Assembly (NCBI GenBank): GCA_013697245.1
Contig: JACCXH010000067.1
Location: 62,001 to 126,000, forward strand
Direction: 5' to 3'
DNA from: Bacteroidota bacterium
GTDB taxonomy: Bacteria > Bacteroidota > Bacteroidia > B-17B0 > Aurantibacillaceae
Length of the DNA stretch: 64,000 bases
Within the stretch, counting starts at the first letter, position 1. Each line of letters opens with the position of its first letter. This document shows, one piece after another, positions 1 through 64,000 of this stretch. A program made the translations under genes and the position numbers. The notes below the pieces were generated by a model that saw nothing but the letters and a program-made list of their open reading frames with translations, made no database searches and was not told where the DNA came from.

Positions 1-3000
1 TTAATGCAGTTGGTTGTGTTATATTAAAGATCACTTGTCTTGGACACAAATTAGCATCGTTAACATTTAAAGTATAAGTACCCAAACATAAATTTGTTAC
101 AGTTTGTGTTCCTTGTCCGGTGATTGGACCTGATAACCAGTTAAGCGTATAAGTTGGAGTACCGCCTGAAACTGCAACTGTAATAGAACCGTTACATGCT
201 GCAAAACATTTTGCATTTGTAACTGCCGAGTTAACTGTAATTGAAGTTGCAGGTTGTGTAATAGCAATTGTTTGTGTGGTGATACAACCCGTTGACACAT
301 TGGTAACCGATATGTTATAGGTCCCTGTAAAAAGGCTGCTTGCCGTACTTACGTTGCCTATTGTTGTAAATCCAACAACGGGTGTCCATGTAAATGTAAA
401 TGGTCCTGCGCCAACCGCTGTAACAGTTGCTGCGCCATTATTTCCCCCAAAACAAGTTACAGATTGTGTATTGATATTTAATGTTGGTCCGGTTGGGTTA
501 GTTAATATCGCAGATAAAGTTGCAGAGCAGGCGCCAGCAGAAACAACTAATGAATAAGATCCTGCACCTAAACCGGAATAACAACTTGTTGCTGCACCAA
601 TGCCACCAGGCGGGGTCCATGCGAATGTATATGGGCCGCCGTTACCGCCGCTTGGCGTAGCGCAAATGCTTCCATTATTAACATTACAGGCCGAAGGATT
701 TGTTGTCGTGAATGTAGCTGCAATAGCAGGTTGAGAAGTAATTGTAAAAGCCGGAGGCGTTTTTATACAGCCATTTGCATCGGTAACTTTTAAAGTATAT
801 GTACCAACACATAATCCCGAAAGATTGGCTGTTGTTATTGCACCCGGACTCCATGAATAAGTTAAAGCACCGGTTCCACCGGATGCATTTGAATTAATTG
901 CGCCTGTACAATTACCAAAACAATTTACATTGGTTTGCGTTGGGGCAATTACAATTGCCGGAGGGTTTACAAATGAAATAGTAGCCGTGTTAGAACAGCC
1001 ATTAAAATCGGCTACCAGAACTGTATAGGTGCCGGCCCCCAGACCTGTTGCCACCTGAGTGGTTTGTGTTGGCAATGTCGGATTCCATGTGTAACTATAT
1101 GGTGCAAGTCCACCTAAAGGATTTGCAGTTGCTGTAGCAGTTAAACCACCAAAACACTGAATTGTAGATCCTGATGTAGCAACAGTTACACTCACGGTTT
1201 GCGCAATATTAACTGTGGCGGTTGCAGTGCAGCCTTTACTATCCGTTACTGTAGCAGTATAATTACCCGGACATAATGCACCAACAGCAGCATTTGTTCC
1301 AACCGAAACCGCTAAAGTGTTTGTCCATACAAATGAATAACCAGGCGTACCATTAGAAGGTGTAACCGTTGAAGCCCCCGTGCATGCATTACAGCTTGAT
1401 TTTATACCTGTGATGGCTGCAGACAATGCAATTGGAGAAGTAATTGTAAAATTAATGGATTGAGAGCATCCATTTGCATCTGTAATATTTGCAATATAAT
1501 TTCCTGCACATAAACCACCAATAATACCCGTAGTATTTGTTGTAGGAATAGGCAGTGTATTAAACTGGTAAACATAAGGAGGTGTTCCTCCTAAAGCAAC
1601 AACCGTTGCAGATCCATTACAACTGCCTGCACATGAAGTAGGAGCTGTTGTTTGAGTTATTGTGATAGATGAAGGGGTTGTAATTGTAGCTGTGGCTGAT
1701 TTTATACATCCTTTTGTATCGTTTACAACTAAAGTATAATTTCCGGCGCATAAACCTGAGTTTGGATTTCCTATCGGCCCGTTTGACCAAGTTAAAGTAT
1801 AACCGGGTGTACCACCGGCAACAACACCTATTAAATTACCATTACAACTACCAAAACAAGTTGGATTGGTTGCATTAATTGTAACTGTAATATCCGGTGG
1901 TTGGGTTAAAGTAGCCGTGGCGCTGGCCGTACATCCATTCGCATCGGTAACCGTTAAAACATAATTCCCTGCGCATTGTCCCGCGAGGGCTCCACCGGCA
2001 ACTGTTCCTGTTGGGGTTGTCCACACAAAATTATATAGAGGCGTTCCTCCAGCTATACTTCCGGCAAGGGTTCCGTTACACTGGTTAAAACAGTTAATGG
2101 AGGTAGTGCTGATGGAAGGTATTAAAGGATTTGGTTGTTGAATATTTATTGTAAACATTTGAACACAGCCTCCTGCCGAGCCAATAGTTAAAGAATAAAT
2201 ATTTGCGCACAGATTAATATAAGGCGGCGCTGTAAAAACAGTTGCTGTTGAAGAGGCCAATGTATAAGTATATGGTCCAGGAGGGCCAACAGGAATAGCA
2301 TTTATAGAGCCATTACAAACTGCGTTACAGCTCAAACTTCCGGTTGTTATGTTTGGTGTAACACTAGCAGGCTGTGTAATACTAACGGTTGTGGAAATGG
2401 GGCAAAGTGATACATCAGTAACCGAAATAGTAAATGCAGTGGCATTACAAACATTTGAGATCACGCCAGTACCCTGACCAACCGGGGGAGCGGGTGTCCA
2501 TGTAAAGTTAAACGGCCCGCCATTTCCACCAGATGGTGTAACTGTGGCAGCTCCATTACACAATCCAAAGCAGGTAATACTTTGCGAAGTAGCCGTTACA
2601 CTTAATGCAGGTGGTTGGGTAATAGTTACAAGAACTGTTCCGGTACATAATGAAGGCGCTTTAGCAATAATTGTATAAGACCCTGCACATAAATTGATCC
2701 ATGGCGGCAAGCTCGTAAGCGTTATTGTTGCAGATGTTAAAGTAAATGTAAATGGCCCTGGAGGGCCCGAAGCCACAGCGTTGATTATGGCATTACAACC
2801 AGGATTACAAGATACATTCGTAAATGTTGGTGTAACTGTTATTGGAGGAGGAGATGTAATAGTAAATTGTGGTGATGGCACTACAACACAATTATTAAAA
2901 TCTTTAATAGTTACCGTTTGTGTACCAACGCATAGATTTGTAATACTGTTTGTTGCCGTATTTGGACCCGGTGCCCATGTATAACTATAGGGTGCTGTAC

Positions 3001-4630
3001 CTCCCGTAACCGTTACAGAGGCCGTTCCATTACATAATCCACCGCAACTTATATTTGTTTGTGTTGGCGTGACCGTTAGCGCAGGCGGCTGTGTGATATT
3101 TGTACTGGCAGTTGCTGTACAGCCTTTGGTGTCAGTTACAGTTGCAGTTACAGGCCCTATACATAAACCGCTTGTAGCAGCTGTAACGCCGGATCCAACA
3201 ACACTATTGGTTGCCGTACTGAAATTAACCGTGTAGCCGGGTGTGCCGCCGGTAGGTGTAATTGAAAAAGCACCATCGCATAATAAATTACAGCTCACGC
3301 TTTTAGTAACCAAAGCAAGACTTATTGAAGGTGTCATTGCTAAAGAAGGCGTTGGCACAACCGTACAACCCTTACTATCTGTAATCGAATAGGTTTGTAA
3401 CCCACCACATAAATTGCTGATCAAAGTATTTGTTGCGGCAGCAATGGTAAAGGTTGGCCCCGGAATTATAGGGTTTACGTTTACTGTATACGGCCCTGTT
3501 CCACCGGTTATTTTTATTACCTGCGAACCATTACATTGACCAGCACAACTAGGCGAAGTACTGGCTAAGATGGCTAAATTAATTGGGGTTGGGTTTTGCG
3601 GTAATGTTGTATTTGTGATCGAGGCTAATGTAACAAACCCCTGATCTAAAGAGATATCAACCGCATTTCCTCCACAACCAGTCAGGCCTCCTATTGTAAA
3701 AACAGTTGGTCCAGCTAAAGTGACAGAATTTGATCCTAAAACAACAGAGATACAAGTTGCAAACGTACTAAAATTTAATGTAAACGGACCCGGTGCACAA
3801 GTAGGGTCAACAGTTACAGATATGGTAGCATCGTTACCGCCAAAACATGACGGATTTGTAAAGGAGTAAGAGATCGTACAAACCATATTTGCAATGGATT
3901 GTTGAATGATCTTATTTTGCGGATCGTTTAATTTTACTAGCGAAGAGTCAGCAATTTTTGCGATTACTTTCAGATCGTTCGAAAAATTTTGTGCCTTTGT
4001 TAAGAGCAATTTATTTTCGGAAATTAATATACTGCTATTTGAGTGTATATTAACCGTATTCTTTTTGGCTTCAATATCAAAGGCCTTTATTTGAGATTTA
4101 TTTAAATAGATCGTACCGGCTTCAAAACTTAAACTATTTGGTTTTTCAATTTCAAAAGAAAATAAATTCCATGACCCTTTTTTAAAATAAACATTTCCTT
4201 TAAGTTTGGTAAAGAGTGGCTTAAATTGATTGATATTATTGGTTTCCGAAGAAAGGATCAATGACGTGTTCGCATAATTTTCGACGTTGCGATTTAGTAT
4301 AAAATCCCCACTTACGGTAAGATCGGTAAAAGCTGTACCTGTAAGAACGATCTTATTACTATTGCTGATCACTTCAAAGGACCTGCAATTGTTATTTCCA
4401 ACAAAATTCACGATACATTTAGCAGTAGTAGATGACTTATCATCAAAAACCACGTCTGTATTTGAAGAAGGCACAATGTTTGTGGGCAAACCACCGGAAG
4501 TTAAACTCCAATGATTTTGATCGTTAAAATTACCACTACCTCCCACCCAATAAAGGGTTTGCGCTTTAAAAACGAGAACGGCAAAACAACAAAACAGAAA
4601 AAGTATAAATCTTTTCTTTCCCAAATACAT
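1..4630 (-). CDS. Giant SprB-repeat surface adhesin (N-terminal part; 3' end outside window)
   Basis: The minus-strand frame is open from an ATG at 4630 to the left edge, about 1543 codons, so the C-terminus and any T9SS sorting domain are missing. Residues 1-24 form a signal peptide (MYLGKKRFILFLFCCFAVLVFKAQ), followed by WVGGSGNFNDQNHWS, a motif that commonly opens Bacteroidota gliding and adhesion proteins. After about 260 non-repetitive residues come roughly 15-16 SprB-like repeats of 77-83 residues. Each ends in a short Cys-containing motif (C-F-G or C-N-G type) followed by an A-T-V strand. On the DNA these motifs fall near 3835, 3535, 3285, 3035, 2800, 2565, 2320, 2085, 1850, 1620, 1385, 1150, 918, 680, 450 and 205. 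SprB-family proteins are T9SS-exported filaments moved along the cell surface in gliding. That role here is inferred from the family. Confidence 0.88.
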   Translation of the reverse strand, partial: MYLGKKRFILFLFCCFAVLVFKAQTLYWVGGSGNFNDQNHWSLTSGGLPTNIVPSSNTDVVFDDKSSTTAKCIVNFVGNNNCRSFEVISNSNKIVLTGTAFTDLTVSGDFILNRNVENYANTSLILSSETNNINQFKPLFTKLKGNVYFKKGSWNLFSFEIEKPNSLSFEAGTIYLNKSQIKAFDIEAKKNTVNIHSNSSILISENKLLLTKAQNFSNDLKVIAKIADSSLVKLNDPQNKIIQQSIANMVCTISYSFTNPSCFGGNDATISVTVDPTCAPGPFTLNFSTFATCISVVLGSNSVTLAGPTVFTIGGLTGCGGNAVDISLDQGFVTLASITNTTLPQNPTPINLAILASTSPSCAGQCNGSQVIKITGGTGPYTVNVNPIIPGPTFTIAAATNTLISNLCGGLQTYSITDSKGCTVVPTPSLAMTPSISLALVTKSVSCNLLCDGAFSITPTGGTPGYTVNFSTATNSVVGSGVTAATSGLCIGPVTATVTDTKGCTATASTNITQPPALTVTPTQTNISCGGLCNGTASVTVTGGTAPYSYTWAPGPNTATNSITNLCVGTQTVTIKDFNNCVVVPSPQFTITSPPPITVTPTFTNVSCNPGCNAIINAVASGPPGPFTFTLTSATITLTSLPPWINLCAGSYTIIAKAPSLCTGTVLVTITQPPALSVTATSQSITCFGLCNGAATVTPSGGNGGPFNFTWTPAPPVGQGTGVISNVCNATAFTISVTDVSLCPISTTVSITQPASVTPNITTGSLSCNAVCNGSINAIPVGPPGPYTYTLASSTATVFTAPPYINLCANIYSLTIGSAGGCVQMFTINIQQPNPLIPSISTTSINCFNQCNGTLAGSIAGGTPLYNFVWTTPTGTVAGGALAGQCAGNYVLTVTDANGCTASATATLTQPPDITVTINATNPTCFGSCNGNLIGVVAGGTPGYTLTWSNGPIGNPNSGLCAGNYTLVVNDTKGCIKSATATITTPSSITITQTTAPTSCAGSCNGSATVVALGGTPPYVYQFNTLPIPTTNTTGIIGGLCAGNYIANITDANGCSQSINFTITSPIALSAAITGIKSSCNACTGASTVTPSNGTPGYSFVWTNTLAVSVGTNAAVGALCPGNYTATVTDSKGCTATATVNIAQTVSVTVATSGSTIQCFGGLTATATANPLGGLAPYSYTWNPTLPTQTTQVATGLGAGTYTVLVADFNGCSNTATISFVNPPAIVIAPTQTNVNCFGNCTGAINSNASGGTGALTYSWSPGAITTANLSGLCVGTYTLKVTDANGCIKTPPAFTITSQPAIAATFTTTNPSACNVNNGSICATPSGGNGGPYTFAWTPPGGIGAATSCYSGLGAGSYSLVVSAGACSATLSAILTNPTGPTLNINTQSVTCFGGNNGAATVTAVGAGPFTFTWTPVVGFTTIGNVSTASSLFTGTYNISVTNVSTGCITTQTIAITQPATSITVNSAVTNAKCFAACNGSITVAVSGGTPTYTLNWLSGPITGQGTQTVTNLCLGTYTLNVNDANLCPRQVIFNITQPTAL

Positions 4631-4753
4631 ATAATTTAACTTATTTTACGAAAATAAAGTATAATTGGTTACTAATATACAACAAATAACAACATAATTA
4701 ACAATCTGACTGTGCAAACTTTTGGTCTCTTAAACTGAAAAATATTTATATTA

Positions 4754-5314
4754 ATGAACGATAAAGAAAAAAATTCATGGAAAACACTTTCCAGCGAATT
4801 AAAATTTGAAACACCCTGGATATCTGTAACCAAGCACGATGTATTAAATCCGGCCGGTAAGCCCGGCATATACGGTGTGGTAACTTTTAAAAATCTGGCC
4901 ATAGGTGTTTTACCTATTGATAACGAATATAATACATGGTTGGTTGGGCAGTGGCGCTATCCATTGGGTGAATATAGCTGGGAAATTCCTGAAGGTGGAG
5001 GGCCACTGAGTGAAGAGCCTTTAGCATCTGCCAAACGCGAACTAAAAGAAGAGACAGGGATTGTAGCAAAAAAATATACCCAAATAGCCAGAATGCACAC
5101 AAGCAACTCGGCAACAACCGAATACGCCATTTTATTTGTTGCTCAGGACCTTGAATTTACTGAAGCAGAACCCGAGGAAAGTGAAGACCTGCAAATTAAA
5201 AAAGTTACTTTTAAGCAAGCATACGATATGGTTATGTCTGGTGAAATAACCGACTCGTTGAGTATGATAGCTATTTTAAAAGCAAAAATTTTAATTGACG
5301 ATGGAAAACTATAA
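4754..5314 (+). CDS. Nudix hydrolase, ADP-ribose pyrophosphatase-like
   Basis: A 186-residue cytosolic protein with a complete Nudix box (G-x5-E-x7-REL-x-EETG-I) around residues 79-101, beginning at GGGPLSEEP and ending at EETGI. The preceding segment, WLVGQWRYPLGEYSWEIPEGG, is typical of ADP-ribose and nucleotide-sugar pyrophosphatases (NUDT5/NudF group). The catalytic glutamates of the box are intact. Expected reaction: Mg-dependent cleavage of ADP-ribose or a related nucleotide sugar to AMP plus a sugar phosphate; the substrate cannot be read from sequence. It stands alone between the minus-strand adhesin and the isomerase gene 75 bases downstream. The ATG at 4754 is the first start that keeps the N-terminal strand. 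Confidence 0.85.
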   Translation: MNDKEKNSWKTLSSELKFETPWISVTKHDVLNPAGKPGIYGVVTFKNLAIGVLPIDNEYNTWLVGQWRYPLGEYSWEIPEGGGPLSEEPLASAKRELKEETGIVAKKYTQIARMHTSNSATTEYAILFVAQDLEFTEAEPEESEDLQIKKVTFKQAYDMVMSGEITDSLSMIAILKAKILIDDGKL

Positions 5315-5389
5315 GCTTTTAAATTAATTATACCAACACCGCTTGCTACTTTATATTACAGATTTTATTTCTACTTTTACATTCTATAA

Positions 5390-6370
5390 ATGAAAGCGCT
5401 AGTACAAAATTTTACTACACAGTTAAACGAAGCAAAGGCCATTGCCGACAAGGCAATTATTTCTTCTTCTCAAAACATTAATAATATTGTAATTACCGGT
5501 TTGGGTGGTTCGGGTATTGGCGGCACTATTATTTATGAATTAATTTCCGATTCGTGTAAAGTTCCTATTGTTATTAATAAGGATTATTTTTTACCTGCTT
5601 TTGTAGATGCAAATACTTTATTAATTGTTTCAAGTTACTCTGGTAATACGGAAGAAACTTTAAGCGCCATGCAACAGGCCATTTCTAAAAAGGTGCAAAT
5701 CGTTTGCATTACAAGTGGAGGCAAAGTTTTAGAATTAGCCAAACAACACCAATTTGATTTTATTGAGATCCCGGGCGGTAATCCGCCGCGTTCTTGTATT
5801 GGTTATTCCTTAGTGCAATTAATAAAAGTTTTAGTAGCCAAAGGTTTTGCCGATAAAAAATTATTTTCTGACCTTGAAGCTTCTATTGCTTTATTGGATA
5901 AAGAACATATTGCCATTAAAACCGAAGCGCAAAAAATTGCCGGAAAATTACTAAATAAGATTTGCGTGATTTATTCATTAGGTACCTGCGAAGGTGCTGT
6001 TGTGCGTTTTAGACAACAAATAAATGAGAATAGTAAGATGCTATGTTGGCATCATGTTTTTCCGGAAATGAACCACAACGAATTAGTTGGATGGACAACA
6101 AAAAATGATAGTTTAGTGGTGATCACTTTTCATACTTCGTTTGATTATGGCCGCACCCAAAAACGTTATACTGTTTGCAAACCTATCTTCGAAAAATATT
6201 CGAGCGGAGTGATTGATATTGCAGCGAAAGGAGAAAGCAAACTTGAACAATTTTTATACCTTATAAATATTGGCGATTGGATAAGCTGCTATGTTGCAGA
6301 ATTAAGAGGCATTGATCCTGTGGAAGTAAATGTGATCGATCATTTAAAAGCCGAACTCGCAAAATTTTAG
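5390..6370 (+). CDS. Bifunctional phosphoglucose/phosphomannose isomerase
   Basis: A 326-residue SIS-domain protein of the bifunctional PGI/PMI family. Visible motifs are GLGGSGIGG (about residues 38-46, phosphosugar loop), SSYSGNTEET (about 83-92), GNPPRSCIGYSL, and PEMNHNELVGW (about 223-233), which contains the family's catalytic Glu/His region. The C-terminal helix contains DPVEVNVIDHLKAEL, with the conserved Lys. The enzyme interconverts fructose-6-P with glucose-6-P and mannose-6-P, feeding glycolysis and mannose-containing glycans. The two SIS lobes make up the whole length, as in the family. lipB follows after 2 bases, so the two are probably co-transcribed. Confidence 0.9.
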   Translation: MKALVQNFTTQLNEAKAIADKAIISSSQNINNIVITGLGGSGIGGTIIYELISDSCKVPIVINKDYFLPAFVDANTLLIVSSYSGNTEETLSAMQQAISKKVQIVCITSGGKVLELAKQHQFDFIEIPGGNPPRSCIGYSLVQLIKVLVAKGFADKKLFSDLEASIALLDKEHIAIKTEAQKIAGKLLNKICVIYSLGTCEGAVVRFRQQINENSKMLCWHHVFPEMNHNELVGWTTKNDSLVVITFHTSFDYGRTQKRYTVCKPIFEKYSSGVIDIAAKGESKLEQFLYLINIGDWISCYVAELRGIDPVEVNVIDHLKAELAKF

Positions 6371-6372
6371 GT

Positions 6373-7080
6373 TTGCAAAATAAAAAGATCATATTCCGCG
6401 ATCTGGGTTTAATGGATTATAAAGCTTGCTGGGATTACCAGGAAAAACTTTTTAACGAAACCGTTCAGCAAAAAATCTCTAACCGCGACCTTCCTCCCGA
6501 AAAACAAATTCCTACAAAAAATTATTTGTTATTTGTTGAGCACCCGCATGTTTACACATTGGGAAAAAGTGGTGATGAAAAAAATCTATTACTTAACGAA
6601 AAACAACTGATTGAAAAAAACTCCACTTATTATAAAATAAATCGTGGCGGCGATATTACCTATCATGGTCCAGGCCAATTAGTAGCATACCCGATTTTAG
6701 ACCTGGATAATTTTTTTACAGATATTCATAAATATTTACGACTGCTTGAAGAAACAATTATTGTTACTTTAAAAGAATATGGTATTGAAAGTGGCCGAAG
6801 CAAAGGCGAAACCGGCGTTTGGCTGGATGAGGAAAACAAATTAAAAGCCCGAAAAATATGTGCAATGGGCGTGCGCTGCAGTCGATGGGTAACCATGCAT
6901 GGCTGGGGTTTTAATGTAAACGCTGATCTTGATTATTTTAATAACATTATTCCCTGTGGGATAAATGATAAAGCTGTAACAAGTTTAAATAAAGAACTTG
7001 GTGTTGAAATTGACATGTCGGAAATCAAAGAAAAATTAAAAAAGAATTTCGCAGATTTATTTGAAGCAATTATAATTTAA
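6373..7080 (+). CDS. lipB: Lipoyl(octanoyl) transferase LipB
   Basis: A 235-residue LipB that moves octanoate from octanoyl-ACP to lipoyl domains, the first step of protein lipoylation. Signatures are RGGDITYHGPGQLVAYPI, the active-site Lys in ARKICAMGVR (about K161), MHGWGFNVN, and the catalytic Cys in IIPCGINDKAVTSL (about C195). The only start that retains the first beta strand (KIIFRDLGLMDYK) is a TTG at 6373, two bases after the upstream stop codon. Translational coupling to the isomerase gene is likely. No lipA is seen in the window. Confidence 0.92.
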   Translation: MQNKKIIFRDLGLMDYKACWDYQEKLFNETVQQKISNRDLPPEKQIPTKNYLLFVEHPHVYTLGKSGDEKNLLLNEKQLIEKNSTYYKINRGGDITYHGPGQLVAYPILDLDNFFTDIHKYLRLLEETIIVTLKEYGIESGRSKGETGVWLDEENKLKARKICAMGVRCSRWVTMHGWGFNVNADLDYFNNIIPCGINDKAVTSLNKELGVEIDMSEIKEKLKKNFADLFEAIII

Positions 7081-7168
7081 CCACTATGATCATTAAGTTT
7101 ATTACAAGTCCTCAAAGATAATTAATATCCTTGTTCACTTTGTGATTTCTCTGTGCGCTTTTAGGTTA
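7081..7168. repeat. Degenerate AACCAC-type palindromic repeat after lipB
   Basis: Starting directly at the lipB stop (TAACCACTATGATC) and ending with TTTGTGATTTCTCTGTGCGC and AGGTT, this segment resembles the AACCAC...GTGGTT family found at 32792-32847, 49785-49926 and 51115-51248, but with decayed arms. It is a weak assignment based on the starting motif and base style. Confidence 0.35.
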
Positions 7169-7172
7169 AGTA

Positions 7173-7970
7173 TTAATACGGATTTTGTTTCCGAATCAGC
7201 TTTGAAAATAATTTTGGGAAGAAGCGTTTAATTTTTACCATTAAAATTTCTTTTCCGCCAATATATATTTCTTCTTTATTGTTTAAGATCCCCGAAATTA
7301 TTTGTTTTGCACAGTCTTCGGCACTTAAGGCTTCTTCATGGCTTTCGTCCATTTTATTATGAGGCGCACCAGTACTTGTTACGGCATTTAGCGAAACGTT
7401 AGTCTTTATTTTTCCGGGGCAAACAATCAAGGTTTTGATCCCCGCTTTTTCAGTCTCTAAACGCAAGGATTCGTAAAAACCATGCAGTGCATGTTTTGCA
7501 GCACTATAAGATGTACGCAAATAAAAACCAAATTTGCCAGCAATGCTGCTTATCGCAACTAGGTGGCCGGTCTTTTGGCGTTTCATATAGGGCAAAACCG
7601 CTTTAGTTAACGCTACATAGGAAAAATAATTTACTTCCATTAATTGGCGATCTATCTCAATAGGTGTTTCAATAGCTTCAGAACGCTGACTGTAGCCGCC
7701 GTTATTAATTAAGATATCTATTCTTCCAAATTTATTAATTACCTGTGCCGCTAAGCCGGAGGCGTTTTTTGTATCGCTCAGATCAAAAGGTAATATCATC
7801 AAATCAAGATCCGGCAATTGAGTTAATGCGCCAACCCGTTTTAATTCATCTTCCCTTCTTGCCGATAAAATTAAACGAGCCTCATATTTAGCTAACTTCA
7901 AAGCCAGAGCCTCGCCAATACCCGAAGATGCTCCTGTTATCCAAATAACTTTATCTTTAAACTCCCTCAT
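7173..7970 (-). CDS. Short-chain dehydrogenase/reductase (SDR)
   Basis: A 265-residue classical SDR. It has the cofactor motif TGASSGIGEA at residues 12-21, DLS near residue 64, NNGG in place of NNAG (about 89-92), catalytic Ser in AISSIAG, and Y-x3-K as YSAAKHA. The C-terminal stretch (KIKRFFPKLFSKLIRKQ) is basic and amphipathic, as in membrane-associated SDRs acting on lipids or retinoid-like substrates. The reaction is NAD(P)-dependent oxidation or reduction; the substrate is unknown. Its start overlaps the stop of the GT9 gene by 4 bases, so it belongs to the same minus-strand operon as the two glycosyltransferases. Confidence 0.85.
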   Translation of the reverse strand: MREFKDKVIWITGASSGIGEALALKLAKYEARLILSARREDELKRVGALTQLPDLDLMILPFDLSDTKNASGLAAQVINKFGRIDILINNGGYSQRSEAIETPIEIDRQLMEVNYFSYVALTKAVLPYMKRQKTGHLVAISSIAGKFGFYLRTSYSAAKHALHGFYESLRLETEKAGIKTLIVCPGKIKTNVSLNAVTSTGAPHNKMDESHEEALSAEDCAKQIISGILNNKEEIYIGGKEILMVKIKRFFPKLFSKLIRKQNPY

Positions 7971-8917
7971 TTTAATTCCAATAAATCTACAATTTGTTTT
8001 GGATTAATTTTACTAATGCAATTACAATCTTTTCCACTTTTACAATCGGCGCATTCTTTATCAAAAACCACAAAATGCGCATTCTTCCCTATTGGCATCC
8101 ACCTACCCGGGTGTATTGGCCTTTTTGGAACAAATAAACCAATTGCTTTTTTATTTAAAGCGGCCGCTATGTGCAAAGGCCCTGTACTTGCAGCAACCAA
8201 TACCTGGCAGGAATTAATAAAAGCAATAAATTGTTGTAAAGATAATTTACCTGTGAGATCAGTTATATTTTCATTTTTCAAAAACTCCGGCATTAATTTT
8301 CCTTCTTGCTCTGTTCCACTCACAAAGATCTTGTATTTATCTTTTGATAAAAGCGCAACCAGTTTCTCAAAATTATCTATGCCCCACTCGCGTGCGCTGC
8401 CCTTGCTTTTTGGATGAAGAATGATATTTATTTTAGTTGGATCGATCCATTTTTTAAACTCATCATCTAATTTTGGAACTTTAGAAAAACCATAATAACT
8501 TGAAATTTCATTTAGTGAAACAGAGGTTTCTATATTTAAAAATTCTAATAATTTAAAGTTCAGTTGCGCTTCGTGCAGATTGGAATTTTTTCGTGATAAT
8601 TTAATTAGTTTGTTGCAAGTCAGCCAATGATAGATCCTGTTTGTTGTGCCGGCCCGTAAAGGAATACCTGCCTGTTTTGCTAATTGCGCGATCTCTTTTT
8701 TTGGAAATACATGTAAAAAAACATCTCCGTTGATCTTTTTTAATTTATCAATTCGCTCTTGTGCTGATAATTTTTCGAGTTCATCGTAATTAATAAATTC
8801 ATCTACGTGTTCGCTCAAAACAATGATATCTTTTGTGTAACTTCTTCCTAAAAAAAGCACTTTGCAATCGGGAAAATTCTTTTTTATAAAACCAGCCATT
8901 GGCAGAGTAAGCACCAC
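7967..8917 (-). CDS. Glycosyltransferase family 9 (heptosyltransferase-like)
   Basis: GT9 proteins transfer heptose or related sugars to the LPS core at the inner membrane face. Recognisable parts are ADP-sugar site ILHPKSKGSAREWGIDNFEKL, the GPLHIAAAL motif (STGPLHIAAALNKKAIGLF) and a Cys-rich C-terminus (ECADCKSGKDCNC). The GTG at 8917 begins inside the conserved GT9 N-terminal motif. The same frame continues upstream as KIILSRTDSIGDVVLTLP, and the Asp in DSIGD is normally essential. No ATG, GTG or TTG precedes it before the in-frame stop near 9005, so the true start may be a rare ATA (8950) or ATT (8947), next to the stop of the GT2 gene. Confidence 0.82.
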   Translation of the reverse strand: MVLTLPMAGFIKKNFPDCKVLFLGRSYTKDIIVLSEHVDEFINYDELEKLSAQERIDKLKKINGDVFLHVFPKKEIAQLAKQAGIPLRAGTTNRIYHWLTCNKLIKLSRKNSNLHEAQLNFKLLEFLNIETSVSLNEISSYYGFSKVPKLDDEFKKWIDPTKINIILHPKSKGSAREWGIDNFEKLVALLSKDKYKIFVSGTEQEGKLMPEFLKNENITDLTGKLSLQQFIAFINSCQVLVAASTGPLHIAAALNKKAIGLFVPKRPIHPGRWMPIGKNAHFVVFDKECADCKSGKDCNCISKINPKQIVDLLELK

Positions 8918-8957
8918 ATCGCCAATACTATCAGTTCGGCTTAAAATTATTTTAAAA

Positions 8958-9725
8958 TTATTTGGCTGCGTTTTGATGATAAAGATCTTTAAGTTTTTTA
9001 TATTTTAAATAGGTGGCATAAGCCGAAATTCTTGAAATAAGATAACCGGCCTTGCCATCTAAAAATCCGAGTTTTAATAAATAATGGTCTATAAATTTTG
9101 CAACCGGGTTAATGATCAGTTTAAACAGCGGTGCTTTTTTTCCATTCTCAAAATAAGCTTTTGCAGAGATACTTGTAAAATAATCTACCTGTTTATAATG
9201 ATCGCTTACAGAATAATAACTGTAATGTAAAATATCACCTTTTAAACTTCCTGCATTTTTATCGCCCGCAAATAATTCATATTTGTCGTGCGGGTTAATG
9301 CCTGTCCAATGGCCTTTTGATCTATCCCACAAACGTAATTTTCTATCAGGGTACCAACCGCAGTGTTTTACCCAATGCCCACAGTAATTCGTCAGGCGGT
9401 TCATATAATACCCTTCTTTGGTAAAGTTCTTTTTTATTTCAAGTATAGATCCTTTAAGTTTTTCATCAAGGGCCTCATCGGCATCGAGCGAAAGCACATG
9501 AGGATTGGAAGCGTAGGTTATTGCCCGGTTCTTTTGTTGAATATGGCCATCAAAGGCATTCTGAAAGAATTTTACCCCATGCTTTTCGCAGATAGCCTGT
9601 GTTTTGTCTGTGCTAAACGAATCTAAAACCACAATTTCGTCAGCCACCTCTTTAACGGAGAGCAAACAACGCTCAATGTTCGTTTCTTCGTTAAAAGTAA
9701 TTATAACAACCGACAGTTTTACCAC
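8958..9725 (-). CDS. Glycosyltransferase family 2, WaaE/KdtX-like
   Basis: A 255-residue GT-A enzyme. The N-terminus MVKLSVVIITFNEETNIERCLLSV, the DSFSTD turn and the DxD-like SLDADEALDE (about residues 79-88) are those of the WaaE/KdtX group, which adds sugars to the inner LPS core. NRLTNYCGHWVKHCGWYPDRKLRLW is also typical of this group. The C-terminus is basic and partly hydrophobic, consistent with membrane association. It starts with GTG at 9725; no ATG lies upstream in frame. It is the first gene of a minus-strand cluster with GT9 and SDR genes, which supports a role in LPS or envelope glycan assembly. The acceptor cannot be deduced. Confidence 0.85.
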   Translation of the reverse strand: MVKLSVVIITFNEETNIERCLLSVKEVADEIVVLDSFSTDKTQAICEKHGVKFFQNAFDGHIQQKNRAITYASNPHVLSLDADEALDEKLKGSILEIKKNFTKEGYYMNRLTNYCGHWVKHCGWYPDRKLRLWDRSKGHWTGINPHDKYELFAGDKNAGSLKGDILHYSYYSVSDHYKQVDYFTSISAKAYFENGKKAPLFKLIINPVAKFIDHYLLKLGFLDGKAGYLISRISAYATYLKYKKLKDLYHQNAAK

Positions 9726-9831
9726 GCCTTAAAAATACCATTTTTAAAGAAATGATTAACTTTAAGCTATTAAAGCCATTAACAGTTTTTGGCAAGGTAA
9801 TTGTGAATAGAACTTTATTAATACAAGAAAC

Positions 9832-12800
9832 ATGAAAAACAGATCGCTCATCACACTGGTTATTATTTTTTCTAACCTTTTCTTTTTCGGACAAAAGAAC
9901 ACCTATCATGTTCCGGGTACGCCCTGCGATGGCTGTGTATGGGCCGATCCCAACGCAGGTATTCAACAAAATGGCGCTAAGATTCTAGATGGAAACGGTG
10001 TTATTGCAACCAGTTATACGCAATCGGCCTGCGGTTTGGATTTTGTGCAGGTTAGTAACCCTTTATATAAAAGAGGTTTTAGTTTTCAGGTTGGCCTTAA
10101 CCAGCCTGCAGCTTTTGCTATTGCAGGTATTCCGGTTGGCGCGGTGATCCAAAAAGCGTTTTTATATGTTGGCGCATCCGGCAATTTAGGTTTGTTTAAT
10201 GCAAGTATTACGAATCCGCTTTCTACAACCGCCAGTTTTTCAATGGCACAAATTGGTTCACATATTGATAAATGCTGGGGCTATAGCGGAACGTATAACT
10301 ACAGGGCGGATGTAACTTCCATTATTGCCGGTAACGGTAATTATATTATTTCAGGTATCCCTGTTATGCCGCAGGTTCCGCCAAAAGATGCCGATGGGGC
10401 AACTTTATTTATCATTTATAGCGATGTCTCACAAAATTTTACAGGCAGCATTGTTATTGGCGATGGCGCACAAGTAGCTGCTCCCGGAACAATAAATAGT
10501 GTATTATCGGGTTTTAATGTTTGTGCAACACCTTCTGTATTCACTAATTTCATTTTGATCTCTGATCTTCAAAAAGTATTACCTACTGATATTAGATTAA
10601 ATAGTCTTGCTAATAATTTTAATTTACCAACTGCATCGCAGCAGGTTTGGAATTTTATTTCTGCACCTGGCGCACCGCCCTTTGTTGGCCAAACCACTGC
10701 AAATTACGGCGCATCAAATACCAGCGATTGTTTTAATTTAATTATGGCCGGTATGTATTTTCGCACATCCTGTTCGGTTTGCGGTATACTTACAATTCCC
10801 AATCAAACTATTTGCGCGGGTACCGGCGCCGGTTTTTCTGTGCCAAATAATTCTGTTTTAACTAATCCAACTTATTCTGTAAACCCGGGAGGTTTAACAA
10901 ACACAACAGGGCTTTTTAATGTTTCGCCACTTGTAACAACCACTTATACCACTTATGTAACAGGCCTTAATGCCAGCAGCACCATGGCTACCGAGACACA
11001 AACGTTTACGGTTTTTGTAAACCCTTCGCCTAATGCATCTCCAACCACCACGCAAACAAGTTGTACAAATACCGTAAATGCTTTTAATTTAGGGCTAACA
11101 TTTGTTCCTGCCTTACCTGTCCCAAGTTATACTATTAACTGGTCTACTCTACCAAATGGTGTTACAACTTCCACGCAAACATCTGCCACGGGCGGAATTG
11201 CGCCGGGTATTTATACGGCAACAATTACAACGGCAGGCGGCTGTTCAACAACGACAAGTTTTTCTATCAATTCGCTTCCTGCAATATCTGCATTTACATT
11301 TACACCAAGCGGCACAAGTTTTACCGTTACCTGTGCGCAACCAACAGTCGTAATAAATCTAAATCCTGCAAGTTATAATTACACATGGACCAATGGTTTT
11401 TCTGCGCCACAAAACGGACCCACAGGAAATTTTACTTCTTCTAATTTAGGAACCTGGTCTGTGACGGGTGTAAATCCAGTATCCGGATGTAGTAGCACTC
11501 AAACATTTGTTGTTACGCAAAATGTTAGTATCCCATCATCTACAGTTACACCTGTAGCACAAAATATTACCTGCCCTGTTGGATCGCCTGCAACATTTAC
11601 CGGAATTACAACTTCTTCTTTAACTAATGTAACTCACTCATGGTATTCGCCATTCTCTCCCGGAGCAGCTACTAATGGCGGAACGATCTCTATTTTTAAT
11701 TCGAGTGCACCGGGAACTTATACTTATTGCGTTACCGATAATGTAAGCGGTTGCAGTACTTGTAAAACGGTTACCATTACTTCTTCTTCCGGATTCCCAT
11801 CGTTTAATATTACAAGTCCACAACAATTTACTATTGGTTGTGGTACAACAAGTTTAGCAACCATCAATATTTCGAGTGTTACTACAAATCCGGTACCGGG
11901 TGGTCCTGTTTCGTATACTGTTTTACCTCCAACGTATGTTGGTCCAACGTATACAGTTGGTGGCTCTGCTACCTATACCGCAAACATCCCCGGTCAGTAC
12001 ACAGTAATTGTACATGATAATACAAATAACTGCGAAACAAAAATTCCTGTTTCAATTATTCAAAATACTTTTGGTCCACAGGTAACTGCTATTGCAAATC
12101 AACAAACTTTAACCTGTTATGTGCCAAGCACCTTATTGCAGGGGACAAGCACAAATACCAATGTATCTTTTAACTGGGGTTTTCCGGGACCTCCGGGCAA
12201 TGTACCAAATGATACATTAACCGTATTTACAAATACAGCTGCACCAAATAATACAATTGTTGCTACTTATACATTAACGGTAACTGATAATATTAATAAA
12301 TGTAAGAGTACCCAAACAATAACCATTTATCAAAATACTGCCAAACCAACCGCCATAATAACCGGAGGAAATTTTATTACTTGTGCTACTGAAACGGTTA
12401 ATTTTACCAATGCAAGTATCAGTAACATTCCTGCAACATTTTTCCCAACATTGCCGGTAATTGGTTATTCATGGTCAGGTCCATCACCACAACAAACGTT
12501 TACCAATACATCCACCTACATTGCTTTTACACCTGCAGGTGTGGCAAACCAGTATACGTTAGTAGTTAAAGATCTTAATAATGGATGTACGGCCGTAACA
12601 ACAAAAACATTGGGCGATAACAGGATCTATCCAAATGTTGGCCCTGCAACTTATACCTTTGATTGCGGAACGGTAGGTGCAAACATTTTCCCGGTAATTA
12701 CTGGCACAACAAGTGGTTTCTCTTATTATTGGACCTCTTTAGGTTCAGTAACTACAGCGTCTTTCAGTTCTTTTACCAATTCAATGGTAACCGTAAATCT

Positions 12801-13437
12801 TGCCGGCTCTTATGCCGTATCGGTTACAAATACATTGAATGGTTGTACTAATAATGCAGTTATAACAGTTGTGAATGGCGCCTTAACGGGAGATTTTTCA
12901 GCGAGCTCAATTACAGGTTACGCACCATTAACTGTAAACTTTACAAACCTAACCGCATCCAGCTCAACAGCAACCGGCACGTCCAGTATTACTTCGGTAT
13001 GGAGTTTCGGAAATGGGTACAGCCAGGTTACAACTTCATCCACCATTTCGCCGGTAACAACTTATAGCAATGCCGGAACTTATACTGTTACCATGTATGT
13101 AAGCAAAGGCACTTGTATCGATACAGTTGTAAAGATCATTAATGTGGAGTTACCATCTAAGTTGGAAGTTCCCAATGTATTTACACCAAATGGGGATGGT
13201 AGTAATGATGTGTTCTTCTTAAAAGTGACCAATGTTTCTGAGATCCATGCTTTGATATATGACCGTTGGGGAAATAAGGTTTTTGAAAGTAACAGCAATA
13301 CCGGCAATATTGAGTGGGATGGCAAGAACATGTCCGGAAAAGAGGTATCTGCCGGAACTTATTTTTACATTATTACCGGCACCGGAAAAGATGGTAAAGA
13401 CTATAGTCAAAAAGGAAATGTGAGTATCTACCGCTAA
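9832..13437 (+). CDS. Large secreted T9SS type B cargo protein with Ig-like repeats and PKD domain
   Basis: A 1201-residue secreted protein. Residues 1-20 form a signal peptide (MKNRSLITLVIIFSNLFFFG). About residues 25-310 form a Cys-containing N-terminal domain (CDGCVWADPNAG, AFLYVGASG, FIIYSDVSQNFTG) that I do not recognise firmly. Then come Ig-like Ser/Thr-rich repeats, the later ones about 90-100 residues each and opening with QN-x(3)-P (VTQNVSIP, IIQNTFGP, IYQNTAKP). A PKD domain follows (GDFSASSITGYAPLTVNF to YTVTMYVSKG), then the CHU_C sorting domain: PNVFTPNGDGSNDVF, IYDRWGNKVFES, WDGKN and SAGTYFYII. It would be exported by T9SS and retained on or shed from the surface. An adhesin or matrix role is inference. 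No gene partner is adjacent. Confidence 0.88.
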   Translation: MKNRSLITLVIIFSNLFFFGQKNTYHVPGTPCDGCVWADPNAGIQQNGAKILDGNGVIATSYTQSACGLDFVQVSNPLYKRGFSFQVGLNQPAAFAIAGIPVGAVIQKAFLYVGASGNLGLFNASITNPLSTTASFSMAQIGSHIDKCWGYSGTYNYRADVTSIIAGNGNYIISGIPVMPQVPPKDADGATLFIIYSDVSQNFTGSIVIGDGAQVAAPGTINSVLSGFNVCATPSVFTNFILISDLQKVLPTDIRLNSLANNFNLPTASQQVWNFISAPGAPPFVGQTTANYGASNTSDCFNLIMAGMYFRTSCSVCGILTIPNQTICAGTGAGFSVPNNSVLTNPTYSVNPGGLTNTTGLFNVSPLVTTTYTTYVTGLNASSTMATETQTFTVFVNPSPNASPTTTQTSCTNTVNAFNLGLTFVPALPVPSYTINWSTLPNGVTTSTQTSATGGIAPGIYTATITTAGGCSTTTSFSINSLPAISAFTFTPSGTSFTVTCAQPTVVINLNPASYNYTWTNGFSAPQNGPTGNFTSSNLGTWSVTGVNPVSGCSSTQTFVVTQNVSIPSSTVTPVAQNITCPVGSPATFTGITTSSLTNVTHSWYSPFSPGAATNGGTISIFNSSAPGTYTYCVTDNVSGCSTCKTVTITSSSGFPSFNITSPQQFTIGCGTTSLATINISSVTTNPVPGGPVSYTVLPPTYVGPTYTVGGSATYTANIPGQYTVIVHDNTNNCETKIPVSIIQNTFGPQVTAIANQQTLTCYVPSTLLQGTSTNTNVSFNWGFPGPPGNVPNDTLTVFTNTAAPNNTIVATYTLTVTDNINKCKSTQTITIYQNTAKPTAIITGGNFITCATETVNFTNASISNIPATFFPTLPVIGYSWSGPSPQQTFTNTSTYIAFTPAGVANQYTLVVKDLNNGCTAVTTKTLGDNRIYPNVGPATYTFDCGTVGANIFPVITGTTSGFSYYWTSLGSVTTASFSSFTNSMVTVNLAGSYAVSVTNTLNGCTNNAVITVVNGALTGDFSASSITGYAPLTVNFTNLTASSSTATGTSSITSVWSFGNGYSQVTTSSTISPVTTYSNAGTYTVTMYVSKGTCIDTVVKIINVELPSKLEVPNVFTPNGDGSNDVFFLKVTNVSEIHALIYDRWGNKVFESNSNTGNIEWDGKNMSGKEVSAGTYFYIITGTGKDGKDYSQKGNVSIYR

Positions 13438-13482
13438 ATTAAATTTTTGAAATTATATCCTGTATTGATTAGTACTAAATGC

Positions 13483-13490
13483 TATTTTTG
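13483..13490 (+). promoter_or_regulatory. Bacteroidota -7 box TATTTTTG close to a GTG start
   Basis: The sequence matches TAnnTTTG exactly and ends 5 bases before the GTG start of the TPR membrane protein. The nearest TTG (13465) is only 15 bases upstream, shorter than the usual 19-21. If used, the transcript would be leaderless or nearly so. Confidence 0.5.
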
Positions 13491-13495
13491 TAATA

Positions 13496-15322
13496 GTGTT
13501 TAGCAAGCTCCAAAAAATAATCAGTCAGAACCTTATCCTAACCATTGCGTTACTTGTAACCCTAATTGTTTATTACAAATTTTTATTTTTTGGTCATATT
13601 AGTTGGGATGATCCCGAAATGGTTTTTAAAAATAAATATGTTAGGAATTTTGATATCAAAGAACTTTTCACAAACCACTTTGTTGGAAATTATATTCCTA
13701 TAACCATGCTTGCGCACGCCCTTGGCTGGTTGCTTTTTGAAAACAACAATGGCGGGCATCATTTGATAAATCTTTTATTTCATTTAATTAATGGCATTTT
13801 AATTTACCGGCTAAGCAAACGTTTATTTAAAAATGATCTTATTGCCAATATTGCCGCAGTTATTTTTTTATTGCACCCCATCCAGGTTGAATCTGTTGGC
13901 TGGATAAGCGAATTAAAGAATATCCTATCAACCACATTTTACCTGGCAGCAATTTTATATTATTTAAATTATACAGAGCTTTCCAAAAAGCGCGACTACG
14001 TTTTATGCTTGTTACTGTTCGTATTGGGTTGTTTAAGCAAGTCATCAGTGGTGGTTTTTCCAATTGCTTTAATTTGTATAGATATTTTAATTCAAAAAAA
14101 TATCTCGCTTAAATTTAATATAAATAAAATACCATTTATTCTTTTAGCAGTTCTGTTTGGTATCATTAATATTAAAACACAAACAGCCGATCTTTTTATT
14201 AATCATTCACATGAGTTTCCTTTTTATCAAAGGATTGCATTTGCAGGATTTGCATTACTTAAATACCTCGTTCTGTTTTTATTGCCTCTTAATTTAAGTG
14301 TTATTTATCCTTATCCCGAAATTACCACGCCGGTTATGGTGGTTGGTTTTTTGGGGTGTTTAATTATCCTTGCACTCCTTCTTTTTTTTATCAAACAAAA
14401 AAAATATCAATCGTTGGCTGTTGTGCTTTTTATTTTAGCAAATTTAATTTTGGTGTTACAGTTCCTTCCTTTTGGCGAAGTGCTTTATGCCGATCGTTAC
14501 ATGTATGTGCCGCTAATTGGTTTTGCCTGGTTGCTGGGTTTACTATTTTCAAAATTAAAAATTCAGTCCTTTGTAGTTGCATTAATTTTTATGTTCCTTT
14601 TTTCTGTTTTTTCTTTTGCGCGAAGCGGTGATTGGAAAAGCGCATTGAACTTGTATGAGGACATCAATAAAAAGTATCCAAACCAATTTATTGTTTTAAA
14701 CAGTACAGGAGTTGAAAGCATGTTCTTAAATGAAGACAACAAAGCCCTCGACTATTTAAACAAAGCGGTTTTTGTTGCGCCAAGAAATTACAAAGGGTTT
14801 TACAACCGCGGTTTACTATATTTAAAAAATAATAAGCCCGAAGATGCCATTAAAAGTTTTAACCAGGCCCTTGAACTGTACCAATATCAAAAAGCCTATG
14901 TTGGCCGGGCCACAGCTTATTATATGATGGGCGACCTACCAAAAGCAATTAACGATGCCAACTATGTTTTAAAACAAGAAACCACAAATGCAAAAGCACA
15001 TTTTGTTTTAGGTAATTGTTATAACGATCTTAATCGCTTGGAGGATGCCATGGGCGAATACAATAAATGTATAGAATTGGATAATAACGAAGCTGATTTT
15101 TATTTTAAACGCGCCATTGTTTACGGTAAAAAACAGGATTTTAATTCTTGCATTAATGAAATAAATACCTGTCTGCAACTAAACCCTAATTATTACGAAG
15201 CTTATTATTGGCGGGGTGTTGCCAAAGTTAATTTAAAACAAAGTGCCTGCGAGGACTTTAAGATCGCTGCGCAAAAAAATTACGAACCGGCCATTGCTGC
15301 CTTTAATAGATTTTGCAGATGA
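13496..15322 (+). CDS. Multi-pass membrane protein with C-terminal TPRs (TMTC/PMT-like)
   Basis: A 608-residue protein. About residues 15-380 hold ten or so membrane helices; the rest is soluble with about six TPR units (for example NYKGFYNRGLLYLKNNKPEDAIKSFNQAL). The first extracytoplasmic loop has HISWDDPEMV, an acidic motif in the place of the GT-C glycosyltransferase catalytic site. The later HPIQVESVGWISELKNILS segment is characteristic of TMTC-like and bacterial relatives of O-mannosyltransferases. A role in protein or envelope glycosylation using a lipid-linked sugar is inferred. The start is GTG at 13496. The stop overlaps the amidase ATG (ATGA), so the two genes are coupled. Confidence 0.75.
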   Translation: MFSKLQKIISQNLILTIALLVTLIVYYKFLFFGHISWDDPEMVFKNKYVRNFDIKELFTNHFVGNYIPITMLAHALGWLLFENNNGGHHLINLLFHLINGILIYRLSKRLFKNDLIANIAAVIFLLHPIQVESVGWISELKNILSTTFYLAAILYYLNYTELSKKRDYVLCLLLFVLGCLSKSSVVVFPIALICIDILIQKNISLKFNINKIPFILLAVLFGIINIKTQTADLFINHSHEFPFYQRIAFAGFALLKYLVLFLLPLNLSVIYPYPEITTPVMVVGFLGCLIILALLLFFIKQKKYQSLAVVLFILANLILVLQFLPFGEVLYADRYMYVPLIGFAWLLGLLFSKLKIQSFVVALIFMFLFSVFSFARSGDWKSALNLYEDINKKYPNQFIVLNSTGVESMFLNEDNKALDYLNKAVFVAPRNYKGFYNRGLLYLKNNKPEDAIKSFNQALELYQYQKAYVGRATAYYMMGDLPKAINDANYVLKQETTNAKAHFVLGNCYNDLNRLEDAMGEYNKCIELDNNEADFYFKRAIVYGKKQDFNSCINEINTCLQLNPNYYEAYYWRGVAKVNLKQSACEDFKIAAQKNYEPAIAAFNRFCR

Positions 15323-16098
15323 AAGTAACAATTATACAAACCAATTTATTTTGGGAAGACAGGGAAAAGAACCTGGCACATTTTGATGCATTGATAAATA
15401 AAATTACCGAGCCAACAGATCTTATTCTTTTACCCGAAATGTTTACTACCGGTTTTAGCATGGATCCTTTAAAGGTAGCAGAAGAACACAAGACTGTTAC
15501 CTATAACTGGCTGCTAAAAAAGGCAAAAGAAAAAAATGTGATTGTTGCCGGAAGCGTTGCTGTAAAAGAAGGTAGCAAATTTTATAACCGTTTGCACTGG
15601 GCCGAGCCGAATGGTAATTGTAGTTTTTATGATAAGCGTCATTTATTTCGCATGGCTACCGAAGATGAAAAATATACTGCCGGTAAAGAAAAATTAATCA
15701 AACAAATTGGCGATTGGAAAATTATGTCCTTAGTGTGTTACGATCTTCGTTTCCCTGTGTGGAGTAGAAACTTTAAAGATCAAAAACCGCAGTACGATGT
15801 TCTAGTTTATGTTGCTAACTGGCCTGAAGTTCGTGTTTACCCATGGCGACAATTATTAATTGCCCGTGCTATTGAAAACCAATGTTATGTTATCGGCTTA
15901 AATAGAATTGGCAAAGACGGTAACGATTATAATTATTCAGGCGAGAGTTTAGTAATAAATCCTCGTGGCGAAATAATAAACAAACCAAAAACGAATGAAG
16001 AAAGCATTGAAACTTTAACTTTAGATAAAACTTACCTGGATGAATTCAGGAAGATCTTTCCGGTTGGTTTAGATGCGGATAATTTTAGAATTATATAA
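15319..16098 (+). CDS. Omega-amidase, YafV-like (nitrilase superfamily)
   Basis: A 260-residue carbon-nitrogen hydrolase. The catalytic triad is visible as E40 (ILLPEMF), K106 (FYDKRHLF) and C140 (SLVCYDLRFPVWSRN). The layout and the motif NRIGKDGNDYNYSGESLVINPRGE are those of the YafV/omega-amidase branch, which deaminates alpha-ketoglutaramate or alpha-ketosuccinamate, a metabolite-repair function. The ATG at 15319 overlaps the upstream stop as ATGA. A TTG six bases earlier (15313) would add only two residues, and I prefer the ATG. Confidence 0.88.
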   Translation: MKVTIIQTNLFWEDREKNLAHFDALINKITEPTDLILLPEMFTTGFSMDPLKVAEEHKTVTYNWLLKKAKEKNVIVAGSVAVKEGSKFYNRLHWAEPNGNCSFYDKRHLFRMATEDEKYTAGKEKLIKQIGDWKIMSLVCYDLRFPVWSRNFKDQKPQYDVLVYVANWPEVRVYPWRQLLIARAIENQCYVIGLNRIGKDGNDYNYSGESLVINPRGEIINKPKTNEESIETLTLDKTYLDEFRKIFPVGLDADNFRII

Positions 16099-16115
16099 CA
16101 TTTAAAATAAAAAGA

Positions 16116-18128
16116 TTGAAATTAAAAAAAATATTCATTGCCTTAGTATTCGTTTTGTGCTGTAACCTTATTAAAGCGCAGTTAAACAGCATACTTGCTG
16201 ATAGTTTAACATTAAAACTTAAAACTTTAAACTTCGATACAAATCGAATTAAATGTTTGAACGAACTGGCTTTCACAATTAAATATTCTGACCCTGAATT
16301 GGCTGAAAAATATTGCAACGAAGTACTGTTATTAGGGGAAAAATTAAAATTTTACAGAGGCTTAGCGTTTGCAAACAAAACAAAAGGAATTCTACTTGAT
16401 GAAGAAGGCAATTATCCTGAATCGATAAATGCCTATATGCGATCTCTTGCTTTTTCTCAAAAAATAAATGATAAAATAGGTATTGCAAGAACAGAAGCAA
16501 ACATTGGTATTGTATTAAGAAAGCTTAAAAAAAATAGAGAAGCGATAGACTATTTTAAAAGATCGCATTTGTTTTTCGTAAACAAATATCCTATTTATGA
16601 AATGACCATTCAAATGAATATTGGAATTTGCTATATGAATTTGAAAAATGCGGATAGCGCTCTTTTTTATACAAAAAACGCACACAACATAATGCTCACA
16701 AATAATTTAAATGATCCTAAAGTTTATGGAAACCTTGGGCTAGCTTATTCGATGAAAAAAGACCATAAGCAAGCCGAAGTGCTAATAAAAAAGTGCCTCG
16801 AAATGGAAAAAAGCATGGGTAAAGACCCCAGTTCTATTGCCGTTTGGTGCGAAAATTTAGCACAAATGTATATTTACGCAAATAAACGAGATGAGGCAAT
16901 TAAATTATTACAGGAAGCAATATCATTATTTGGCGAAAACAAATATATATATGAAGCAACGTTTACCTATGGCCTTATTGTGGAAGCATATGAAAAGAAT
17001 AATGACACTAAAAATGCACTAAAATACCATAAAATATTATCGCAAATAAAAGATTCCATTTATAACTCAGAAAATTCGAAACAAATAAATGAAGTGAAAG
17101 AAAAATATGAAACAGAAAAAAAAGAAACTGAAATAAAACTTTTGACCGCTGATAAAGCCACACAGGAGCAAACGCTTAAAAAAAACAAAGCCATTATTTA
17201 TTCAGGAACCGTTCTCACAATATTATTGATCATATTCGCCATATTTATTTTTAGAAATAACCGTCAGAAAAGAAAAATAAATAATGAACTTATTTCAAAA
17301 AACTCTCTTATTGAAAGTCAGAAAAAAGAAGTAGAGGCACAAAAAGAGATCGTTGAAGAAAAGCAAAAAGAAATTTTGGATAGCATTAGTTATGCAAAAA
17401 GACTTCAACAAGCTATTTTACCGCCAGATAATTTTATCAAGAATTATTTACCTCACTCGTTCATTTATTATCAACCTAAAGATATTGTTGCTGGAGACTT
17501 TTATTGGACAGAAACTGTTAGCGATAAAATTTTAATTGCTGTTGCAGATTGTACCGGTCATGGTGTTCCAGGAGCTATGGTTTCTGTTGTATGTAGCAAT
17601 GCTTTAAATCGTACTGTAAAAGAATTTAAGATAACTGAACCTGGAAAAATTTTAGATAAAGTGCGCGAATTGGTTATTGAAACATTTGAAAAAAGCGAAA
17701 GTGAGGTAAAAGACGGTATGGATATTTCTCTAATTTCGATTGATAAAAATACTTCTTCTAATAAGAAAATAACCGCTCAATGGGCGGGCGCAAATAATCC
17801 GCTTTGGTATTTTAGTGATTCTGAAATGAAAGAAATAAAAGCAAACAAACAACCCATTGGGAAAACAGATATCGTAAACCCTTTTACCACACATTCACTT
17901 TCTCTAAAGTCGGGTGATAAAATTTATTTATTTACTGATGGTTATGCCGATCAATTTGGTGGAGAAAAAGGAAAAAAATTCAAATACAAACAGCTTCAGA
18001 ACCTATTGGCTCAAAACAACACCAGAACTGCCGAAGAGCTTAAAGAAATTTTAAAGAGCAGTTTCGACAATTGGCGAGGAACACTTGAACAGGTAGACGA
18101 TGTTTGTATCTTAGGTATTGAAGTTTAA
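16116..18128 (+). CDS. TPR sensor with SpoIIE/PP2C-type phosphatase domain
   Basis: A 670-residue membrane protein. A signal peptide occupies residues 1-22 (MKLKKIFIALVFVLCCNLIKAQ), periplasmic TPRs about 40-320, a transmembrane helix about 361-380 (IIYSGTVLTILLIIFAIFIF), and a coiled coil about 385-430. The linker helix KEILDSISYAKRLQQAILP leads into a PP2C-like SpoIIE domain (about 450-670). Metal-binding motifs are intact: GDFYW (460), ADCTGHG (477), FTDG (606) and VDDV (660). Family knowledge says such proteins dephosphorylate a Ser/Thr-phosphorylated partner, often an anti-sigma-factor antagonist, in response to a periplasmic signal. It starts with TTG at 16116, which gives a complete signal peptide. 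The last 4 bases overlap the convergent SDR gene. It is the intact relative of the three truncated proteins at 58847-63303. Confidence 0.88.
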   Translation: MKLKKIFIALVFVLCCNLIKAQLNSILADSLTLKLKTLNFDTNRIKCLNELAFTIKYSDPELAEKYCNEVLLLGEKLKFYRGLAFANKTKGILLDEEGNYPESINAYMRSLAFSQKINDKIGIARTEANIGIVLRKLKKNREAIDYFKRSHLFFVNKYPIYEMTIQMNIGICYMNLKNADSALFYTKNAHNIMLTNNLNDPKVYGNLGLAYSMKKDHKQAEVLIKKCLEMEKSMGKDPSSIAVWCENLAQMYIYANKRDEAIKLLQEAISLFGENKYIYEATFTYGLIVEAYEKNNDTKNALKYHKILSQIKDSIYNSENSKQINEVKEKYETEKKETEIKLLTADKATQEQTLKKNKAIIYSGTVLTILLIIFAIFIFRNNRQKRKINNELISKNSLIESQKKEVEAQKEIVEEKQKEILDSISYAKRLQQAILPPDNFIKNYLPHSFIYYQPKDIVAGDFYWTETVSDKILIAVADCTGHGVPGAMVSVVCSNALNRTVKEFKITEPGKILDKVRELVIETFEKSESEVKDGMDISLISIDKNTSSNKKITAQWAGANNPLWYFSDSEMKEIKANKQPIGKTDIVNPFTTHSLSLKSGDKIYLFTDGYADQFGGEKGKKFKYKQLQNLLAQNNTRTAEELKEILKSSFDNWRGTLEQVDDVCILGIEV

Positions 18129-18889
18129 ACATTTATCCCGCCACTCACTTCTATACGTTGTCCATTTATCCATTTCGCATCTTCTGAACATAAAAAAGCA
18201 ACAACGCTTCCAATATCATCTGCCTGGCCAACTCTACCTAAGGGTGACATATTACTTAGTGCAGTTTTTAATTGTGCATTCGAACGAATAGCTGCATTAT
18301 TAAAATCAGTTTCTATTGGTCCCGGCGCAACAACGTTCGCGCAAATTCCTCTTGCACCTAATTCTTTTGCTAAGTATTTTGTAAACACTTCTATTCCACC
18401 TTTCATAGAAGCATAAATAGAATATCCAGGGTTAGCAAAACGTGTAGTGCCAGTAGAAAGATTGATGATTCTGCCACCGTCATTTAAAATTGCTAAACTT
18501 TTTTGCGTTAAAAAATAAACACCTTTAAAATGTACATTTAAAAATTCATCAAAATCTTTTTCAGTTGCAGTTGTAAATGGTATACTGCCACCCATGCCGG
18601 CATTATTAATTAAAAAGTCAAATTTATCTGTATTGAATTTCTCTTTTAATAAAGTACTTAATGACGCAATAAATTTATCCAAGCCTGAAAACTCTTTTAA
18701 TTCCAATTGTAAAGCCGCACATTTTCCGCCGGCTTCTTCCACTAATTTAATCGTGTTATCTGCTTCTGTTTTGTTTCCTGCATACGTAATAATTACGTTA
18801 TGCCCTTTTTTAGCAAGGCTTATGGCCATATCCCTACCTAATCCACGGCTTCCGCCGGTAACTACTGCAATTTTTTTAGTGTTTTCCAT
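18125..18889 (-). CDS. Short-chain dehydrogenase/reductase, 3-oxoacyl-ACP reductase-like
   Basis: A 254-residue classical SDR: TGGSRGLGRDMA cofactor motif (residues 11-22), INNAGMGG (about 93-100), catalytic Ser in NLSTGTTRF and Y-x3-K in YASMKGG. The C-terminus ends INGQRIEVSGGINV, typical of FabG-like enzymes. The presence of a proline- and alanine-rich VVAPGPIETD loop fits this group. Substrate is unknown; a stand-alone SDR beside an AraC regulator usually serves stress or xenobiotic metabolism rather than core fatty acid synthesis. It is convergent with the phosphatase gene, sharing 4 bases. Upstream lies a -7 box and a perfect palindrome. Confidence 0.87.
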   Translation of the reverse strand: MENTKKIAVVTGGSRGLGRDMAISLAKKGHNVIITYAGNKTEADNTIKLVEEAGGKCAALQLELKEFSGLDKFIASLSTLLKEKFNTDKFDFLINNAGMGGSIPFTTATEKDFDEFLNVHFKGVYFLTQKSLAILNDGGRIINLSTGTTRFANPGYSIYASMKGGIEVFTKYLAKELGARGICANVVAPGPIETDFNNAAIRSNAQLKTALSNMSPLGRVGQADDIGSVVAFLCSEDAKWINGQRIEVSGGINV

Positions 18890-18908
18890 AGTATTCGTTT
18901 TTTTAATA

Positions 18909-18930
18909 CAAATGTATAGACTAATTAGTC
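18909..18930 (-). promoter_or_regulatory. -7 box (TACATTTG) and perfect 12-bp palindrome upstream of the SDR gene
   Basis: On the minus strand TACATTTG (18916-18909) matches TAnnTTTG and lies 19 bases from the ATG. Immediately upstream is GACTAATTAGTC (18919-18930), a perfect palindrome between the -7 and -33 regions, where a repressor or activator dimer could bind. Confidence 0.5.
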
Positions 18931-18969
18931 CTAAAAATGGTGATACATACAGAATAAATGGTGAGAGCT

Positions 18970-19362
18970 TCAGATTTTGTAATTTTCTTCGCGAAATTGT
19001 TTTGGCGTCATGCCCACAAAATGCTTAAAGAATTTAGTAAAGTTAGAGGGATCGTAGGTTAACTGAACAGCAATATTTTTTATAGGCGCACGGCTTTCTA
19101 AAAGCATTTCTTTAGATACTTTTACCAAACGTTCTTCAAACAAACTACAGCTCGATCGGCCCGTAACTTCTTTAACAGTATTACTTAAATGTACAGGGTG
19201 AATATGCATCATACCTGCAAACTCAGCTATTTCCAAAACACGGTCTTCTGTACCCTTCTTTAATGCAGCCACATAATTATCCAAATTTTGTATATAATGG
19301 CTTACTATCTCCTTCTGACGAAGAGATACAGCCTTTTTCTCTTTAATAATAACTTCTTGCAT
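18970..19362 (-). CDS. AraC-family transcriptional regulator (HTH domain only)
   Basis: A 130-residue protein that is almost entirely an AraC/XylS double helix-turn-helix. HTH1 is around VLEIAEFAGMMHIHPVHLSNTVKEV and HTH2 around IKNIAVQLTYDPSNFTKFFKHFVGMTPKQFRE. The final motif is the hallmark of the family. There is no ligand-binding domain, so it may act without an effector or with a partner protein. It lies about 80 bases upstream of the SDR gene on the same strand; regulation of that gene is a reasonable inference. Confidence 0.85.
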   Translation of the reverse strand: MQEVIIKEKKAVSLRQKEIVSHYIQNLDNYVAALKKGTEDRVLEIAEFAGMMHIHPVHLSNTVKEVTGRSSCSLFEERLVKVSKEMLLESRAPIKNIAVQLTYDPSNFTKFFKHFVGMTPKQFREENYKI

Positions 19363-19455
19363 ATTAATATCATAAAATTAAACAAAAATTAATACAAGAT
19401 GCTGGATCTTTTCCTTAAATTTAAAATTATATACTACTTCTATACTCTTTTGGTG

Positions 19456-20940
19456 ATGAAAATTTACAGAAAAATCTATGTTTTTAAATTGGTTTACATT
19501 TTGTTTTTCTTTGGGTCGAGCATAAAATCCTTATCGCAAAGTACCCGGACTTTTACACCATACCATATGGCTGAAAACAGTAAAGAAAGAATTGAAAAAA
19601 TCAGACTAGATTTCAAAAAAGCAAGCGAAAACTCAGGTTATACCGATACAAGTTCCATCGGTTTTTTTAAAAGAAACATCTTGCAATTGTCTAACGCAAT
19701 AATTACTTCAGATACAAATCATTTTGTATATAGAAATGATAAGATCACAAATTATTTGAATACGGTTCTTAAGAAAATAATTGCCGGCAATAATCAGTTA
19801 AATAAAACTGATTTTAAAATATATACTGCACAAACCAATGAAGTAAATGCGGCTAATTATTCTCAAGGAGTACTTTTTGTTAATTTAGGTATAATATACA
19901 GATGTAATAACGAAGATCAGTTAGCTTTTGTAATCTGTCATGAGATGAGTCACGATTACATGGATCATGTGATAAAAGGAATAAAAAAAAGGAATGAAAT
20001 ATATAATAGTTCCACTCTTGAAAAAGAAATGTCACAGTTATCAAAGGAAAAGTTTAACAGATATAAAAGATTTGAAGAAGTTTCAAAAAAATACCTGGCT
20101 AAATATCAAAACACTTCAAGAGAATACGAATTACAGGCCGATTCATTAGGGCTTGCGTTTTTGAAAAATACCGGATACGAACAAACAGCCGCATACAATC
20201 AACTTTTAATTCTTGATTCATGCGATAAATTTTATTTTACAACTAAAATCCCATTCACGAAAATTTTCAACTTCGACGATCTAAAATTTGATGAAGAGTG
20301 GTTAAAGGATGAAGAACAAACTGATTGGGGGAATAATGTAAATAGTTTAAATATTCCAGACTCACTAAAATCGCACCCGGATGCAAAAATACGCGCTGAT
20401 AAATTATTACATTCAATAAAAGTTCAAAAAACAGCCATGGGCGTTTTGAAAAATGATTTTGGTGAATTTAAAAAACTAGCCCTTTACGAAGGGTTAGAAA
20501 AATATATCAATGAAGGTATGTATTGTTTATCATTATATAATTCGCTGCAATTATTAAATGAAACTCCCGGTCAGCCATATCTCATATTAAATTCGGTGCG
20601 GTGTCTTATCGAGATGTCTTTTTTTAAGCAACATCATCTGTCCTCTCAAATAATTGATATTCCTGATAAAAATTTTCCATTATCTTATAACGAACTTCTT
20701 AACTTTATTAATAATATAAATGATAAAATGGCTTTAAACCTGGCCGAACAACTTTTAAAAAAACATAAAGATATTTTTAGCATCGTTGATCCACTATATG
20801 GTTATCTCGAGTCATTAATGGAATTAAAAAAACAAACTTCATCTAAAAATAATATTATCGCAGAAACATATTCAAAAAAATATGCAGATACGTATTATTT
20901 AAATGAGCTTAAAAAAAGAATCAATCTTATTCATGATTAA
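19456..20940 (+). CDS. Secreted M48-family metallopeptidase
   Basis: About 494 residues from the ATG at 19456; a longer frame from 19399 exists, but the 19456 start begins directly before the signal peptide (MKIYRKIYVFKLVYILFFFGSSIKSLSQ). The zinc site is CHEMSHDYMDH (HEMSH at about 162-166), and the third ligand lies in REYELQADSLGLAFL (E about 225, D about 229), the M48 arrangement. The substrate is unknown; M48 enzymes in the periplasm act in protein or outer-membrane quality control. The remaining about 270 C-terminal residues carry no domain I recognise. The next gene starts 1 base after the stop, so the two form an operon. Confidence 0.82.
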   Translation: MKIYRKIYVFKLVYILFFFGSSIKSLSQSTRTFTPYHMAENSKERIEKIRLDFKKASENSGYTDTSSIGFFKRNILQLSNAIITSDTNHFVYRNDKITNYLNTVLKKIIAGNNQLNKTDFKIYTAQTNEVNAANYSQGVLFVNLGIIYRCNNEDQLAFVICHEMSHDYMDHVIKGIKKRNEIYNSSTLEKEMSQLSKEKFNRYKRFEEVSKKYLAKYQNTSREYELQADSLGLAFLKNTGYEQTAAYNQLLILDSCDKFYFTTKIPFTKIFNFDDLKFDEEWLKDEEQTDWGNNVNSLNIPDSLKSHPDAKIRADKLLHSIKVQKTAMGVLKNDFGEFKKLALYEGLEKYINEGMYCLSLYNSLQLLNETPGQPYLILNSVRCLIEMSFFKQHHLSSQIIDIPDKNFPLSYNELLNFINNINDKMALNLAEQLLKKHKDIFSIVDPLYGYLESLMELKKQTSSKNNIIAETYSKKYADTYYLNELKKRINLIHD

Positions 20941-20941
20941 T

Positions 20942-22438
20942 ATGAAAAAACTATTTTTATTATTTGTATTAGTTATTTTTGTTTTTAATTGCTCAAGCCA
21001 ATCTTTCTCAATTAACCATGTGGAGAGTGCAAATAAAAGCTCTTTTCAGGCCATAACTGAGCAAGGTGTTATAAAGGGTTATTTTCTAATTTTTTACCTG
21101 GATCGTTATACTGAAACATCAAATTTATTAAGTTTAGAACTTTATGATCAAAATCTTAAACAAACCCATTCAATTGAATTGGTGAGAGATAAAAATGAAC
21201 AATTAATTGATGGCGTATTTAATGGAGAGAAGTTTTGCTTTTCGTTTTATAATCTCAAGGCAAAATATATAGATTACCTTATACTTGATAAGCAAGGCGA
21301 AATATCGGGGAGTTACCCGGTAAATAATCTTACTGATCTTGAAATTCAATATTTTATTTTATTAACTTCAACGAAAAGTGATTATTACAGCGGGCTTTTG
21401 GCGCCGATAGAAAAAAAAGGGTTTATACGTTGTGGTATTAAAGCAAATCAAGGGGATGTCTTCGGGATACAAAAGGATATGCGTATTCAACTGGAAGCTT
21501 TTTCAAACGACGGTGAACTACTTTGGAAAAAAACAACCGGCATTGAGGGGAAAAAGATTTGGGAAAGCACAAATTATTTATTTTCAAACGAAAAGTATAT
21601 TGTAACATCAATCACATATAGAAATGGGATTATGTCCAAAAATTTTAAAAACTATCTTATGTTTTTAGATGCAACAACAGGCAATGAACTTTTTAGAATG
21701 GAAGCCAATGTAAAAAATAATTATTTTTCCTATAACGGTATTAATTATGATGAAAATTTAGGAGAGCTTTTTTGTTACGGTGAATATTATGACAAGGAAG
21801 CAGGTGTTAAAAATAAAAGTATTGGATTGTTCATTAAAATAATTGATGCGGCAACAGGCAGCATTAAACAGGAAAAATATATTTCGTTTGAAAAGGACAT
21901 AAAATCCCTAATAGAGAAAAAAAGTAATGTGGGAAAAATCGCTGACAGAAACATGGCTATTCATAAAATATTGAGAGCTGAGGATGGAAGAATATTTGCT
22001 ATTACTGAACAATTTGCAAATAATGATAGTACAAAAACTCTTTTTTTATACGATCTGATCACTTTTGAATTTTCTAAAGAACTTGTTTTAATTGATGCGC
22101 AAATCGTGAATAAAATAACTGATACCCATACAAAATCGGAATTTAATACAAATGTAACTGCTAGTATAAATAAATTTACCAATGGGTTTGATTATTGTTT
22201 AACTTCAATAAATTCAAATAAAAATTTTACGTGTATTTATAAAACTACAGAGAAAAATAAATCCTACTTAGGCAGTTTTACGTATAAAAATAAAAGTTTT
22301 AATTATGATAAAATTCTTCGCACAGAAAATCCAATAATCTATACAGTTTTACCCGGGAAAGTAGGCTACATAGCCATTTACGAGTATTATGACCTTGAAA
22401 AAAGGATCAGGCTTAGGATTGAAAAATTGAATATTTAA
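20942..22438 (+). CDS. Secreted protein of unknown function
   Basis: About 498 residues from the ATG at 20942, which opens a signal peptide (MKKLFLLFVLVIFVFNCSSQ). C17 lies in FNCSSQ; a lipoprotein cleavage there is possible but the box is poor. The rest is beta-rich with alternating hydrophobic residues (LLSLELYDQNLKQTHSIEL, GRIFAITEQFANNDSTKTLFLYDL), suggesting a propeller-like fold, but I identify no family. It lies 1 base after the M48 peptidase, so it is probably co-expressed and may be a partner or substrate of it (inference). Confidence 0.7.
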   Translation: MKKLFLLFVLVIFVFNCSSQSFSINHVESANKSSFQAITEQGVIKGYFLIFYLDRYTETSNLLSLELYDQNLKQTHSIELVRDKNEQLIDGVFNGEKFCFSFYNLKAKYIDYLILDKQGEISGSYPVNNLTDLEIQYFILLTSTKSDYYSGLLAPIEKKGFIRCGIKANQGDVFGIQKDMRIQLEAFSNDGELLWKKTTGIEGKKIWESTNYLFSNEKYIVTSITYRNGIMSKNFKNYLMFLDATTGNELFRMEANVKNNYFSYNGINYDENLGELFCYGEYYDKEAGVKNKSIGLFIKIIDAATGSIKQEKYISFEKDIKSLIEKKSNVGKIADRNMAIHKILRAEDGRIFAITEQFANNDSTKTLFLYDLITFEFSKELVLIDAQIVNKITDTHTKSEFNTNVTASINKFTNGFDYCLTSINSNKNFTCIYKTTEKNKSYLGSFTYKNKSFNYDKILRTENPIIYTVLPGKVGYIAIYEYYDLEKRIRLRIEKLNI

Positions 22439-22460
22439 ATCAGGATGTTGCCTAGATATC

Positions 22461-22490
22461 TTGGCAAAACCCTCTAAAGTCTTATCTTTG
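22461..22490 (+). promoter_or_regulatory. Promoter of leuS (TTG-N19-TATCTTTG)
   Basis: TTG at 22461-22463 and TATCTTTG at 22483-22490 are separated by 19 bases, the textbook Bacteroidota sigma-A promoter spacing. It leaves a leader of about 25 bases before the leuS ATG. This is the clearest promoter in the window. Confidence 0.8.
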
Positions 22491-22520
22491 TAACCTACTT
22501 ATAACGTACTTTTAATTAAC

Positions 22521-25500
22521 ATGGAATATAATTTTACCGAGATAGAAAAAAAATGGCAGGCACGTTGGGCAAAAGAAAAACCTTTTAAGGCTTCCGATGA
22601 TTCTACAAAACCAAAATATTATGTGTTAGATATGTTCCCGTATCCATCGGGTGCCGGCTTACACGTAGGCCATCCGCTCGGTTATATTGCTTCTGATATT
22701 ATGGCACGTTACAAACGCCACAAAGGTTTTAATGTTTTGCATCCAATGGGTTACGATAGTTTCGGTTTGCCTGCAGAACAATATGCAATTCAAACAGGAC
22801 AACATCCAAAAATTACAACAGAACAAAACATTGCACGTTACCGCGAGCAAATGGATAAGATCGGTTTTAGTTTTGACTGGGATCGCGAAGTGAGAACCTC
22901 CGATCCTGAATATTATAAATGGACGCAGTGGATCTTTATTCAAATATTTAATTCGTGGTACAACAACAATTCTAATAAAGCAGAGGATATTTCTACATTA
23001 ATAAAAGAGCTCGAAACAAATGGCAATTCAAAAGTAAATGCTGTTTGTGATGATGATACCAAACAATTTTCTGCAGCAGACTGGAAAGGTTTTTCTGAAA
23101 AAGAAAGATCAGATATGTTAATGCATTATCGCATTGCCTATTTAGGAGAAGCATATGTTAACTGGTGTCCTGCATTGGGAACTGTGTTAGCAAACGACGA
23201 GGTAAAAGATGGTGTGAGCGAACGCGGCGGACATCCAGTTGAACGTAAATTAATGAAACAATGGAGCATGCGCATTACCGCTTATGCTCAGCGTTTGTTG
23301 GATGGATTGGACACTTTAGACTGGACAGAAAGTTTAAAAGAATCGCAACGCTATTGGATCGGTCGTTCTGAAGGAACTTCTCTTAAATTCAAGATCCACG
23401 GATCGTTAAGTCATCCTGAAGTAGATCCAAAATTAAATGAGATAGAAGTATTCACTACTCGTCCCGATACTGTTTTTGGTGTTTCATTTGTTACGCTTGC
23501 TCCCGAACATGATCTTGTACATAAAGTTACAACGGCCGCACAACTTGCATTGGTAGAAGAATATGTTTACGTTTCTAAAAATAGAAGTGAGCGCGAAAGA
23601 CAAGCAGACGTTACAAAAATTTCGGGAGTGTTTACAGGCTCTTATGTAGAACATCCTTTTACCGGAAAACAAATTCCAATTTGGGTGGGCGATTATGTAT
23701 TGGCGGGTTATGGTACCGGTGCTGTAATGGCTGTACCGGCGCATGATGAACGCGATCATAAATTCGCGAAACATTTTGGTTTGCCGTTACCGCAAGTAAT
23801 TACGCCAACTAAAGAACACGATCTTGATAAAGAAGCTTGGGGCGAAAAAGAAGGAACATTAATTAATTCTGATTTTTTAAATGGACTGGAAGTAAAAGCA
23901 GCTATTAAAAAAGCAATAGAAGAAATTGAAAAGAAAAAAATAGGTAAGAAAAAAATTAACTTCCGTTTACGTGATGCCGTTTTTGGCCGTCAACGTTATT
24001 GGGGAGAACCAATTCCTATTTATTATAAGAATGATATTCCTTACGCTTTAAAAGATTCTGAATTACCTTTAGTATTACCCGAAGTAGATAAATATTTACC
24101 AACCGAAGACGGTGAGCCACCTTTGGCGCGTGCGAAAGATTGGAAGTACAGGCCCAAGCCCCTCTCTAACTCTCCCCAAGTGGGAGAGGATAGAACAAAA
24201 CCTCGTTGGCAAACAGCCGCAAATTCTGGCTGGCAAGAAATGAAAGAGCGTGCTAAAGAATTACGAAATAATCAAACGGATGCTGAAGTTGCATTATGGC
24301 AACAAATTAAAAATAATCAATTAGGTTATAAATTCAGAAGGCAACAAGTGATTGGATTTAACATTGCTGATTTTGTGTGTTTAGATAAAAAATTAATTAT
24401 TGAAGTAGATGGTGAAATTCATAATTTTCAAAAAGAATATGATGATGCAAGAACTTTAGAACTTGAAAAAGAAGGTTATAAAGTTATTCGCTTTGAAAAC
24501 AAACGGGTTTTTTCTGACATTGATAATGTTGTTGCGGAAATTAGGCAGCAACTGCAAGTCCTCCCCAATGGGGAGGATTTAGGAGGAGCCGAATACGACT
24601 ACGAACTTAGTACCATGCCCGGTTGGGCAGGAAGCAGCTGGTATTTTTTACGTTATATGGATGCGCATAACGGTTCTGAATTTGCATCTAAAAAATTAAT
24701 GAATTACTGGAATAACGTTGACCTGTATATTGGCGGCAGCGAACATGCTACCGGACATTTATTATATGTCCGCTTCTGGACAAAATTCTTAAAAGATCTT
24801 GGTTATATTAATATTGAAGAGCCTGCTCAGAAATTAATTAACCAGGGGATGATACAAGGCAGAAGTAATTTGGTTTATAGAATTGTTCTTACTTTTAATA
24901 ATTCAAAACATTCCGATCTTGGTTTGTATTTTCAAAATAATCCTATTTTTATCTCAAAAGAATTTATTACAAATGATCTTTCTCTCACTGAAGAAGGGAA
25001 AAATATTTTAGAAAAAGAAATAAACCAAGTTTTTGAAAAATTAATCTCACCAATTGGGGAAGAAATCTTAAACATGGATTATTCTTATGGTATAATTGCA
25101 TTACATGTCGATGTAAATATTGTACAAAACGATATTTTAAATATTGAATCTTTCAAAAAATGGCAACGTGAGCTTCAAAATTCAATCATACTTTCAGAAG
25201 ACAATAAATGTTATTGCGGTGTTATCGATGCTGAAAAAATGTCTAAATCAAAATTCAATGTTGTTTCTCCAGATCTAATTTGCGAAAAATTTGGCGCTGA
25301 TACTTTACGTTTATACGAAATGTTCTTAGGTCCTTTAGAACAAAGTAAACCATGGAATACGAATGGCATTACCGGTGTTGCCGGATTTTTGAAAAAGCTT
25401 TGGCGTTTAGGCATACAGGTTATTGAAACTGAGAAAGCCTCCACCCTTGGGGGAGGTTTGGAGGGGGCTTCAAAAGCAGAATTAAAAACCTTGCACAAGA

Positions 25501-25934
25501 CCATTAAAAAAATCACAGAAGATATTGAGCGTTTTTCTTTTAATACCTCCGTAAGTAATTTTATGATCTGCGTTAATGAATTAACAGAAGCAAAATGTAA
25601 TAAGCGCGCTATACTTGAACCATTATTAATTTGTCTTTCGCCTTACGCACCGCACATTACCGAAGAACTTTGGGAAAAATTAGGTCACAGCGGAAGCATT
25701 GCCCTTGCCCCTTTCCCGATGCATAACGAAGAATATTTAGTAGATGATAGTTTTAATTATCCTATTTCTTTTAATGGTAAAATGCGCTTGAACATTGAGC
25801 TACCAGCTACTTTAACCGCTCCTGAAATTGAAAAAGAAGTAATGAGCCGCGAAGAAGTACAAAAATATTTGGAAGGCAAAACGCCAAAGAAAATTATTGT
25901 TGTGCCTAAGAAGATCGTAAATATTGTTATATAA
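22521..25934 (+). CDS. leuS: Leucine--tRNA ligase with an in-frame DUF559 endonuclease insertion
   Basis: A class I synthetase charging tRNA-Leu. HIGH motif is HVGHPLGY (48-55), the CP1 editing domain has [10 protein letters not shown] and [21 protein letters not shown] is at 906-910, and the C-terminal anticodon domain is present. Length is 1137 residues, clearly longer than ordinary family members. About residues 544-691 are an extra block between LARAKDWKY and the catalytic-domain segment [16 protein letters not shown]. This block is a DUF559/Vsr-like nuclease domain bounded by inverted repeats. A second short foreign segment (residues 972-984) is encoded by a solo repeat. A region at about residues 785-855 ([11 protein letters not shown] to ILNMDYSYG) also looks longer than I expect. 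There are no stops or frameshifts, so the enzyme is presumably functional, as leuS is essential. Confidence 0.93.
24156..24587 (+). mobile_element. DUF559 nuclease cassette flanked by inverted palindromic repeats, inside leuS
   Basis: The left end (24156-24189) contains CTCTCCCC...GGGAGAGG with an outer AAGCCCCTCTCTAA. The right end (24555-24587) contains CCTCCCC-AAT-GGGGAGG with an outer TTTAGGAGGAG. Read as reverse complements the two ends are the same motif, so they form inverted terminal repeats. Between them, residues 571-678 show the DUF559 pattern: [32 protein letters not shown]617 in NIADF, E628 and D630 in LIIEVDG, H634, and GYKVIRFEN. These are the PD-(D/E)xK-type catalytic positions and all are kept. 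The whole unit of about 432 bp stays in the leuS frame. That it moved as a unit is inference. Confidence 0.72.
25434..25471 (+). repeat. Solo GC-rich palindromic repeat inside leuS
   Basis: CCTCCACCCTTGGGGGAGG forms a hairpin, followed by TTTGGAGGGGGCTTC. It is the same motif and orientation as the right end of the DUF559 cassette. It is translated in frame as [13 protein letters not shown] (residues 972-984), between the catalytic core and the anticodon-binding helices. Confidence 0.7.
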
Positions 25935-25965
25935 CAAAGCAAATTAAGGATATGAAAAAATTAAG

Positions 25966-25973
25966 TATCTTTA
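25966..25973 (+). promoter_or_regulatory. -7-like box TATCTTTA directly before a GTG start
   Basis: One base differs from TAnnTTTG. It ends 4 bases before the GTG at 25978. The same AAGTATCTTTAAT string occurs before the gene at 45935. Confidence 0.4.
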
Positions 25974-25977
25974 ATTA

Positions 25978-26604
25978 GTGATAAAATTTTTATTTTATAT
26001 TTCTCTCTTATTGATTTTGCTTTCTTTGCTTGTGTTCTGCCAAAGACGCACTTTTGTACACGTTAAAATCAAAGGTGTCTTGATAGATTATTTCGCAAAT
26101 CAACCTATCATGGCAGAACTGCAACTACAAACGGATAATCCATCATTATTTAATAAATCTGGTGTTTTAAAAAAAATTGAAACTAAAAATGATGGAAGTT
26201 TTGATCTAAAGAGTAGAGCTATTTGGAAAAAAGAATACTATTTAGGCTTTATTGCTAAAGATAGTTCAATTTCTGGTTTTGTTTTTGGGGGCAAAATTGA
26301 GAATAATTCAACTGTAGAATTAGGAACGATTTACCCTGAGCATCGATTTAATTGTTTATTAACTTTAAACTCTATTTCCAGCAACACGCTCCATATTTCT
26401 AATTATTCAAACAACTATATCTATTACCCAGGAACAAATAAGACAATAACGCACTCTACTTTTTATTCTAAAGATGTTTTTGAATCACAAAACCACAATT
26501 ATATAATTAACTATTCAATAGATAGCGCCTTTGCTTCATATTATAGATCTTTAAAAATTCCAATAATTAATAATTCAAATTTAACTGCCACACTAAATTT
26601 TTAG
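25978..26604 (+). CDS. Secreted or lipoprotein-like protein of unknown function
   Basis: A 208-residue protein starting with GTG at 25978; no ATG occurs in frame before residue 44, and the GTG is needed for the hydrophobic leader (MIKFLFYISLLLILLSLLVFCQRR). The Cys after the leader could be lipidated, although Phe at -1 is atypical. The body (VHVKIKGVLIDYFANQPIMAELQL ... NDGSFDLKSRAIWKKEYYLGF) resembles a carboxypeptidase-regulatory or transthyretin-like beta sandwich, the kind often seen in Bacteroidota surface proteins; I hold this loosely. It lies 43 bases after leuS but has its own -7-like box. Confidence 0.6.
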   Translation: MIKFLFYISLLLILLSLLVFCQRRTFVHVKIKGVLIDYFANQPIMAELQLQTDNPSLFNKSGVLKKIETKNDGSFDLKSRAIWKKEYYLGFIAKDSSISGFVFGGKIENNSTVELGTIYPEHRFNCLLTLNSISSNTLHISNYSNNYIYYPGTNKTITHSTFYSKDVFESQNHNYIINYSIDSAFASYYRSLKIPIINNSNLTATLNF

Positions 26605-26652
26605 CTAAGGCACAATTTTTGCATATATCATTTTAACAAATAATTAATCTAA

Positions 26653-26715
26653 AAATTGTTATAGAAAAGAATGTTCTATGTTTTTTCCTTAACTTGTTAT
26701 AGCAAATTGTTATAC
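26653..26715 (+). promoter_or_regulatory. Repeated AAATTGTTATA element upstream of the DUF922 gene
   Basis: AAATTGTTATA occurs at 26653-26663 and again at 26704-26714, with a third partial copy CTTGTTATAG at 26693-26702. The last copy, AAATTGTTATACCAAAAGAT, stands 14 bases before the ATG. A near-identical sequence precedes the gene at 63345. Confidence 0.5.
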
Positions 26716-26729
26716 CAAAAGATCGGCTT

Positions 26730-27296
26730 ATGAATTTGAAACTCTTCTTCATACTAAGTATTGTTTTTTTACTTTCGTTTAAACCAGATAACGAAAAAGA
26801 AATTGTTTCCTGGAAATTAGAACGGCCTTTAACCTGGGATGATTTTAAAGGTAAACCCGAAAGAAGATTTGCCGCCGCATCTACCAGTTACGATATTTTA
26901 AAAGCTGTAAATAAGGGCACTACAAAAACCGCCACGATAAAAATTGAGGCCGTGTTTTTTTGCCAAAGCTCCTGGAAAAAGAAAAGCTGGATAAACGAGC
27001 AGGTTTTAGAGCATGAGCAAAAGCATTTTGATATTGTAGAATTATACGCGCGCAAACTTCGCAAAAAGATCAAAGAAACTACTTTTACTTCTTTTGAAGA
27101 TCTTAATTTAAAGATTGATGCTATGTATGATGTGAATGATAAAGAAATGGATAAATACCAGGACCTTTATGATGAAGAAACAGACGGCTCAATGAATGGC
27201 GACAAACAACGCGAATGGATGGCCAAGATCATGAAAGAGATAAAAGCTTTGGATGCTTATAAGGAAACTACTCTACAAATCTCTTTTACAAAATAA
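26730..27296 (+). CDS. DUF922-family secreted protein with HEQKH zinc-site motif
   Basis: A 188-residue protein with signal peptide MNLKLFFILSIVFLLSF. The core LEHEQKHFDIVELYARKLRKKI carries HEQKH at residues 95-99, the metallopeptidase-like signature of the DUF922 family, and the preceding strand ends VFFCQSSWKKKSWI, also typical. Family members are predicted periplasmic Zn proteases without known substrates. The gene stands alone, behind a repeated AT-rich element. The C-terminus contains NGDKQREWMAKIMKEIKAL, an amphipathic helix. Confidence 0.78.
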   Translation: MNLKLFFILSIVFLLSFKPDNEKEIVSWKLERPLTWDDFKGKPERRFAAASTSYDILKAVNKGTTKTATIKIEAVFFCQSSWKKKSWINEQVLEHEQKHFDIVELYARKLRKKIKETTFTSFEDLNLKIDAMYDVNDKEMDKYQDLYDEETDGSMNGDKQREWMAKIMKEIKALDAYKETTLQISFTK

Positions 27297-27422
27297 TTAC
27301 CAAACTTTCATTTTGCTAAAACACAAAATCCTCCGCCATCGATTTGCGAACTCCATTTTGCTTGGCAAAACCTCCAAAGAAGGACACTGTGTTTGCTGCC
27401 GCGTAAGCACACAATACGTCAC

Positions 27423-27455
27423 TCTTTGGAGAGGGTGCCCGAAGTGCGGGAGAGG
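27423..27455. repeat. Degenerate GC-rich palindromic repeat, intergenic
   Basis: CTCTTTGGAGAGGGTGCCCG followed by AAGTGCGGGAGAGG belongs to the same style of hairpin-plus-GGAGGGG elements seen in leuS and at 63762. It lies in the 235-base gap between the DUF922 gene and the ftsZ terminator. The frame running through it encodes no recognisable protein. Confidence 0.5.
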
Positions 27456-27470
27456 AAAATATACGCAAAA

Positions 27471-27505
27471 AAATAATGCGGTCAACTCGATAGACCGCAT
27501 TATTT
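27471..27505 (-). terminator. Intrinsic terminator of the dcw cluster, behind ftsZ
   Basis: AAATAATGCGGTC (27471-27483) and GACCGCATTATTT (27493-27505) form a perfect 13-bp stem with a 9-base loop. On the minus strand the stem runs into a T tract. It lies 27 bases beyond the ftsZ stop. The convergent DUF922 transcript could also end here. Confidence 0.85.
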
Positions 27506-27531
27506 CATTTATATAGGACACCTAAAAACTA

Positions 27532-29106
27532 CTAGTCAACATTGTCATGCAAGAAAGAATTGTTTGGACGAATTTCAATTTTCTTGTCATCACTTTCGCT
27601 TAAAGTAAAGCGAGATACACTTGATTCGGTACTTGGGGTCTTATTTTCTAAACTGATATTCTTACGCTCGAAAGCTGTTTGTTTTTCTAAAGCAGCAAGT
27701 CCTTCAGGGCTTTTCATTTTAAGCGTAATTTCTTTTAGCTTGCGAATACGGTCTTGCGCTAATTTGATCTGCTCTTCGCGCGAAATAGTTTCTTCTTCAA
27801 AAGTAGATTCTTCTTTTTCGTTTGAAACTGTTTTTTCTTCAGAGCTTACATCATTAAATGTAAATTCTGTAATTGTAGAGGTTACTTCACTTATAACTGT
27901 TTTGGTTTCTTCAACATGAGAGGTGATCGTAAAATCAGTTTCGTTTAGAGTTTCTTCTGTAGTACTTACAATATTTACTTCTTTCTGAGTTTCAGTTTCT
28001 TCTTTTATGAACACAAAAGGTTCTGCATTTTGGATCTCATCAATGATAGTGATCTGTTTTACTTCTGTAACAGGCGTTTCAATTTTCTCTTCTAAGTTCA
28101 CTACTTTGCGATCTTTAAAGCTCATTGGTTCAAAACCTGTAGTTTGCTTTGATTTAAATCCTGTAGCAATAATTGTTACGCTTACATTATCTCCTAACGA
28201 AGCATCAGTACCATAACCAGTAATTAATTCAGCAGTTCCGCCAGCAGCTTCCTGGATAAAATCAGTGATCTCGCCAAACTCATCCATATCAATATCATCA
28301 GTACCACTCATAATATTTAATAATACGTGACGTGCCCCGCTGATATCGTTATCATTTAATAAAGGAGAATTCAATGCCTGCTCAACCGCTTTAATAGCGC
28401 GTTTTTCGCCACTAGCGATTGCAGAACCCATAATTGCAACGCCGCTATCCTTCATAACGGTTTTCACATCGTTAAAGTCAACATTGATATGCATGTGTAA
28501 ACTAATAATTTCTGCGATACTTTTTGCTGCGCCTGTTAATACATCATCTGCATGTTCAAAAGCTTCGCTCATTTTTAAGTTACCGTAGATCTCACGCAAT
28601 TTATCGTTACCAATAACTAACAAAGTATCTACATACTTTTTCATTTCTTCCAAACCTGCTTCGGCTTGCGCGCGACGTTTTTTTCCTTCGAAAGTAAAAG
28701 GAATAGTAACTATACCTACGGTAAGAATTCCTAATTCTCTTGCGATACTTGCAATTACAGGAGCAGCACCGGTACCGGTACCACCACCTAAACCTGCAGT
28801 AATAAATACCATTTGCGTGTTAGCGCCTAAGTATTTTTTTATTTCGTCTATAGATTCTATAGCTGCATCACGGCCAACGTCAGGAATTGAACCTGCACCT
28901 AATCCTTTTGTTGATTGCTCACCTAATTGGATCTTAAATGGAACGGGGCTTTTATCTAAGGCTTGTCTATCAGTATTACAAACGATGAAATCTACCCCCT
29001 TAATACCTAAACGGTACATATGGTTTACAGCATTGCTTCCGCCGCCGCCAACACCGATCACTTTAATGATAGAGCTGTCTTCTTGTGGTAATTCAAATTG
29101 CATCAT
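27532..29106 (-). CDS. ftsZ: Cell division protein FtsZ
   Basis: A tubulin-like GTPase that forms the Z ring. GGGGSNAV (20-27), NTDRQAL (44-50), the tubulin signature GGGTGTG (107-113) and NVDFNDVKTVM (T7 loop with catalytic Asp) are intact. The folded part ends near residue 325. It is followed by a long linker of about 180 residues, rich in Glu, Thr and Val (for example VEETKTVISEV, SEEKTVSNEKEESTFEEE), and a short conserved-looking tail KKIEIRPNNSFLHDNVD. Total length of 524 residues is long for FtsZ but usual in Bacteroidota because of the linker. It is the last gene of the dcw cluster, 92 bases after ftsA. Confidence 0.97.
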   Translation of the reverse strand: MMQFELPQEDSSIIKVIGVGGGGSNAVNHMYRLGIKGVDFIVCNTDRQALDKSPVPFKIQLGEQSTKGLGAGSIPDVGRDAAIESIDEIKKYLGANTQMVFITAGLGGGTGTGAAPVIASIARELGILTVGIVTIPFTFEGKKRRAQAEAGLEEMKKYVDTLLVIGNDKLREIYGNLKMSEAFEHADDVLTGAAKSIAEIISLHMHINVDFNDVKTVMKDSGVAIMGSAIASGEKRAIKAVEQALNSPLLNDNDISGARHVLLNIMSGTDDIDMDEFGEITDFIQEAAGGTAELITGYGTDASLGDNVSVTIIATGFKSKQTTGFEPMSFKDRKVVNLEEKIETPVTEVKQITIIDEIQNAEPFVFIKEETETQKEVNIVSTTEETLNETDFTITSHVEETKTVISEVTSTITEFTFNDVSSEEKTVSNEKEESTFEEETISREEQIKLAQDRIRKLKEITLKMKSPEGLAALEKQTAFERKNISLENKTPSTESSVSRFTLSESDDKKIEIRPNNSFLHDNVD

Positions 29107-29136
29107 GGTTATTTTTTTAAGGGTTATTAATTATTC

Positions 29137-29196
29137 TTTGTTTCCGGTTTATAGTTTCTTGTTTCTAGCGCTGAAGCGATTTTTAATCTGCTTCAG
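29137..29196. repeat. GAAACAAG-type repeat and hairpin between ftsA and ftsZ
   Basis: The spacer contains TTTCCGG, TAGTTTCTTGTTTCTAG and similar GTTTC units, then a hairpin with stem CTGAAGC (29171-29177)/GCTTCAG (29190-29196). No T tract follows, so it is not an intrinsic terminator. It may affect processing or stability of the ftsA-ftsZ message. A related GTTTCTTGTTTT sequence lies between ftsL and rsmH. Confidence 0.45.
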
Positions 29197-29198
29197 TG

Positions 29199-30554
29199 TT
29201 ATTCAATATCATCGCTCATCCAATCTCTTGTTCTGCCAATAAGATCGGTAAAGTAGCTGCCAATTTTTTTCTTGGAGTGGCCGGCAATTTTCTTCGCATC
29301 TTTTTTATTTGCTTCTTCGTTCGTTAACTCAACTTCCACTTTCACAGAGTTGTTTCCTTTCTTAGAATCGCGTTCGTATTTTTCAATACCCTTCATTACT
29401 AAACCAACACCGGTTGCGTATAAAGGATTTTTTAATTCATCGTCGTTAGTTGCTAAATGTTCGTTTGGTGTTCCAATGCGGCAATCCATACCGGTAGTTA
29501 ACATTACCAATTGCGGTAAGTGTTTTAATAAAGCGCCACCACCTGTAACTACAATACCTGCAGCCAATTTGCGTTCAAAGCCACTGCTTTTAATTTCAAA
29601 CAAAACAAATTCTAAAATTTCTTCCATGCGCGCCTGAATAATTTGCGCTAAAAATTTCACCGAAATTTCTTTGTGCGGACGGCCACGTAAACCCGGAATT
29701 GAAATAATTTCGTTCTCTTGATTTTCCTGAGACAATGCAGAACCAAAACGCATTTTTAATTGTTCGGCTTGTGCTTTAATAATACCGCAACCTTCTTTAA
29801 TATCTTCGGTAACAATATTTCCACCAAAAGGAATTACTGCCGTATGACGAATAATGCCGTCGTAAAAAATAGCAACATCTGTGGTGCCACCACCAATATC
29901 TACCAACACAACTCCCGCTTCTTTTTCCTCATCACTTAAAACTGCATCAGCACTTGCTAATGGCTCAAGGTTTAGATCGACAGTTTCTAAGCCGGCACGC
30001 GTAATACATTTAAAAATATTTTTTACCGCAGAAACCTGCCCGGTAATGATATGGAAATTTCCTTCCAAACGAATACCAGCATGCCCGATAGGGTTTTTAA
30101 TTCCCGATTCGTTATCAATAATGTATTCCTGTGGAATAACATGAATGATCTCTTCGCCAGGGCTCATCACCAAACGGTGCATGTTATCAATTAAATTATC
30201 AATATCTTTTTGGTTGATCTCATCTTCTAAACTTTGACGAATGATCATACCACGGTGTTGCATACTTTTAATATGTTGCCCTGCAATGCCCACAATTACT
30301 TCACCAATATCTACATTTGCTTTATCGGCCGCCATAGAAACAGCAGCTTTAATAGAAGCAACAGTTTGTTCGATATTTACAACCACACCACGGTTTACAC
30401 CAAGTGATTCTGCTTTGCCAATACCTAATATCTCTATTTTACCAAATTCATTTTTACGGCCAACAATAGCAGCAATTTTAGTTGTTCCAATATCAACTCC
30501 AACTACCAGTTCGGAAGCTAGATTAGGGTTGCCCTGATTTGTTGTTTTTTCCAT
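29199..30554 (-). CDS. ftsA: Cell division protein FtsA
   Basis: A 451-residue actin-like ATPase that tethers FtsZ to the membrane. Phosphate-1 motif is VGVDIGTTKIAAIVG (about residues 18-32), phosphate-2 is LVDIGGGTTDVAIF, and the adenosine motif is IVVTGGGALLKHLPQLV. The SHS2/1C subdomain lies between. The C-terminus GSYFTDLIGRTRDWMSDDIE is amphipathic and is the expected membrane-targeting helix. It follows ftsQ by 5 bases. Confidence 0.96.
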   Translation of the reverse strand: MEKTTNQGNPNLASELVVGVDIGTTKIAAIVGRKNEFGKIEILGIGKAESLGVNRGVVVNIEQTVASIKAAVSMAADKANVDIGEVIVGIAGQHIKSMQHRGMIIRQSLEDEINQKDIDNLIDNMHRLVMSPGEEIIHVIPQEYIIDNESGIKNPIGHAGIRLEGNFHIITGQVSAVKNIFKCITRAGLETVDLNLEPLASADAVLSDEEKEAGVVLVDIGGGTTDVAIFYDGIIRHTAVIPFGGNIVTEDIKEGCGIIKAQAEQLKMRFGSALSQENQENEIISIPGLRGRPHKEISVKFLAQIIQARMEEILEFVLFEIKSSGFERKLAAGIVVTGGGALLKHLPQLVMLTTGMDCRIGTPNEHLATNDDELKNPLYATGVGLVMKGIEKYERDSKKGNNSVKVEVELTNEEANKKDAKKIAGHSKKKIGSYFTDLIGRTRDWMSDDIE

Positions 30555-30559
30555 AATTT

Positions 30560-31372
30560 TTATTTTTTAGTGCACACTACTAAGTTTTTGTATTTTAAAT
30601 TAATATTCGAATATTTTGTCCAACTGTCAGATTTATTTAGTCCTTCGGTGTAGAATAATTTCAGTTTATTAAATTTTTCGGCAACATCTGTTGCATTGCC
30701 AAAAACGATTTTTTGATTGCCAATTGCCGGGAAGAGTTCTATTTCCTTTTCTTCGTTAACATAGATCTGGTGAATTAAATTCGCTAACACCGAATCGCGG
30801 TTTATGAAGTTTGCAACCGCATAGATATCATCCAATAGGCTTACTTCGCTGTATATTTTGCTTTTTTTGATCTGGTCAACCGAATACTGGTAGCGTCTTG
30901 AATATGGTTCGTAAATAAATCCGCTGGCAACAATAACGCGGGCTGAATAATTATTATTCAAAGGCATTAATTTTGTTTGCGAATCAATGTAAAAACTTTC
31001 TCCGTCGCGGTTAATAATTCGTAACACAGGTGTGCGTTGCGTGATATCAATTTTAACTTCTCCGTTAATATCCGCAGCAACTTCAGCATTTTCGATAGCC
31101 GGGTGCGAGTTCAAACTTTTTTCAAGTTCAGGAATATTAATATTCTTGTATTGATTAAGAAGGATCGAGTCTTTTCGTTCTACAAAGAATTGCTTAATAT
31201 CTTTTTCGCTCAAAAATAAATTCTCATCGTTGTTATGAATTGTAATATTCAATGTTTTAGCAACAATATTTCTTTCACTTTTTGAAACGAAAGCCCATGA
31301 GCTTGTTAAACCTGCAATGGCAATAATCCAAAGAACGGTAATTAAAATTTTTTTATAATTCAGTTTTTTCAA
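30560..31372 (-). CDS. ftsQ: Cell division protein FtsQ/DivIB
   Basis: A 270-residue bitopic protein. A short cytosolic start (MKKLNYKK) is followed by one membrane helix (ILITVLWIIAIAGLTSSWAFV), then a POTRA-like segment (KTLNITIHNNDENLFLSEKDIKQF ... LNSHPAIENAEVAADINGEVKIDITQRTPVLRII) and the beta domain. It bridges early and late divisome proteins. The POTRA strands and the QRTPV motif are family features. The start overlaps the murC end by 20 bases, so translation is coupled. Confidence 0.92.
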   Translation of the reverse strand: MKKLNYKKILITVLWIIAIAGLTSSWAFVSKSERNIVAKTLNITIHNNDENLFLSEKDIKQFFVERKDSILLNQYKNINIPELEKSLNSHPAIENAEVAADINGEVKIDITQRTPVLRIINRDGESFYIDSQTKLMPLNNNYSARVIVASGFIYEPYSRRYQYSVDQIKKSKIYSEVSLLDDIYAVANFINRDSVLANLIHQIYVNEEKEIELFPAIGNQKIVFGNATDVAEKFNKLKLFYTEGLNKSDSWTKYSNINLKYKNLVVCTKK

Positions 31373-32756
31373 AATTCGTGTTCAATATTTTTTCAAGCGG
31401 TTCTATCAGCGAATCAACATCTCCAGCTCCCATGGTGATCAGCACTTCGGGCGATGCTTCTTTCATTTTATCCAACACTTGTTGTTTGGTCATCAATTTT
31501 TTATCTTTCAGTTTCATTTTACTTAGCAACCAGGCTGAAGTAACTCCTTCTATTGGTTTTTCGCGGGCCGGGTAGATCTCTAAAAGGATGCATTCATCCA
31601 AAAGATCCAGGCTTGCCGCAAAATCATCTATAAAATCACGCGTGCGACTAAACAAATGCGGTTGAAAAATGCCCGTTATTTTTTTTCCGGGGTATAATTT
31701 CCTAACCGAACCAATAGTAGCCTTCAATTCTTCCGGATGATGCGCATAATCATCAATATATACTACTTTTTCGGTTTTTACCCTGTAATCAAAACGGCGT
31801 TTCACACCACTAAAAGAACGTAAAGCATTTTTTATAACATCACCTTTTATCCCAATCTGCTGCGCAATTGCCACTGCTGCAATCGAATTCTCAATGTTGT
31901 GTAAGCCCGGTAACCCAAGCGTAACGTCATTTATAGCCTCTACAGGACTTTTAATGTTATAAGAAAATTGTGCGTTGGCCATAACAATGGATTCGGCACA
32001 ATATTCCGTATCTAAATTTAATGAGTAGATAAGGCGTTTATTACTCAGCTTCAAATCGTTATCAACATTTTTTTTAACAATGAGCATACCGTCACTTTTT
32101 ACCTGTTTAGCAAATAAAGCGTAACCCTCTTTAACGTGTTCGGCGTTACCGTAAATGTCTAAGTGATCGGCATCAACACTCGTAATAACAGCTATTTGAG
32201 GATGCAGCGTTAAGAAAGAACGGTCGTATTCATCTGCCTCCACCACTACGTAAGCGTCTTTGTCATTAACATCGCCAAGCAGTAAATTGGTGTTATAATT
32301 TTTAGAAATACCTCCCATAAAGGCAAAACAATTGATGCCGGCGCTTTTTAAAAGGTGCGTAACAAGTGTTGTTGTAGTGGTTTTACCATGCGTTCCGGCA
32401 ATAGCTATTGTTTTAAACTGTTTAGTGATCTCACCTAAAACAACCGAGCGCTTTAAAATGGTGTAATTATTTTTAAGCAAGAATTGATACTCGGCATGCT
32501 CTTTCGGAACGGCGGGAGTATAAACAACCAACACTTCATTTTTAGAATAGGCTTTTAAAATAGATTCGAGCGCAGAAACATTATCGTTAAAATGACAAGG
32601 AATTCCCTCATCCTGTAATTGGTTTGTTAAGTTGGTAGCAGTTTTATCATAACCAATAACTGTTTTTTTATAGTGCTTAAAAAAACGGGCCAACGCGCTC
32701 ATACCAATGCCACCAACACCAAGAAAATAATAGAGTTTATAATTGAGTATGTTCAT
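31353..32756 (-). CDS. murC: UDP-N-acetylmuramate--L-alanine ligase
   Basis: About 467 residues. The Rossmann start YYFLGVGGIGMSALARFF, the ATP loop IAGTHGKTTTTTLVTHLL, the VEADEYDRSFLTLHP motif and DDYAHHPEEL (catalytic His region) are the MurC signatures. It adds L-Ala to UDP-MurNAc in the cytosol. The ATG at 32756 (MNILNYKLYYFLGVGGIG) is preferred over an upstream alternative start at 32786, which lies within the repeat-like spacer. It overlaps ftsQ at its end. Confidence 0.95.
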   Translation of the reverse strand: MNILNYKLYYFLGVGGIGMSALARFFKHYKKTVIGYDKTATNLTNQLQDEGIPCHFNDNVSALESILKAYSKNEVLVVYTPAVPKEHAEYQFLLKNNYTILKRSVVLGEITKQFKTIAIAGTHGKTTTTTLVTHLLKSAGINCFAFMGGISKNYNTNLLLGDVNDKDAYVVVEADEYDRSFLTLHPQIAVITSVDADHLDIYGNAEHVKEGYALFAKQVKSDGMLIVKKNVDNDLKLSNKRLIYSLNLDTEYCAESIVMANAQFSYNIKSPVEAINDVTLGLPGLHNIENSIAAVAIAQQIGIKGDVIKNALRSFSGVKRRFDYRVKTEKVVYIDDYAHHPEELKATIGSVRKLYPGKKITGIFQPHLFSRTRDFIDDFAASLDLLDECILLEIYPAREKPIEGVTSAWLLSKMKLKDKKLMTKQQVLDKMKEASPEVLITMGAGDVDSLIEPLEKILNTNFEKTEL

Positions 32757-32791
32757 TTTCCGTTCATTTTTTAGCTCTAAGATCACAAAGT

Positions 32792-32847
32792 AACACTAAG
32801 AATAATTTTTCTAAGTGTATCTAAGCGCCCTTAGTGTCTTAGTGGTT
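32792..32847. repeat. AACCAC/ACACTAAG palindromic repeat between murG and murC
   Basis: ACACTAAG (32793-32800) and CTTAGTGT (32830-32837) form inverted arms, and the right end continues as CTTAGTGGTT. The right arm supplies the final murG codons and its stop (Asn-His-stop at 32847-32839). It belongs to the same general class as the repeats at 49785-49926 and 51115-51248. Confidence 0.55.
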
Positions 32848-33993
32848 ATATCCTGCCAATTTTAATACTTCGTTTGCAATTATATTTGCAGAGTTTAAAA
32901 ATGCCAGCTGTTTCATATTTGTTTTTAATTGTTGCTGCTCTGTTGTATTATTTACTAATTGAATTGCGCGATCTACCAAGACTTTTGTTGCTTCAATATC
33001 TTTCACCAAAATAGCAGCGTTCTTATTTACTAAAGCCATGGCATTTTTGGTTTGATGATCTTCTGCAGCTGTTGGTAACGGCACTAAAAGACAAGGTTTT
33101 TGAACGATACACAATTCAGAAATGGCACCCGCGCCTGCCCTTGAAATTACCACATCGGCAAATGCATAGGCCAAATCCATGCGCGAAATAAAATCTACCG
33201 CAATTATATTTTTACTCTCAAATTCTTTTGTTTGTTGTTTGGCAGTTTCAAAATAAATTTTGCCGGTTTGCCAAACCAGCTGAATGTTATTATCAGCAAA
33301 TTTTTGTAAACCGCCACCAATAGCTTCATTAATAGCTTTAGCGCCAAGACTTCCACCAATAACCAATATTGTTCTTTTATTTGGGTCTAATTTAAAAAAA
33401 GTAAAGGCCTCGTTCCTTTTTTCTTCGATATTAGAAATATCTTGGCGCACAGGATTGCCTGTAAGCATTATTTTTTCTTTCGGGAAGAATTTCTCCATAC
33501 CTTCATAAGCCACGCAGATCTTATTTACTTTTGCAGATAAAATTTTATTAGTGATGCCGGCGTAAGAGTTTTGCTCCTGGATCAAAGCCTGAATTCCTTT
33601 TGCTGTTGCAGCTCTCAATAATGGGCTACTGGCATAACCACCGGTTCCAACAACTACATCAGGACGAAAATCTTTAATTATTTTTCTTGCTGATAATAAA
33701 CTCTTAATAATTAAATAGGGCAATTTTAAATTTGCTAAAGTAATTTTGCGTTGCAGGCCCGCTATAGCAATACCAATTATACGATAACCGGCAGCCGGAA
33801 CTTTTTCCATTTCCATTTTGCCTATTGCTCCAACAAATAATATTTCTGCGGTTGGAACTAATTTTTTTATTTCGTTCGCTATGGCAACCGCGGGAAAAAT
33901 ATGTCCGCCAGTGCCGCCCCCGCTCAATATGACTCGGAGGGATCGGAATGAAACAACCTTTTCATTTTGACTTATTCTTTTTTCTTCTGCCAT
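32839..33993 (-). CDS. murG: UDP-GlcNAc--lipid I N-acetylglucosaminyltransferase MurG
   Basis: About 384 residues from the ATG at 33993; an upstream start at 34056 is possible but would add a non-conserved leader. Motifs: ILSGGGTGGHIFPAVAIA (donor loop), GTGGYASSPLLRAATAKG, IQEQNSYAGITNKILS, and ISRAGAGAISELC with the UDP-GlcNAc-binding loops. It makes lipid II on the cytosolic membrane face. The last residues and stop codon lie within a dispersed repeat, suggesting the original C-terminus was altered by an insertion. Confidence 0.95.
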   Translation of the reverse strand: MAEEKRISQNEKVVSFRSLRVILSGGGTGGHIFPAVAIANEIKKLVPTAEILFVGAIGKMEMEKVPAAGYRIIGIAIAGLQRKITLANLKLPYLIIKSLLSARKIIKDFRPDVVVGTGGYASSPLLRAATAKGIQALIQEQNSYAGITNKILSAKVNKICVAYEGMEKFFPKEKIMLTGNPVRQDISNIEEKRNEAFTFFKLDPNKRTILVIGGSLGAKAINEAIGGGLQKFADNNIQLVWQTGKIYFETAKQQTKEFESKNIIAVDFISRMDLAYAFADVVISRAGAGAISELCIVQKPCLLVPLPTAAEDHQTKNAMALVNKNAAILVKDIEATKVLVDRAIQLVNNTTEQQQLKTNMKQLAFLNSANIIANEVLKLAGYNH

Positions 33994-34098
33994 CGTTACA
34001 AATTTTGCAAAGAGACGCAAGCTATTAGCTTCAATTTGTGCCTTATCAAAAGACAAAATAATTGCGTCAATTTTGTAAACCTTATTCCATTCCTATCC

Positions 34099-35253
34099 CT
34101 ATGCTGTTTCAAGTTTTTCTTCAGATTTATCTTCTACGCTTCTGCTTACGCTTAAAATTATTCCAATCGCTATCATAGTAAACCAAATAGAAGTTCCACC
34201 CATACTTATAAGTGGTAAAGGCTGACCGGTTACAGGGAATAAATTTACCGCTACCGCCATATTTACTAATGCCTGAAATACCAGGCTGAACGAAAGCCCA
34301 ACGGCCACAAAAGATCCAAAGGGTTTATCATTGTCGCGTAAAATTTTTATACCTCTATATAAGAGTATCATATATAAGAACAATAAAACAAAACCACTTA
34401 ACAAACCATACTCTTCAATAATAATGGCATAAATAAAATCAGATGAGGCTTGCGGTAAAAACGCACGTTGTGTGCTGTTACCAGGACCCTTACCAATTAC
34501 ACCGCCGGTAGCTATCGCAATTTTTGCCTGCTCGCTCTGGTAATTACTTTTAGTATCGCCGCTGCTAAAACTTTCTAAACGCGTTTTCCAGGTTGATCCC
34601 CTTCCACCGGGAATTGTATCGGGCGCAAACCAGATCCACGAAAAAAACATAGCACCGGCTAAAACACAAATACCTAAGATCTTTAAAATTATTTTTATGT
34701 TAATGCCACCAACAAACATTAATACCAGGCAATTAAAAAATAATAACGCTGCAGTTGAAAAATTTGCCGGTAAGATCAGGGCGCAAATTAATCCTATAGG
34801 AATTAAAAGATGTTTAAATATTGATCTGAAATCCTGTAGGTCTTTACCCCTTAATGCAAGAACCCGCGCTACATAAATGATCAACATTAATTTTGCAATA
34901 TCAGAAGACTGAAAAGTTAACCCAATGCCCGGAACTTCTAACCAACGCGAAGCTTCACCGGCGCTAACACCTTTCAATAACGTGTAAATTAAAAGTGGAA
35001 CCGACAAAATAAAACCAATTTGTGCCACTTTTGAAAATATAGTGTATTTAATTTTATGGAACAGGTAAGCAATTCCAAACCCTAAAGCAATGATCACAAA
35101 ATGCTTAAATAAATAATATTCGGTATTACCTTGCTTAAATTTATGCGCAAGTGTAACCACAGCACTGTATACTACCAAAACAGAAAGCAGCGACAATAAG
35201 AACATGATAGCCCAAATAACCTTATCGCCTTTTAAATAGTTAAACAGTTTCAT
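34099..35253 (-). CDS. ftsW: Septal SEDS glycosyltransferase FtsW
   Basis: About 384 residues, ten hydrophobic segments. SEDS features: the loop with RWLEVPGIGLTFQSSDIAKL (catalytic-loop region), GGVIGKGPGNSTQRAFLPQASSDFIYAIIIEEYGL, and MAVAVNLFPVTGQPLPLISMGGTSIW. It polymerises lipid II at the septum with its partner FtsI. The ATG at 35253 (MKLFNYLKGDKVIW) is preferred to the one at 35280. A 154-base spacer separates it from murD, the largest internal gap of the cluster. Confidence 0.95.
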   Translation of the reverse strand: MKLFNYLKGDKVIWAIMFLLSLLSVLVVYSAVVTLAHKFKQGNTEYYLFKHFVIIALGFGIAYLFHKIKYTIFSKVAQIGFILSVPLLIYTLLKGVSAGEASRWLEVPGIGLTFQSSDIAKLMLIIYVARVLALRGKDLQDFRSIFKHLLIPIGLICALILPANFSTAALLFFNCLVLMFVGGINIKIILKILGICVLAGAMFFSWIWFAPDTIPGGRGSTWKTRLESFSSGDTKSNYQSEQAKIAIATGGVIGKGPGNSTQRAFLPQASSDFIYAIIIEEYGLLSGFVLLFLYMILLYRGIKILRDNDKPFGSFVAVGLSFSLVFQALVNMAVAVNLFPVTGQPLPLISMGGTSIWFTMIAIGIILSVSRSVEDKSEEKLETA

Positions 35254-35407
35254 TTTTATTTCATTTATATGATTTTTCACATCAAAATTTCTAAAAATTT
35301 AAAGCGCATTATCCATTAACAAATGATGATCATTTATTTTAGCAGAGGCTAACGTAAACTATTTGCAAACGGAAACTTTAAATCAGAAAGCTGATCTGAA
35401 ATTTTTA

Positions 35408-36754
35408 TTACAAACCTTTTACTGCACGTTTAAATTGCATTCCTCTGTCTTCATAGTTTTGAAACAGGTCGAAACTCGCACAAGCAGGAGACAATAAAAC
35501 TACATCGCCTTTTTTACCAATCTTGTACGAAGCGGCAACTGCATCATTTGCATTATCGGTTTCAACAATTAATTCTACCGCATCTTTAAATGCAGCAACA
35601 ATTTTTTTATTGTCTTTACCTAAGCAAACAATTGCCTTTACTTTTTCTTTTACAAGGTCGAACAATTCGTTGTAATCGTTTCCTTTGTCCTGCCCACCGC
35701 AGATCCAAACGATAGGTTTTTGCATGCTTTCAAGGGCATACCAGGTGGAGTTAACATTGGTTGCTTTTGAATCGTTTATAAATTCAATGCCATTGATAGT
35801 AGCAATAAATTCTAAACGGTGTTCGATGTTTTGAAAATCCTGTAAGGATTCCCTGATGAAATCTTTTCGCACATCAACGATGCGGGTAGCAAGCGATGCC
35901 GCCATGCTGTTGTAAACATTATGTTTACCCTGGAGTGCTAGTTCTTCAATTGTCATAATTAAGGGTTGTTGGTTTGGTTTATAATTAAGGGTTATTTGGT
36001 TTTCGGTTAAAAATGCGCCGGGGCCATCAATTGGTTTTTTGATGCTGAATGGAACGAGCTCGGCTGCAAATTGATGCTCCTGCATGTATGCCTGAATGGT
36101 TAGGTCATCTGCACAATATACAAAAGCATCTTTTTTACTTTGGTTTTGGGTTATTCTGAATTTTGATGCTACATAATTTTCAAATTTATAATCGTACCTG
36201 TCTAAATGATCAGGTGTAATATTTAAAAGCACGGCTATGTCGGCTTTAAAATCAAACATGCCATCTAATTGAAAACTGCTTAATTCTAAAACATAATAGT
36301 CGAAATTTTCTCGCGCTACCTGCAAGGCGAAACTTTTCCCTACGTTTCCGCCAAGCCCGACATTATAGCCTGCTTTTTTTAATATATGATAGGTTAACAA
36401 TGTTGTTGTTGTTTTGCCATTTGAACCTGTGATACATATTTTTTTTGCATTCGTATATCTTCCGGCAAACTCAATCTCTGAGACCACCGGAATTTTTTTT
36501 GCCAATAATTTCTGTACCAATTCTGCTTTATCAGGAATACCGGGGCTCTTGATCACCTCATCAGCGTTCAAGATCTTTTCTTCAGTATGTATCCCTTCTT
36601 CAAACAAAATATTCTCTTCTATTAATTGTTCTTTATACTTTTCTTTTATCAATGACCTATCGCTTACAAAAACGTCAAAACCTTTTTGTTTAGCGAGTAT
36701 GGCACTGCCTACTCCACTCTCTCCACTGCCAAGTATCACAATGCGTTTGCCCAA
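35408..36754 (-). CDS. murD: UDP-N-acetylmuramoylalanine--D-glutamate ligase
   Basis: A 448-residue Mur ligase. N-terminal RIVILGSGESGVGSAILAKQKG, the P-loop ITGSNGKTTTTLLTYHIL, ELSSFQLDGMFDFKADIAVLLNITPDHLDRY (carbamylated-Lys and His region), NDSKATNVNSTWYAL and the terminal LLSPACASFDLFQNYEDRGMQFKRAV are all MurD signatures. It adds D-Glu to UDP-MurNAc-L-Ala. It directly abuts mraY with no intergenic base. Confidence 0.95.
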   Translation of the reverse strand: MGKRIVILGSGESGVGSAILAKQKGFDVFVSDRSLIKEKYKEQLIEENILFEEGIHTEEKILNADEVIKSPGIPDKAELVQKLLAKKIPVVSEIEFAGRYTNAKKICITGSNGKTTTTLLTYHILKKAGYNVGLGGNVGKSFALQVARENFDYYVLELSSFQLDGMFDFKADIAVLLNITPDHLDRYDYKFENYVASKFRITQNQSKKDAFVYCADDLTIQAYMQEHQFAAELVPFSIKKPIDGPGAFLTENQITLNYKPNQQPLIMTIEELALQGKHNVYNSMAASLATRIVDVRKDFIRESLQDFQNIEHRLEFIATINGIEFINDSKATNVNSTWYALESMQKPIVWICGGQDKGNDYNELFDLVKEKVKAIVCLGKDNKKIVAAFKDAVELIVETDNANDAVAASYKIGKKGDVVLLSPACASFDLFQNYEDRGMQFKRAVKGL

Positions 36755-38020
36755 CTATCTTAATTTCAGGGTTACAAACGTTAACACAGCCAACATAATT
36801 CCTATAATAAAAAAACGCATGACTATTTTTGATTCATGGAAACCCACTTTTTGATAATGATGATGAAGCGGTGCCATTTTAAATAAACGATGTGTTTGTG
36901 CAAATTCTAAACCTTTTCGTTTTTTCTGATATTTAAAATACACTACCTGAAGGATAACGGAAATATTTTCTACTAAGAAAACACCGCATAAAATCGGTAT
37001 CAATAATTCTTTTCGAATAGCAATTGCATACACCGCTATGATACCGCCAATGGCAAGGCTTCCGGTATCGCCCATAAATACTTGTGCAGGATAAGAGTTG
37101 TACCAAAGAAACCCAACGCAGGCACCAATAAATGCCGCCATAAATACCACGAGCTCGCCCGAGTTAGGTATGTACATGATATTTAAATAATCTGCAAAAA
37201 TTGTATTACCGGATACATAAGCAAGTATACCTAACACCACACCAATGATCGCACTTGTACCGGCAGCCAAACCATCAATGCCATCAGTAATATTTGCACC
37301 GTTTGAAACTGCTGTTACAACAATAATTACCATGGGAATAAAAATTATCCAACCGTACTTAACACAGTCATCACATAACCAGGAAATAAAACTACCATAA
37401 TCTAATTCATTATTTTTAAAGAAGGGGATAGTTGTTTTTAAATTTTTAACGGGAACTGTTTCGTATTTCGGGATCGTAAGATCTTTTTCTGCGTTTGGAT
37501 TTGAAGCAGACCATGCGGTTTTTTCGTTATGCGTTAGTCTTTCTTTAATTACCACATCCGGATGAAAGTAAAATACACAACCAACAATTAATCCTATTCC
37601 TACCTGGCCTATTATTTTAAATTTACCTTTTAAACCTTCTTTATTTTTTTTGAAAACCTTTATGTAGTCATCTAAAAACCCAATTCCTCCCAACCAAACA
37701 GTTGAAATAAGCATTAAGACGATATATACATTTAATACTTTAGCAAACAATAGAGTTGGAATGATAATAGCGGCAATAATTATTAATCCACCCATTGTTG
37801 GTGTACCTGTTTTTTGTGTTTGCCCATCTAAACCTAATTCACGAATCGTTTCGCCAATTTGTTTTTTACGGATGTAATTAATAATACGTTTACCAAAAAT
37901 GAGAGAGATAATTAACGATGTAATTAATGCGAGGGCCGCACGAAATGAGATGTACTGAAAGACCCCGGCTCCGGGGAAGTCGAATGCTTTGTCTAAATAT
38001 TGAAAGAAATAATATAACAT
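36755..38020 (-). CDS. mraY: Phospho-N-acetylmuramoyl-pentapeptide-transferase MraY
   Basis: A 421-residue polytopic membrane enzyme that makes lipid I. Conserved acidic motifs: [22 protein letters not shown] (DD pair), [29 protein letters not shown], and [26 protein letters not shown]. It is longer than the E. coli enzyme because of an extra loop of about 60 residues after [12 protein letters not shown] ([21 protein letters not shown] ...), a common insertion in Bacteroidota. It abuts murD and follows murE by 1 base. Confidence 0.96.
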
Positions 38021-38021
38021 C

Positions 38022-39485
38022 TTATATGTCCAGTATTTTTATTGTTTCTCTAAAGATTTCAAAATCATCAAATGGTTGTTTCACACCTTTTATTTCCTGA
38101 TACTTTTCGTGTCCTTTACCTGCGATCAAAATAATATCTCCGGCTTTACTTAAACTGCAAGCTGTTTTAATTGCTTCTTTTCTATCCGCGATCCTCAATG
38201 TTTTTTTTACGTCAACCGGGTTAACACCTTTTTGCATTTGATCTAGTATTGCTTCGGGATCTTCGCTTCTTGGATTATCGGATGTTAAAATAACCTTATT
38301 GCTATACTCGCAGGCAATTGCCGCCATTACCGGCCTCTTGGCAGAATCTCTATCTCCTCCACAACCTACTAATGTTATTACTTGCTCGTTGCCAGTTCTT
38401 AGATCTTTTATTGTTTCTAAAACATTTTTTAGAGCGTCGGGAGTATGCGCGTAATCTATAATTCCAATAACTCCTTTAGGAGATTTAATATATTGAAAAC
38501 GCCCTTCAACCGAATTAAGATTACTTAAAGCTGTTAATACATTAGTTTTATTTTGTTTTAATAATATTGCGGCAGCATAAACAGCTAATACATTGTAGGC
38601 GTTAAATGTGCCAATTAATTTTACCCAAACCTCAACATTATCAATACTCAATAATAAACCGTTCAGTTGGTTCTCGAGGATCTTACATTTAAAGTCGGCC
38701 ATGGTTTGCAGGCTGTAGGTATGTTTTTGTGCTTTTGTATTTTGAAGCATGATCATACCATTGCGGTCATCACGATTTATCAATGCAAAAGCACTATTCG
38801 GCAACTGATCAAAAAAACCTTTTTTTGCTTTTATATATTCGTCAAATGTTTTGTGATAATCCAAGTGATCATGCGTGATATTAGAGAAGATAGCGCCGAT
38901 AAAACTGAGACCGGTTATACGGTGTTGAACGACAGCGTGAGAACTCACTTCCATAAATACATATTCGCAGCCTTGCGCGTACATGGCAGTTAATAGTTCG
39001 TTCAGCGTTAAAGCATCCGGCGTGGTATGCGTAGAAGGAATTACCGTATTGTTTATTTTATTTTCTACGGTAGAAATTAATCCAACTGAATACCCTAATG
39101 ATTTAAATAAATTAAATAATAAAGTAACTGTTGTGGTTTTACCATTTGTACCAGTAATGCCAACTAATTTTAATTTCTCTGAAGGGTTATCAAAAAAGTT
39201 ACAGGCAATAATTCCTAACGCATATGATGAGTCGGTTACTTTAACATAAGTAACGGCTTCATTTTTAATTTTAGGTAACTCTTCACAAATAATTGCAATA
39301 GCGCCGCTTTCAATGGCTTTGGTAATATAATCGTGTCCGTCTACCGCAGTTCCTTTTGTGGCAACAAATAAAGAATCTTTTTTAACTTTTCTTGAGTCAA
39401 ACGTAACCGAAGAAATAGCCATGTGCGTAGAACCTATTATTTCTTCGAGCCTTACTTTATATATGATATCGCTTAACAGTTTCAT
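38022..39485 (-). CDS. murE: UDP-MurNAc-L-Ala-D-Glu--2,6-diaminopimelate ligase
   Basis: A 487-residue Mur ligase. It has [27 protein letters not shown], the P-loop [34 protein letters not shown], and the substrate motif [17 protein letters not shown] is the signature for meso-diaminopimelate rather than lysine. [13 protein letters not shown] is also typical. It adds m-DAP to the peptide stem. The start overlaps the ftsI stop by 4 bases. Confidence 0.95.
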
Positions 39486-41626
39486 ATTAACGTGAGTACT
39501 ATTTTATTGCCTTTATTAAATTTTTGTCCTGCTTCAATACTTTGTTTTTGCACACTGCCAAAACCCAGTAATTGAACATGCATACCATTATTTTCGAGTA
39601 AGAACAAAGCGTCCTTTGCCGAAAGACCATGCAGGTTTGGCATAATGCCTTTTTTTAATTGGCTCTCAATATTATTTTCGGCTAAAATGATCCTGGTTGA
39701 ATCTTTTATATTACGGTTCACAAACTTTTCGCTCTCGGCATTAGTAGATGGAAGAGAAAAAGTTTTTGCAATAGCGCTTATCTCATTGCCTTTAGTTGTA
39801 ATTACTGAAGGCACTTTTGTGATCAGGTTCCTTTTATCGTTAATTGGTTGAATAAAATCAAGGCTACCGGAATATACTTTTTCTGCAATCTCTTTAAAAA
39901 CAGGGCCCGCAACCGCAGCCGCATAATACACACCATTACTTGGTGAATTAATTACAACGATGCAAGAATACAAAGGATTTTCTGCAGGGAAATAACCTAC
40001 AAAAGATGCCTGGTAATTACGATCACCAATATCGCCATAGGCCGATTTACCTTTTACCTTTTTTGCACCAACTTTTGCGATCTGTGCTGTACCGGTTTTT
40101 CCACCCACTTTAAAAGCTGTAATATTTAAAGTTTTACCAGAACCATTTTGCACTACACCTTCTAATAATTTTTTTGCTTTAACAATGGTTTCCTTTTTTA
40201 CAATTTGTTCTTCCAATATTTCAGTACCAAAAGTTTTAACAACAATACCATTACGTTTAATTTCTTTTACAAAACGCGGCTTCACCATTTTACCATCATT
40301 AGCTACCGCATTGTATAAGGTTAAGGTTTGCAATGGTGTAATTAAACTTTCATAACCATAACTTAATTGCGGTAATGTTACACCCGACCAAAATTTTGTT
40401 TTAGTTTGTGGAATCATTCCTTTTCCTTCTCCCGGTATTGACAATCCTAATTTTTCGTTCAGGTGAAAAGAATTTAATTTATTAGCAAACTGCTGCGGAT
40501 TTTTAGAATAATATTTTGTAATGATCTTACTTACTCCAACGTTAGAAGATGTTTCGAACACCCGTTGAACAGTTAATGTGGGGGATTCGGGTGCGTGCGA
40601 ATCTTTTACTTTCTTATCAAAGTACATACACTCACCATTTCCTACAGCAACTTTTTCATCAAGGCTAATATTGTACTCATCAATTACAGCCAACATGGAG
40701 GCCAGTTTAAATGTAGAGCCCGGCTCAGTTGGATAACCAATAGCGTAATTAAAGCTTTCGTTATAACTGTTTGTATCTGTTGTGCTTTTTGTAAGATTAA
40801 CAATTGCTTTAATAGCACCTGTTTTTACTTCCATTAAAATTGCGCAACCATGTGAGGCTTCATTTTTTATCAATGAACGCATCAATGCTTGTTGCGCTAC
40901 GTCCTGAATATTTATATCAATAGTAGTGTAAAGATCGCTTCCATCCTTCGGTTCTACCTCGTTCTCATCATTTATTGGTCGCCAAACTCCACCGGCAATT
41001 TGTTGCATTAAACGTTTTCCGCTTATACCACTTAATATGCTGTCAAAGGCTCCTTCTAAACCAACAGGTTTTATACCTGGACGAGCCATACCTATAGTTC
41101 TGCCGGCAAGCATTTGAAAAGGCCGTTCACGACGATTAGTTTGTAGTGTTACCAAACCACCTTTTCTTCCTTTTCTAAAAACGGGAAATGTTTTTAAAAG
41201 TTGTAGATCTTTATAAGAAACATTGCGCTGAAGTAAAACATATCTGTCTTCATCTTTCCTCGCTTTGTTCAGGATCTTTAAATACTCGCTTTCACTTTTA
41301 TCAGCAAATAAATTGCTTAATAATAATGAAAGTGAATCGCGGTTGGCCTTATAAATTTTTTCGGTAATGCCGGGTGCATTAATATCAACGGCAATTTCGT
41401 AATAAGGTAAAGAAGTAGCCAGCAACGCCCCGTTAGCATCAAAAATATTTCCACGCACCGCTTCAACAGAATCCAATTTAGTAGTAAATGCTTCTGCTTT
41501 ATCTCGCCATTGTTGTCCTTGAGCAAACTGAATAATACAGATGCGGTACAAGATACCAAGCGCAAACAAACACATAAAAATGTATACGAGATAGGTACGT
41601 GATAGAATATTTTTCTTTTCGTTCAA
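39482..41626 (-). CDS. ftsI: Septal penicillin-binding protein (FtsI/PBP3-like) with C-terminal PASTA
   Basis: A 714-residue class B PBP. One N-terminal membrane helix (TYLVYIFMCLFALGILYRICIIQFA), a dimerisation domain (RGNIFDANGALLATSLPYYEIAVD), and the transpeptidase with S-x2-K in PGSTFKLAS (S about 304), SSN in FETSSNVGVSKI and KTG in GGKTGTAQIAKVG. A single PASTA domain ends the protein (MPNLHGLSAKDALFLLENNGMHVQLLGFG). It cross-links septal peptidoglycan with FtsW. Its stop overlaps murE, and ftsL ends 2 bases before its start. Confidence 0.95.
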   Translation of the reverse strand: MNEKKNILSRTYLVYIFMCLFALGILYRICIIQFAQGQQWRDKAEAFTTKLDSVEAVRGNIFDANGALLATSLPYYEIAVDINAPGITEKIYKANRDSLSLLLSNLFADKSESEYLKILNKARKDEDRYVLLQRNVSYKDLQLLKTFPVFRKGRKGGLVTLQTNRRERPFQMLAGRTIGMARPGIKPVGLEGAFDSILSGISGKRLMQQIAGGVWRPINDENEVEPKDGSDLYTTIDINIQDVAQQALMRSLIKNEASHGCAILMEVKTGAIKAIVNLTKSTTDTNSYNESFNYAIGYPTEPGSTFKLASMLAVIDEYNISLDEKVAVGNGECMYFDKKVKDSHAPESPTLTVQRVFETSSNVGVSKIITKYYSKNPQQFANKLNSFHLNEKLGLSIPGEGKGMIPQTKTKFWSGVTLPQLSYGYESLITPLQTLTLYNAVANDGKMVKPRFVKEIKRNGIVVKTFGTEILEEQIVKKETIVKAKKLLEGVVQNGSGKTLNITAFKVGGKTGTAQIAKVGAKKVKGKSAYGDIGDRNYQASFVGYFPAENPLYSCIVVINSPSNGVYYAAAVAGPVFKEIAEKVYSGSLDFIQPINDKRNLITKVPSVITTKGNEISAIAKTFSLPSTNAESEKFVNRNIKDSTRIILAENNIESQLKKGIMPNLHGLSAKDALFLLENNGMHVQLLGFGSVQKQSIEAGQKFNKGNKIVLTLI

Positions 41627-41628
41627 AA

Positions 41629-42084
41629 TTATTTTCCCGGTTTATATAATTGTGTGCTATCTACTTTAATTTTAATTGGTGGAACAACAGGTTCTTTTAA
41701 ACCCAGTTTTTCGGCAGATTTTGCCACCTCGCTTTGTTTACTTGCAAACATGAGATCGCTTTTGGTAGAAATATATTCTGACCGCAATTCTTTTAACTGG
41801 TTAGAAATTTTATTTACCTCGCGAATTTTATCATCGGCATAATAACCGTTAGCGATATAAAGAATAGCAATAAATGCTAAAAAAATAATAAAAGGTAAAT
41901 GTCTTAAGGTTTTATCGTTGGTTAGGAATGTGCCGCTAAAAACGGCGGACAAGCCTTTTCCGAGAACTCCTTTTTTGCGTGGCTTAACCGGTTTTTCGGA
42001 TTTAGGGCGGGTCGTTTCCTCAACAACAATTTCTTGCTCTATTTCTTTTTCCGTTGTGGATATTTCTCGGTACTTGTTTGCCAC
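41629..42084 (-). CDS. FtsL-like divisome protein
   Basis: A 151-residue bitopic protein at the usual ftsL position between rsmH and ftsI. A charged cytosolic tail of about 60 residues (rich in Glu, Lys and Pro) is followed by one membrane helix (LPFIIFLAFIAILYIANGYYA) and a short periplasmic coiled coil (REVNKISNQLKELRSEYISTKSDLMFASKQSEVAKSAEKLGL). Sequence conservation in FtsL is poor, so the call relies on topology and position. The product would act with the FtsQ and FtsB proteins to control FtsWI. Confidence 0.82.
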   Translation of the reverse strand: MANKYREISTTEKEIEQEIVVEETTRPKSEKPVKPRKKGVLGKGLSAVFSGTFLTNDKTLRHLPFIIFLAFIAILYIANGYYADDKIREVNKISNQLKELRSEYISTKSDLMFASKQSEVAKSAEKLGLKEPVVPPIKIKVDSTQLYKPGK

Positions 42085-42087
42085 TTA

Positions 42088-42155
42088 TATATTCTTGTTC
42101 TAAGTTTCTTGTTTTATAATTTCTGCTTCTGTTCAAAAAAGAACTAGAAAACAAA
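42088..42155. repeat. GTTTCTTG-type AT-rich spacer repeat between ftsL and rsmH
   Basis: The spacer contains ATTCTTGTTCTAAGTTTCTT followed by GTTTTATAATTTC, and an opposing AGAACTAGAAAACAAAAAC. It resembles the TAGTTTCTTGTTTCTAG spacer between ftsA and ftsZ. No gene lies in it. Confidence 0.4.
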
Positions 42156-42159
42156 AACA

Positions 42160-43068
42160 TTAAAGTTTTATTGCTATTCTTAATTTGGCGCTACGCGCCC
42201 TAGTATTGTTTTTAATTTCTTCTTCACTTGGTAAAATTGGTTTTGATGTTAGATTTTTGAATATTTTTTTGCTTGTTCCAAAAATCACATCTTTCTGCTC
42301 TACTCCGTCTACATTTCCCGATCGTATGATATTCTTTACCAGTCTGTCTTCCAGGCTATGGTATGAAATAACAACTAACCTTCCTTCGCTTTCCAAAAGT
42401 TCAACACATTGTGTTAAGCATTCTTTTAAAGCTTCCATCTCCTGATTCACTTCTATCCTTAATGCCTGAAAAACTTTTGCTAAAAATTTATGTTCTTCAA
42501 ATTTTGGCGTGCAGGATGAGATGGCATCTTTTAATTCGTTGGTTGTTGCGATCTCTTTCACTTCTCTTGCAGCACAAATAACAAATGCTAAACGGTTGGC
42601 GTTATGGATCTCGGCGTAGGTTTTAAAAATGTGAACGAGTTGTTTGTCAGAATATTCATTCACAATTTTTTTTGCCGTCAATGTGTTTTGCCGGTTCATG
42701 CGCATGTCCAACTCAGAATCAAAGCGAATAGAAAATCCGCGAGACGCTTCGTCGAACTGGTACGATGAAACACCAAGATCACCAAGGATACCGTCCACAC
42801 GGTTGATATTATACAATCTCAGGTAATTTTTAAGATGCCTGAAGTTGTGCGGTATCAAAGTAAAACGCTTGTCATTCAAAACATTTTTTTGCGCGTCCTC
42901 ATCCTGGTCAAAAGCAAACAGTTTTCCTTTTTCGTTCAACTGTTTTAGGATATGAGCTGAATGTCCGCCGCCACCAAAGGTTAGGTCAACATATACACCA
43001 TCGGGTTTAATGTTTAAATTATCAATACAGGCTTGTAAAAGAACGGGGTTGTGATAAGCGTTACTCAT
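42160..43068 (-). CDS. rsmH: 16S rRNA (cytosine-1402-N4)-methyltransferase
   Basis: About 302 residues. It has YHNPVLLQACIDNL at the N-terminus, the SAM motif VYVDLTFGGGGHSAHILKQL, ILGDLGVSSYQFDEASRGFSIRFDSELDMRM, FQALRIEVNQEMEALKECL and ISYHSLEDRLVKNII, the full RsmH set. It methylates 16S rRNA in the decoding centre. The ATG at 43068 (MSNAYHNP) fits family N-termini; ATGs at 43080 and 43077 would add four or three residues. Either start overlaps the mraZ end. Confidence 0.95.
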   Translation of the reverse strand: MSNAYHNPVLLQACIDNLNIKPDGVYVDLTFGGGGHSAHILKQLNEKGKLFAFDQDEDAQKNVLNDKRFTLIPHNFRHLKNYLRLYNINRVDGILGDLGVSSYQFDEASRGFSIRFDSELDMRMNRQNTLTAKKIVNEYSDKQLVHIFKTYAEIHNANRLAFVICAAREVKEIATTNELKDAISSCTPKFEEHKFLAKVFQALRIEVNQEMEALKECLTQCVELLESEGRLVVISYHSLEDRLVKNIIRSGNVDGVEQKDVIFGTSKKIFKNLTSKPILPSEEEIKNNTRARSAKLRIAIKL

Positions 43069-43531
43069 CGTCACCATCATTAAAATTTATTCCCCCCAAT
43101 ACATCCTCTGCTAATTTTTCAATATTTATTTCCTGATTTAAGAAGTCTTCGTATAATTTTTTATCCCACAACTCTATCACATTATTACTTCCTAAAACTT
43201 TCAGATCTGTTTTTATATCTGCATAATCGCTTAAGGATTTTGGTAGTAATAAACGGCCTGTATTATCTGCTTCAACATTTGTTGCGCCGCCGGTAAATTT
43301 TCTTACAAAAACATCGTTGGCTTTTATTAATCGGTTGAGTTTGCTTAATTTTTTATTTAATCTTTCCCATTCTTTTAGCGGGTACAAAACCAAACATTTT
43401 TGGTGAAGATTGCGGTTGATTACAAATCCATTCTCGAAAAATGCGTCCAGTTGCTTCCGGAGGTCGACAGGAAACATGAACCGCCCTTTTGCGTCCACTT
43501 TACAATCGTATTCCCCTATCATACTGGCCAT
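43061..43531 (-). CDS. mraZ: Division/cell wall cluster transcriptional regulator MraZ
   Basis: A 156-residue protein with two SpoVT-AbrB-like halves. IGEYDCKVDAKGRFMFPVDLRKQL and NVEADNTGRLLLPKSLSDYADI each carry the D-x-x-G-R core. MraZ forms a ring-shaped oligomer that binds direct repeats upstream of its own gene and controls the dcw cluster. Four such repeats with exact 10-base period are present upstream. It is the first gene of the cluster. Confidence 0.95.
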   Translation of the reverse strand: MASMIGEYDCKVDAKGRFMFPVDLRKQLDAFFENGFVINRNLHQKCLVLYPLKEWERLNKKLSKLNRLIKANDVFVRKFTGGATNVEADNTGRLLLPKSLSDYADIKTDLKVLGSNNVIELWDKKLYEDFLNQEINIEKLAEDVLGGINFNDGDDE

Positions 43532-43554
43532 TACTTAATTTTGTTAGATTGTAG

Positions 43555-43608
43555 CAAAAATAAGTATAAAACTCCCACTTTTTACCACTTTACTCCATTT
43601 TTTACCAC
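43555..43608 (-). promoter_or_regulatory. mraZ/dcw promoter with MraZ operator (four 10-bp repeats)
   Basis: On the minus strand GTGGT (43608-43604), ATGGA (43598-43594), GTGGT (43588-43584) and GTGGG (43578-43574) recur every 10 bases, separated by A-rich pentamers. This is the known MraZ box arrangement (TGGG-type pentamers spaced 5 apart). A -7 box TATTTTTG lies at 43562-43555, so the repeats sit over the -33 region and binding would block the promoter. Confidence 0.82.
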
Positions 43609-43821
43609 CATTGTTGAAAAATTGAAGGTTTTAAACAATGTTAATAAGCCTAATTATCAGTTAGTTAAAATGATTTTTTGGCAGGAAACACAGAATTGGC
43701 AAGGATTTTAAAAACTGTTTGTCTTAAAAAGCATATAATTTTCGTTCAAGGATCTGAACAGGTTATTAACAATTTTGAAATTTTCGTCGAAAAATAAAAA
43801 AACGACACTTTATGGCAGGGT

Positions 43822-43845
43822 TTCTCAGCAAAAAATGACTGAGAA
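43822..43845. other. Hairpin in the 370-base spacer between mraZ and the 109-aa gene
   Basis: TTCTCAG (43822-43828) and CTGAGAA (43839-43845) form a 7-bp stem with a 10-base loop. Apart from this and the mraZ promoter I see nothing in the spacer 43532-43901: no open frame with a recognisable product and no RNA gene. Confidence 0.35.
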
Positions 43846-43892
43846 TTAAATTTGATTTTACAATTTGGTGATGGTAAAGAAAAGTAAAAACT

Positions 43893-43911
43893 GTTTATTT
43901 TTTAAATAAAC
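43893..43911 (-). terminator. Weak AT-rich hairpin at the end of the engB operon
   Basis: GTTTATTT (43893-43900) and AAATAAAC (43904-43911) flank a TTT loop and overlap the stop codon of the 109-aa gene. A T run follows on the minus strand (CAGTTTTTACTTTTC). The stem has only two G-C pairs, so its strength is doubtful. Confidence 0.3.
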
Positions 43912-44231
43912 CCATCTTTTTTAAAATAATCGATGATAGCATCGATGATCAATTTATTTTGTTGTTTGGCATCTAGGTGCGGTAAATTTTCTTTTAACTT
44001 CCAGTGCGGCCAGCCATCTTTATCTCTTCCTTCGAATTCATAAAAGCCAAATGGTTCTAACAACGAACAAATTGCAATGTGCATGACTTCCAACTTCTCG
44101 TCTTTTTTATATTTTTTAAACGGCTTGCTTAGTTCCTGTAAACCGATGATAAATAAAATAGCATCATAATCCATTTCCTCCTCAAAACGTTCTTTTAATT
44201 TTACCTGGAGTCGCTCCCAATCACTCGCCAT
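43902..44231 (-). CDS. Conserved small protein of unknown function next to engB
   Basis: A 109-residue, mostly helical, acidic-to-neutral cytosolic protein with no signal peptide. Conserved-looking stretches are EEEMDYDAILFIIGLQELSKPFKKYKKDEKLEVMHIAICSLLEPFGFYEF and the end HLDAKQQNKLIIDAIIDYFKK. I do not recognise a named family. It follows engB by 10 bases on the same strand and so probably shares its transcript, together with the acyltransferase gene. The composition and codon use look like its neighbours. Confidence 0.75.
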   Translation of the reverse strand: MASDWERLQVKLKERFEEEMDYDAILFIIGLQELSKPFKKYKKDEKLEVMHIAICSLLEPFGFYEFEGRDKDGWPHWKLKENLPHLDAKQQNKLIIDAIIDYFKKDGFI

Positions 44232-44241
44232 AAGATAGATC

Positions 44242-44928
44242 TTAGTTTTTAGAGTCGTTAGTTAAATTATCTTGTTCATCCTCTTCATCAAACTCACCTT
44301 CAGTCATGTCTGGCAATAATGTTCTTGGTGTTTGCACCTGTTGATGATGGAAATAAATAAAATCTAAAATTTCTTCTTTGCCAACTTTTTTTTCTGATGA
44401 TGAAATAAAACTATTTGGTAATTCGTCCCACAATTTTAAAAGTTCTGTCTCAATATTTTTAATGTTCTTTGATAGTTCTAATTTAGAATTCTTATCTGTT
44501 TTTGTATAGATGATACTAAAGGGAATCTTATTTTCTCCGCACCATAACATAAACTCCTTGTCTATCTGTTGTAGCGGCAAACGGCTGTCTATTAAAATAA
44601 ACAAACAAACCATTGTTTCACGCTTTTTACAATAATCGTAAATAATGGTTTCTAATTTTGCACGGTTACCTTTGCTTGTTTTTGCAAAGCCGTATCCGGG
44701 AAGATCGACTAAATACCAATTATCATTAATTAAAAAATGATTTATTAATTGTGTTTTACCGGGAGTTGCGGATGTTTTTGCCAACTTATTATTGCCGCAA
44801 AGCATATTTATAAGCGACGATTTGCCAACATTGCTTCTTCCAATAAATGCAAACTCAGGTAAAGTAGGTGTAGGGCATCCGAAAATACTGGAGGCACTTT
44901 GTTTAAATATGGCTTTTTTAACGATCAT
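44242..44928 (-). CDS. engB: Ribosome biogenesis GTPase EngB (YihA/YsxC)
   Basis: A 228-residue TRAFAC GTPase required for 50S subunit assembly. G1 is FIGRSNVGKSSL, G2 lies in KTSATPGKTQ, G3 is LVDLPGYGFAK, and G4 is YTKTDK. A G5-like SSSEKKVGKEEIL follows. The C-terminal tail of about 30 residues is acidic (EGEFDEEDEQDNLTNDSKN) and not part of the core family. It begins 1 base after the stop of the acyltransferase gene. Confidence 0.94.
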   Translation of the reverse strand: MIVKKAIFKQSASSIFGCPTPTLPEFAFIGRSNVGKSSLINMLCGNNKLAKTSATPGKTQLINHFLINDNWYLVDLPGYGFAKTSKGNRAKLETIIYDYCKKRETMVCLFILIDSRLPLQQIDKEFMLWCGENKIPFSIIYTKTDKNSKLELSKNIKNIETELLKLWDELPNSFISSSEKKVGKEEILDFIYFHHQQVQTPRTLLPDMTEGEFDEEDEQDNLTNDSKN

Positions 44929-44929
44929 T

Positions 44930-45871
44930 TTATTTTAGTATTCCTTTCTCAACCAAATAAGAATGAAAGTGTCTTTCTTTTTTACTTTGGTAAACATCGG
45001 CTATTCTTACAAGTATGCCGGTCTCTTCAACACCTCCAAAATCGGGGTTAACAGCGGTTCCAAAGCATTTCATGGTACTGCTTAAATTCATATAGGCATT
45101 AACCAATGGCGGAATATTTTCGCCTAAGGCACGCACCAATTTATTTAAATGCGCGTGTCCTGCTTTGTAATCGAGTTTTTTTAATTCATCTATAAAACCC
45201 GAAACATCTGTTTTAATAGTGACGCCGTGAATAGGTGTTACCAATTTATCAGGATCAGGAAATTGATATGACAGAAACGATAAAATATAATCTCTTGCTG
45301 TTACATTAAAATCGGTATACATGGTTACTTTACCATAAAAATATTTCTGCGAAGGATTATCAATTACCAAAGCTCCCAAACCATCCCATAAATTATCTAA
45401 ACTAAACAAGCCTTTGCGGAACTGTTCGCTTGGCTGATATAATGGCTGAATAAAAGAACGACCCAGCTCTATGGTATATGGTAAATATTCTTTATAAAAT
45501 TTTTCATTAAAATTAAAAAGTTCGGTAGTTGCCAATTGTACTTTACCATTTATGTACTCTGCATCTTTACATAAAATAAAACGATAGGCGCCTACAATTT
45601 CTTTGGCCTCGGGATTCCATACCAATAATTGCTGGTAAGGGTGCGAACTGGTGTCGTACTCATCAATATCAATAGCTTTGCCGGTACCGCCACCTGCGTG
45701 CCTGAAGGTAACTTCACGTAACCTCCCTATTTCGCGCATGACATTGGGCGAATTATGATGTGTGATGATATAAATTTCGTTATTGCCATTGTTAGTCTTG
45801 CGAACATACCGCTCCCGTGTCAATTCACTCAACAACGCCTCTTTACTAACTTGTTCAACAATTTTTTCCAT
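44930..45871 (-). CDS. GNAT-fold N-acyltransferase, GlsB/OlsB-like (hemolysin-type)
   Basis: A 313-residue enzyme of the acyl-ACP-dependent N-acyltransferase group. Motifs: MREIGRLREVTFRHAGGGTGKAIDIDEYD, the acyl-binding GAYRFIL strand, YTIELGRSFIQP (ELGRSFV-type motif) and GALVIDNPSQKYFYGKVTMY. In Bacteroides the homologous GlsB acylates glycine as the first step of glycine-lipid synthesis; OlsB does the same for ornithine. Which amino acid is used here cannot be told. The second-step O-acyltransferase is not adjacent. It leads the engB operon. Confidence 0.75.
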   Translation of the reverse strand: MEKIVEQVSKEALLSELTRERYVRKTNNGNNEIYIITHHNSPNVMREIGRLREVTFRHAGGGTGKAIDIDEYDTSSHPYQQLLVWNPEAKEIVGAYRFILCKDAEYINGKVQLATTELFNFNEKFYKEYLPYTIELGRSFIQPLYQPSEQFRKGLFSLDNLWDGLGALVIDNPSQKYFYGKVTMYTDFNVTARDYILSFLSYQFPDPDKLVTPIHGVTIKTDVSGFIDELKKLDYKAGHAHLNKLVRALGENIPPLVNAYMNLSSTMKCFGTAVNPDFGGVEETGILVRIADVYQSKKERHFHSYLVEKGILK

Positions 45872-45913
45872 AAGCTAAGCGTAAATATACAATTAAAATA
45901 TTCTTTTTTTAAG

Positions 45914-45921
45914 TATCTTTA
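45914..45921 (+). promoter_or_regulatory. -7-like box TATCTTTA upstream of the T9SS protein gene
   Basis: The sequence AAGTATCTTTAAT is the same as that before the gene at 25978. Here it leaves about 13 bases to the ATG. No convincing TTG stands 19-21 bases upstream. Confidence 0.4.
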
Positions 45922-45934
45922 ATGCATAAATCAA

Positions 45935-46534
45935 ATGAACATCTTAACTTTTTATAAAAAATTAACCTCAGTTTTTTTATTTTGTGTTGTGAACTCATTT
46001 TTTGGGCAAAATAATTATACGATCACTTTTGATAAAATAGATGAAATGTGTTCAAAAGGGTCGGCAGGAATAAGAATAGATACGATTAAATCAGGAGATA
46101 TACTAACCGTAAATTGGAGCAACGGGCAGAACAATGTTTTTTCGATCAACAGTCTGGATGCGGGAAATTATTCGGTGCACGTTGTTATTAAAGCGCAGCC
46201 AGATACGGTTCTTATCACAAAAAAAGATACCGTACTTAAGTTTAAGATCGAAAAAATAGAATGCCCCGTTGTAGTTTCAAATCATTTTACGCCTAACGGT
46301 GATAATTATAACGATTACCTACAAATTTATAATATTGAAAAGTATCCTAAGTTTGCTTTATATATTTATAATAAATGGGGGCAACAGGTGCATCATCAAA
46401 AAGAAAGTTATACACCGTGGGATGGAACCTGGAATGGTGTAAAAGTATTGGATGAAACTTATTATTATATTTTTTATTACGATGGTGGAGATAAAAGTAA
46501 AGTACTTAAAGGTGATATTACTATCTTAAGATGA
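45935..46534 (+). CDS. Small secreted protein with T9SS type B sorting domain
   Basis: A 199-residue protein. The signal peptide is at residues 1-26 (ending NSFFGQ), followed by a short beta-rich SprB-like unit (YTITFDKIDEMCSKGSAGIRIDTI, LTVNWSNGQN, SLDAGNYSVHV). The CHU_C domain takes the second half: SNHFTPNGDNYNDYLQI, LYIYNKWGQQVHHQ, PWDGTWNGVKVLDETYYYIFYYDGG. Its gene overlaps that of PorP/SprF by 4 bases (ATGA). Such gene pairs suggest that the PorP/SprF protein anchors or exports this cargo at the outer membrane; that is family knowledge plus inference. Confidence 0.85.
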   Translation: MNILTFYKKLTSVFLFCVVNSFFGQNNYTITFDKIDEMCSKGSAGIRIDTIKSGDILTVNWSNGQNNVFSINSLDAGNYSVHVVIKAQPDTVLITKKDTVLKFKIEKIECPVVVSNHFTPNGDNYNDYLQIYNIEKYPKFALYIYNKWGQQVHHQKESYTPWDGTWNGVKVLDETYYYIFYYDGGDKSKVLKGDITILR

Positions 46535-47487
46535 AAAAATCGATCTTATATCTAGTTATTTGCTTTTTTTGTGTTGTGCTTAAAGCCCAACAGTTTCCGC
46601 AGTACACGCAATTTATTTTTAATAAAATCGGTTATAATCCGGCCGCTTCTGGTACTTCTATTAACGCGCCTTACGAACTTATTTTTGGTGCCCGCACACA
46701 ATGGTTTGGTTTTAGCAATAATCCTAAATCGGGTTTTGTATCTTTTAATTACAATTTTGTACCTAAACGCGGTTATACAAAATGGCATAACGTAGGTATT
46801 TATGTTGATCAGGACCAGGCCGGAAACTTTGTACATAATGATATTTGGTTATCCTACACGTTTCATTTACTCATCACCAAGAAAACGATCTTGTCGTTTG
46901 GTTTATTTGCGGGCTTAAAACAATTTAAGCTAACCAAAAATAATTTAGACCGTAACGATCCTGCCGTTTCAAGCAGCAGTGGCTCTGTTTGGGCTTACCC
47001 AGATCTTGTGCCCGGTATACGATTGACCAATAAAAAATTCTTTATGGATGTTTGTTTCCAGCAGGTATCTATTTTTAAACAAGCCGGCATAGGCGGCCAA
47101 ATTGGTTCGCCATCCCGCTTATTGCCGCATTATAACTTTAGTATCGGTAAAAAATTTAAAATAAACGATTTCGATAAACTAATGGTTGCAGTAAATGCAC
47201 ATAGTTCCATTACCAGTTTGCCATCGCTTGAGTTTAATGTAATCAATTATTACAATAAACGTTTTGCGCTCGGCGCCAGTATCAGAAGCAAGAACTTTGT
47301 GTGTGCCATTGTACAATTTAAAATGCTCGATAATTTAAATGTTGGCTTGGCTTACGACCTCTCTACAAATAAGGTTTTTAGGGCATCTCCAAATACCTTA
47401 GAGATCATGATCAGCTTCTCGCCCTTATTTGGTGGGGAAATGACTGAAAAAGTAACACATAGGAGTGTAGACGATTGCACCTTTTAG
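46531..47487 (+). CDS. PorP/SprF-family T9SS outer-membrane protein
   Basis: A 318-residue beta-barrel with signal peptide MKKSILYLVICFFCVVLKAQ. It opens QFPQYTQFIFNKIGYNPAASGT, the hallmark of the PorP/SprF family, and carries ARTQWFGFSNNPKSGFVSFNY and WHNVGIYVDQDQAGNF as family features. SprF is required for SprB export in Flavobacterium; paralogs each pair with their own type B cargo. Here the upstream type B protein is the obvious partner. It starts with ATG overlapping the upstream stop. Confidence 0.9.
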   Translation: MKKSILYLVICFFCVVLKAQQFPQYTQFIFNKIGYNPAASGTSINAPYELIFGARTQWFGFSNNPKSGFVSFNYNFVPKRGYTKWHNVGIYVDQDQAGNFVHNDIWLSYTFHLLITKKTILSFGLFAGLKQFKLTKNNLDRNDPAVSSSSGSVWAYPDLVPGIRLTNKKFFMDVCFQQVSIFKQAGIGGQIGSPSRLLPHYNFSIGKKFKINDFDKLMVAVNAHSSITSLPSLEFNVINYYNKRFALGASIRSKNFVCAIVQFKMLDNLNVGLAYDLSTNKVFRASPNTLEIMISFSPLFGGEMTEKVTHRSVDDCTF

Positions 47488-47659
47488 TGTTTTTGCTTTA
47501 AACCATTTCCCGTTTACTTCTATCCACTTAAAAAACAAACGCTGCCACATTTAAGTAGTTGGTTTTATATTCCACGCCATACTTTTAATTTTACATCAGG
47601 ATCTTATTGTATTAAAGCGCGCAATGCAAAAACAGATCAAACCTTTAAAAACAAATATT

Positions 47660-48472
47660 ATGAGCTATTTAATTAATAACCAGCAAAATTTAAACGAAGT
47701 TATTTTTGCTAACCGCAATAAAAGTTATGGCGCTTATGCCATTCGCTCTGCATACGGAAGTACGATCTTTAAATCATTAGCTGTAATGATCTTTGGCTTT
47801 GGTACATTTATGTATACAGCTTATTATTTTTGCAAAAGGAACAATATGCCTGAACAAAATAACGCTCAATTAGTGATTCAGGATTCTTCTATGGTAACTA
47901 TTTTTGATCTTAAAAAAGATGAACAAAAAACAGAAACCAAAACAGAGACTAAAACAAAATCGTCAACCATTAAAACAAATGATGAGATTGGCAGAAAAGT
48001 AAGCGATTCGCTAACCGTTGAAACTCATTCTGTGAACATAGATCATACGCCAACAGGAACGGGTACAAGCTCTTTAGCAACTAACGATGTGCCGGATACC
48101 GGTGGCGGAAAAACAACTGGTTCTGTTACAACAACAGGTGGTGGAAAAGAGATCGAAGAAACTTATCGCGTAGATACACAACCTGAATTTGAAGGTGGTT
48201 TAAATGCACTTTATAAATTTGTGTCTAAAAATGTAAGGTATCCCGGTCTTGCTTCTGAATATGGCAAACAAGGTTCGGTTTATGTAAAGTTTGTGGTTGA
48301 CGAAAAAGGAAAAGTAGGCAACTTAACTTTATTGAACAATGTAGGTTATGGTATGGATGAAGAAGCTTTAAGAGTAGTTGGTATGATCCCGAATTTTAAA
48401 ACCCCGGCTACTGTTAAGGGCCACCCGGTAAAAGTATATTACCAAATTCCAATAAAATTTAAACTTAATTAG
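47660..48472 (+). CDS. TonB-family energy transducer
   Basis: About 270 residues. N-terminal NLNEVIFANRNKSYGAYAIRSAY is the Bacteroidota TonB/BlaR-type start. A membrane helix follows (SLAVMIFGFGTFMYTAYYF), then a Thr/Lys/Gly-rich periplasmic linker and the TonB C-terminal domain: GGLNALYKFVSKNVRYPGLASEYGKQGSVYVKFVVDEKGKVGNLTLLNNVGYGMDEEALRVVGMIPNF. It passes proton-motive energy to TonB-dependent outer-membrane receptors. The ATG at 47660 (MSYLINNQQNLNEV) is preferred; the start at 47624 would add 12 unconserved residues. No exbBD are seen here. Confidence 0.88.
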   Translation: MSYLINNQQNLNEVIFANRNKSYGAYAIRSAYGSTIFKSLAVMIFGFGTFMYTAYYFCKRNNMPEQNNAQLVIQDSSMVTIFDLKKDEQKTETKTETKTKSSTIKTNDEIGRKVSDSLTVETHSVNIDHTPTGTGTSSLATNDVPDTGGGKTTGSVTTTGGGKEIEETYRVDTQPEFEGGLNALYKFVSKNVRYPGLASEYGKQGSVYVKFVVDEKGKVGNLTLLNNVGYGMDEEALRVVGMIPNFKTPATVKGHPVKVYYQIPIKFKLN

Positions 48473-48508
48473 CAATAAGGGCTCATTAGTGTTGTTGTAA
48501 CTATGTGT

Positions 48509-48539
48509 AAAAGGTCGGAACCAGTATCCGGCCTTTTTT
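48509..48539 (+). terminator. Intrinsic terminator of the tonB-like gene
   Basis: AAAAGGTCGGA (48509-48519) pairs with TCCGGCCTTTT (48527-48537) with one G-U pair and a 7-base loop, followed by a T run. It lies 36 bases after the stop. Confidence 0.78.
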
Positions 48540-48553
48540 GTATTTTTATATTA

Positions 48554-49159
48554 ATGGCCAGAAAAGAAAGAAGCACATTTGTACAACAACGACTTATTGA
48601 AAATGCAAGCGTCGAATTAAAAGACAAAGAAAGACGACGCGAACTGTATAATTATTTTTACAGAAAAAGTAGTTTCTTTAAATTTTCGATGTACCTGCGC
48701 CTCCTAACAATTGTGTTTAGCGTTTATATTATTTATTTTAATAAATTGGTTATTACTTCTATTAGCCCTGAGATCGTTTCAATATATGACGTTGAGGAAA
48801 CACACTTTACAAAACGAACCGATTCGCGCGACCATAAAAGTATTTATATGACAACAACTCTTGGCAATAAATATATTATTGACCTTCTAAAGTCGAAACC
48901 GGATAGGTTTGCCATTGGTGACACACTTCTTATTGCGAGAAATATTTTTGGTAAAAAAACTTATGTAGAAAAATTAGGAGGCGAAACAAGTAATATTTTG
49001 GTTGGCTTAGCCCGCTGTAACAATTATTTGATCTTTGTAGCAGGTTTTACTATACTCTCTTTTATGCTAAAAGATGGCTTTGATTTTTTTAGCAAAGTAA
49101 TTATGTACTCCGTTCTTTTCTTTGATCTTGTTGGAATACTGGTGTATTTTTTATCTTAA
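48554..49159 (+). CDS. Small integral membrane protein of unknown function
   Basis: About 201 residues from the ATG at 48554 (MARKERSTFVQQRLIEN); the longer frame from 48503 runs through the upstream terminator and is unlikely. A charged helical N-terminus (about 40 residues) leads to one membrane helix (FSMYLRLLTIVFSVYIIYFN), a soluble beta-like middle (KRTDSRDHKSIYMTTTLGNKYIIDLLKSKPDRFAIGDTLLIARNIFGKKTYV) and a C-terminal pair of helices (LIFVAGFTILSFMLKDGFDFFSKVIMYSVLFFDLVGILVYF). I recognise no family. Confidence 0.65.
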   Translation: MARKERSTFVQQRLIENASVELKDKERRRELYNYFYRKSSFFKFSMYLRLLTIVFSVYIIYFNKLVITSISPEIVSIYDVEETHFTKRTDSRDHKSIYMTTTLGNKYIIDLLKSKPDRFAIGDTLLIARNIFGKKTYVEKLGGETSNILVGLARCNNYLIFVAGFTILSFMLKDGFDFFSKVIMYSVLFFDLVGILVYFLS

Positions 49160-49165
49160 GAAAAT

Positions 49166-49200
49166 AAAAACCCGTTTCAAATAAATTGAAACGGGTTTTT
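49166..49200 (+). terminator. Intrinsic terminator, probably bidirectional
   Basis: AAAAACCCGTTTCAA (49166-49180) and TTGAAACGGGTTTTT (49186-49200) form a perfect 15-bp stem with a 5-base loop. It ends the membrane-protein gene 6 bases upstream. Minus-strand readthrough from the YqeY gene could also stop here. Confidence 0.85.
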
Positions 49201-49284
49201 TACAAAATTTTATTGTTAAGATCACACCTATATTGTTGTCATTATGATTTTATTGAACCATACTTGGACAGGCCCAGTATGACA

Positions 49285-49725
49285 CTACCCCAACAATTGT
49301 TTTACCAGCACAGAAACCATTTTATTATCTGCTTTACCGGCCAATGCTTTTGAGGCCGCGCCCATTACTTTGCCCATATCACCGGGGCCAGCTGCACCAA
49401 CGGAGGCTATAATTTTTATAAGTTCTGCTTTTACTTCTTCTTCGCCCATTTGCTTAGGTAAATATTCTTCCATTACGGCTGCCTGCGACAATTCAACTTC
49501 TTCCAGATCGGGGCGGTTCTGTGTTTTATAGACCTCTGCCGATTCTTTCCGTTTTTTTACTTCTTTTTGCAAGGCCTTATTAATGCTCTCATCTGTTAAA
49601 CCTTCGGGTGAAGTTTTTAATAATAAGATAACCGATTTAATGCCACGCAAAGCTTCTAGCTTTTTTGCATCTTTTGCCAGCATGGCGGTTTTTATTTCGC
49701 TGTTTATTTTTTCTTCAATATTCAT
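49285..49725 (-). CDS. GatB/YqeY domain-containing protein
   Basis: A 146-residue cytosolic helical protein: IEEKINSEIKTAMLAKDAKKLEALRGIKSVILL, KALQKEVKKRKESAEVYKTQNRPDLEEVELSQAAVMEEYLPKQMGEEEV and the end DMGKVMGAASKALAGKADNKMVSVLVKQLL are YqeY hallmarks. The fold resembles the tail domain of GatB and may bind tRNA; the exact function is unknown. It is a single gene with its own -7 box. A GGAGAGA sequence just before the ATG is one of few good Shine-Dalgarno matches in the window. Confidence 0.9.
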   Translation of the reverse strand: MNIEEKINSEIKTAMLAKDAKKLEALRGIKSVILLLKTSPEGLTDESINKALQKEVKKRKESAEVYKTQNRPDLEEVELSQAAVMEEYLPKQMGEEEVKAELIKIIASVGAAGPGDMGKVMGAASKALAGKADNKMVSVLVKQLLG

Positions 49726-49749
49726 ATTCTCTCCGTTTTAAATCACATA

Positions 49750-49757
49750 CAAAAATA
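49750..49757 (-). promoter_or_regulatory. -7 box TATTTTTG of the YqeY gene
   Basis: On the minus strand TATTTTTG matches TAnnTTTG and leaves about 24 bases to the ATG at 49725. No clear TTG at -33. Confidence 0.5.
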
Positions 49758-49784
49758 AAAAAATTAACCAATCTAAAAAGAAAA

Positions 49785-49926
49785 ATTAACCACATAGACA
49801 CATAGGACTGGCATAGAAAAGCGTTTTTGCTTAAAAAAAGGTAATCATAGTTTTTCTTCGCTACGCGAATAAAAATTTGTGAGCCTTTTTATGAGTATCG
49901 TTTTTTCCTATGTGCCTATGTGTTAA
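49785..49926. repeat. ACCACATAG palindromic repeat, copy 1
   Basis: The left arm TTAACCACATAGACACATAG starts at 49785, and the right arm CCTATGTGCCTATGTGTTAA is at 49907-49926, so the unit is a long inverted repeat. A small inner palindrome (TTCGC-TAC-GCGAA, about 49857-49869) lies in the middle. A related copy is at 51115-51248. No protein is encoded. Confidence 0.7.
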
Positions 49927-49944
49927 AAAAATTGAACAAAAAAA

Positions 49945-49965
49945 AGCCACCTTTTAGGGGTGGCT
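49945..49965 (-). terminator. Terminator of the T9SS type A gene (copy 1)
   Basis: AGCCACC (49945-49951) and GGTGGCT (49959-49965) form a 7-bp GC-rich stem with a T tract on the minus strand. It lies 20 bases after the stop codon of the gene ending at 49986. Confidence 0.8.
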
Positions 49966-49985
49966 CTTTTATTATTTTATTAGTA

Positions 49986-51005
49986 TTAGTGACTAACAGT
50001 AATTTTACCTGACTTTAAAGTTTCGTTAGCGTTACCAATTACACTATACATGTATAAACCTGTTGTGTAAGAAGAAACATCTAAAGTTAATTTGCCATCA
50101 GTAAGATTTTGTTTTGCAACTAATTTACCGGTAACATCATAAACTGCTACTTGTTTTGCTTCTGTGCTTTCTGTAATAAAGTTTACTGTTGTACTTGAAG
50201 GGTTAGGGAAAACACCTACATTAATTGGAGCAAAACCAGTTGGATTAAGACCAGTTACAACTGAAGGGTTACGACGTGTAACAAGCGTTTGAGTAGAGCT
50301 TGAAGCGGCAGGACCAGTAATAACAATTGTTGATGTAGTTATAGAAAACCAAGCTTCTTTTGTAGAACCAACATTATAATAATCCCAGTTCTTTTGAGTT
50401 ACAGTTCCATTTGTTAACGCTGTAGGAATTGCAAAATTAATGGTTTGAGTAGTAACAACACGCATTGCATTAACATAAGTACCAGAAGGTAAAATTAAAG
50501 TACCGGTGCCATCTGCTAAAGTAGTGCTATTACCGGTAAAGGTTCCATTAAATGTAAGTAATGTAATATTTCCGGCAGTAGCAGCAGAACTAGTAGTATT
50601 TAAACTCATTGGATAAGCGGCTACTTCTGCAGCGGTTGTATATACCAACGTTGCATTGTTTGTTCCAACTGTAATATTACCACCCCAATATTTAAGATCG
50701 GTAGCATTAGAAGTGTAATAAGAAATATTAGTAGGAGAAGAACCAACTGCTACACCTGTAGAAGGATAAGCGGTGTTGGTGTTTGCGGTTGTTGTATAGT
50801 TTTTTACAACACTGGTGTGTGTTGCAATTGTACCAAAATTCCAGGTAGCATTTGCTCCAGATGCTCCGGGGCTAATAGCTAATGAGTCACATTGCCATGT
50901 TGACGATACATCTCCGCTTACAGGAGAGTGATTTGCATTTGTTAATTGAGCATTTGCTGAAAATGCCGCTAATGCTGTAATAAGCGATAAGTAAATTTTT
51001 TTCAT
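49986..51005 (-). CDS. T9SS type A sorting-domain protein, paralog 1
   Basis: A 339-residue secreted protein with signal peptide MKKIYLSLITALAAFSANAQ. The body is beta-rich and low in charge (CDSLAISPGASGANATWNFGTIATHTSVVKNY, ATDLKYWGGNI, DGTGTLILPSGTYVNAMRVVTTQTI). The C-terminal type A sorting domain runs from VGVFPNPSSTTVNFITES to KSGKITVSH, including VYDVTGKLVAKQNL and TTGLYMYSVIG. It would be exported by T9SS and attached to the surface or released; a biochemical function is not apparent. It is a close paralog of the next upstream gene. Its composition (few Cys, many Thr, Asn and Gly) fits a surface-exposed beta sandwich. Confidence 0.85.
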   Translation of the reverse strand: MKKIYLSLITALAAFSANAQLTNANHSPVSGDVSSTWQCDSLAISPGASGANATWNFGTIATHTSVVKNYTTTANTNTAYPSTGVAVGSSPTNISYYTSNATDLKYWGGNITVGTNNATLVYTTAAEVAAYPMSLNTTSSAATAGNITLLTFNGTFTGNSTTLADGTGTLILPSGTYVNAMRVVTTQTINFAIPTALTNGTVTQKNWDYYNVGSTKEAWFSITTSTIVITGPAASSSTQTLVTRRNPSVVTGLNPTGFAPINVGVFPNPSSTTVNFITESTEAKQVAVYDVTGKLVAKQNLTDGKLTLDVSSYTTGLYMYSVIGNANETLKSGKITVSH

Positions 51006-51028
51006 ATTTTTTTATTTTAGTATTTCAC

Positions 51029-51036
51029 CAAAAATA
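51029..51036 (-). promoter_or_regulatory. -7 box TATTTTTG, T9SS type A paralog 1
   Basis: TATTTTTGGT on the minus strand, with about 23 bases to the ATG. The other paralog has the same TATTTTTGGT at 52357-52350. Confidence 0.55.
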
Positions 51037-51114
51037 TAAAAAAAACCAGCCCTTTTTAACTTTTTTGTGGTAAAAATGTAAAAATGAGAGTATTTTAACA
51101 TAATGTGATTTTTT

Positions 51115-51248
51115 TACCACATAGGCACATAGTTTTAATGAGGTTAAACATTATTTAAACAAAGGGAATCATAGGTATTTCTTCGCCCATGGCGAAGAAA
51201 TAATGTGACCTTCTTTCTTTTCTTTTTTCTATGTTTCTATGTGGTTTA
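51115..51248. repeat. ACCACATAG palindromic repeat, copy 2
   Basis: Left arm TACCACATAGGCACATAG at 51115-51132 and right arm CTATGTTTCTATGTGGTTTA at 51229-51248. A central perfect palindrome TTTCTTCGCC-CAT-GGCGAAGAAA lies at about 51178-51200. It shares inner text with copy 1 (AATCATAG, then TTTCTTCGC). The 310-base gap 51006-51315 also contains the promoter of paralog 1 and the terminator of paralog 2, and no gene. Confidence 0.7.
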
Positions 51249-51266
51249 AAAATGACCGAAAAACAA

Positions 51267-51295
51267 AAAAGCCATTGCTTTTAAGAATGGCTTTT
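51267..51295 (-). terminator. Terminator of the T9SS type A gene (copy 2)
   Basis: AAAAGCCATT (51267-51276) and AATGGCTTTT (51286-51295) form a 10-bp stem; a T tract follows on the minus strand. It lies 20 bases after the gene, the same distance as in copy 1. Confidence 0.8.
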
Positions 51296-51315
51296 ACTGA
51301 AGTTTTTAAATATTA

Positions 51316-52326
51316 TTAATGTGTAACGGTTACCTTGCCTGTTTTTAAATTTTGGTTGTTACTTCCAATAACTGAGTAAGTATATAAACCGCTATTGTAA
51401 GTTGATACATTTAATTTTAATTTACCATCGATCAAATTTTGTTTTTCTATTAATTTACCGGTAATATCATAAATTAAAACAAACTTTGCGGCGGTACTTT
51501 CAGTTACAAAATTCAAGCTTGTACTAGAAGGGTTAGGAAAAACAACCAGATCAATTACATTTTGTTTATTTTCTTTTAAACCGACTGTAGATGGATTACT
51601 TCTGGTAACAACTGTTTGTGATGAAGGTGTTGGTGATATGCCCGCCACAAAAGTGGATGTTGAAATAGTAAATAAAGAATTTTTTGTTCCTACATTATAA
51701 TAATCCCAGTTTTGTTGGGTTACTGTTCCTGTCGTTAATGGTACAGTAAAGGTGATCGTTTGTGTTGTAACCACTCTGATCACATTTGTAAATGTTCCAT
51801 TAGGCAATATTAAAGTACCGGTTCCATCTGCCAAAGTACCACTATTACCTGTAAAAGTGCCACTTTGTGATAAAGACGGAACTGTAATGTTTCCACCGGT
51901 AACTGAAGAGCCGGTAGTATTTAATATCATGGGATAAACTGCAGTTATAGCCGCATTAGTATAAAGTAATGCCGCAGCAATTGCGCCAACGTTAATATTA
52001 CCACCCCAGTATTTTAGATCTGTAGCGCTGGAAGTGTAAAAAGATTCATTTGTTGAAGATGAAGATACATCCACACCGGGCATCGGGTAAGTTGAGTTTG
52101 TATTTGTATTGACAGAATAATTACTTACAAGACTACTATGCGTTGTTATTGTTCCAAAATTCCAATTTGCACCTGCACCAGATGCGCCGGGACTAATAGC
52201 CGTTGAGTCACATTGGTAAGTAGTGTAAGTTTCGCTATTTATTGGTGCATGATTAGCCTGTGTTAATTGTGCATTTAAAGTTAAACCGCCAACTAATAAT
52301 AAAAGAGATAAATAAATTTTTTTCAT
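51316..52326 (-). CDS. T9SS type A sorting-domain protein, paralog 2
   Basis: About 336 residues from the ATG at 52326 (MKKIYLSLLLLVGGLTLNAQ, a signal peptide); the frame from 52422 lacks a signal and is not used. Blocks shared with paralog 1 include CDSTAISPGASGAGANWNFGTITTHSSLVSNY, ATDLKYWGGNINVG, TGNSGTLADGTGTLILPNGTFTNVIRVVTTQT and NWDYYNVG. The type A domain is LVVFPNPSSTSLNFVTES to KTGKVTVTH. The two genes are adjacent, same strand, and so similar that a recent duplication is clear. The surface function is unknown. Confidence 0.85.
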   Translation of the reverse strand: MKKIYLSLLLLVGGLTLNAQLTQANHAPINSETYTTYQCDSTAISPGASGAGANWNFGTITTHSSLVSNYSVNTNTNSTYPMPGVDVSSSSTNESFYTSSATDLKYWGGNINVGAIAAALLYTNAAITAVYPMILNTTGSSVTGGNITVPSLSQSGTFTGNSGTLADGTGTLILPNGTFTNVIRVVTTQTITFTVPLTTGTVTQQNWDYYNVGTKNSLFTISTSTFVAGISPTPSSQTVVTRSNPSTVGLKENKQNVIDLVVFPNPSSTSLNFVTESTAAKFVLIYDITGKLIEKQNLIDGKLKLNVSTYNSGLYTYSVIGSNNQNLKTGKVTVTH

Positions 52327-52349
52327 GAGAATAGTATTATTTGTTTTAC

Positions 52350-52357
52350 CAAAAATA
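52350..52357 (-). promoter_or_regulatory. -7 box TATTTTTG, T9SS type A paralog 2
   Basis: TATTTTTGGT on the minus strand, about 23 bases from the ATG at 52326, matching the arrangement of paralog 1. Confidence 0.55.
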
Positions 52358-52553
52358 TTAAAAAAAACAAGACGGTTTGACCTTATTTTATAGCAAGTAT
52401 TAAAAATAGCCTCAAATTCCACTAATTTTCACAAAAAATATTCTTGATTCAGGCAAAAACCATGATTAGTGTAACTTGTATTGTTCTAACAATAATTTCA
52501 CTAAAAAATTCGTAGCAATATTCTTACATATATTATTTGAAATTTTCCTAAAC

Positions 52554-53771
52554 TCACTTTAACAACAAAGAACTATCACCATAGCTTAAAAACCTAAAAT
52601 CATGTTCTAGTGCGTATTTGTAAATGTCTTTCCAACTGTTTCCAACAATACAGCTAATTAATAACAATAAAGTACTTTGTGGCTGGTGAAAATTGGTAAT
52701 AATGCCATCCGCCAATTTTAACTGATATGGCGGGGCCAATAGTATTGCTGTTTTGCAGCTAAGCTGTTGTAATTTGTTTTTATCTAACCAATCAATTAAA
52801 GCTGTTAAACTTTCAGTCGCAGTTATTTCTTTTTTAGAAAATTCGTAAGGCAACCACTGCCTTATTTCAAGATCAACCGGTGGTATTGATGGGTCATAAA
52901 AAACCTGTGCTCCAAGCCAGTAAAGTGATTCAATAGTGCGTAAAGAAGTGGTACCAACTGCTATCTTTTTTTTAGTTTCGCTTTTTTGTAATTCCTGTAT
53001 GGTTGTTTTGCTTACATCTATCCATTCGGCATGCATATCATGCCCCGCTAAAGTATCTGATTTTACCGGCTTAAAGGTACCAGCGCCAACATGCAAGGTA
53101 ACATACACGGAGCTTATATTTTTAATTTTTAATTTTTCATTCACTTCGGGTGTAAAATGCAAACCTGCAGTAGGAGCAGCAACGGAACCATTTTTTTGGG
53201 CATAAATGGTTTGGTATCTTTCAGCATCCAACTCTTCGCTTTTACGTTTTAAATAAGGCGGAATTGGCATAGCTCCCGTTCTTTCAAGCACTTCAGCAAA
53301 GCTTAAATTTGACGGTTCCCATAAAAATTCTACCACCACATCTTCATTTCTTTTTTCAAGCAATTTTACTTTTAAAGTAATATCATTGGATGTTAAAACA
53401 AGTTCTTCATCACGCCATTTTTTTAAATTTCCTACTAAACATTTCCAGTTTACTTTTTGAGTACTTAACATGGCCTGTGTAATGTCAAGATCATCAAGAA
53501 AAGGTTCTAGACAAAATACTTCAATGGCCTGACCTTTAGTATTTAAAAAATTTAAGCGTGCCTGAACAACCCTTGTATTATTAAATATTAAAACGCTTTC
53601 TGCTTCTAAATTATCTGCAATATTTTTAAACCCTGTTTCACTGATCTCTCCATTCTTATAAAGTAATAATTTAGAGGCATCCCTATTCGCTAATGGATAA
53701 TTAGCAATTTTTTCTTGCGGCAGATCGTATGTGTAATCTGTAATGGAAATAAAAGAAGGATGGATGCTCAT
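52554..53771 (-). CDS. queA: S-adenosylmethionine:tRNA ribosyltransferase-isomerase
   Basis: A 405-residue enzyme of queuosine synthesis, which transfers and isomerises the ribose of SAM onto preQ1 at tRNA position 34. Signatures: DYTYDLPQEKIANYPLANRDASKLLLY, RVVQARL, SVAAPTAGLHFTPEVNEKL, VTLHVGAGTFKPVKSD, HDMHAEW, AVGTTSLRTIESL and TNFHQPQSTLLLLISCIVG. It is somewhat longer than many QueA proteins owing to loops around residues 85-150. It ends 16 bases before kdsB starts... on the minus strand kdsB is upstream and the two likely share a transcript. Confidence 0.95.
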   Translation of the reverse strand: MSIHPSFISITDYTYDLPQEKIANYPLANRDASKLLLYKNGEISETGFKNIADNLEAESVLIFNNTRVVQARLNFLNTKGQAIEVFCLEPFLDDLDITQAMLSTQKVNWKCLVGNLKKWRDEELVLTSNDITLKVKLLEKRNEDVVVEFLWEPSNLSFAEVLERTGAMPIPPYLKRKSEELDAERYQTIYAQKNGSVAAPTAGLHFTPEVNEKLKIKNISSVYVTLHVGAGTFKPVKSDTLAGHDMHAEWIDVSKTTIQELQKSETKKKIAVGTTSLRTIESLYWLGAQVFYDPSIPPVDLEIRQWLPYEFSKKEITATESLTALIDWLDKNKLQQLSCKTAILLAPPYQLKLADGIITNFHQPQSTLLLLISCIVGNSWKDIYKYALEHDFRFLSYGDSSLLLK

Positions 53772-53787
53772 TTTAAAAAAAAGAAAA

Positions 53788-54531
53788 TTATTTAATGTTC
53801 ATCAGGCGCATTACTTTTTCAATATCCTCGGGTGTATCTATGCAATGACTGTCAAATTTGGTCTCTACGCATTGTATCTTATAGCCATGTTCGAGCCAAC
53901 GCAATTGCTCTAACGATTCGGCCAATTCTAAAGCAGAGGGCTTAAGCTGCGTTATTTTTTCTAAAACATCTGTACGGTAGGCATACATGCCCACATGCCT
54001 ATAATAATCATAATGTTTGTGCCATTCTTTTTCATCTACACCTTTAATAAATGGAATAACATTGCGGCTAAAATAAAGCGCTTCGTTGTTTTTATTTAAA
54101 ATTATTTTTACTTCGCCTTTATCAAATAATACAGCGTGATCGTTACACTTTATCATTTGTGTAGCAATTTCTACACTATTAGTGCAGGCTTTGGCCAAAG
54201 AATTTATTTGTTCGGGATCTAAAAAAGGTTCGTCTCCCTGGATATTTAAAACATGTTCAAATTTTTGCCCGTTCAATTTGTATGCCTCAAAACACCTGTC
54301 GGTGCCGCTTGGGTGTTTAGCACTAGTAATTACTACCTCTGCGTTAAACTCTTTGCAATGTTTGGCAATTCGCTCATCATCGGTTGCAATAATTACCTTG
54401 CTCAAAAGATCGGCCTTGCATGCCTGTTCGTAAACGCGACGGATCATGGATACACCTTTTATCTCTACCAAAGGTTTACCAGGAAACCTTGTAGAGGCGT
54501 AACGGGCAGGTATTATTCCAATTATTGACAT
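53788..54531 (-). CDS. kdsB: 3-deoxy-manno-octulosonate cytidylyltransferase
   Basis: About 247 residues from ATG 54531 (MSIIGIIPARYASTRFPGKPL). This N-terminal nucleotide-binding motif, plus IIATDDERIAKHCKEF, TSAKHPSGTDRCFEAY, NIQGDEPFLDPEQI and the end SLEQLRWLEHGYKIQCVETKFDSHCIDTPEDIEKV, are diagnostic of KdsB. It activates Kdo as CMP-Kdo for LPS inner core. With the GT9 and WaaE-like genes it shows that the organism builds Kdo-containing LPS. A TTG at 54537 is possible but the ATG is preferred. It heads the kdsB-queA transcript. Confidence 0.95.
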   Translation of the reverse strand: MSIIGIIPARYASTRFPGKPLVEIKGVSMIRRVYEQACKADLLSKVIIATDDERIAKHCKEFNAEVVITSAKHPSGTDRCFEAYKLNGQKFEHVLNIQGDEPFLDPEQINSLAKACTNSVEIATQMIKCNDHAVLFDKGEVKIILNKNNEALYFSRNVIPFIKGVDEKEWHKHYDYYRHVGMYAYRTDVLEKITQLKPSALELAESLEQLRWLEHGYKIQCVETKFDSHCIDTPEDIEKVMRLMNIK

Positions 54532-54556
54532 GATCAAGTTTTTTTAAATCATTTCT

Positions 54557-54564
54557 CAAAAATA
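54557..54564 (-). promoter_or_regulatory. -7 box TATTTTTG of kdsB
   Basis: On the minus strand TATTTTTG lies about 25 bases upstream of the kdsB ATG. On the opposite strand, TATTTTTA (54581-54588) may serve the divergent gene at 54602. Confidence 0.5.
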
Positions 54565-54601
54565 ACTAAAAACAATTAGCTATTTTTAATGTTTGTAAGG
54601 T

Positions 54602-55447
54602 ATGAACATTAAAATTATTATAGCCTCTTTTTTCTTGTTTTTACTGAGTTTTTCGTTTACCGGTCCCGGCGATGTTAAACCCATGAAGATCCTACACCAA
54701 ATGTATGATTCTATTAAGAATATTAAAACACTACGTGTAAAGGTAACGGGAGTTGAGCGAAATGAAAATAAATTCATTCTATCGGCTTCAGAATATAAAG
54801 TGCAAACCAGCCCGCGCAAAATATATCTTAATAATAAAGAAAAAAAAATAGAGATCTTATATAATCCTGAGCTTTATGGCAGCAAGGCCATTGTTAAACC
54901 TCATACATTTCCATATGTTACGGTAAGTCTTGATCCTACGGGCAGCATCATGCGCAAGAACCAGCATTATTCTATTAACGAAGTGGGTTATACTTTTATT
55001 GGAAATTCAATAGCATTAACCATAAGCAAAGACAAAGATGGTATTGCTAATTTTGCTTATTTGGGCAAGAGCCAAAAAAATGGACACAGTTGTTATTTAC
55101 TTGAATATGAAAATAAAAATTTTGCCTATACAAATTATACCGTAGGCGAAAAAGAGACCGCTAGTAGCCTGGCAAACAAATTAAGCGTAAACGATTTTAT
55201 ACTCCGCGATAAAAATGGATTGGTAAATGATTTTGGTTATCTTAAAAAAGGAACCATTTTAAAAGTACCTACGTTATATTGCAAAAAAGCGGTGCTGTTC
55301 ATTGATGAAAAATTAATGCTCCCGGTTTCAATAAGTTTATTTGACGATGTAGGTTTGTTTGAATCTTACGAGTATTTGAACATTGTCATAAACAAACCTT
55401 TTGCCGACGACGATTTTAAAAAAGACAATAAGAACTACGGTTTTTAA
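54602..55447 (+). CDS. DUF1571-family secreted protein with embedded LysM-like segment
   Basis: A 281-residue protein with signal peptide MNIKIIIASFFLFLLSFSFT. The opening MKILHQMYDSIKNIKTLRVKVTGVERNENK is typical of the DUF1571 (LolA-like fold) family. About residues 178-226 read YTVGEKETASSLANKLSVND to FGYLKKGTILKVPTLY, a LysM-type peptidoglycan-binding motif, and then the DUF1571 fold resumes (KKAVLFIDEKLMLPVSISLFDDVGLFESYEYLNIVINKPF). A cell-wall-docked lipid or lipoprotein handler is a possibility only. The last 4 bases overlap the convergent peptidase gene. Confidence 0.72.
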   Translation: MNIKIIIASFFLFLLSFSFTGPGDVKPMKILHQMYDSIKNIKTLRVKVTGVERNENKFILSASEYKVQTSPRKIYLNNKEKKIEILYNPELYGSKAIVKPHTFPYVTVSLDPTGSIMRKNQHYSINEVGYTFIGNSIALTISKDKDGIANFAYLGKSQKNGHSCYLLEYENKNFAYTNYTVGEKETASSLANKLSVNDFILRDKNGLVNDFGYLKKGTILKVPTLYCKKAVLFIDEKLMLPVSISLFDDVGLFESYEYLNIVINKPFADDDFKKDNKNYGF

Positions 55448-56397
55448 AGTTCTTTCATTAAAACTTTATACAGAGCGATCATTCCCTCAATATCTTTTTT
55501 GTGTACTTTTTCGTCCGGCGTATGAACATTCTCTTCTGCTGCGCCAACAAAGCACCAGTCCCAGGGGTATTCGGCCATTTGCAGATCTTTTGCATCGCTA
55601 CCGCCGCTTCCTTCAACCTCTAATTGAAATGCGCATTTATTTTTTTTAGCGATAGAAATAATTTTATTGATATAACTTCTTCTCGGCACTAAACTATCGC
55701 GCAAACTAATTACCGGACCTTTGGCGTAACTTACACCATCAGAGATCCAGGAGATATCTGAAATTAGAGCTTGTGAGATCTTGTATTTATCCTGTAAATA
55801 TTTTTGCAGGTATTGTACGCTGCCGCCTCCGTGTTCTTCGTAGGTACTAAAAACAATGGCGCCATCTTTTAAAGTAGCTGCCACTTGTAAAGCGCTATAA
55901 ACACCCAATCTATTATCCATGTAACAGCATTGGATGTGATCTTTATCTTCTCGCCATTCGGGTTTAAAAGTTAACTCGGTACCGGTTTCAAAATCTCTTT
56001 TTCCTTTATAAGACAGTTCGCGCATGCCTGTTTTTTTATCATCGGTCACCTTTAGCTCTACTTCCTGCAAACCTATACTATCAGAGCCTATCAACTTAAA
56101 ACCGTTTCTTGTAACAGGACCTCCGATCTTTACCAATTGTTTACCGTAACGCACGGTAAAGCCAATGCTATCCATATGTGCGAAAACAGCAGTGCGTGGT
56201 TTCCCAAAAATTAAAATAATATTATCCTGGAAACCATCGCCGTAAATAACTTTTGGTTTTTGTTTCCATTTTTTCGAATTCTCTTTTATGTAATTCAAAA
56301 TGAACATTTTCATGCCAACTTCGTTGCCGCTTGGCGCGTGCATATGACACATTTCTTTAAGGAGGGTATATTTTGAGTCAACTTTTTTGTTCTTCAT
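55444..56397 (-). CDS. M42-like metallo-aminopeptidase
   Basis: A 317-residue peptidase of the M20/M42 clan without a signal peptide. Zn-site motifs in order: AHMDSIGF (His-x-Asp), CCYMDNRLGVYSAL (bridging Asp), STYEEHGGGSVQYL (catalytic Glu pair), ISDISW (Asp) and NVHTPDEKVHKKDI (last His). The VEGSGGSDAKDLQMA segment fits M42 or glutamyl-aminopeptidase-like enzymes. It probably trims cytosolic peptides. It is convergent with the DUF1571 gene. YigZ and the DMT transporter lie upstream in the same direction, with a 9-base gap. Confidence 0.82.
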   Translation of the reverse strand: MKNKKVDSKYTLLKEMCHMHAPSGNEVGMKMFILNYIKENSKKWKQKPKVIYGDGFQDNIILIFGKPRTAVFAHMDSIGFTVRYGKQLVKIGGPVTRNGFKLIGSDSIGLQEVELKVTDDKKTGMRELSYKGKRDFETGTELTFKPEWREDKDHIQCCYMDNRLGVYSALQVAATLKDGAIVFSTYEEHGGGSVQYLQKYLQDKYKISQALISDISWISDGVSYAKGPVISLRDSLVPRRSYINKIISIAKKNKCAFQLEVEGSGGSDAKDLQMAEYPWDWCFVGAAEENVHTPDEKVHKKDIEGMIALYKVLMKEL

Positions 56398-56406
56398 AAG
56401 GATCTG

Positions 56407-57021
56407 TTAAAGTGTTTTTAGATATTTGAGTTTTGAAGTATAAAGTTCTTTAAAATTTTCTTCGAGCTTAATTGAATTTTGTTTTTTTATTTGAAAAATA
56501 ATTGCGTTTCCTGTTTCGTATGTATGCGAAATTATCTTTGCGCCACTCTCTTTTAAAATTCGCATCACCAAGTTAATACTTTCTTCATTAAAATCTACTT
56601 TATATTCAAATAAAATAAACCGTTCGTAAATCTCCGACACCTTTATAACCTCTGCTGCCGCCGCTCTGTATGCACTTATAAGGCCGCCAACACCTAAAAG
56701 TGTGCCGCCAAAATAGCGCACAACCACTACCAATATGTTAGTAAGGTCATTTGCTTGTATCTGTCCTAAAATGGGTTTTCCCGCAGTATTTGCGGGCTCA
56801 CCGTCATCATTAGTCTTAAAAGCGGCTTTATCCGGCCCAAGTCGCCAGGCATAACAATGATGATTGGCAGTAGGATGTTCCTTTTTTAAACCATTCAAAT
56901 GTTCTTTTACTTCCGATTCGTTACTAACCGGAAAAATAAAAGCCAAAAATTTTGAGCCCCGCTCTTTAATAAGCGTTTCTTTTTGTGTTTTTATAGTTAG
57001 GTAAGAATCTGAAAATAGCAT
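56407..57021 (-). CDS. YigZ/IMPACT-family (UPF0029) protein
   Basis: About 204 residues from ATG 57021 (MLFSDSYLTIKTQKETLIKERGSKFLAFIFPV). The family core is present: HPTANHHCYAWRLG, TNDDGEPANTAGKPILGQI, LTNILVVVVRYFGGTLLGVGGLISAYRAAAAEVI. A C-terminal ferredoxin-like UPF0029 domain follows. The function in bacteria is unsettled; eukaryotic IMPACT modulates GCN2. The stop of the DMT gene and this start share bases (TAATG), so the two are translationally coupled. Confidence 0.9.
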   Translation of the reverse strand: MLFSDSYLTIKTQKETLIKERGSKFLAFIFPVSNESEVKEHLNGLKKEHPTANHHCYAWRLGPDKAAFKTNDDGEPANTAGKPILGQIQANDLTNILVVVVRYFGGTLLGVGGLISAYRAAAAEVIKVSEIYERFILFEYKVDFNEESINLVMRILKESGAKIISHTYETGNAIIFQIKKQNSIKLEENFKELYTSKLKYLKTL

Positions 57022-57899
57022 TAAAATGAAATTAATAAAATAGAAATAATGGCCAGCGCAATGCCGGTGATATTTAAAGGCGATAATTTTTCTTTGAATA
57101 CCAACCAACCTATAAAAGCTGAAAGTGCCACGTTAGAAAGGTTTAAGACGGGAAACAGTTGCGCGCTTTGAAAGACCTTTGCGTCTAGCGATTTAAAAAT
57201 AAAGAAGATGCTAAAGTAATTTGGTACTCCTAAAATAATGCCCGCTGCAATATTTTTTGGTTTTATTATTTCGCCGGGGTTCATTGATCGTCGCACAAAT
57301 ACAAGATAAATTAAAATGCCGCCGCCAACTATAAAAGCGGTTAAAAAAGTGCAAATCGTAAATAAACCGCTATCATCTTGGGAGTGCACATAAAATTCGT
57401 TACTGGCATTAATGATAATGTCAATAAGGCCGCTGCCAATAAAAACAAGTATGGGCAGCCAAATCAAACCGCGGTTGATCTCTTTTTTTTTGTTTGAATA
57501 AGTAGAAAGATAAACTGCGATAAGCGCCAAAAAAATTCCCGCAATTTTAAGTATTGACAATTGTTGTCCTAAAAAAATAATAGAGAACAGTACGGGCATT
57601 ACCACACTCATTTTATTTGCAACCGATGCCGTTGAAATACTTATGCGCTGGGCCGTTAAAGCAATTAAGTAAAATATGCTAATGAACAAGAGGCCAAGTG
57701 GCACGCAAATATAGATCCATTGTGCACTAAATATGACGTGCAAGTTAATGCCTGAATTAAGAAAACAAATGCCCGTAACCCCTGCTGTTATGTAGTTAAA
57801 GACAATGGCTACAAGCGAATTTACCGCATATTTTTGAAAGGCCTTAAAAATTACTAAAAGCAGTACACTTATAATTATGGTAAGTACGATATAAAGCAT
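57021..57899 (-). CDS. EamA/DMT-superfamily transporter
   Basis: A 292-residue inner-membrane protein with ten predicted helices in two EamA halves, for example MLYIVLTIIISVLLLVIF, WIYICVPLGLLFISIFYLIALTAQ, SVVMPVLFSIIFLG, ILKIAGIFLALIAVYLST and LNITGIALAIISILLIS. The second half shows QLFPVLNLSNVALSAFIGWLVFKEKLSPLN, the typical EamA closing motif. DMT transporters export or import small metabolites; the substrate is unknown. The start is 11 bases after a TAAATTTG -7 box. Confidence 0.85.
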   Translation of the reverse strand: MLYIVLTIIISVLLLVIFKAFQKYAVNSLVAIVFNYITAGVTGICFLNSGINLHVIFSAQWIYICVPLGLLFISIFYLIALTAQRISISTASVANKMSVVMPVLFSIIFLGQQLSILKIAGIFLALIAVYLSTYSNKKKEINRGLIWLPILVFIGSGLIDIIINASNEFYVHSQDDSGLFTICTFLTAFIVGGGILIYLVFVRRSMNPGEIIKPKNIAAGIILGVPNYFSIFFIFKSLDAKVFQSAQLFPVLNLSNVALSAFIGWLVFKEKLSPLNITGIALAIISILLISF

Positions 57900-57910
57900 T
57901 TGAACGGTAA

Positions 57911-57918
57911 CAAATTTA
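57911..57918 (-). promoter_or_regulatory. -7 box TAAATTTG of the DMT transporter gene
   Basis: Exact TAnnTTTG on the minus strand, with 11 bases to the ATG. It is back-to-back with the promoter of the next plus-strand gene. Confidence 0.5.
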
Positions 57919-57962
57919 TGATATAAAATTAAAAGAGTAGCCTATTGTAAAATTTATTTTTA

Positions 57963-57970
57963 TATTTTTG
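57963..57970 (+). promoter_or_regulatory. -7 box TATTTTTG ending 4 bases before the ATG
   Basis: Exact TAnnTTTG. With a normal distance to the start point the message would begin at or next to the ATG at 57975. The nearest TTG lies 15 bases upstream. Confidence 0.5.
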
Positions 57971-57974
57971 ATGT

Positions 57975-58691
57975 ATGAACAAATACCTTACATTTTTTTT
58001 ACTGCTTTTATTCTTTTTAGTAAAACCGGGGTTTTCGCAAACTATTTATTACAAAAACGTCAGCGATTCTATTTTACCGTCATTTAAAGATACGGCTAAC
58101 AGAATAATTCTCGTTAACGGTGACTCATCTTTAAACTTAAAAAATAAATTTGCTTACGTTCAGCGTTTCTTTCCAAAAATAGAATTTCAAAATATTAAAA
58201 TTAAATTCAGGAACTCGCAAACTATCGTAAAAATAAAACCGACTTTTGCTTCTATTTTTAAAGCGCCTAAACAACGCACCTACAAAATTTTTTACAGTAA
58301 CCTTTCAGAAACAACCTTAGATAGTGTTTTGCTTAAAAACCTATCGCTGAATTCTCAATTAGGATTAATAGCTGTTCAAATGAGCCGAATAGAGGATTTT
58401 AGGACCGGTGGTTTTTTTGATTTTGTTGCTTGGCATTTTAAACAACTTTCTACACGTTCAAAAAATAAAATTAATTACGATGACGAGCTTCGCGCCATTG
58501 AGGCAGGTCTGGGCTACCAGTTATTATCATTAAGCAAAGAGAACGAAGAGAAATTGAAAATTGAAAAGTGGAAAAATGTAAAAGGTTATGCCAATTATAT
58601 TAAGCAAAACAAAAAACGCTCTATGAGCGCCGAGATCATTTCCAATTTTGTTAATGACCAACCGGTTTATCATGCGCAACAATATAAATAA
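57975..58691 (+). CDS. Secreted protein of unknown function
   Basis: A 238-residue protein with signal peptide MNKYLTFFLLLLFFLVKPGFSQ. The middle part is basic and beta-rich (FFPKIEFQNIKIKFRNSQTIVKIKPTFASIFKAPKQRTYKIFYSN). The second half is helical: LGLIAVQMSRIEDFRTGGFFDFVAWHFKQLSTRSKNKINYDDELRAIEAGLGYQLLSLSKE. I recognise no family and no catalytic motif. It lies 155 bases before the TPR cluster, with a gene fossil between, so linkage to that cluster is uncertain. Confidence 0.65.
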   Translation: MNKYLTFFLLLLFFLVKPGFSQTIYYKNVSDSILPSFKDTANRIILVNGDSSLNLKNKFAYVQRFFPKIEFQNIKIKFRNSQTIVKIKPTFASIFKAPKQRTYKIFYSNLSETTLDSVLLKNLSLNSQLGLIAVQMSRIEDFRTGGFFDFVAWHFKQLSTRSKNKINYDDELRAIEAGLGYQLLSLSKENEEKLKIEKWKNVKGYANYIKQNKKRSMSAEIISNFVNDQPVYHAQQYK

Positions 58692-58739
58692 TGCGCAAAT
58701 AATAATTTAATACTAACTATATAAATAGCAATTAGCTAG

Positions 58740-58841
58740 ATCACAAAAAAACATATCCTTGATTTGACCTTTTACACCAAATGTATACAAATGACGTTTT
58801 TGCCTTCAGAAAAATATATTGAGCGGCTACTTAACAAGTAA
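58740..58841 (+). pseudogene. Fossil C-terminus of a fourth TPR receptor
   Basis: In one frame this spacer reads KKHILDLTFYTKCIQ then MTFLPSEKYIERLLNK and a stop. This lines up position by position with KQKEILDSIHYAKCIQTALLPSERYINK, the end of the downstream TPR protein. Only the last 30 or so codons survive; an in-frame TAG at 58737 precedes them. It is a degraded remnant of a further tandem copy. Confidence 0.75.
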
Positions 58842-58846
58842 ATAAA

Positions 58847-60334
58847 TTGAGACGATCTGTTACATACCTATTTATATTATTAGGCCTTTTATTTTTTGGG
58901 CAGACTAAAAAAATAGACTCTTTAAAAACTATTCTCGCAAAAACCGGCAACGACACTAATCGTGTACTAATATTAAACAAACTCTCTATTAACTTAAAAC
59001 TAGTAAGTGTTTACGACGAGGCATTACAGTTTGCAGAAGAAAGCAAAACCCTTGCAAAAAAACTAGATTTTAAAGTTGGATTGATTCGGGCGTATAGTAG
59101 CGCCGGTGTTTTAAATTTTTATAAAAGTAATTATTCTGAGGCATTAAAGAACCATACTGAGGCATTAAAACTTTCGGAGGCAATTGCTTATAAGCCCGGC
59201 ATTAGCAGCGCTTATAATAACATTGGCACAGTTTATTTTGAATTGGGAAATTTTCCGGAATGCTTAAAATACCAGTTCCTTTCTTTAAAAATTAAACGCG
59301 AATTAAAAGATACTGTGGGTTCTGCTCTTTCTCTAAATAATATTGGTAATGCTTACATACGCCTGCAAAAATATCCCGAGGCGCTTAAATACCACAACGA
59401 AGCGCTTCAAATACGAAAAGAGCATGGCGATAGATCCGGCTTTGCTCAATCACTCGAAAATATTTCTGCATTGTATAATATGACCAATGAGTTTGAAAAA
59501 TCTTTATTCAATAGCGCTATCGCCTTAAAGATCTGTGAAGAGCTTGGTGATAAACAAGGTCTTGGAATAACCTATTCGAATATCGGAGGCTCGTATTATC
59601 AAAAAGCAGTTTTAGCAGAAGATAAGGGGTTAAAAAAAGAAGCAGACGAAGCCTATAACGAATCCCTAAAAAATATTGCCACTGCCATAAAGATCCAGGA
59701 AGAGGTTGGCGATAAATATAATATAGCTTCTTTAAATGCGGATATAGGTCTGGTATATTTTAAATTAAAAAAATACCGAGAAGCTGTAGAGCATGGTAAT
59801 ATCGCCTTGGCGATAGCAAAAGTATCCGGTAATCTTGAGATAATTAAAGAAGTAAGCAGCGGCTTAAGTAATGCTTACACAAAATTGGGCGATCACAACA
59901 AAGCGCTTATTTCCTACAAAGAACACATTGCGGCAAAAGACAGTTTATTTAATGAAGAGAATACCAAAAAAACAGTGCAGCTGGAAATGAATTATGATTT
60001 TGAGAAAAAGGAAGCGGCGGCAAAAATAGAAAATGAAAAAAAAGAAGCCATTGCTGCAGCAGAAAATAAAAAACAAAAAATAGTTATTTGGTCGGTATGT
60101 GGGATCTTAATTTTAGTGATCACCTTCGCGGTATATGCATTTAGAAGTTATTTACAAAAACAGAAAGCAAACCACGAGATCACAAAACAAAAAGAAACCA
60201 TTGAAAAAAAACAAAAAGAGATCCTTGATTCTATTCATTACGCAAAATGTATACAAACAGCATTACTACCCTCAGAAAGATACATTAATAAAAATTTAAA
60301 TTATTTGAATAACCTTGATAAAAGCAACCCATAA
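58847..60334 (+). CDS. TPR receptor-like membrane protein lacking its output domain, copy 1
   Basis: A 495-residue protein starting with TTG at 58847; this start gives a full signal peptide (MRRSVTYLFILLGLLFFGQ). About residues 35-360 hold about seven TPRs (for example GISSAYNNIGTVYFELGNFPECLKYQFLSL, ALSLNNIGNAYIRLQKYPEALKYHNEALQIRKEHGD). A basic/acidic coiled coil (KKEAAAKIENEKKEAIAAAENKK) leads to a membrane helix about 411-432 (IVIWSVCGILILVITFAVYAF) and a cytosolic coiled coil. It ends in KEILDSIHYAKCIQTALLPSERYINKNL... In the SpoIIE protein at 16116 this helix joins the phosphatase; here the protein stops about 20 residues later. The next gene overlaps by 20 bases. Confidence 0.8.
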   Translation: MRRSVTYLFILLGLLFFGQTKKIDSLKTILAKTGNDTNRVLILNKLSINLKLVSVYDEALQFAEESKTLAKKLDFKVGLIRAYSSAGVLNFYKSNYSEALKNHTEALKLSEAIAYKPGISSAYNNIGTVYFELGNFPECLKYQFLSLKIKRELKDTVGSALSLNNIGNAYIRLQKYPEALKYHNEALQIRKEHGDRSGFAQSLENISALYNMTNEFEKSLFNSAIALKICEELGDKQGLGITYSNIGGSYYQKAVLAEDKGLKKEADEAYNESLKNIATAIKIQEEVGDKYNIASLNADIGLVYFKLKKYREAVEHGNIALAIAKVSGNLEIIKEVSSGLSNAYTKLGDHNKALISYKEHIAAKDSLFNEENTKKTVQLEMNYDFEKKEAAAKIENEKKEAIAAAENKKQKIVIWSVCGILILVITFAVYAFRSYLQKQKANHEITKQKETIEKKQKEILDSIHYAKCIQTALLPSERYINKNLNYLNNLDKSNP

Positions 60335-61802
60335 TTATTTTTTCTACCTAATTTTCTTTAGCCTGTCATTTTTTAACGCGCAGGTTGAACAAATAGATTC
60401 ATTGCAAAAAAAATTAAAGATTGAAACCATTGACACCTCAAAGATCAAGTTACAATTATTTATTTCCAATGCTTATTTTGGCGTTCAGGTGGATTCGGTT
60501 TATAAATATGCCAGTTTGGCATTAACGTTTTCTAACAAAATAAATTATGCTTTTGGAAAGGTAAAAGCCTTTGATTTCTTGGCGCAGTATTATTGGAGTA
60601 CGGGTGATTATGAAACATCGATAGAACATATGCATCAAAAATTGGCAGCCTTAGAAAAATACAACAACAAAAACGAAATGGCCCTTACCCTTGGCAACAT
60701 TGGCCTTGTCTATCATAGCCAAAGCGAATACGAAAAAGCGTTGGAGTATTATTTTAAAGCTTTAAAAATAGAAGAAGATTTGGCGGATAAAGAAGGCATT
60801 GCCCGCAACCTTGGTAACATTGGTAGTGTTTATTTAGCAAAACAGGAATGGAATAAAGCCCTTACTAATTTTAATAAAACCTATCAATTGGCAAAAGAGT
60901 TAAACGATCAGCGGTTACAGATTACTGCTTTAAATAATATCGGCGCTTTATATTTTGAAAAATATCAATTCCAAAAAAGTCTCGATTTTTATACGCAGTC
61001 ACTTGCTATTATTGAAAAGCATGGCGCCAAATCATTGGGTAGTACAACCTATATGAATATTGGTAATATATATTTATACATTGGCGATTCTCTTAAAAAA
61101 ACAAGCGAAGGCCAGCTTGAGGCTAATAAGTATTATTCCAAAGCGCTACAATTCTTTACACAATCGCTAAGGTTAGCTAACGAATCGGGAGATATAAATG
61201 TACTGGCTAACTCACTCGGCTATTTAGGCGAATTGTATATTTCTTTAAAATTATATCCAAAGGCCGAAGAAAATCTTAAGCAATCGCTTGTTCATGCCAA
61301 CACCATTGGCGATCTTGGCCTTATAAAACTGCAACACCTTGCCCTAAGCAGGTTATATACGGACACTAAAAAGTTTGATTTGGCTCTTATACATTATAAA
61401 AAATTTATTTCTGCGCGTGATAGTATTTTTAACGAAGCAAATACAAAAAAAGCAGTTCGCCTGGAAATGAATTTTGAGTTCGATAAAAAAGAGGCGGCTA
61501 CTAAACTCTATCAGGAAAAAAAAGAAGCCATTGCTGCCTCTGAAAGTAAAAGACAACAGATCATCATATGGTCGGTCTGTGGTATACTGGTTTTGGGCTT
61601 GGCCTTTTCGGTTTTTGTCTATAGAAGTTTTTTACAAAAACAAAAAGCAAATGAAGAGATCCTTAAACAAAAAGATGTGATAGAAGAAAAGCAAAAAGAA
61701 ATTTTAGACTCTATTTATTACGCCAAACGCATACAAACCGCCTTATTACCATCGGAAAAATATATAGACAGAAGTTTAGAAAAACTCTCAAATAAAACGT
61801 AA
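60315..61802 (+). CDS. TPR receptor-like membrane protein lacking its output domain, copy 2
   Basis: A 495-residue paralog of the preceding gene. It begins with TTG at 60315, overlapping the upstream gene by 20 bases, and has a signal peptide (MIKATHNYFFYLIFFSLSFFNAQ). TPRs extend to about residue 365 (ALTLGNIGLVYHSQSEYEKALEYYFKALKIEEDLAD, GIARNLGNIGSVYLAKQEWNKALTNFNKTYQLAKEL). KKEAIAASESKRQQ leads into a membrane helix about 415-436 (IIIWSVCGILVLGLAFSVFVY), then a coiled coil and the terminal helix KEILDSIYYAKRIQTALLPSEKYIDRSLEKLSNKT. It has no phosphatase domain. The TM and coiled-coil parts are closest to copy 1, the TPRs more divergent, as expected when ligand specificity changes. Confidence 0.8.
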   Translation: MIKATHNYFFYLIFFSLSFFNAQVEQIDSLQKKLKIETIDTSKIKLQLFISNAYFGVQVDSVYKYASLALTFSNKINYAFGKVKAFDFLAQYYWSTGDYETSIEHMHQKLAALEKYNNKNEMALTLGNIGLVYHSQSEYEKALEYYFKALKIEEDLADKEGIARNLGNIGSVYLAKQEWNKALTNFNKTYQLAKELNDQRLQITALNNIGALYFEKYQFQKSLDFYTQSLAIIEKHGAKSLGSTTYMNIGNIYLYIGDSLKKTSEGQLEANKYYSKALQFFTQSLRLANESGDINVLANSLGYLGELYISLKLYPKAEENLKQSLVHANTIGDLGLIKLQHLALSRLYTDTKKFDLALIHYKKFISARDSIFNEANTKKAVRLEMNFEFDKKEAATKLYQEKKEAIAASESKRQQIIIWSVCGILVLGLAFSVFVYRSFLQKQKANEEILKQKDVIEEKQKEILDSIYYAKRIQTALLPSEKYIDRSLEKLSNKT

Positions 61803-61812
61803 CTTGCAGTAA

Positions 61813-63303
61813 ATGCGCAAACATTTACATTATTTTTTAATTGTTGTTGTGGCAAATTTTTTCGGCCATGCATTTGGGCAAGAACAAACTGCGCAATTCA
61901 AAAAATCACTCGACTCTTTAGAAACAATTTTAAAAACGGCTCCACCCGATACTAATCGCGTTATATTATTAATGCGTATTGCTAATAGAAATAAAAATTT
62001 TAATCCCGAAAGAACTTTGTCCTGCGCACAGGAGGCCCTCGCTCTTTCGTATGAACATAAATTCAGGAACGGACTTTTCAGGAGTTTTGAAGCGCTTACC
62101 GCCGGTATGAAATATACCGGTCGTCAAAAAGAACTTTTGGTTTATTTAGATAGTTGGGAAAAAGCCGGTGATTCGCTTGGCGATATGCATCAAAAAGCAA
62201 AAAGCTGTAATGCACGAGGAACGATATTAATGGATCTTGGTAATTATTCAAAGTCTGCCGAAAATTATTTTAAGGCCATTAAAATTGATGAGGGTCTTAC
62301 CGATAAATATGCGCTGGCAGCCGATTATGGAAATCTGGCATTGGTATATGAGTCTATGAAAAAATACGAGCTGGCTTTAGAGTATGTAAACAAAGCCATG
62401 AAAATTGATAAAGAGCTGGGCGATAAAAAAGGCTATTTAAATGCTATCGGAAATTTAAGCAACATTTATTCTTACATGGGCGATAATAAAAAAGCGCTGG
62501 AGTACGATTTTGAATTTTTAAAACTGGCAGAAGAAATAGATAATAAAATGCTGGTAGCTTCTGCATTAAGTAACATTGGAAGTATTTATGATGAGATGGG
62601 CGATAAGGACAAGGCCATTGATTTCTATAAAAGAGCATTGCCCATGGCAAAAGAAATTGGTAACGATGAAATTATAATTGTGAATGGCATTAATATTGGC
62701 AATTTATATTTAGATAAAGGCCAATACGATGCCTCTATAAAAATGTTACAAGAAGCGCTTGTAAAAGCCGAAGAGATAGATCTTAAATTTCACATGAGTG
62801 AATGTTACCGATTAATGGCACTTGCTTACCGCGGAAAAAAAGAGTTTGCTAACGCTTACAGTTTTTTAGATAAGTACACCCAAGCAAAAGATACTTTGTT
62901 GAATGCGGAAAATTCGCGGCAGGTAAATGAAATGTCGGCCAGGTATGAAAAAGATAAACAGAAATTAAAAATAGATGCCCTCGAAAAAGAAAAACAATTA
63001 TCAAGTCAGGTCATCGAAAAACAGAATAATTTTCGCAATGTATTGATCGTTGTAGTTGTGCTCATTATTCTTTTGGCCGGGGTTTTATTTATGGCCTTTA
63101 TGACCAAACAAAAAGCCAATCGTTTACTTGAATTAAGTAATGCCGAGATCCAGCAACAAAAAGATATCATCGAAGAAAAGAATAAAAGCATTACCGATAG
63201 TATCTATTACGCTAAACGCATTCAAACTACTTTACTGCCTTCAGAAAAATATATTAGTAAAAATATGGAGAAACTGATGAAAAAAGATCAGCCTAAGGAC
63301 TAA
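61813..63303 (+). CDS. TPR receptor-like membrane protein lacking its output domain, copy 3
   Basis: A 496-residue paralog with ATG start and signal peptide MRKHLHYFLIVVVANFFGHAFGQ, 10 bases after copy 2. TPRs include ALAADYGNLALVYESMKKYELALEYVNKAMKIDKELGD and MLVASALSNIGSIYDEMGDKDKAIDFYKRALPMAKEIGN. The membrane helix is about 407-428 (NVLIVVVVLIILLAGVLFMAF), different in sequence from copies 1 and 2. The end is again a coiled coil with SITDSIYYAKRIQTTLLPSEKYISKNMEKLMKKDQPKD. No phosphatase domain follows in any frame. It is the last of the tandem set. Confidence 0.8.
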   Translation: MRKHLHYFLIVVVANFFGHAFGQEQTAQFKKSLDSLETILKTAPPDTNRVILLMRIANRNKNFNPERTLSCAQEALALSYEHKFRNGLFRSFEALTAGMKYTGRQKELLVYLDSWEKAGDSLGDMHQKAKSCNARGTILMDLGNYSKSAENYFKAIKIDEGLTDKYALAADYGNLALVYESMKKYELALEYVNKAMKIDKELGDKKGYLNAIGNLSNIYSYMGDNKKALEYDFEFLKLAEEIDNKMLVASALSNIGSIYDEMGDKDKAIDFYKRALPMAKEIGNDEIIIVNGINIGNLYLDKGQYDASIKMLQEALVKAEEIDLKFHMSECYRLMALAYRGKKEFANAYSFLDKYTQAKDTLLNAENSRQVNEMSARYEKDKQKLKIDALEKEKQLSSQVIEKQNNFRNVLIVVVVLIILLAGVLFMAFMTKQKANRLLELSNAEIQQQKDIIEEKNKSITDSIYYAKRIQTTLLPSEKYISKNMEKLMKKDQPKD

Positions 63304-63317
63304 ACTTTTATGCTATT

Positions 63318-63329
63318 AAATTGTTATAC
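63318..63329 (+). promoter_or_regulatory. AAATTGTTATAC element upstream of the 17-residue-repeat protein
   Basis: AAATTGTTATACTAAAAAAT stands 15 bases before the ATG, nearly the same as the sequence 14 bases before the DUF922 gene (26704). Its role is unknown; it could be a promoter or regulator site. Confidence 0.45.
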
Positions 63330-63344
63330 TAAAAAATCAGTGTT

Positions 63345-63752
63345 ATGTTAAAAAAATTACTTTTTATTACCGCATTCGCATTTATCGCTTCCTCGTCCTA
63401 TTCACAAGCCATGCAAGGCCCTGATAATGTATTTATAGGTACCATCAAAAAAGATGGTACTGTTTTAGACGAGGCCAATAAAATAATAGGCAAATTTAAA
63501 ACCGATGGAACAGTATTAGGTAAAAATTCTATCATTATTGGTTACGTTGCAAACGACGGACATATTGAGAACGAATCGCGTAAGTTAGTTGGCACGATTA
63601 AAGAAGATAATAATATTTATGATGCCGATAATAAATTAATTGGCAAAATAACTCCCGATGGCATTGTTCAAAATCAAACCGGGGAAGTGATCGGCCATGC
63701 TGCAGATATTTTACCGAGATGGGCTGCAGCTTATTTTTTCTTTTTGTTTTAA
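63345..63752 (+). CDS. Secreted protein with five 17-residue repeats
   Basis: A 135-residue protein with signal peptide MLKKLLFITAFAFIASSSYSQ. Residues about 29-113 are five contiguous units of exactly 17 residues: IGTIKKDGTVLDEANKI, IGKFKTDGTVLGKNSII, IGYVANDGHIENESRKL, VGTIKEDNNIYDADNKL, IGKITPDGIVQNQTGEV. Consensus is [IV]-G-x-[IFV]-x-x-D-G-x-[IV]-x6-[IVL]. It suggests a small beta-solenoid or beta-hairpin stack. The C-terminus is hydrophobic (RWAAAYFFFLF). I do not know the function; the pattern recalls DG-repeat families in other phyla, without implying descent. Confidence 0.75.
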   Translation: MLKKLLFITAFAFIASSSYSQAMQGPDNVFIGTIKKDGTVLDEANKIIGKFKTDGTVLGKNSIIIGYVANDGHIENESRKLVGTIKEDNNIYDADNKLIGKITPDGIVQNQTGEVIGHAADILPRWAAAYFFFLF

Positions 63753-63761
63753 CTCCATATT

Positions 63762-63791
63762 CCCCCTTTGAGAAGGGGGTTAGGGGGGTTG
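63762..63791. repeat. GC-rich palindromic repeat, intergenic
   Basis: CCCCCTT (63762-63768) pairs with AAGGGGG (63773-63779) and is followed by TTAGGGGGGTTG. This is the same layout (hairpin, TTA/TTT, GGAGGGG) as the elements inside leuS. It lies 10 bases after the repeat-protein stop and could also act on transcription. Confidence 0.65.
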
Positions 63792-63821
63792 AAAAATAAA
63801 AAATGTTTTATAAATTTTGGC

Positions 63822-63943
63822 GTCACTTTTTTTCTTGAACAAAAAAGTAACCAAAAAATTCAAGGCTTTATTAAACTTTTGCTAAAAATATTTCTTCTTC
63901 AAGCCAGATGATTTAAGCGCTTCGCGAACAGCCAAAATCATCT
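63822..63943. other. Two hairpins in the 3' intergenic sequence
   Basis: GTCACTTTTTT (63822-63832) pairs with AAAAAAGTAAC (63841-63851), a stem with one mismatch that could terminate transcription on either strand. Further on, AGATGATTT (63906-63914) pairs with AAATCATCT (63935-63943). No gene is seen from 63753 to the window end. Confidence 0.4.
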
Positions 63944-64000
63944 TCGCACATACCTACCCTTTTGAAAAAGAAGATTTTTTTACGCAAAATTTTAAAAGGC

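Follow-up and report, generated by a model that had tools for sequence, protein, structure and literature searches.

An in-frame DUF559 nuclease cassette with palindromic ends in leucyl-tRNA synthetase, a probable mobile element of Bacteroidota

A leucyl-tRNA synthetase (LeuRS) gene of a Bacteroidota bacterium was found to contain an in-frame cassette that encodes a DUF559 nuclease domain between inverted hairpin repeats. The gene lies in a 64,000-nucleotide stretch of contig JACCXH010000067.1 (positions 62,001 to 126,000), which is referred to as the window. Sequence comparisons suggest that this is probably a mobile cassette, similar to a homing endonuclease gene, that has REP-like ends and is kept in the protein without splicing. 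With less assurance, we lean towards regarding it as a member of a new mobile-element class that is widespread in Bacteroidota, in which REP-like palindromes would be mobilised by an EDxHD-like DUF559 nuclease; the autonomous form would reside unspliced in essential proteins, home into empty alleles and leave in-frame hairpin scars. A cassette family that extends across species and many housekeeping proteins has apparently been undescribed so far, and no description of an in-frame DUF559 hairpin cassette was found in the open-access literature searched, including the available parts of PMC3733652, PMC3943268 and PMC12907096.

The DUF559 cassette is in frame within the LeuRS gene

The host reading frame (22521-25934, forward strand) is uninterrupted by stops and encodes 1137 aa, which match TIGR00396 (leuS_bact) with 925.7 bits (cut-off 548.4). 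It is the sole frame in its own genome that exceeds the LeuRS cut-off. Alignment with empty relatives placed the entire cassette at 24150-24590 on the forward strand (aa 544-690), in a loop designated site B after ...DWKY, with a right border that is ambiguous by one or two codons. The initial annotation had reported about 145 extra residues at 24156-24587; the insert comprises ~147 residues, is coding over its entire length and has slightly wider borders. The span from EPPLARA to TMPGWAG is ~159 residues in the window, versus 14-18 in LeuRS of the same genus without DUF559 and 28 in two others of this kind (L005 and L011).

The nuclease domain occupies aa 573-679 (24237-24557, forward strand; PF04480, E 2.3e-34). 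PF04480 scores of 118-123 bits, against the curated Pfam cut-off of 20.6, assign it to DUF559, and D617, E628, D630 and H634 are intact, as the initial annotation had recognised. Hairpin search and arm alignment defined the two ends. The left arm (24150-24188, forward strand) consists of a pyrimidine-rich tail and the hairpin CTCTCCCCAAGTGGGAGAG (24170-24188), and none of 100 shuffles gave such a hairpin. The right arm (24556-24590, reverse strand) consists of a hairpin (24559-24577) and a tail, is an inverted copy of the left-arm motif, and is a member of the CCTAAATCC-hairpin-GGACTT family. The view that both borders are inverted copies of one GC-rich hairpin motif thus holds for orientation and motif but not for identity, since the left arm aligned imperfectly with the reverse-complemented right arm (34 columns, score 16). 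A full-length LeuRS model (22 sequences) had a pLDDT of 72, with linkers 547-566 and 680-689 below 50.

An assembly chimera was judged unlikely because a 96%-identical DUF559 is present at the same LeuRS site in another genome of the genus (G053, locus L125). Cassettes are also present in the single-contig genomes G346 and G170 and in named isolates.

The layout of an in-frame insert with a homing-type nuclease is that of an intein, and removal of the insert from the protein or the mRNA would spare the host. Such intein- or intron-like removal is nevertheless very improbable. No intein family was among the Pfam and NCBIfam matches (E 0.001), the cassette ends are repeat-encoded, variable peptides, and hairpin-only and scar loops likewise remain in frame. 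By eye, the border residues of the window's cassette differ from those that we take to be the intein splice residues. The region 22400-26000 had no Rfam match at E up to 1, and the insert is coding throughout, which argues against an intron.

Filled, empty and scarred LeuRS loops in relatives

The LeuRS alignment contained 66 sequences, namely the window, 35 with DUF559 and 30 presumed empty, among which L008 duplicates the filled L038. It was revealed that DUF559 occupies two LeuRS loops. Site A precedes VFTTRPDT in the editing domain, and site B is the loop filled in the window. Twenty LeuRS of the same genus had DUF559 at neither loop, which supplies the empty sites that the initial annotation had proposed to seek by alignment; near relatives do not all carry the block without repeat ends, the pattern it had named as speaking against its reading. 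The window-type cassette is also present at site B in G053 (L125) and G047 (L054), and another cassette type is present at site A in G007, G008, G011 and G046. Hairpin-derived residues alone were detected at site B in L120 (three tandem units), L029 and L122 and at site A in L054. Site B of L033, L005 and L011 has a different palindrome.

A second intact LeuRS copy was rejected, since in all 15 genomes tested, two of which are single-contig, no frame other than the interrupted LeuRS exceeded the TIGR00396 cut-off among the matches listed (the G011 gene is split across two contigs in this count).

A contig of a MAG named Candidatus Paceibacterota (L161:4221-6866) encodes a LeuRS of 882 aa (TIGR00396, 856 bits) whose site-A position is occupied by a DUF559 cassette; spread to another phylum and a mis-binned contig are both possible.

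Genomes and host genes carrying the cassette

Within the full list of 40 genomes of the window's genus, 24 had at least one DUF559 match; of the 30 matches in total, 9 were within frames longer than 1000 aa. A class-wide sample gave matches in 182 of 395 genomes, the best-scoring matches being listed, and the loci fetched comprised the in-frame matches and a high-scoring sample of free ones. The in-frame hosts (88 frames of at least 300 aa) formed 24 clusters, the largest of which were LeuRS (35), MetH (11), acetyl-CoA synthetase (7), IleRS (4) and RecG (4). The hosts in related genomes include LeuRS (two loops), MetH (two sites), acetyl-CoA synthetase, IleRS, MetRS and RecG, as well as RecJ, RecQ, MutS, TsaD and others. 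A Pfam scan of 20 cluster members assigned a host family to 19, the other (L053) giving nuclease models only, and the remaining clusters were named by eye. Some in-frame members are weak, such as L047, which adjoins a run of N, L123, which has a short frame, and a HisF pair, which is an N-terminal fusion.

Named genomes gave 569 relatives. Among the best 80 of these, at least five of which duplicate sequences already in the set, 64 were within longer frames or at a contig edge and 33 had the BLAST label LeuRS. NCBIfam reassigned one sequence so labelled (L232) to MetRS and added RecQ, IspF, guanylate kinase, WecB and PaaZ as hosts among these 80. LeuRS cassettes are also carried by cultured species, among them Hyunsoonleella ulvae, Cellulophaga baltica, Nonlabens antarcticus and Gillisia mitskevichiae. 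A phage origin was considered and rejected, as just 3 of 50,697 phage records matched the DUF559 domain, all at less than 60% identity.

In fused methylmalonyl-CoA mutase, DUF559 was observed at two positions, 774-884 or 807-917 (L086 and L091) versus 533-646 (L110), and the L110 domain belongs to a different DUF559 branch from the other two. DUF559 domains of other branches are also in frame within restriction-modification-type proteins (L113 and L117), the ends of which carry a different repeat containing gtgtccgaaggacgg.

Lineage, fold and selection of the nuclease

The residues D617, E628, D630 and H634 did not vary among the copies compared, 89 of 89 in-frame and 34 of 34 free (L133, also free, was excluded). 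A tree of 124 DUF559 domains, built on a short alignment and with 41 of 121 inner branches open, recovered one clade (100/96) of 78 of the 89 in-frame copies plus one free copy, the other 11 in-frame copies being outside it. The host gene switches repeatedly within this main clade; the window copy, together with its two relatives from the genus, groups (100/94) with one LeuRS-B copy and one acetyl-CoA synthetase copy from other families. The initial annotation had suggested a search for free DUF559 genes flanked by the same repeats. Free genes between hairpins do exist, but the sole other DUF559 gene of the window's own genome (L002, G000:C41:128936-129250) is free-standing and belongs to a different DUF559 branch. 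This gene adjoins hairpins of another sequence type.

A model of the DUF559 domain (pLDDT 89.5) matched 3hrl (E 6.5e-9), the homing endonuclease I-Bth0305I (3r3p; Foldseek E 6e-4) and, weakly, Vsr (E 0.06), and phmmer also related the domain to I-Bth0305I (E 5e-4). The window and L125 gave dN/dS values of 0.023/0.711 (0.03) for the cassette and 0.146/1.064 for the host. Among the pairs listed, for which dS was often saturated, cassette omega was at most 0.25 save for 0.27 and 0.36, and L080/L085 gave 0.43 with linkers counted. These substitution patterns indicate that the cassette nuclease is under purifying selection.

Such strong selection would also be expected if the domain had been domesticated, that is, if DUF559 were mobile in origin only and now useful to the host protein or cell, for example in DNA repair or anti-phage defence. 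Some lineages do keep the cassette at one site, such as the five LeuRS-A copies of the f3 family. An intact catalytic state is, however, also expected of a selfish nuclease, the functions of the hosts are unrelated, and PADLOC gave no defence match for the window's DUF559 domain, although the free copy in the same genome had weak ones. Together with the fast gain, loss, decay and replacement of cassettes at one site within one genus, which is described below, these points make domestication rather improbable.

Gain, loss and transfer of cassettes

The turnover of cassettes was followed at MetH site 1 in one genus of 36 genomes. The 30 usable loci comprised 9 full, 1 internally deleted (L253), 3 hairpin-only (L270, L267 and L072) and 17 empty alleles, the empty class including loops with possible tail remnants, e.g. 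L263; L265 was dropped because it is cut by a contig end, and no locus was fetched from the remaining genomes. On a MetH tree computed without the site, the full state needs 8 changes, at least 5 of them forced by well-supported branches, versus 7.9 for shuffled labels. The allele states are unclustered on the host tree. The sisters L246 and L248, whose hosts differ by a dS of 0.23, have different cassettes (dN 0.40, dS 1.5). In the same genus, acetyl-CoA synthetase has a full cassette in 4 genomes; 23 loci were read as lacking it, with a scar-like loop in L280, and L294, L301 and L302 were not read by motif. The proposal that an essential host protects the cassette from deletion is therefore only partly right, because in-frame deletion remnants exist in both LeuRS and MetH.

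Some same-site pairs have cassettes much more similar than their hosts. The cassette dS was 0.09 versus 1.33 for the host in the LeuRS pair L193/L198, and 0.35 versus 1.38 in the RecJ pair L040/L082. The DNA identity of L193 and L198 is 95-100% in the cassette and falls off on both sides, but identity of 92-95% recurs elsewhere in the gene, so the raised identity of the flanks is not unique. Two paralogous SpoIIE-domain genes in G031 have cassettes that are 94% identical over 471 bp, whereas identity over the aligned proteins, cassette included, is 58%; one of them, L043, starts at a contig edge. For many same-site pairs, including the window and L125 (0.71 versus 1.06), the cassette dS is near or above the host dS, as vertical descent or an old replacement would give. 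Patchy presence together with same-site horizontal transfer was found for the MetH, LeuRS-A and RecJ sites. The window's own site has just three same-genus copies, a cassette dS close to that of the host and no transfer signal.

These comparisons demonstrate, at the level of sequence, that cassettes of some pairs have evidently passed horizontally to the same site between species, from which we infer that the cassette is mobile between species. Empty sites, many unrelated hosts, turnover and some horizontal pairs together support the initial proposal that a nuclease gene with repeat ends invaded an essential gene in frame. A homing-type passenger that remains in the protein, as the initial annotation read it, would fit best. 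Since the L193/L198 gradient is not unique and the window's site is without transfer, the likelihood of this explanation and of the new class is slightly reduced. Flank conservation was moderate or average (83rd and 88th percentiles at the LeuRS sites, 47th at MetH) and gives no support for a homing target. No target-site duplication was seen by eye at the LeuRS, MetH and acetyl-CoA synthetase junctions.

Hairpin ends and dispersed repeats

Of the in-frame DUF559 copies, 50 of 86 had hairpins within 200 bp on both sides, as had 25 of 35 free copies; copies too close to a contig end or a run of N were dropped. The corresponding controls gave 3/516 and 1/210 for shifted positions and 0/258 and 0/105 for shuffled sequences. 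When the left arm was aligned with the reversed right arm of the same element, the mean score was 20.1 (86). Pairing with arms from other elements gave 15.7 within the same host cluster (66; p 1.3e-4) and 12.5 between clusters (278; p 7e-19), and shuffled arms scored 9.5. The arms of L066 form a 42-bp perfect inverted repeat. The exact hairpin pattern was present on at least one side of 35 of 88 in-frame and 6 of 35 free copies, and a looser pattern on at least one side of 69 and 11, respectively; the low counts among the free copies indicate that other hairpin types are frequent there. Tandem free DUF559 genes with hairpins between and around them were observed in L127 and L139.

The pattern CCCYCYCCN3-4GGRGRGGG was found in 23 of 24 cassette genomes, at 2-111 places each, the exception being G170 with none. 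It was found in 3 of 20 genomes without PF04480, at one place each, and the reversed control gave 0 of 44. The association of the hairpin with cassette genomes (Fisher p 2.7e-8) is inflated by genome choice, kinship and the cassettes' own arms. In the window's own genome, the initial hairpin pattern gave 5 matches, 3 of which are arms of the cassette itself, and its control gave 2. The CCTAAATCC-hairpin-GGACTT family occurs there at 9 places, one of which is the window's right arm, with none in the reversed control. One of the 7 places of CCCYCYCCN3-4GGRGRGGG in this genome is a lone hairpin in frame within coproporphyrinogen III oxidase (HemF; L324, G000:C5:33716-33734). In G102 the same pattern occurs at 57 places, and the hairpins of the 20 stretches fetched were all outside long frames. 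Six of these stretches (L304-L308 and L315) have inverted hairpin pairs 60-67 bp apart, which look like REPIN-type miniature elements. The pairs in L304-L306 and L308 have matching outer tails like CCTCACCCC / GGGGTGAGG.

The abundance of hairpins bears on the main rival to a nuclease-driven cassette, in which RAYT (Y1) transposases or inter-repeat recombination move the REP-type repeats and DUF559 rides along as a passenger. Hairpin places far outnumber DUF559 genes, as in G102, and RAYTs are the proposed movers of REPs according to the available part of PMC3733652. Of the 24 cassette genomes, 23 had a PF01797 (Y1/RAYT-like) match, as did 11 of the 20 genomes lacking cassettes (34 of 44 overall), and these genes could act in trans. 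However, the cassette hairpin was present at none of 37 RAYT-like genes in its exact form and at none of 35 under the looser pattern (40 loci were fetched, of which 37 were examinable), and G170 has a LeuRS cassette but no PF01797 match. The strong selection and the invariant catalytic residues are also unexpected in a mere passenger. We thus consider this rival unlikely, albeit the chief one. Among the RAYT-like genes in L351-L389, 18 of 37 are between their own, different palindromes on both sides.

Discussion

We favour the explanation that the DUF559 nuclease itself spreads the cassette. The nuclease would be produced as part of the host protein and may cut cassette-free alleles or hairpin-bearing DNA, and recombination repair would then copy the cassette into the cut allele. 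Rare events could seed new genes, the survivors being in-frame insertions in tolerant loops. Because the cassette reads through in frame, it is able to occupy a loop of an essential protein. It would not splice itself out, and the host would tolerate the insert as a permanent extra domain on flexible linkers. Lone hairpins and inverted pairs may be non-autonomous derivatives, analogous to the REPs and REPINs of RAYT elements.

The cassette shares features with several known systems. It has a nuclease fold and sequence similarity in common with the EDxHD homing endonuclease I-Bth0305I, and, like homing endonuclease genes, it is patchily distributed over fixed sites, has passed to the same site in some pairs and undergoes a cycle of decay. 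I-Bth0305I comes from a mobile intron, according to the title of its record, whereas the cassette nuclease forms an in-frame domain bounded by hairpins, with no splicing element found. Inteins with homing endonucleases likewise place a nuclease in frame in conserved, often essential proteins, but in the cassette no splicing (Hint) domain was found, the ends are repeat-encoded and variable, and hairpin-only remnants persist in frame. The structured RNA of group I and II introns was not recognised, the insert region having no Rfam match.

REPtrons (REP/REPIN/RAYT elements), as presented in the available part of PMC3733652, have short palindromes, dispersed solo and as inverted pairs, that flank a nuclease gene. 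The cassette hairpins are dispersed in both forms, but the gene between the arms is DUF559 and not an HUH/Y1 transposase. The sampled RAYT-like genes in cassette genomes bear other hairpins, and autonomous copies of the cassette are in frame inside proteins. The same part of PMC3733652 describes Rickettsia palindromic elements (RPEs) as palindromic repeats in frame within functional proteins. By description, the lone HemF hairpin looks like these elements. To our knowledge, RPEs have no nuclease gene, whereas the cassette repeats flank one.

If this reading is true, a selfish nuclease can colonise conserved genes without splicing, a tolerated in-frame linker encoded by a hairpin being sufficient. 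A palindromic-repeat family of Bacteroidota would gain a nuclease partner, and there would be an explanation for the long inserts that many Bacteroidota have in LeuRS, MetH and other enzymes. The cassettes would also provide a natural catalogue of the places in essential enzymes that accept a domain of ~110 residues.
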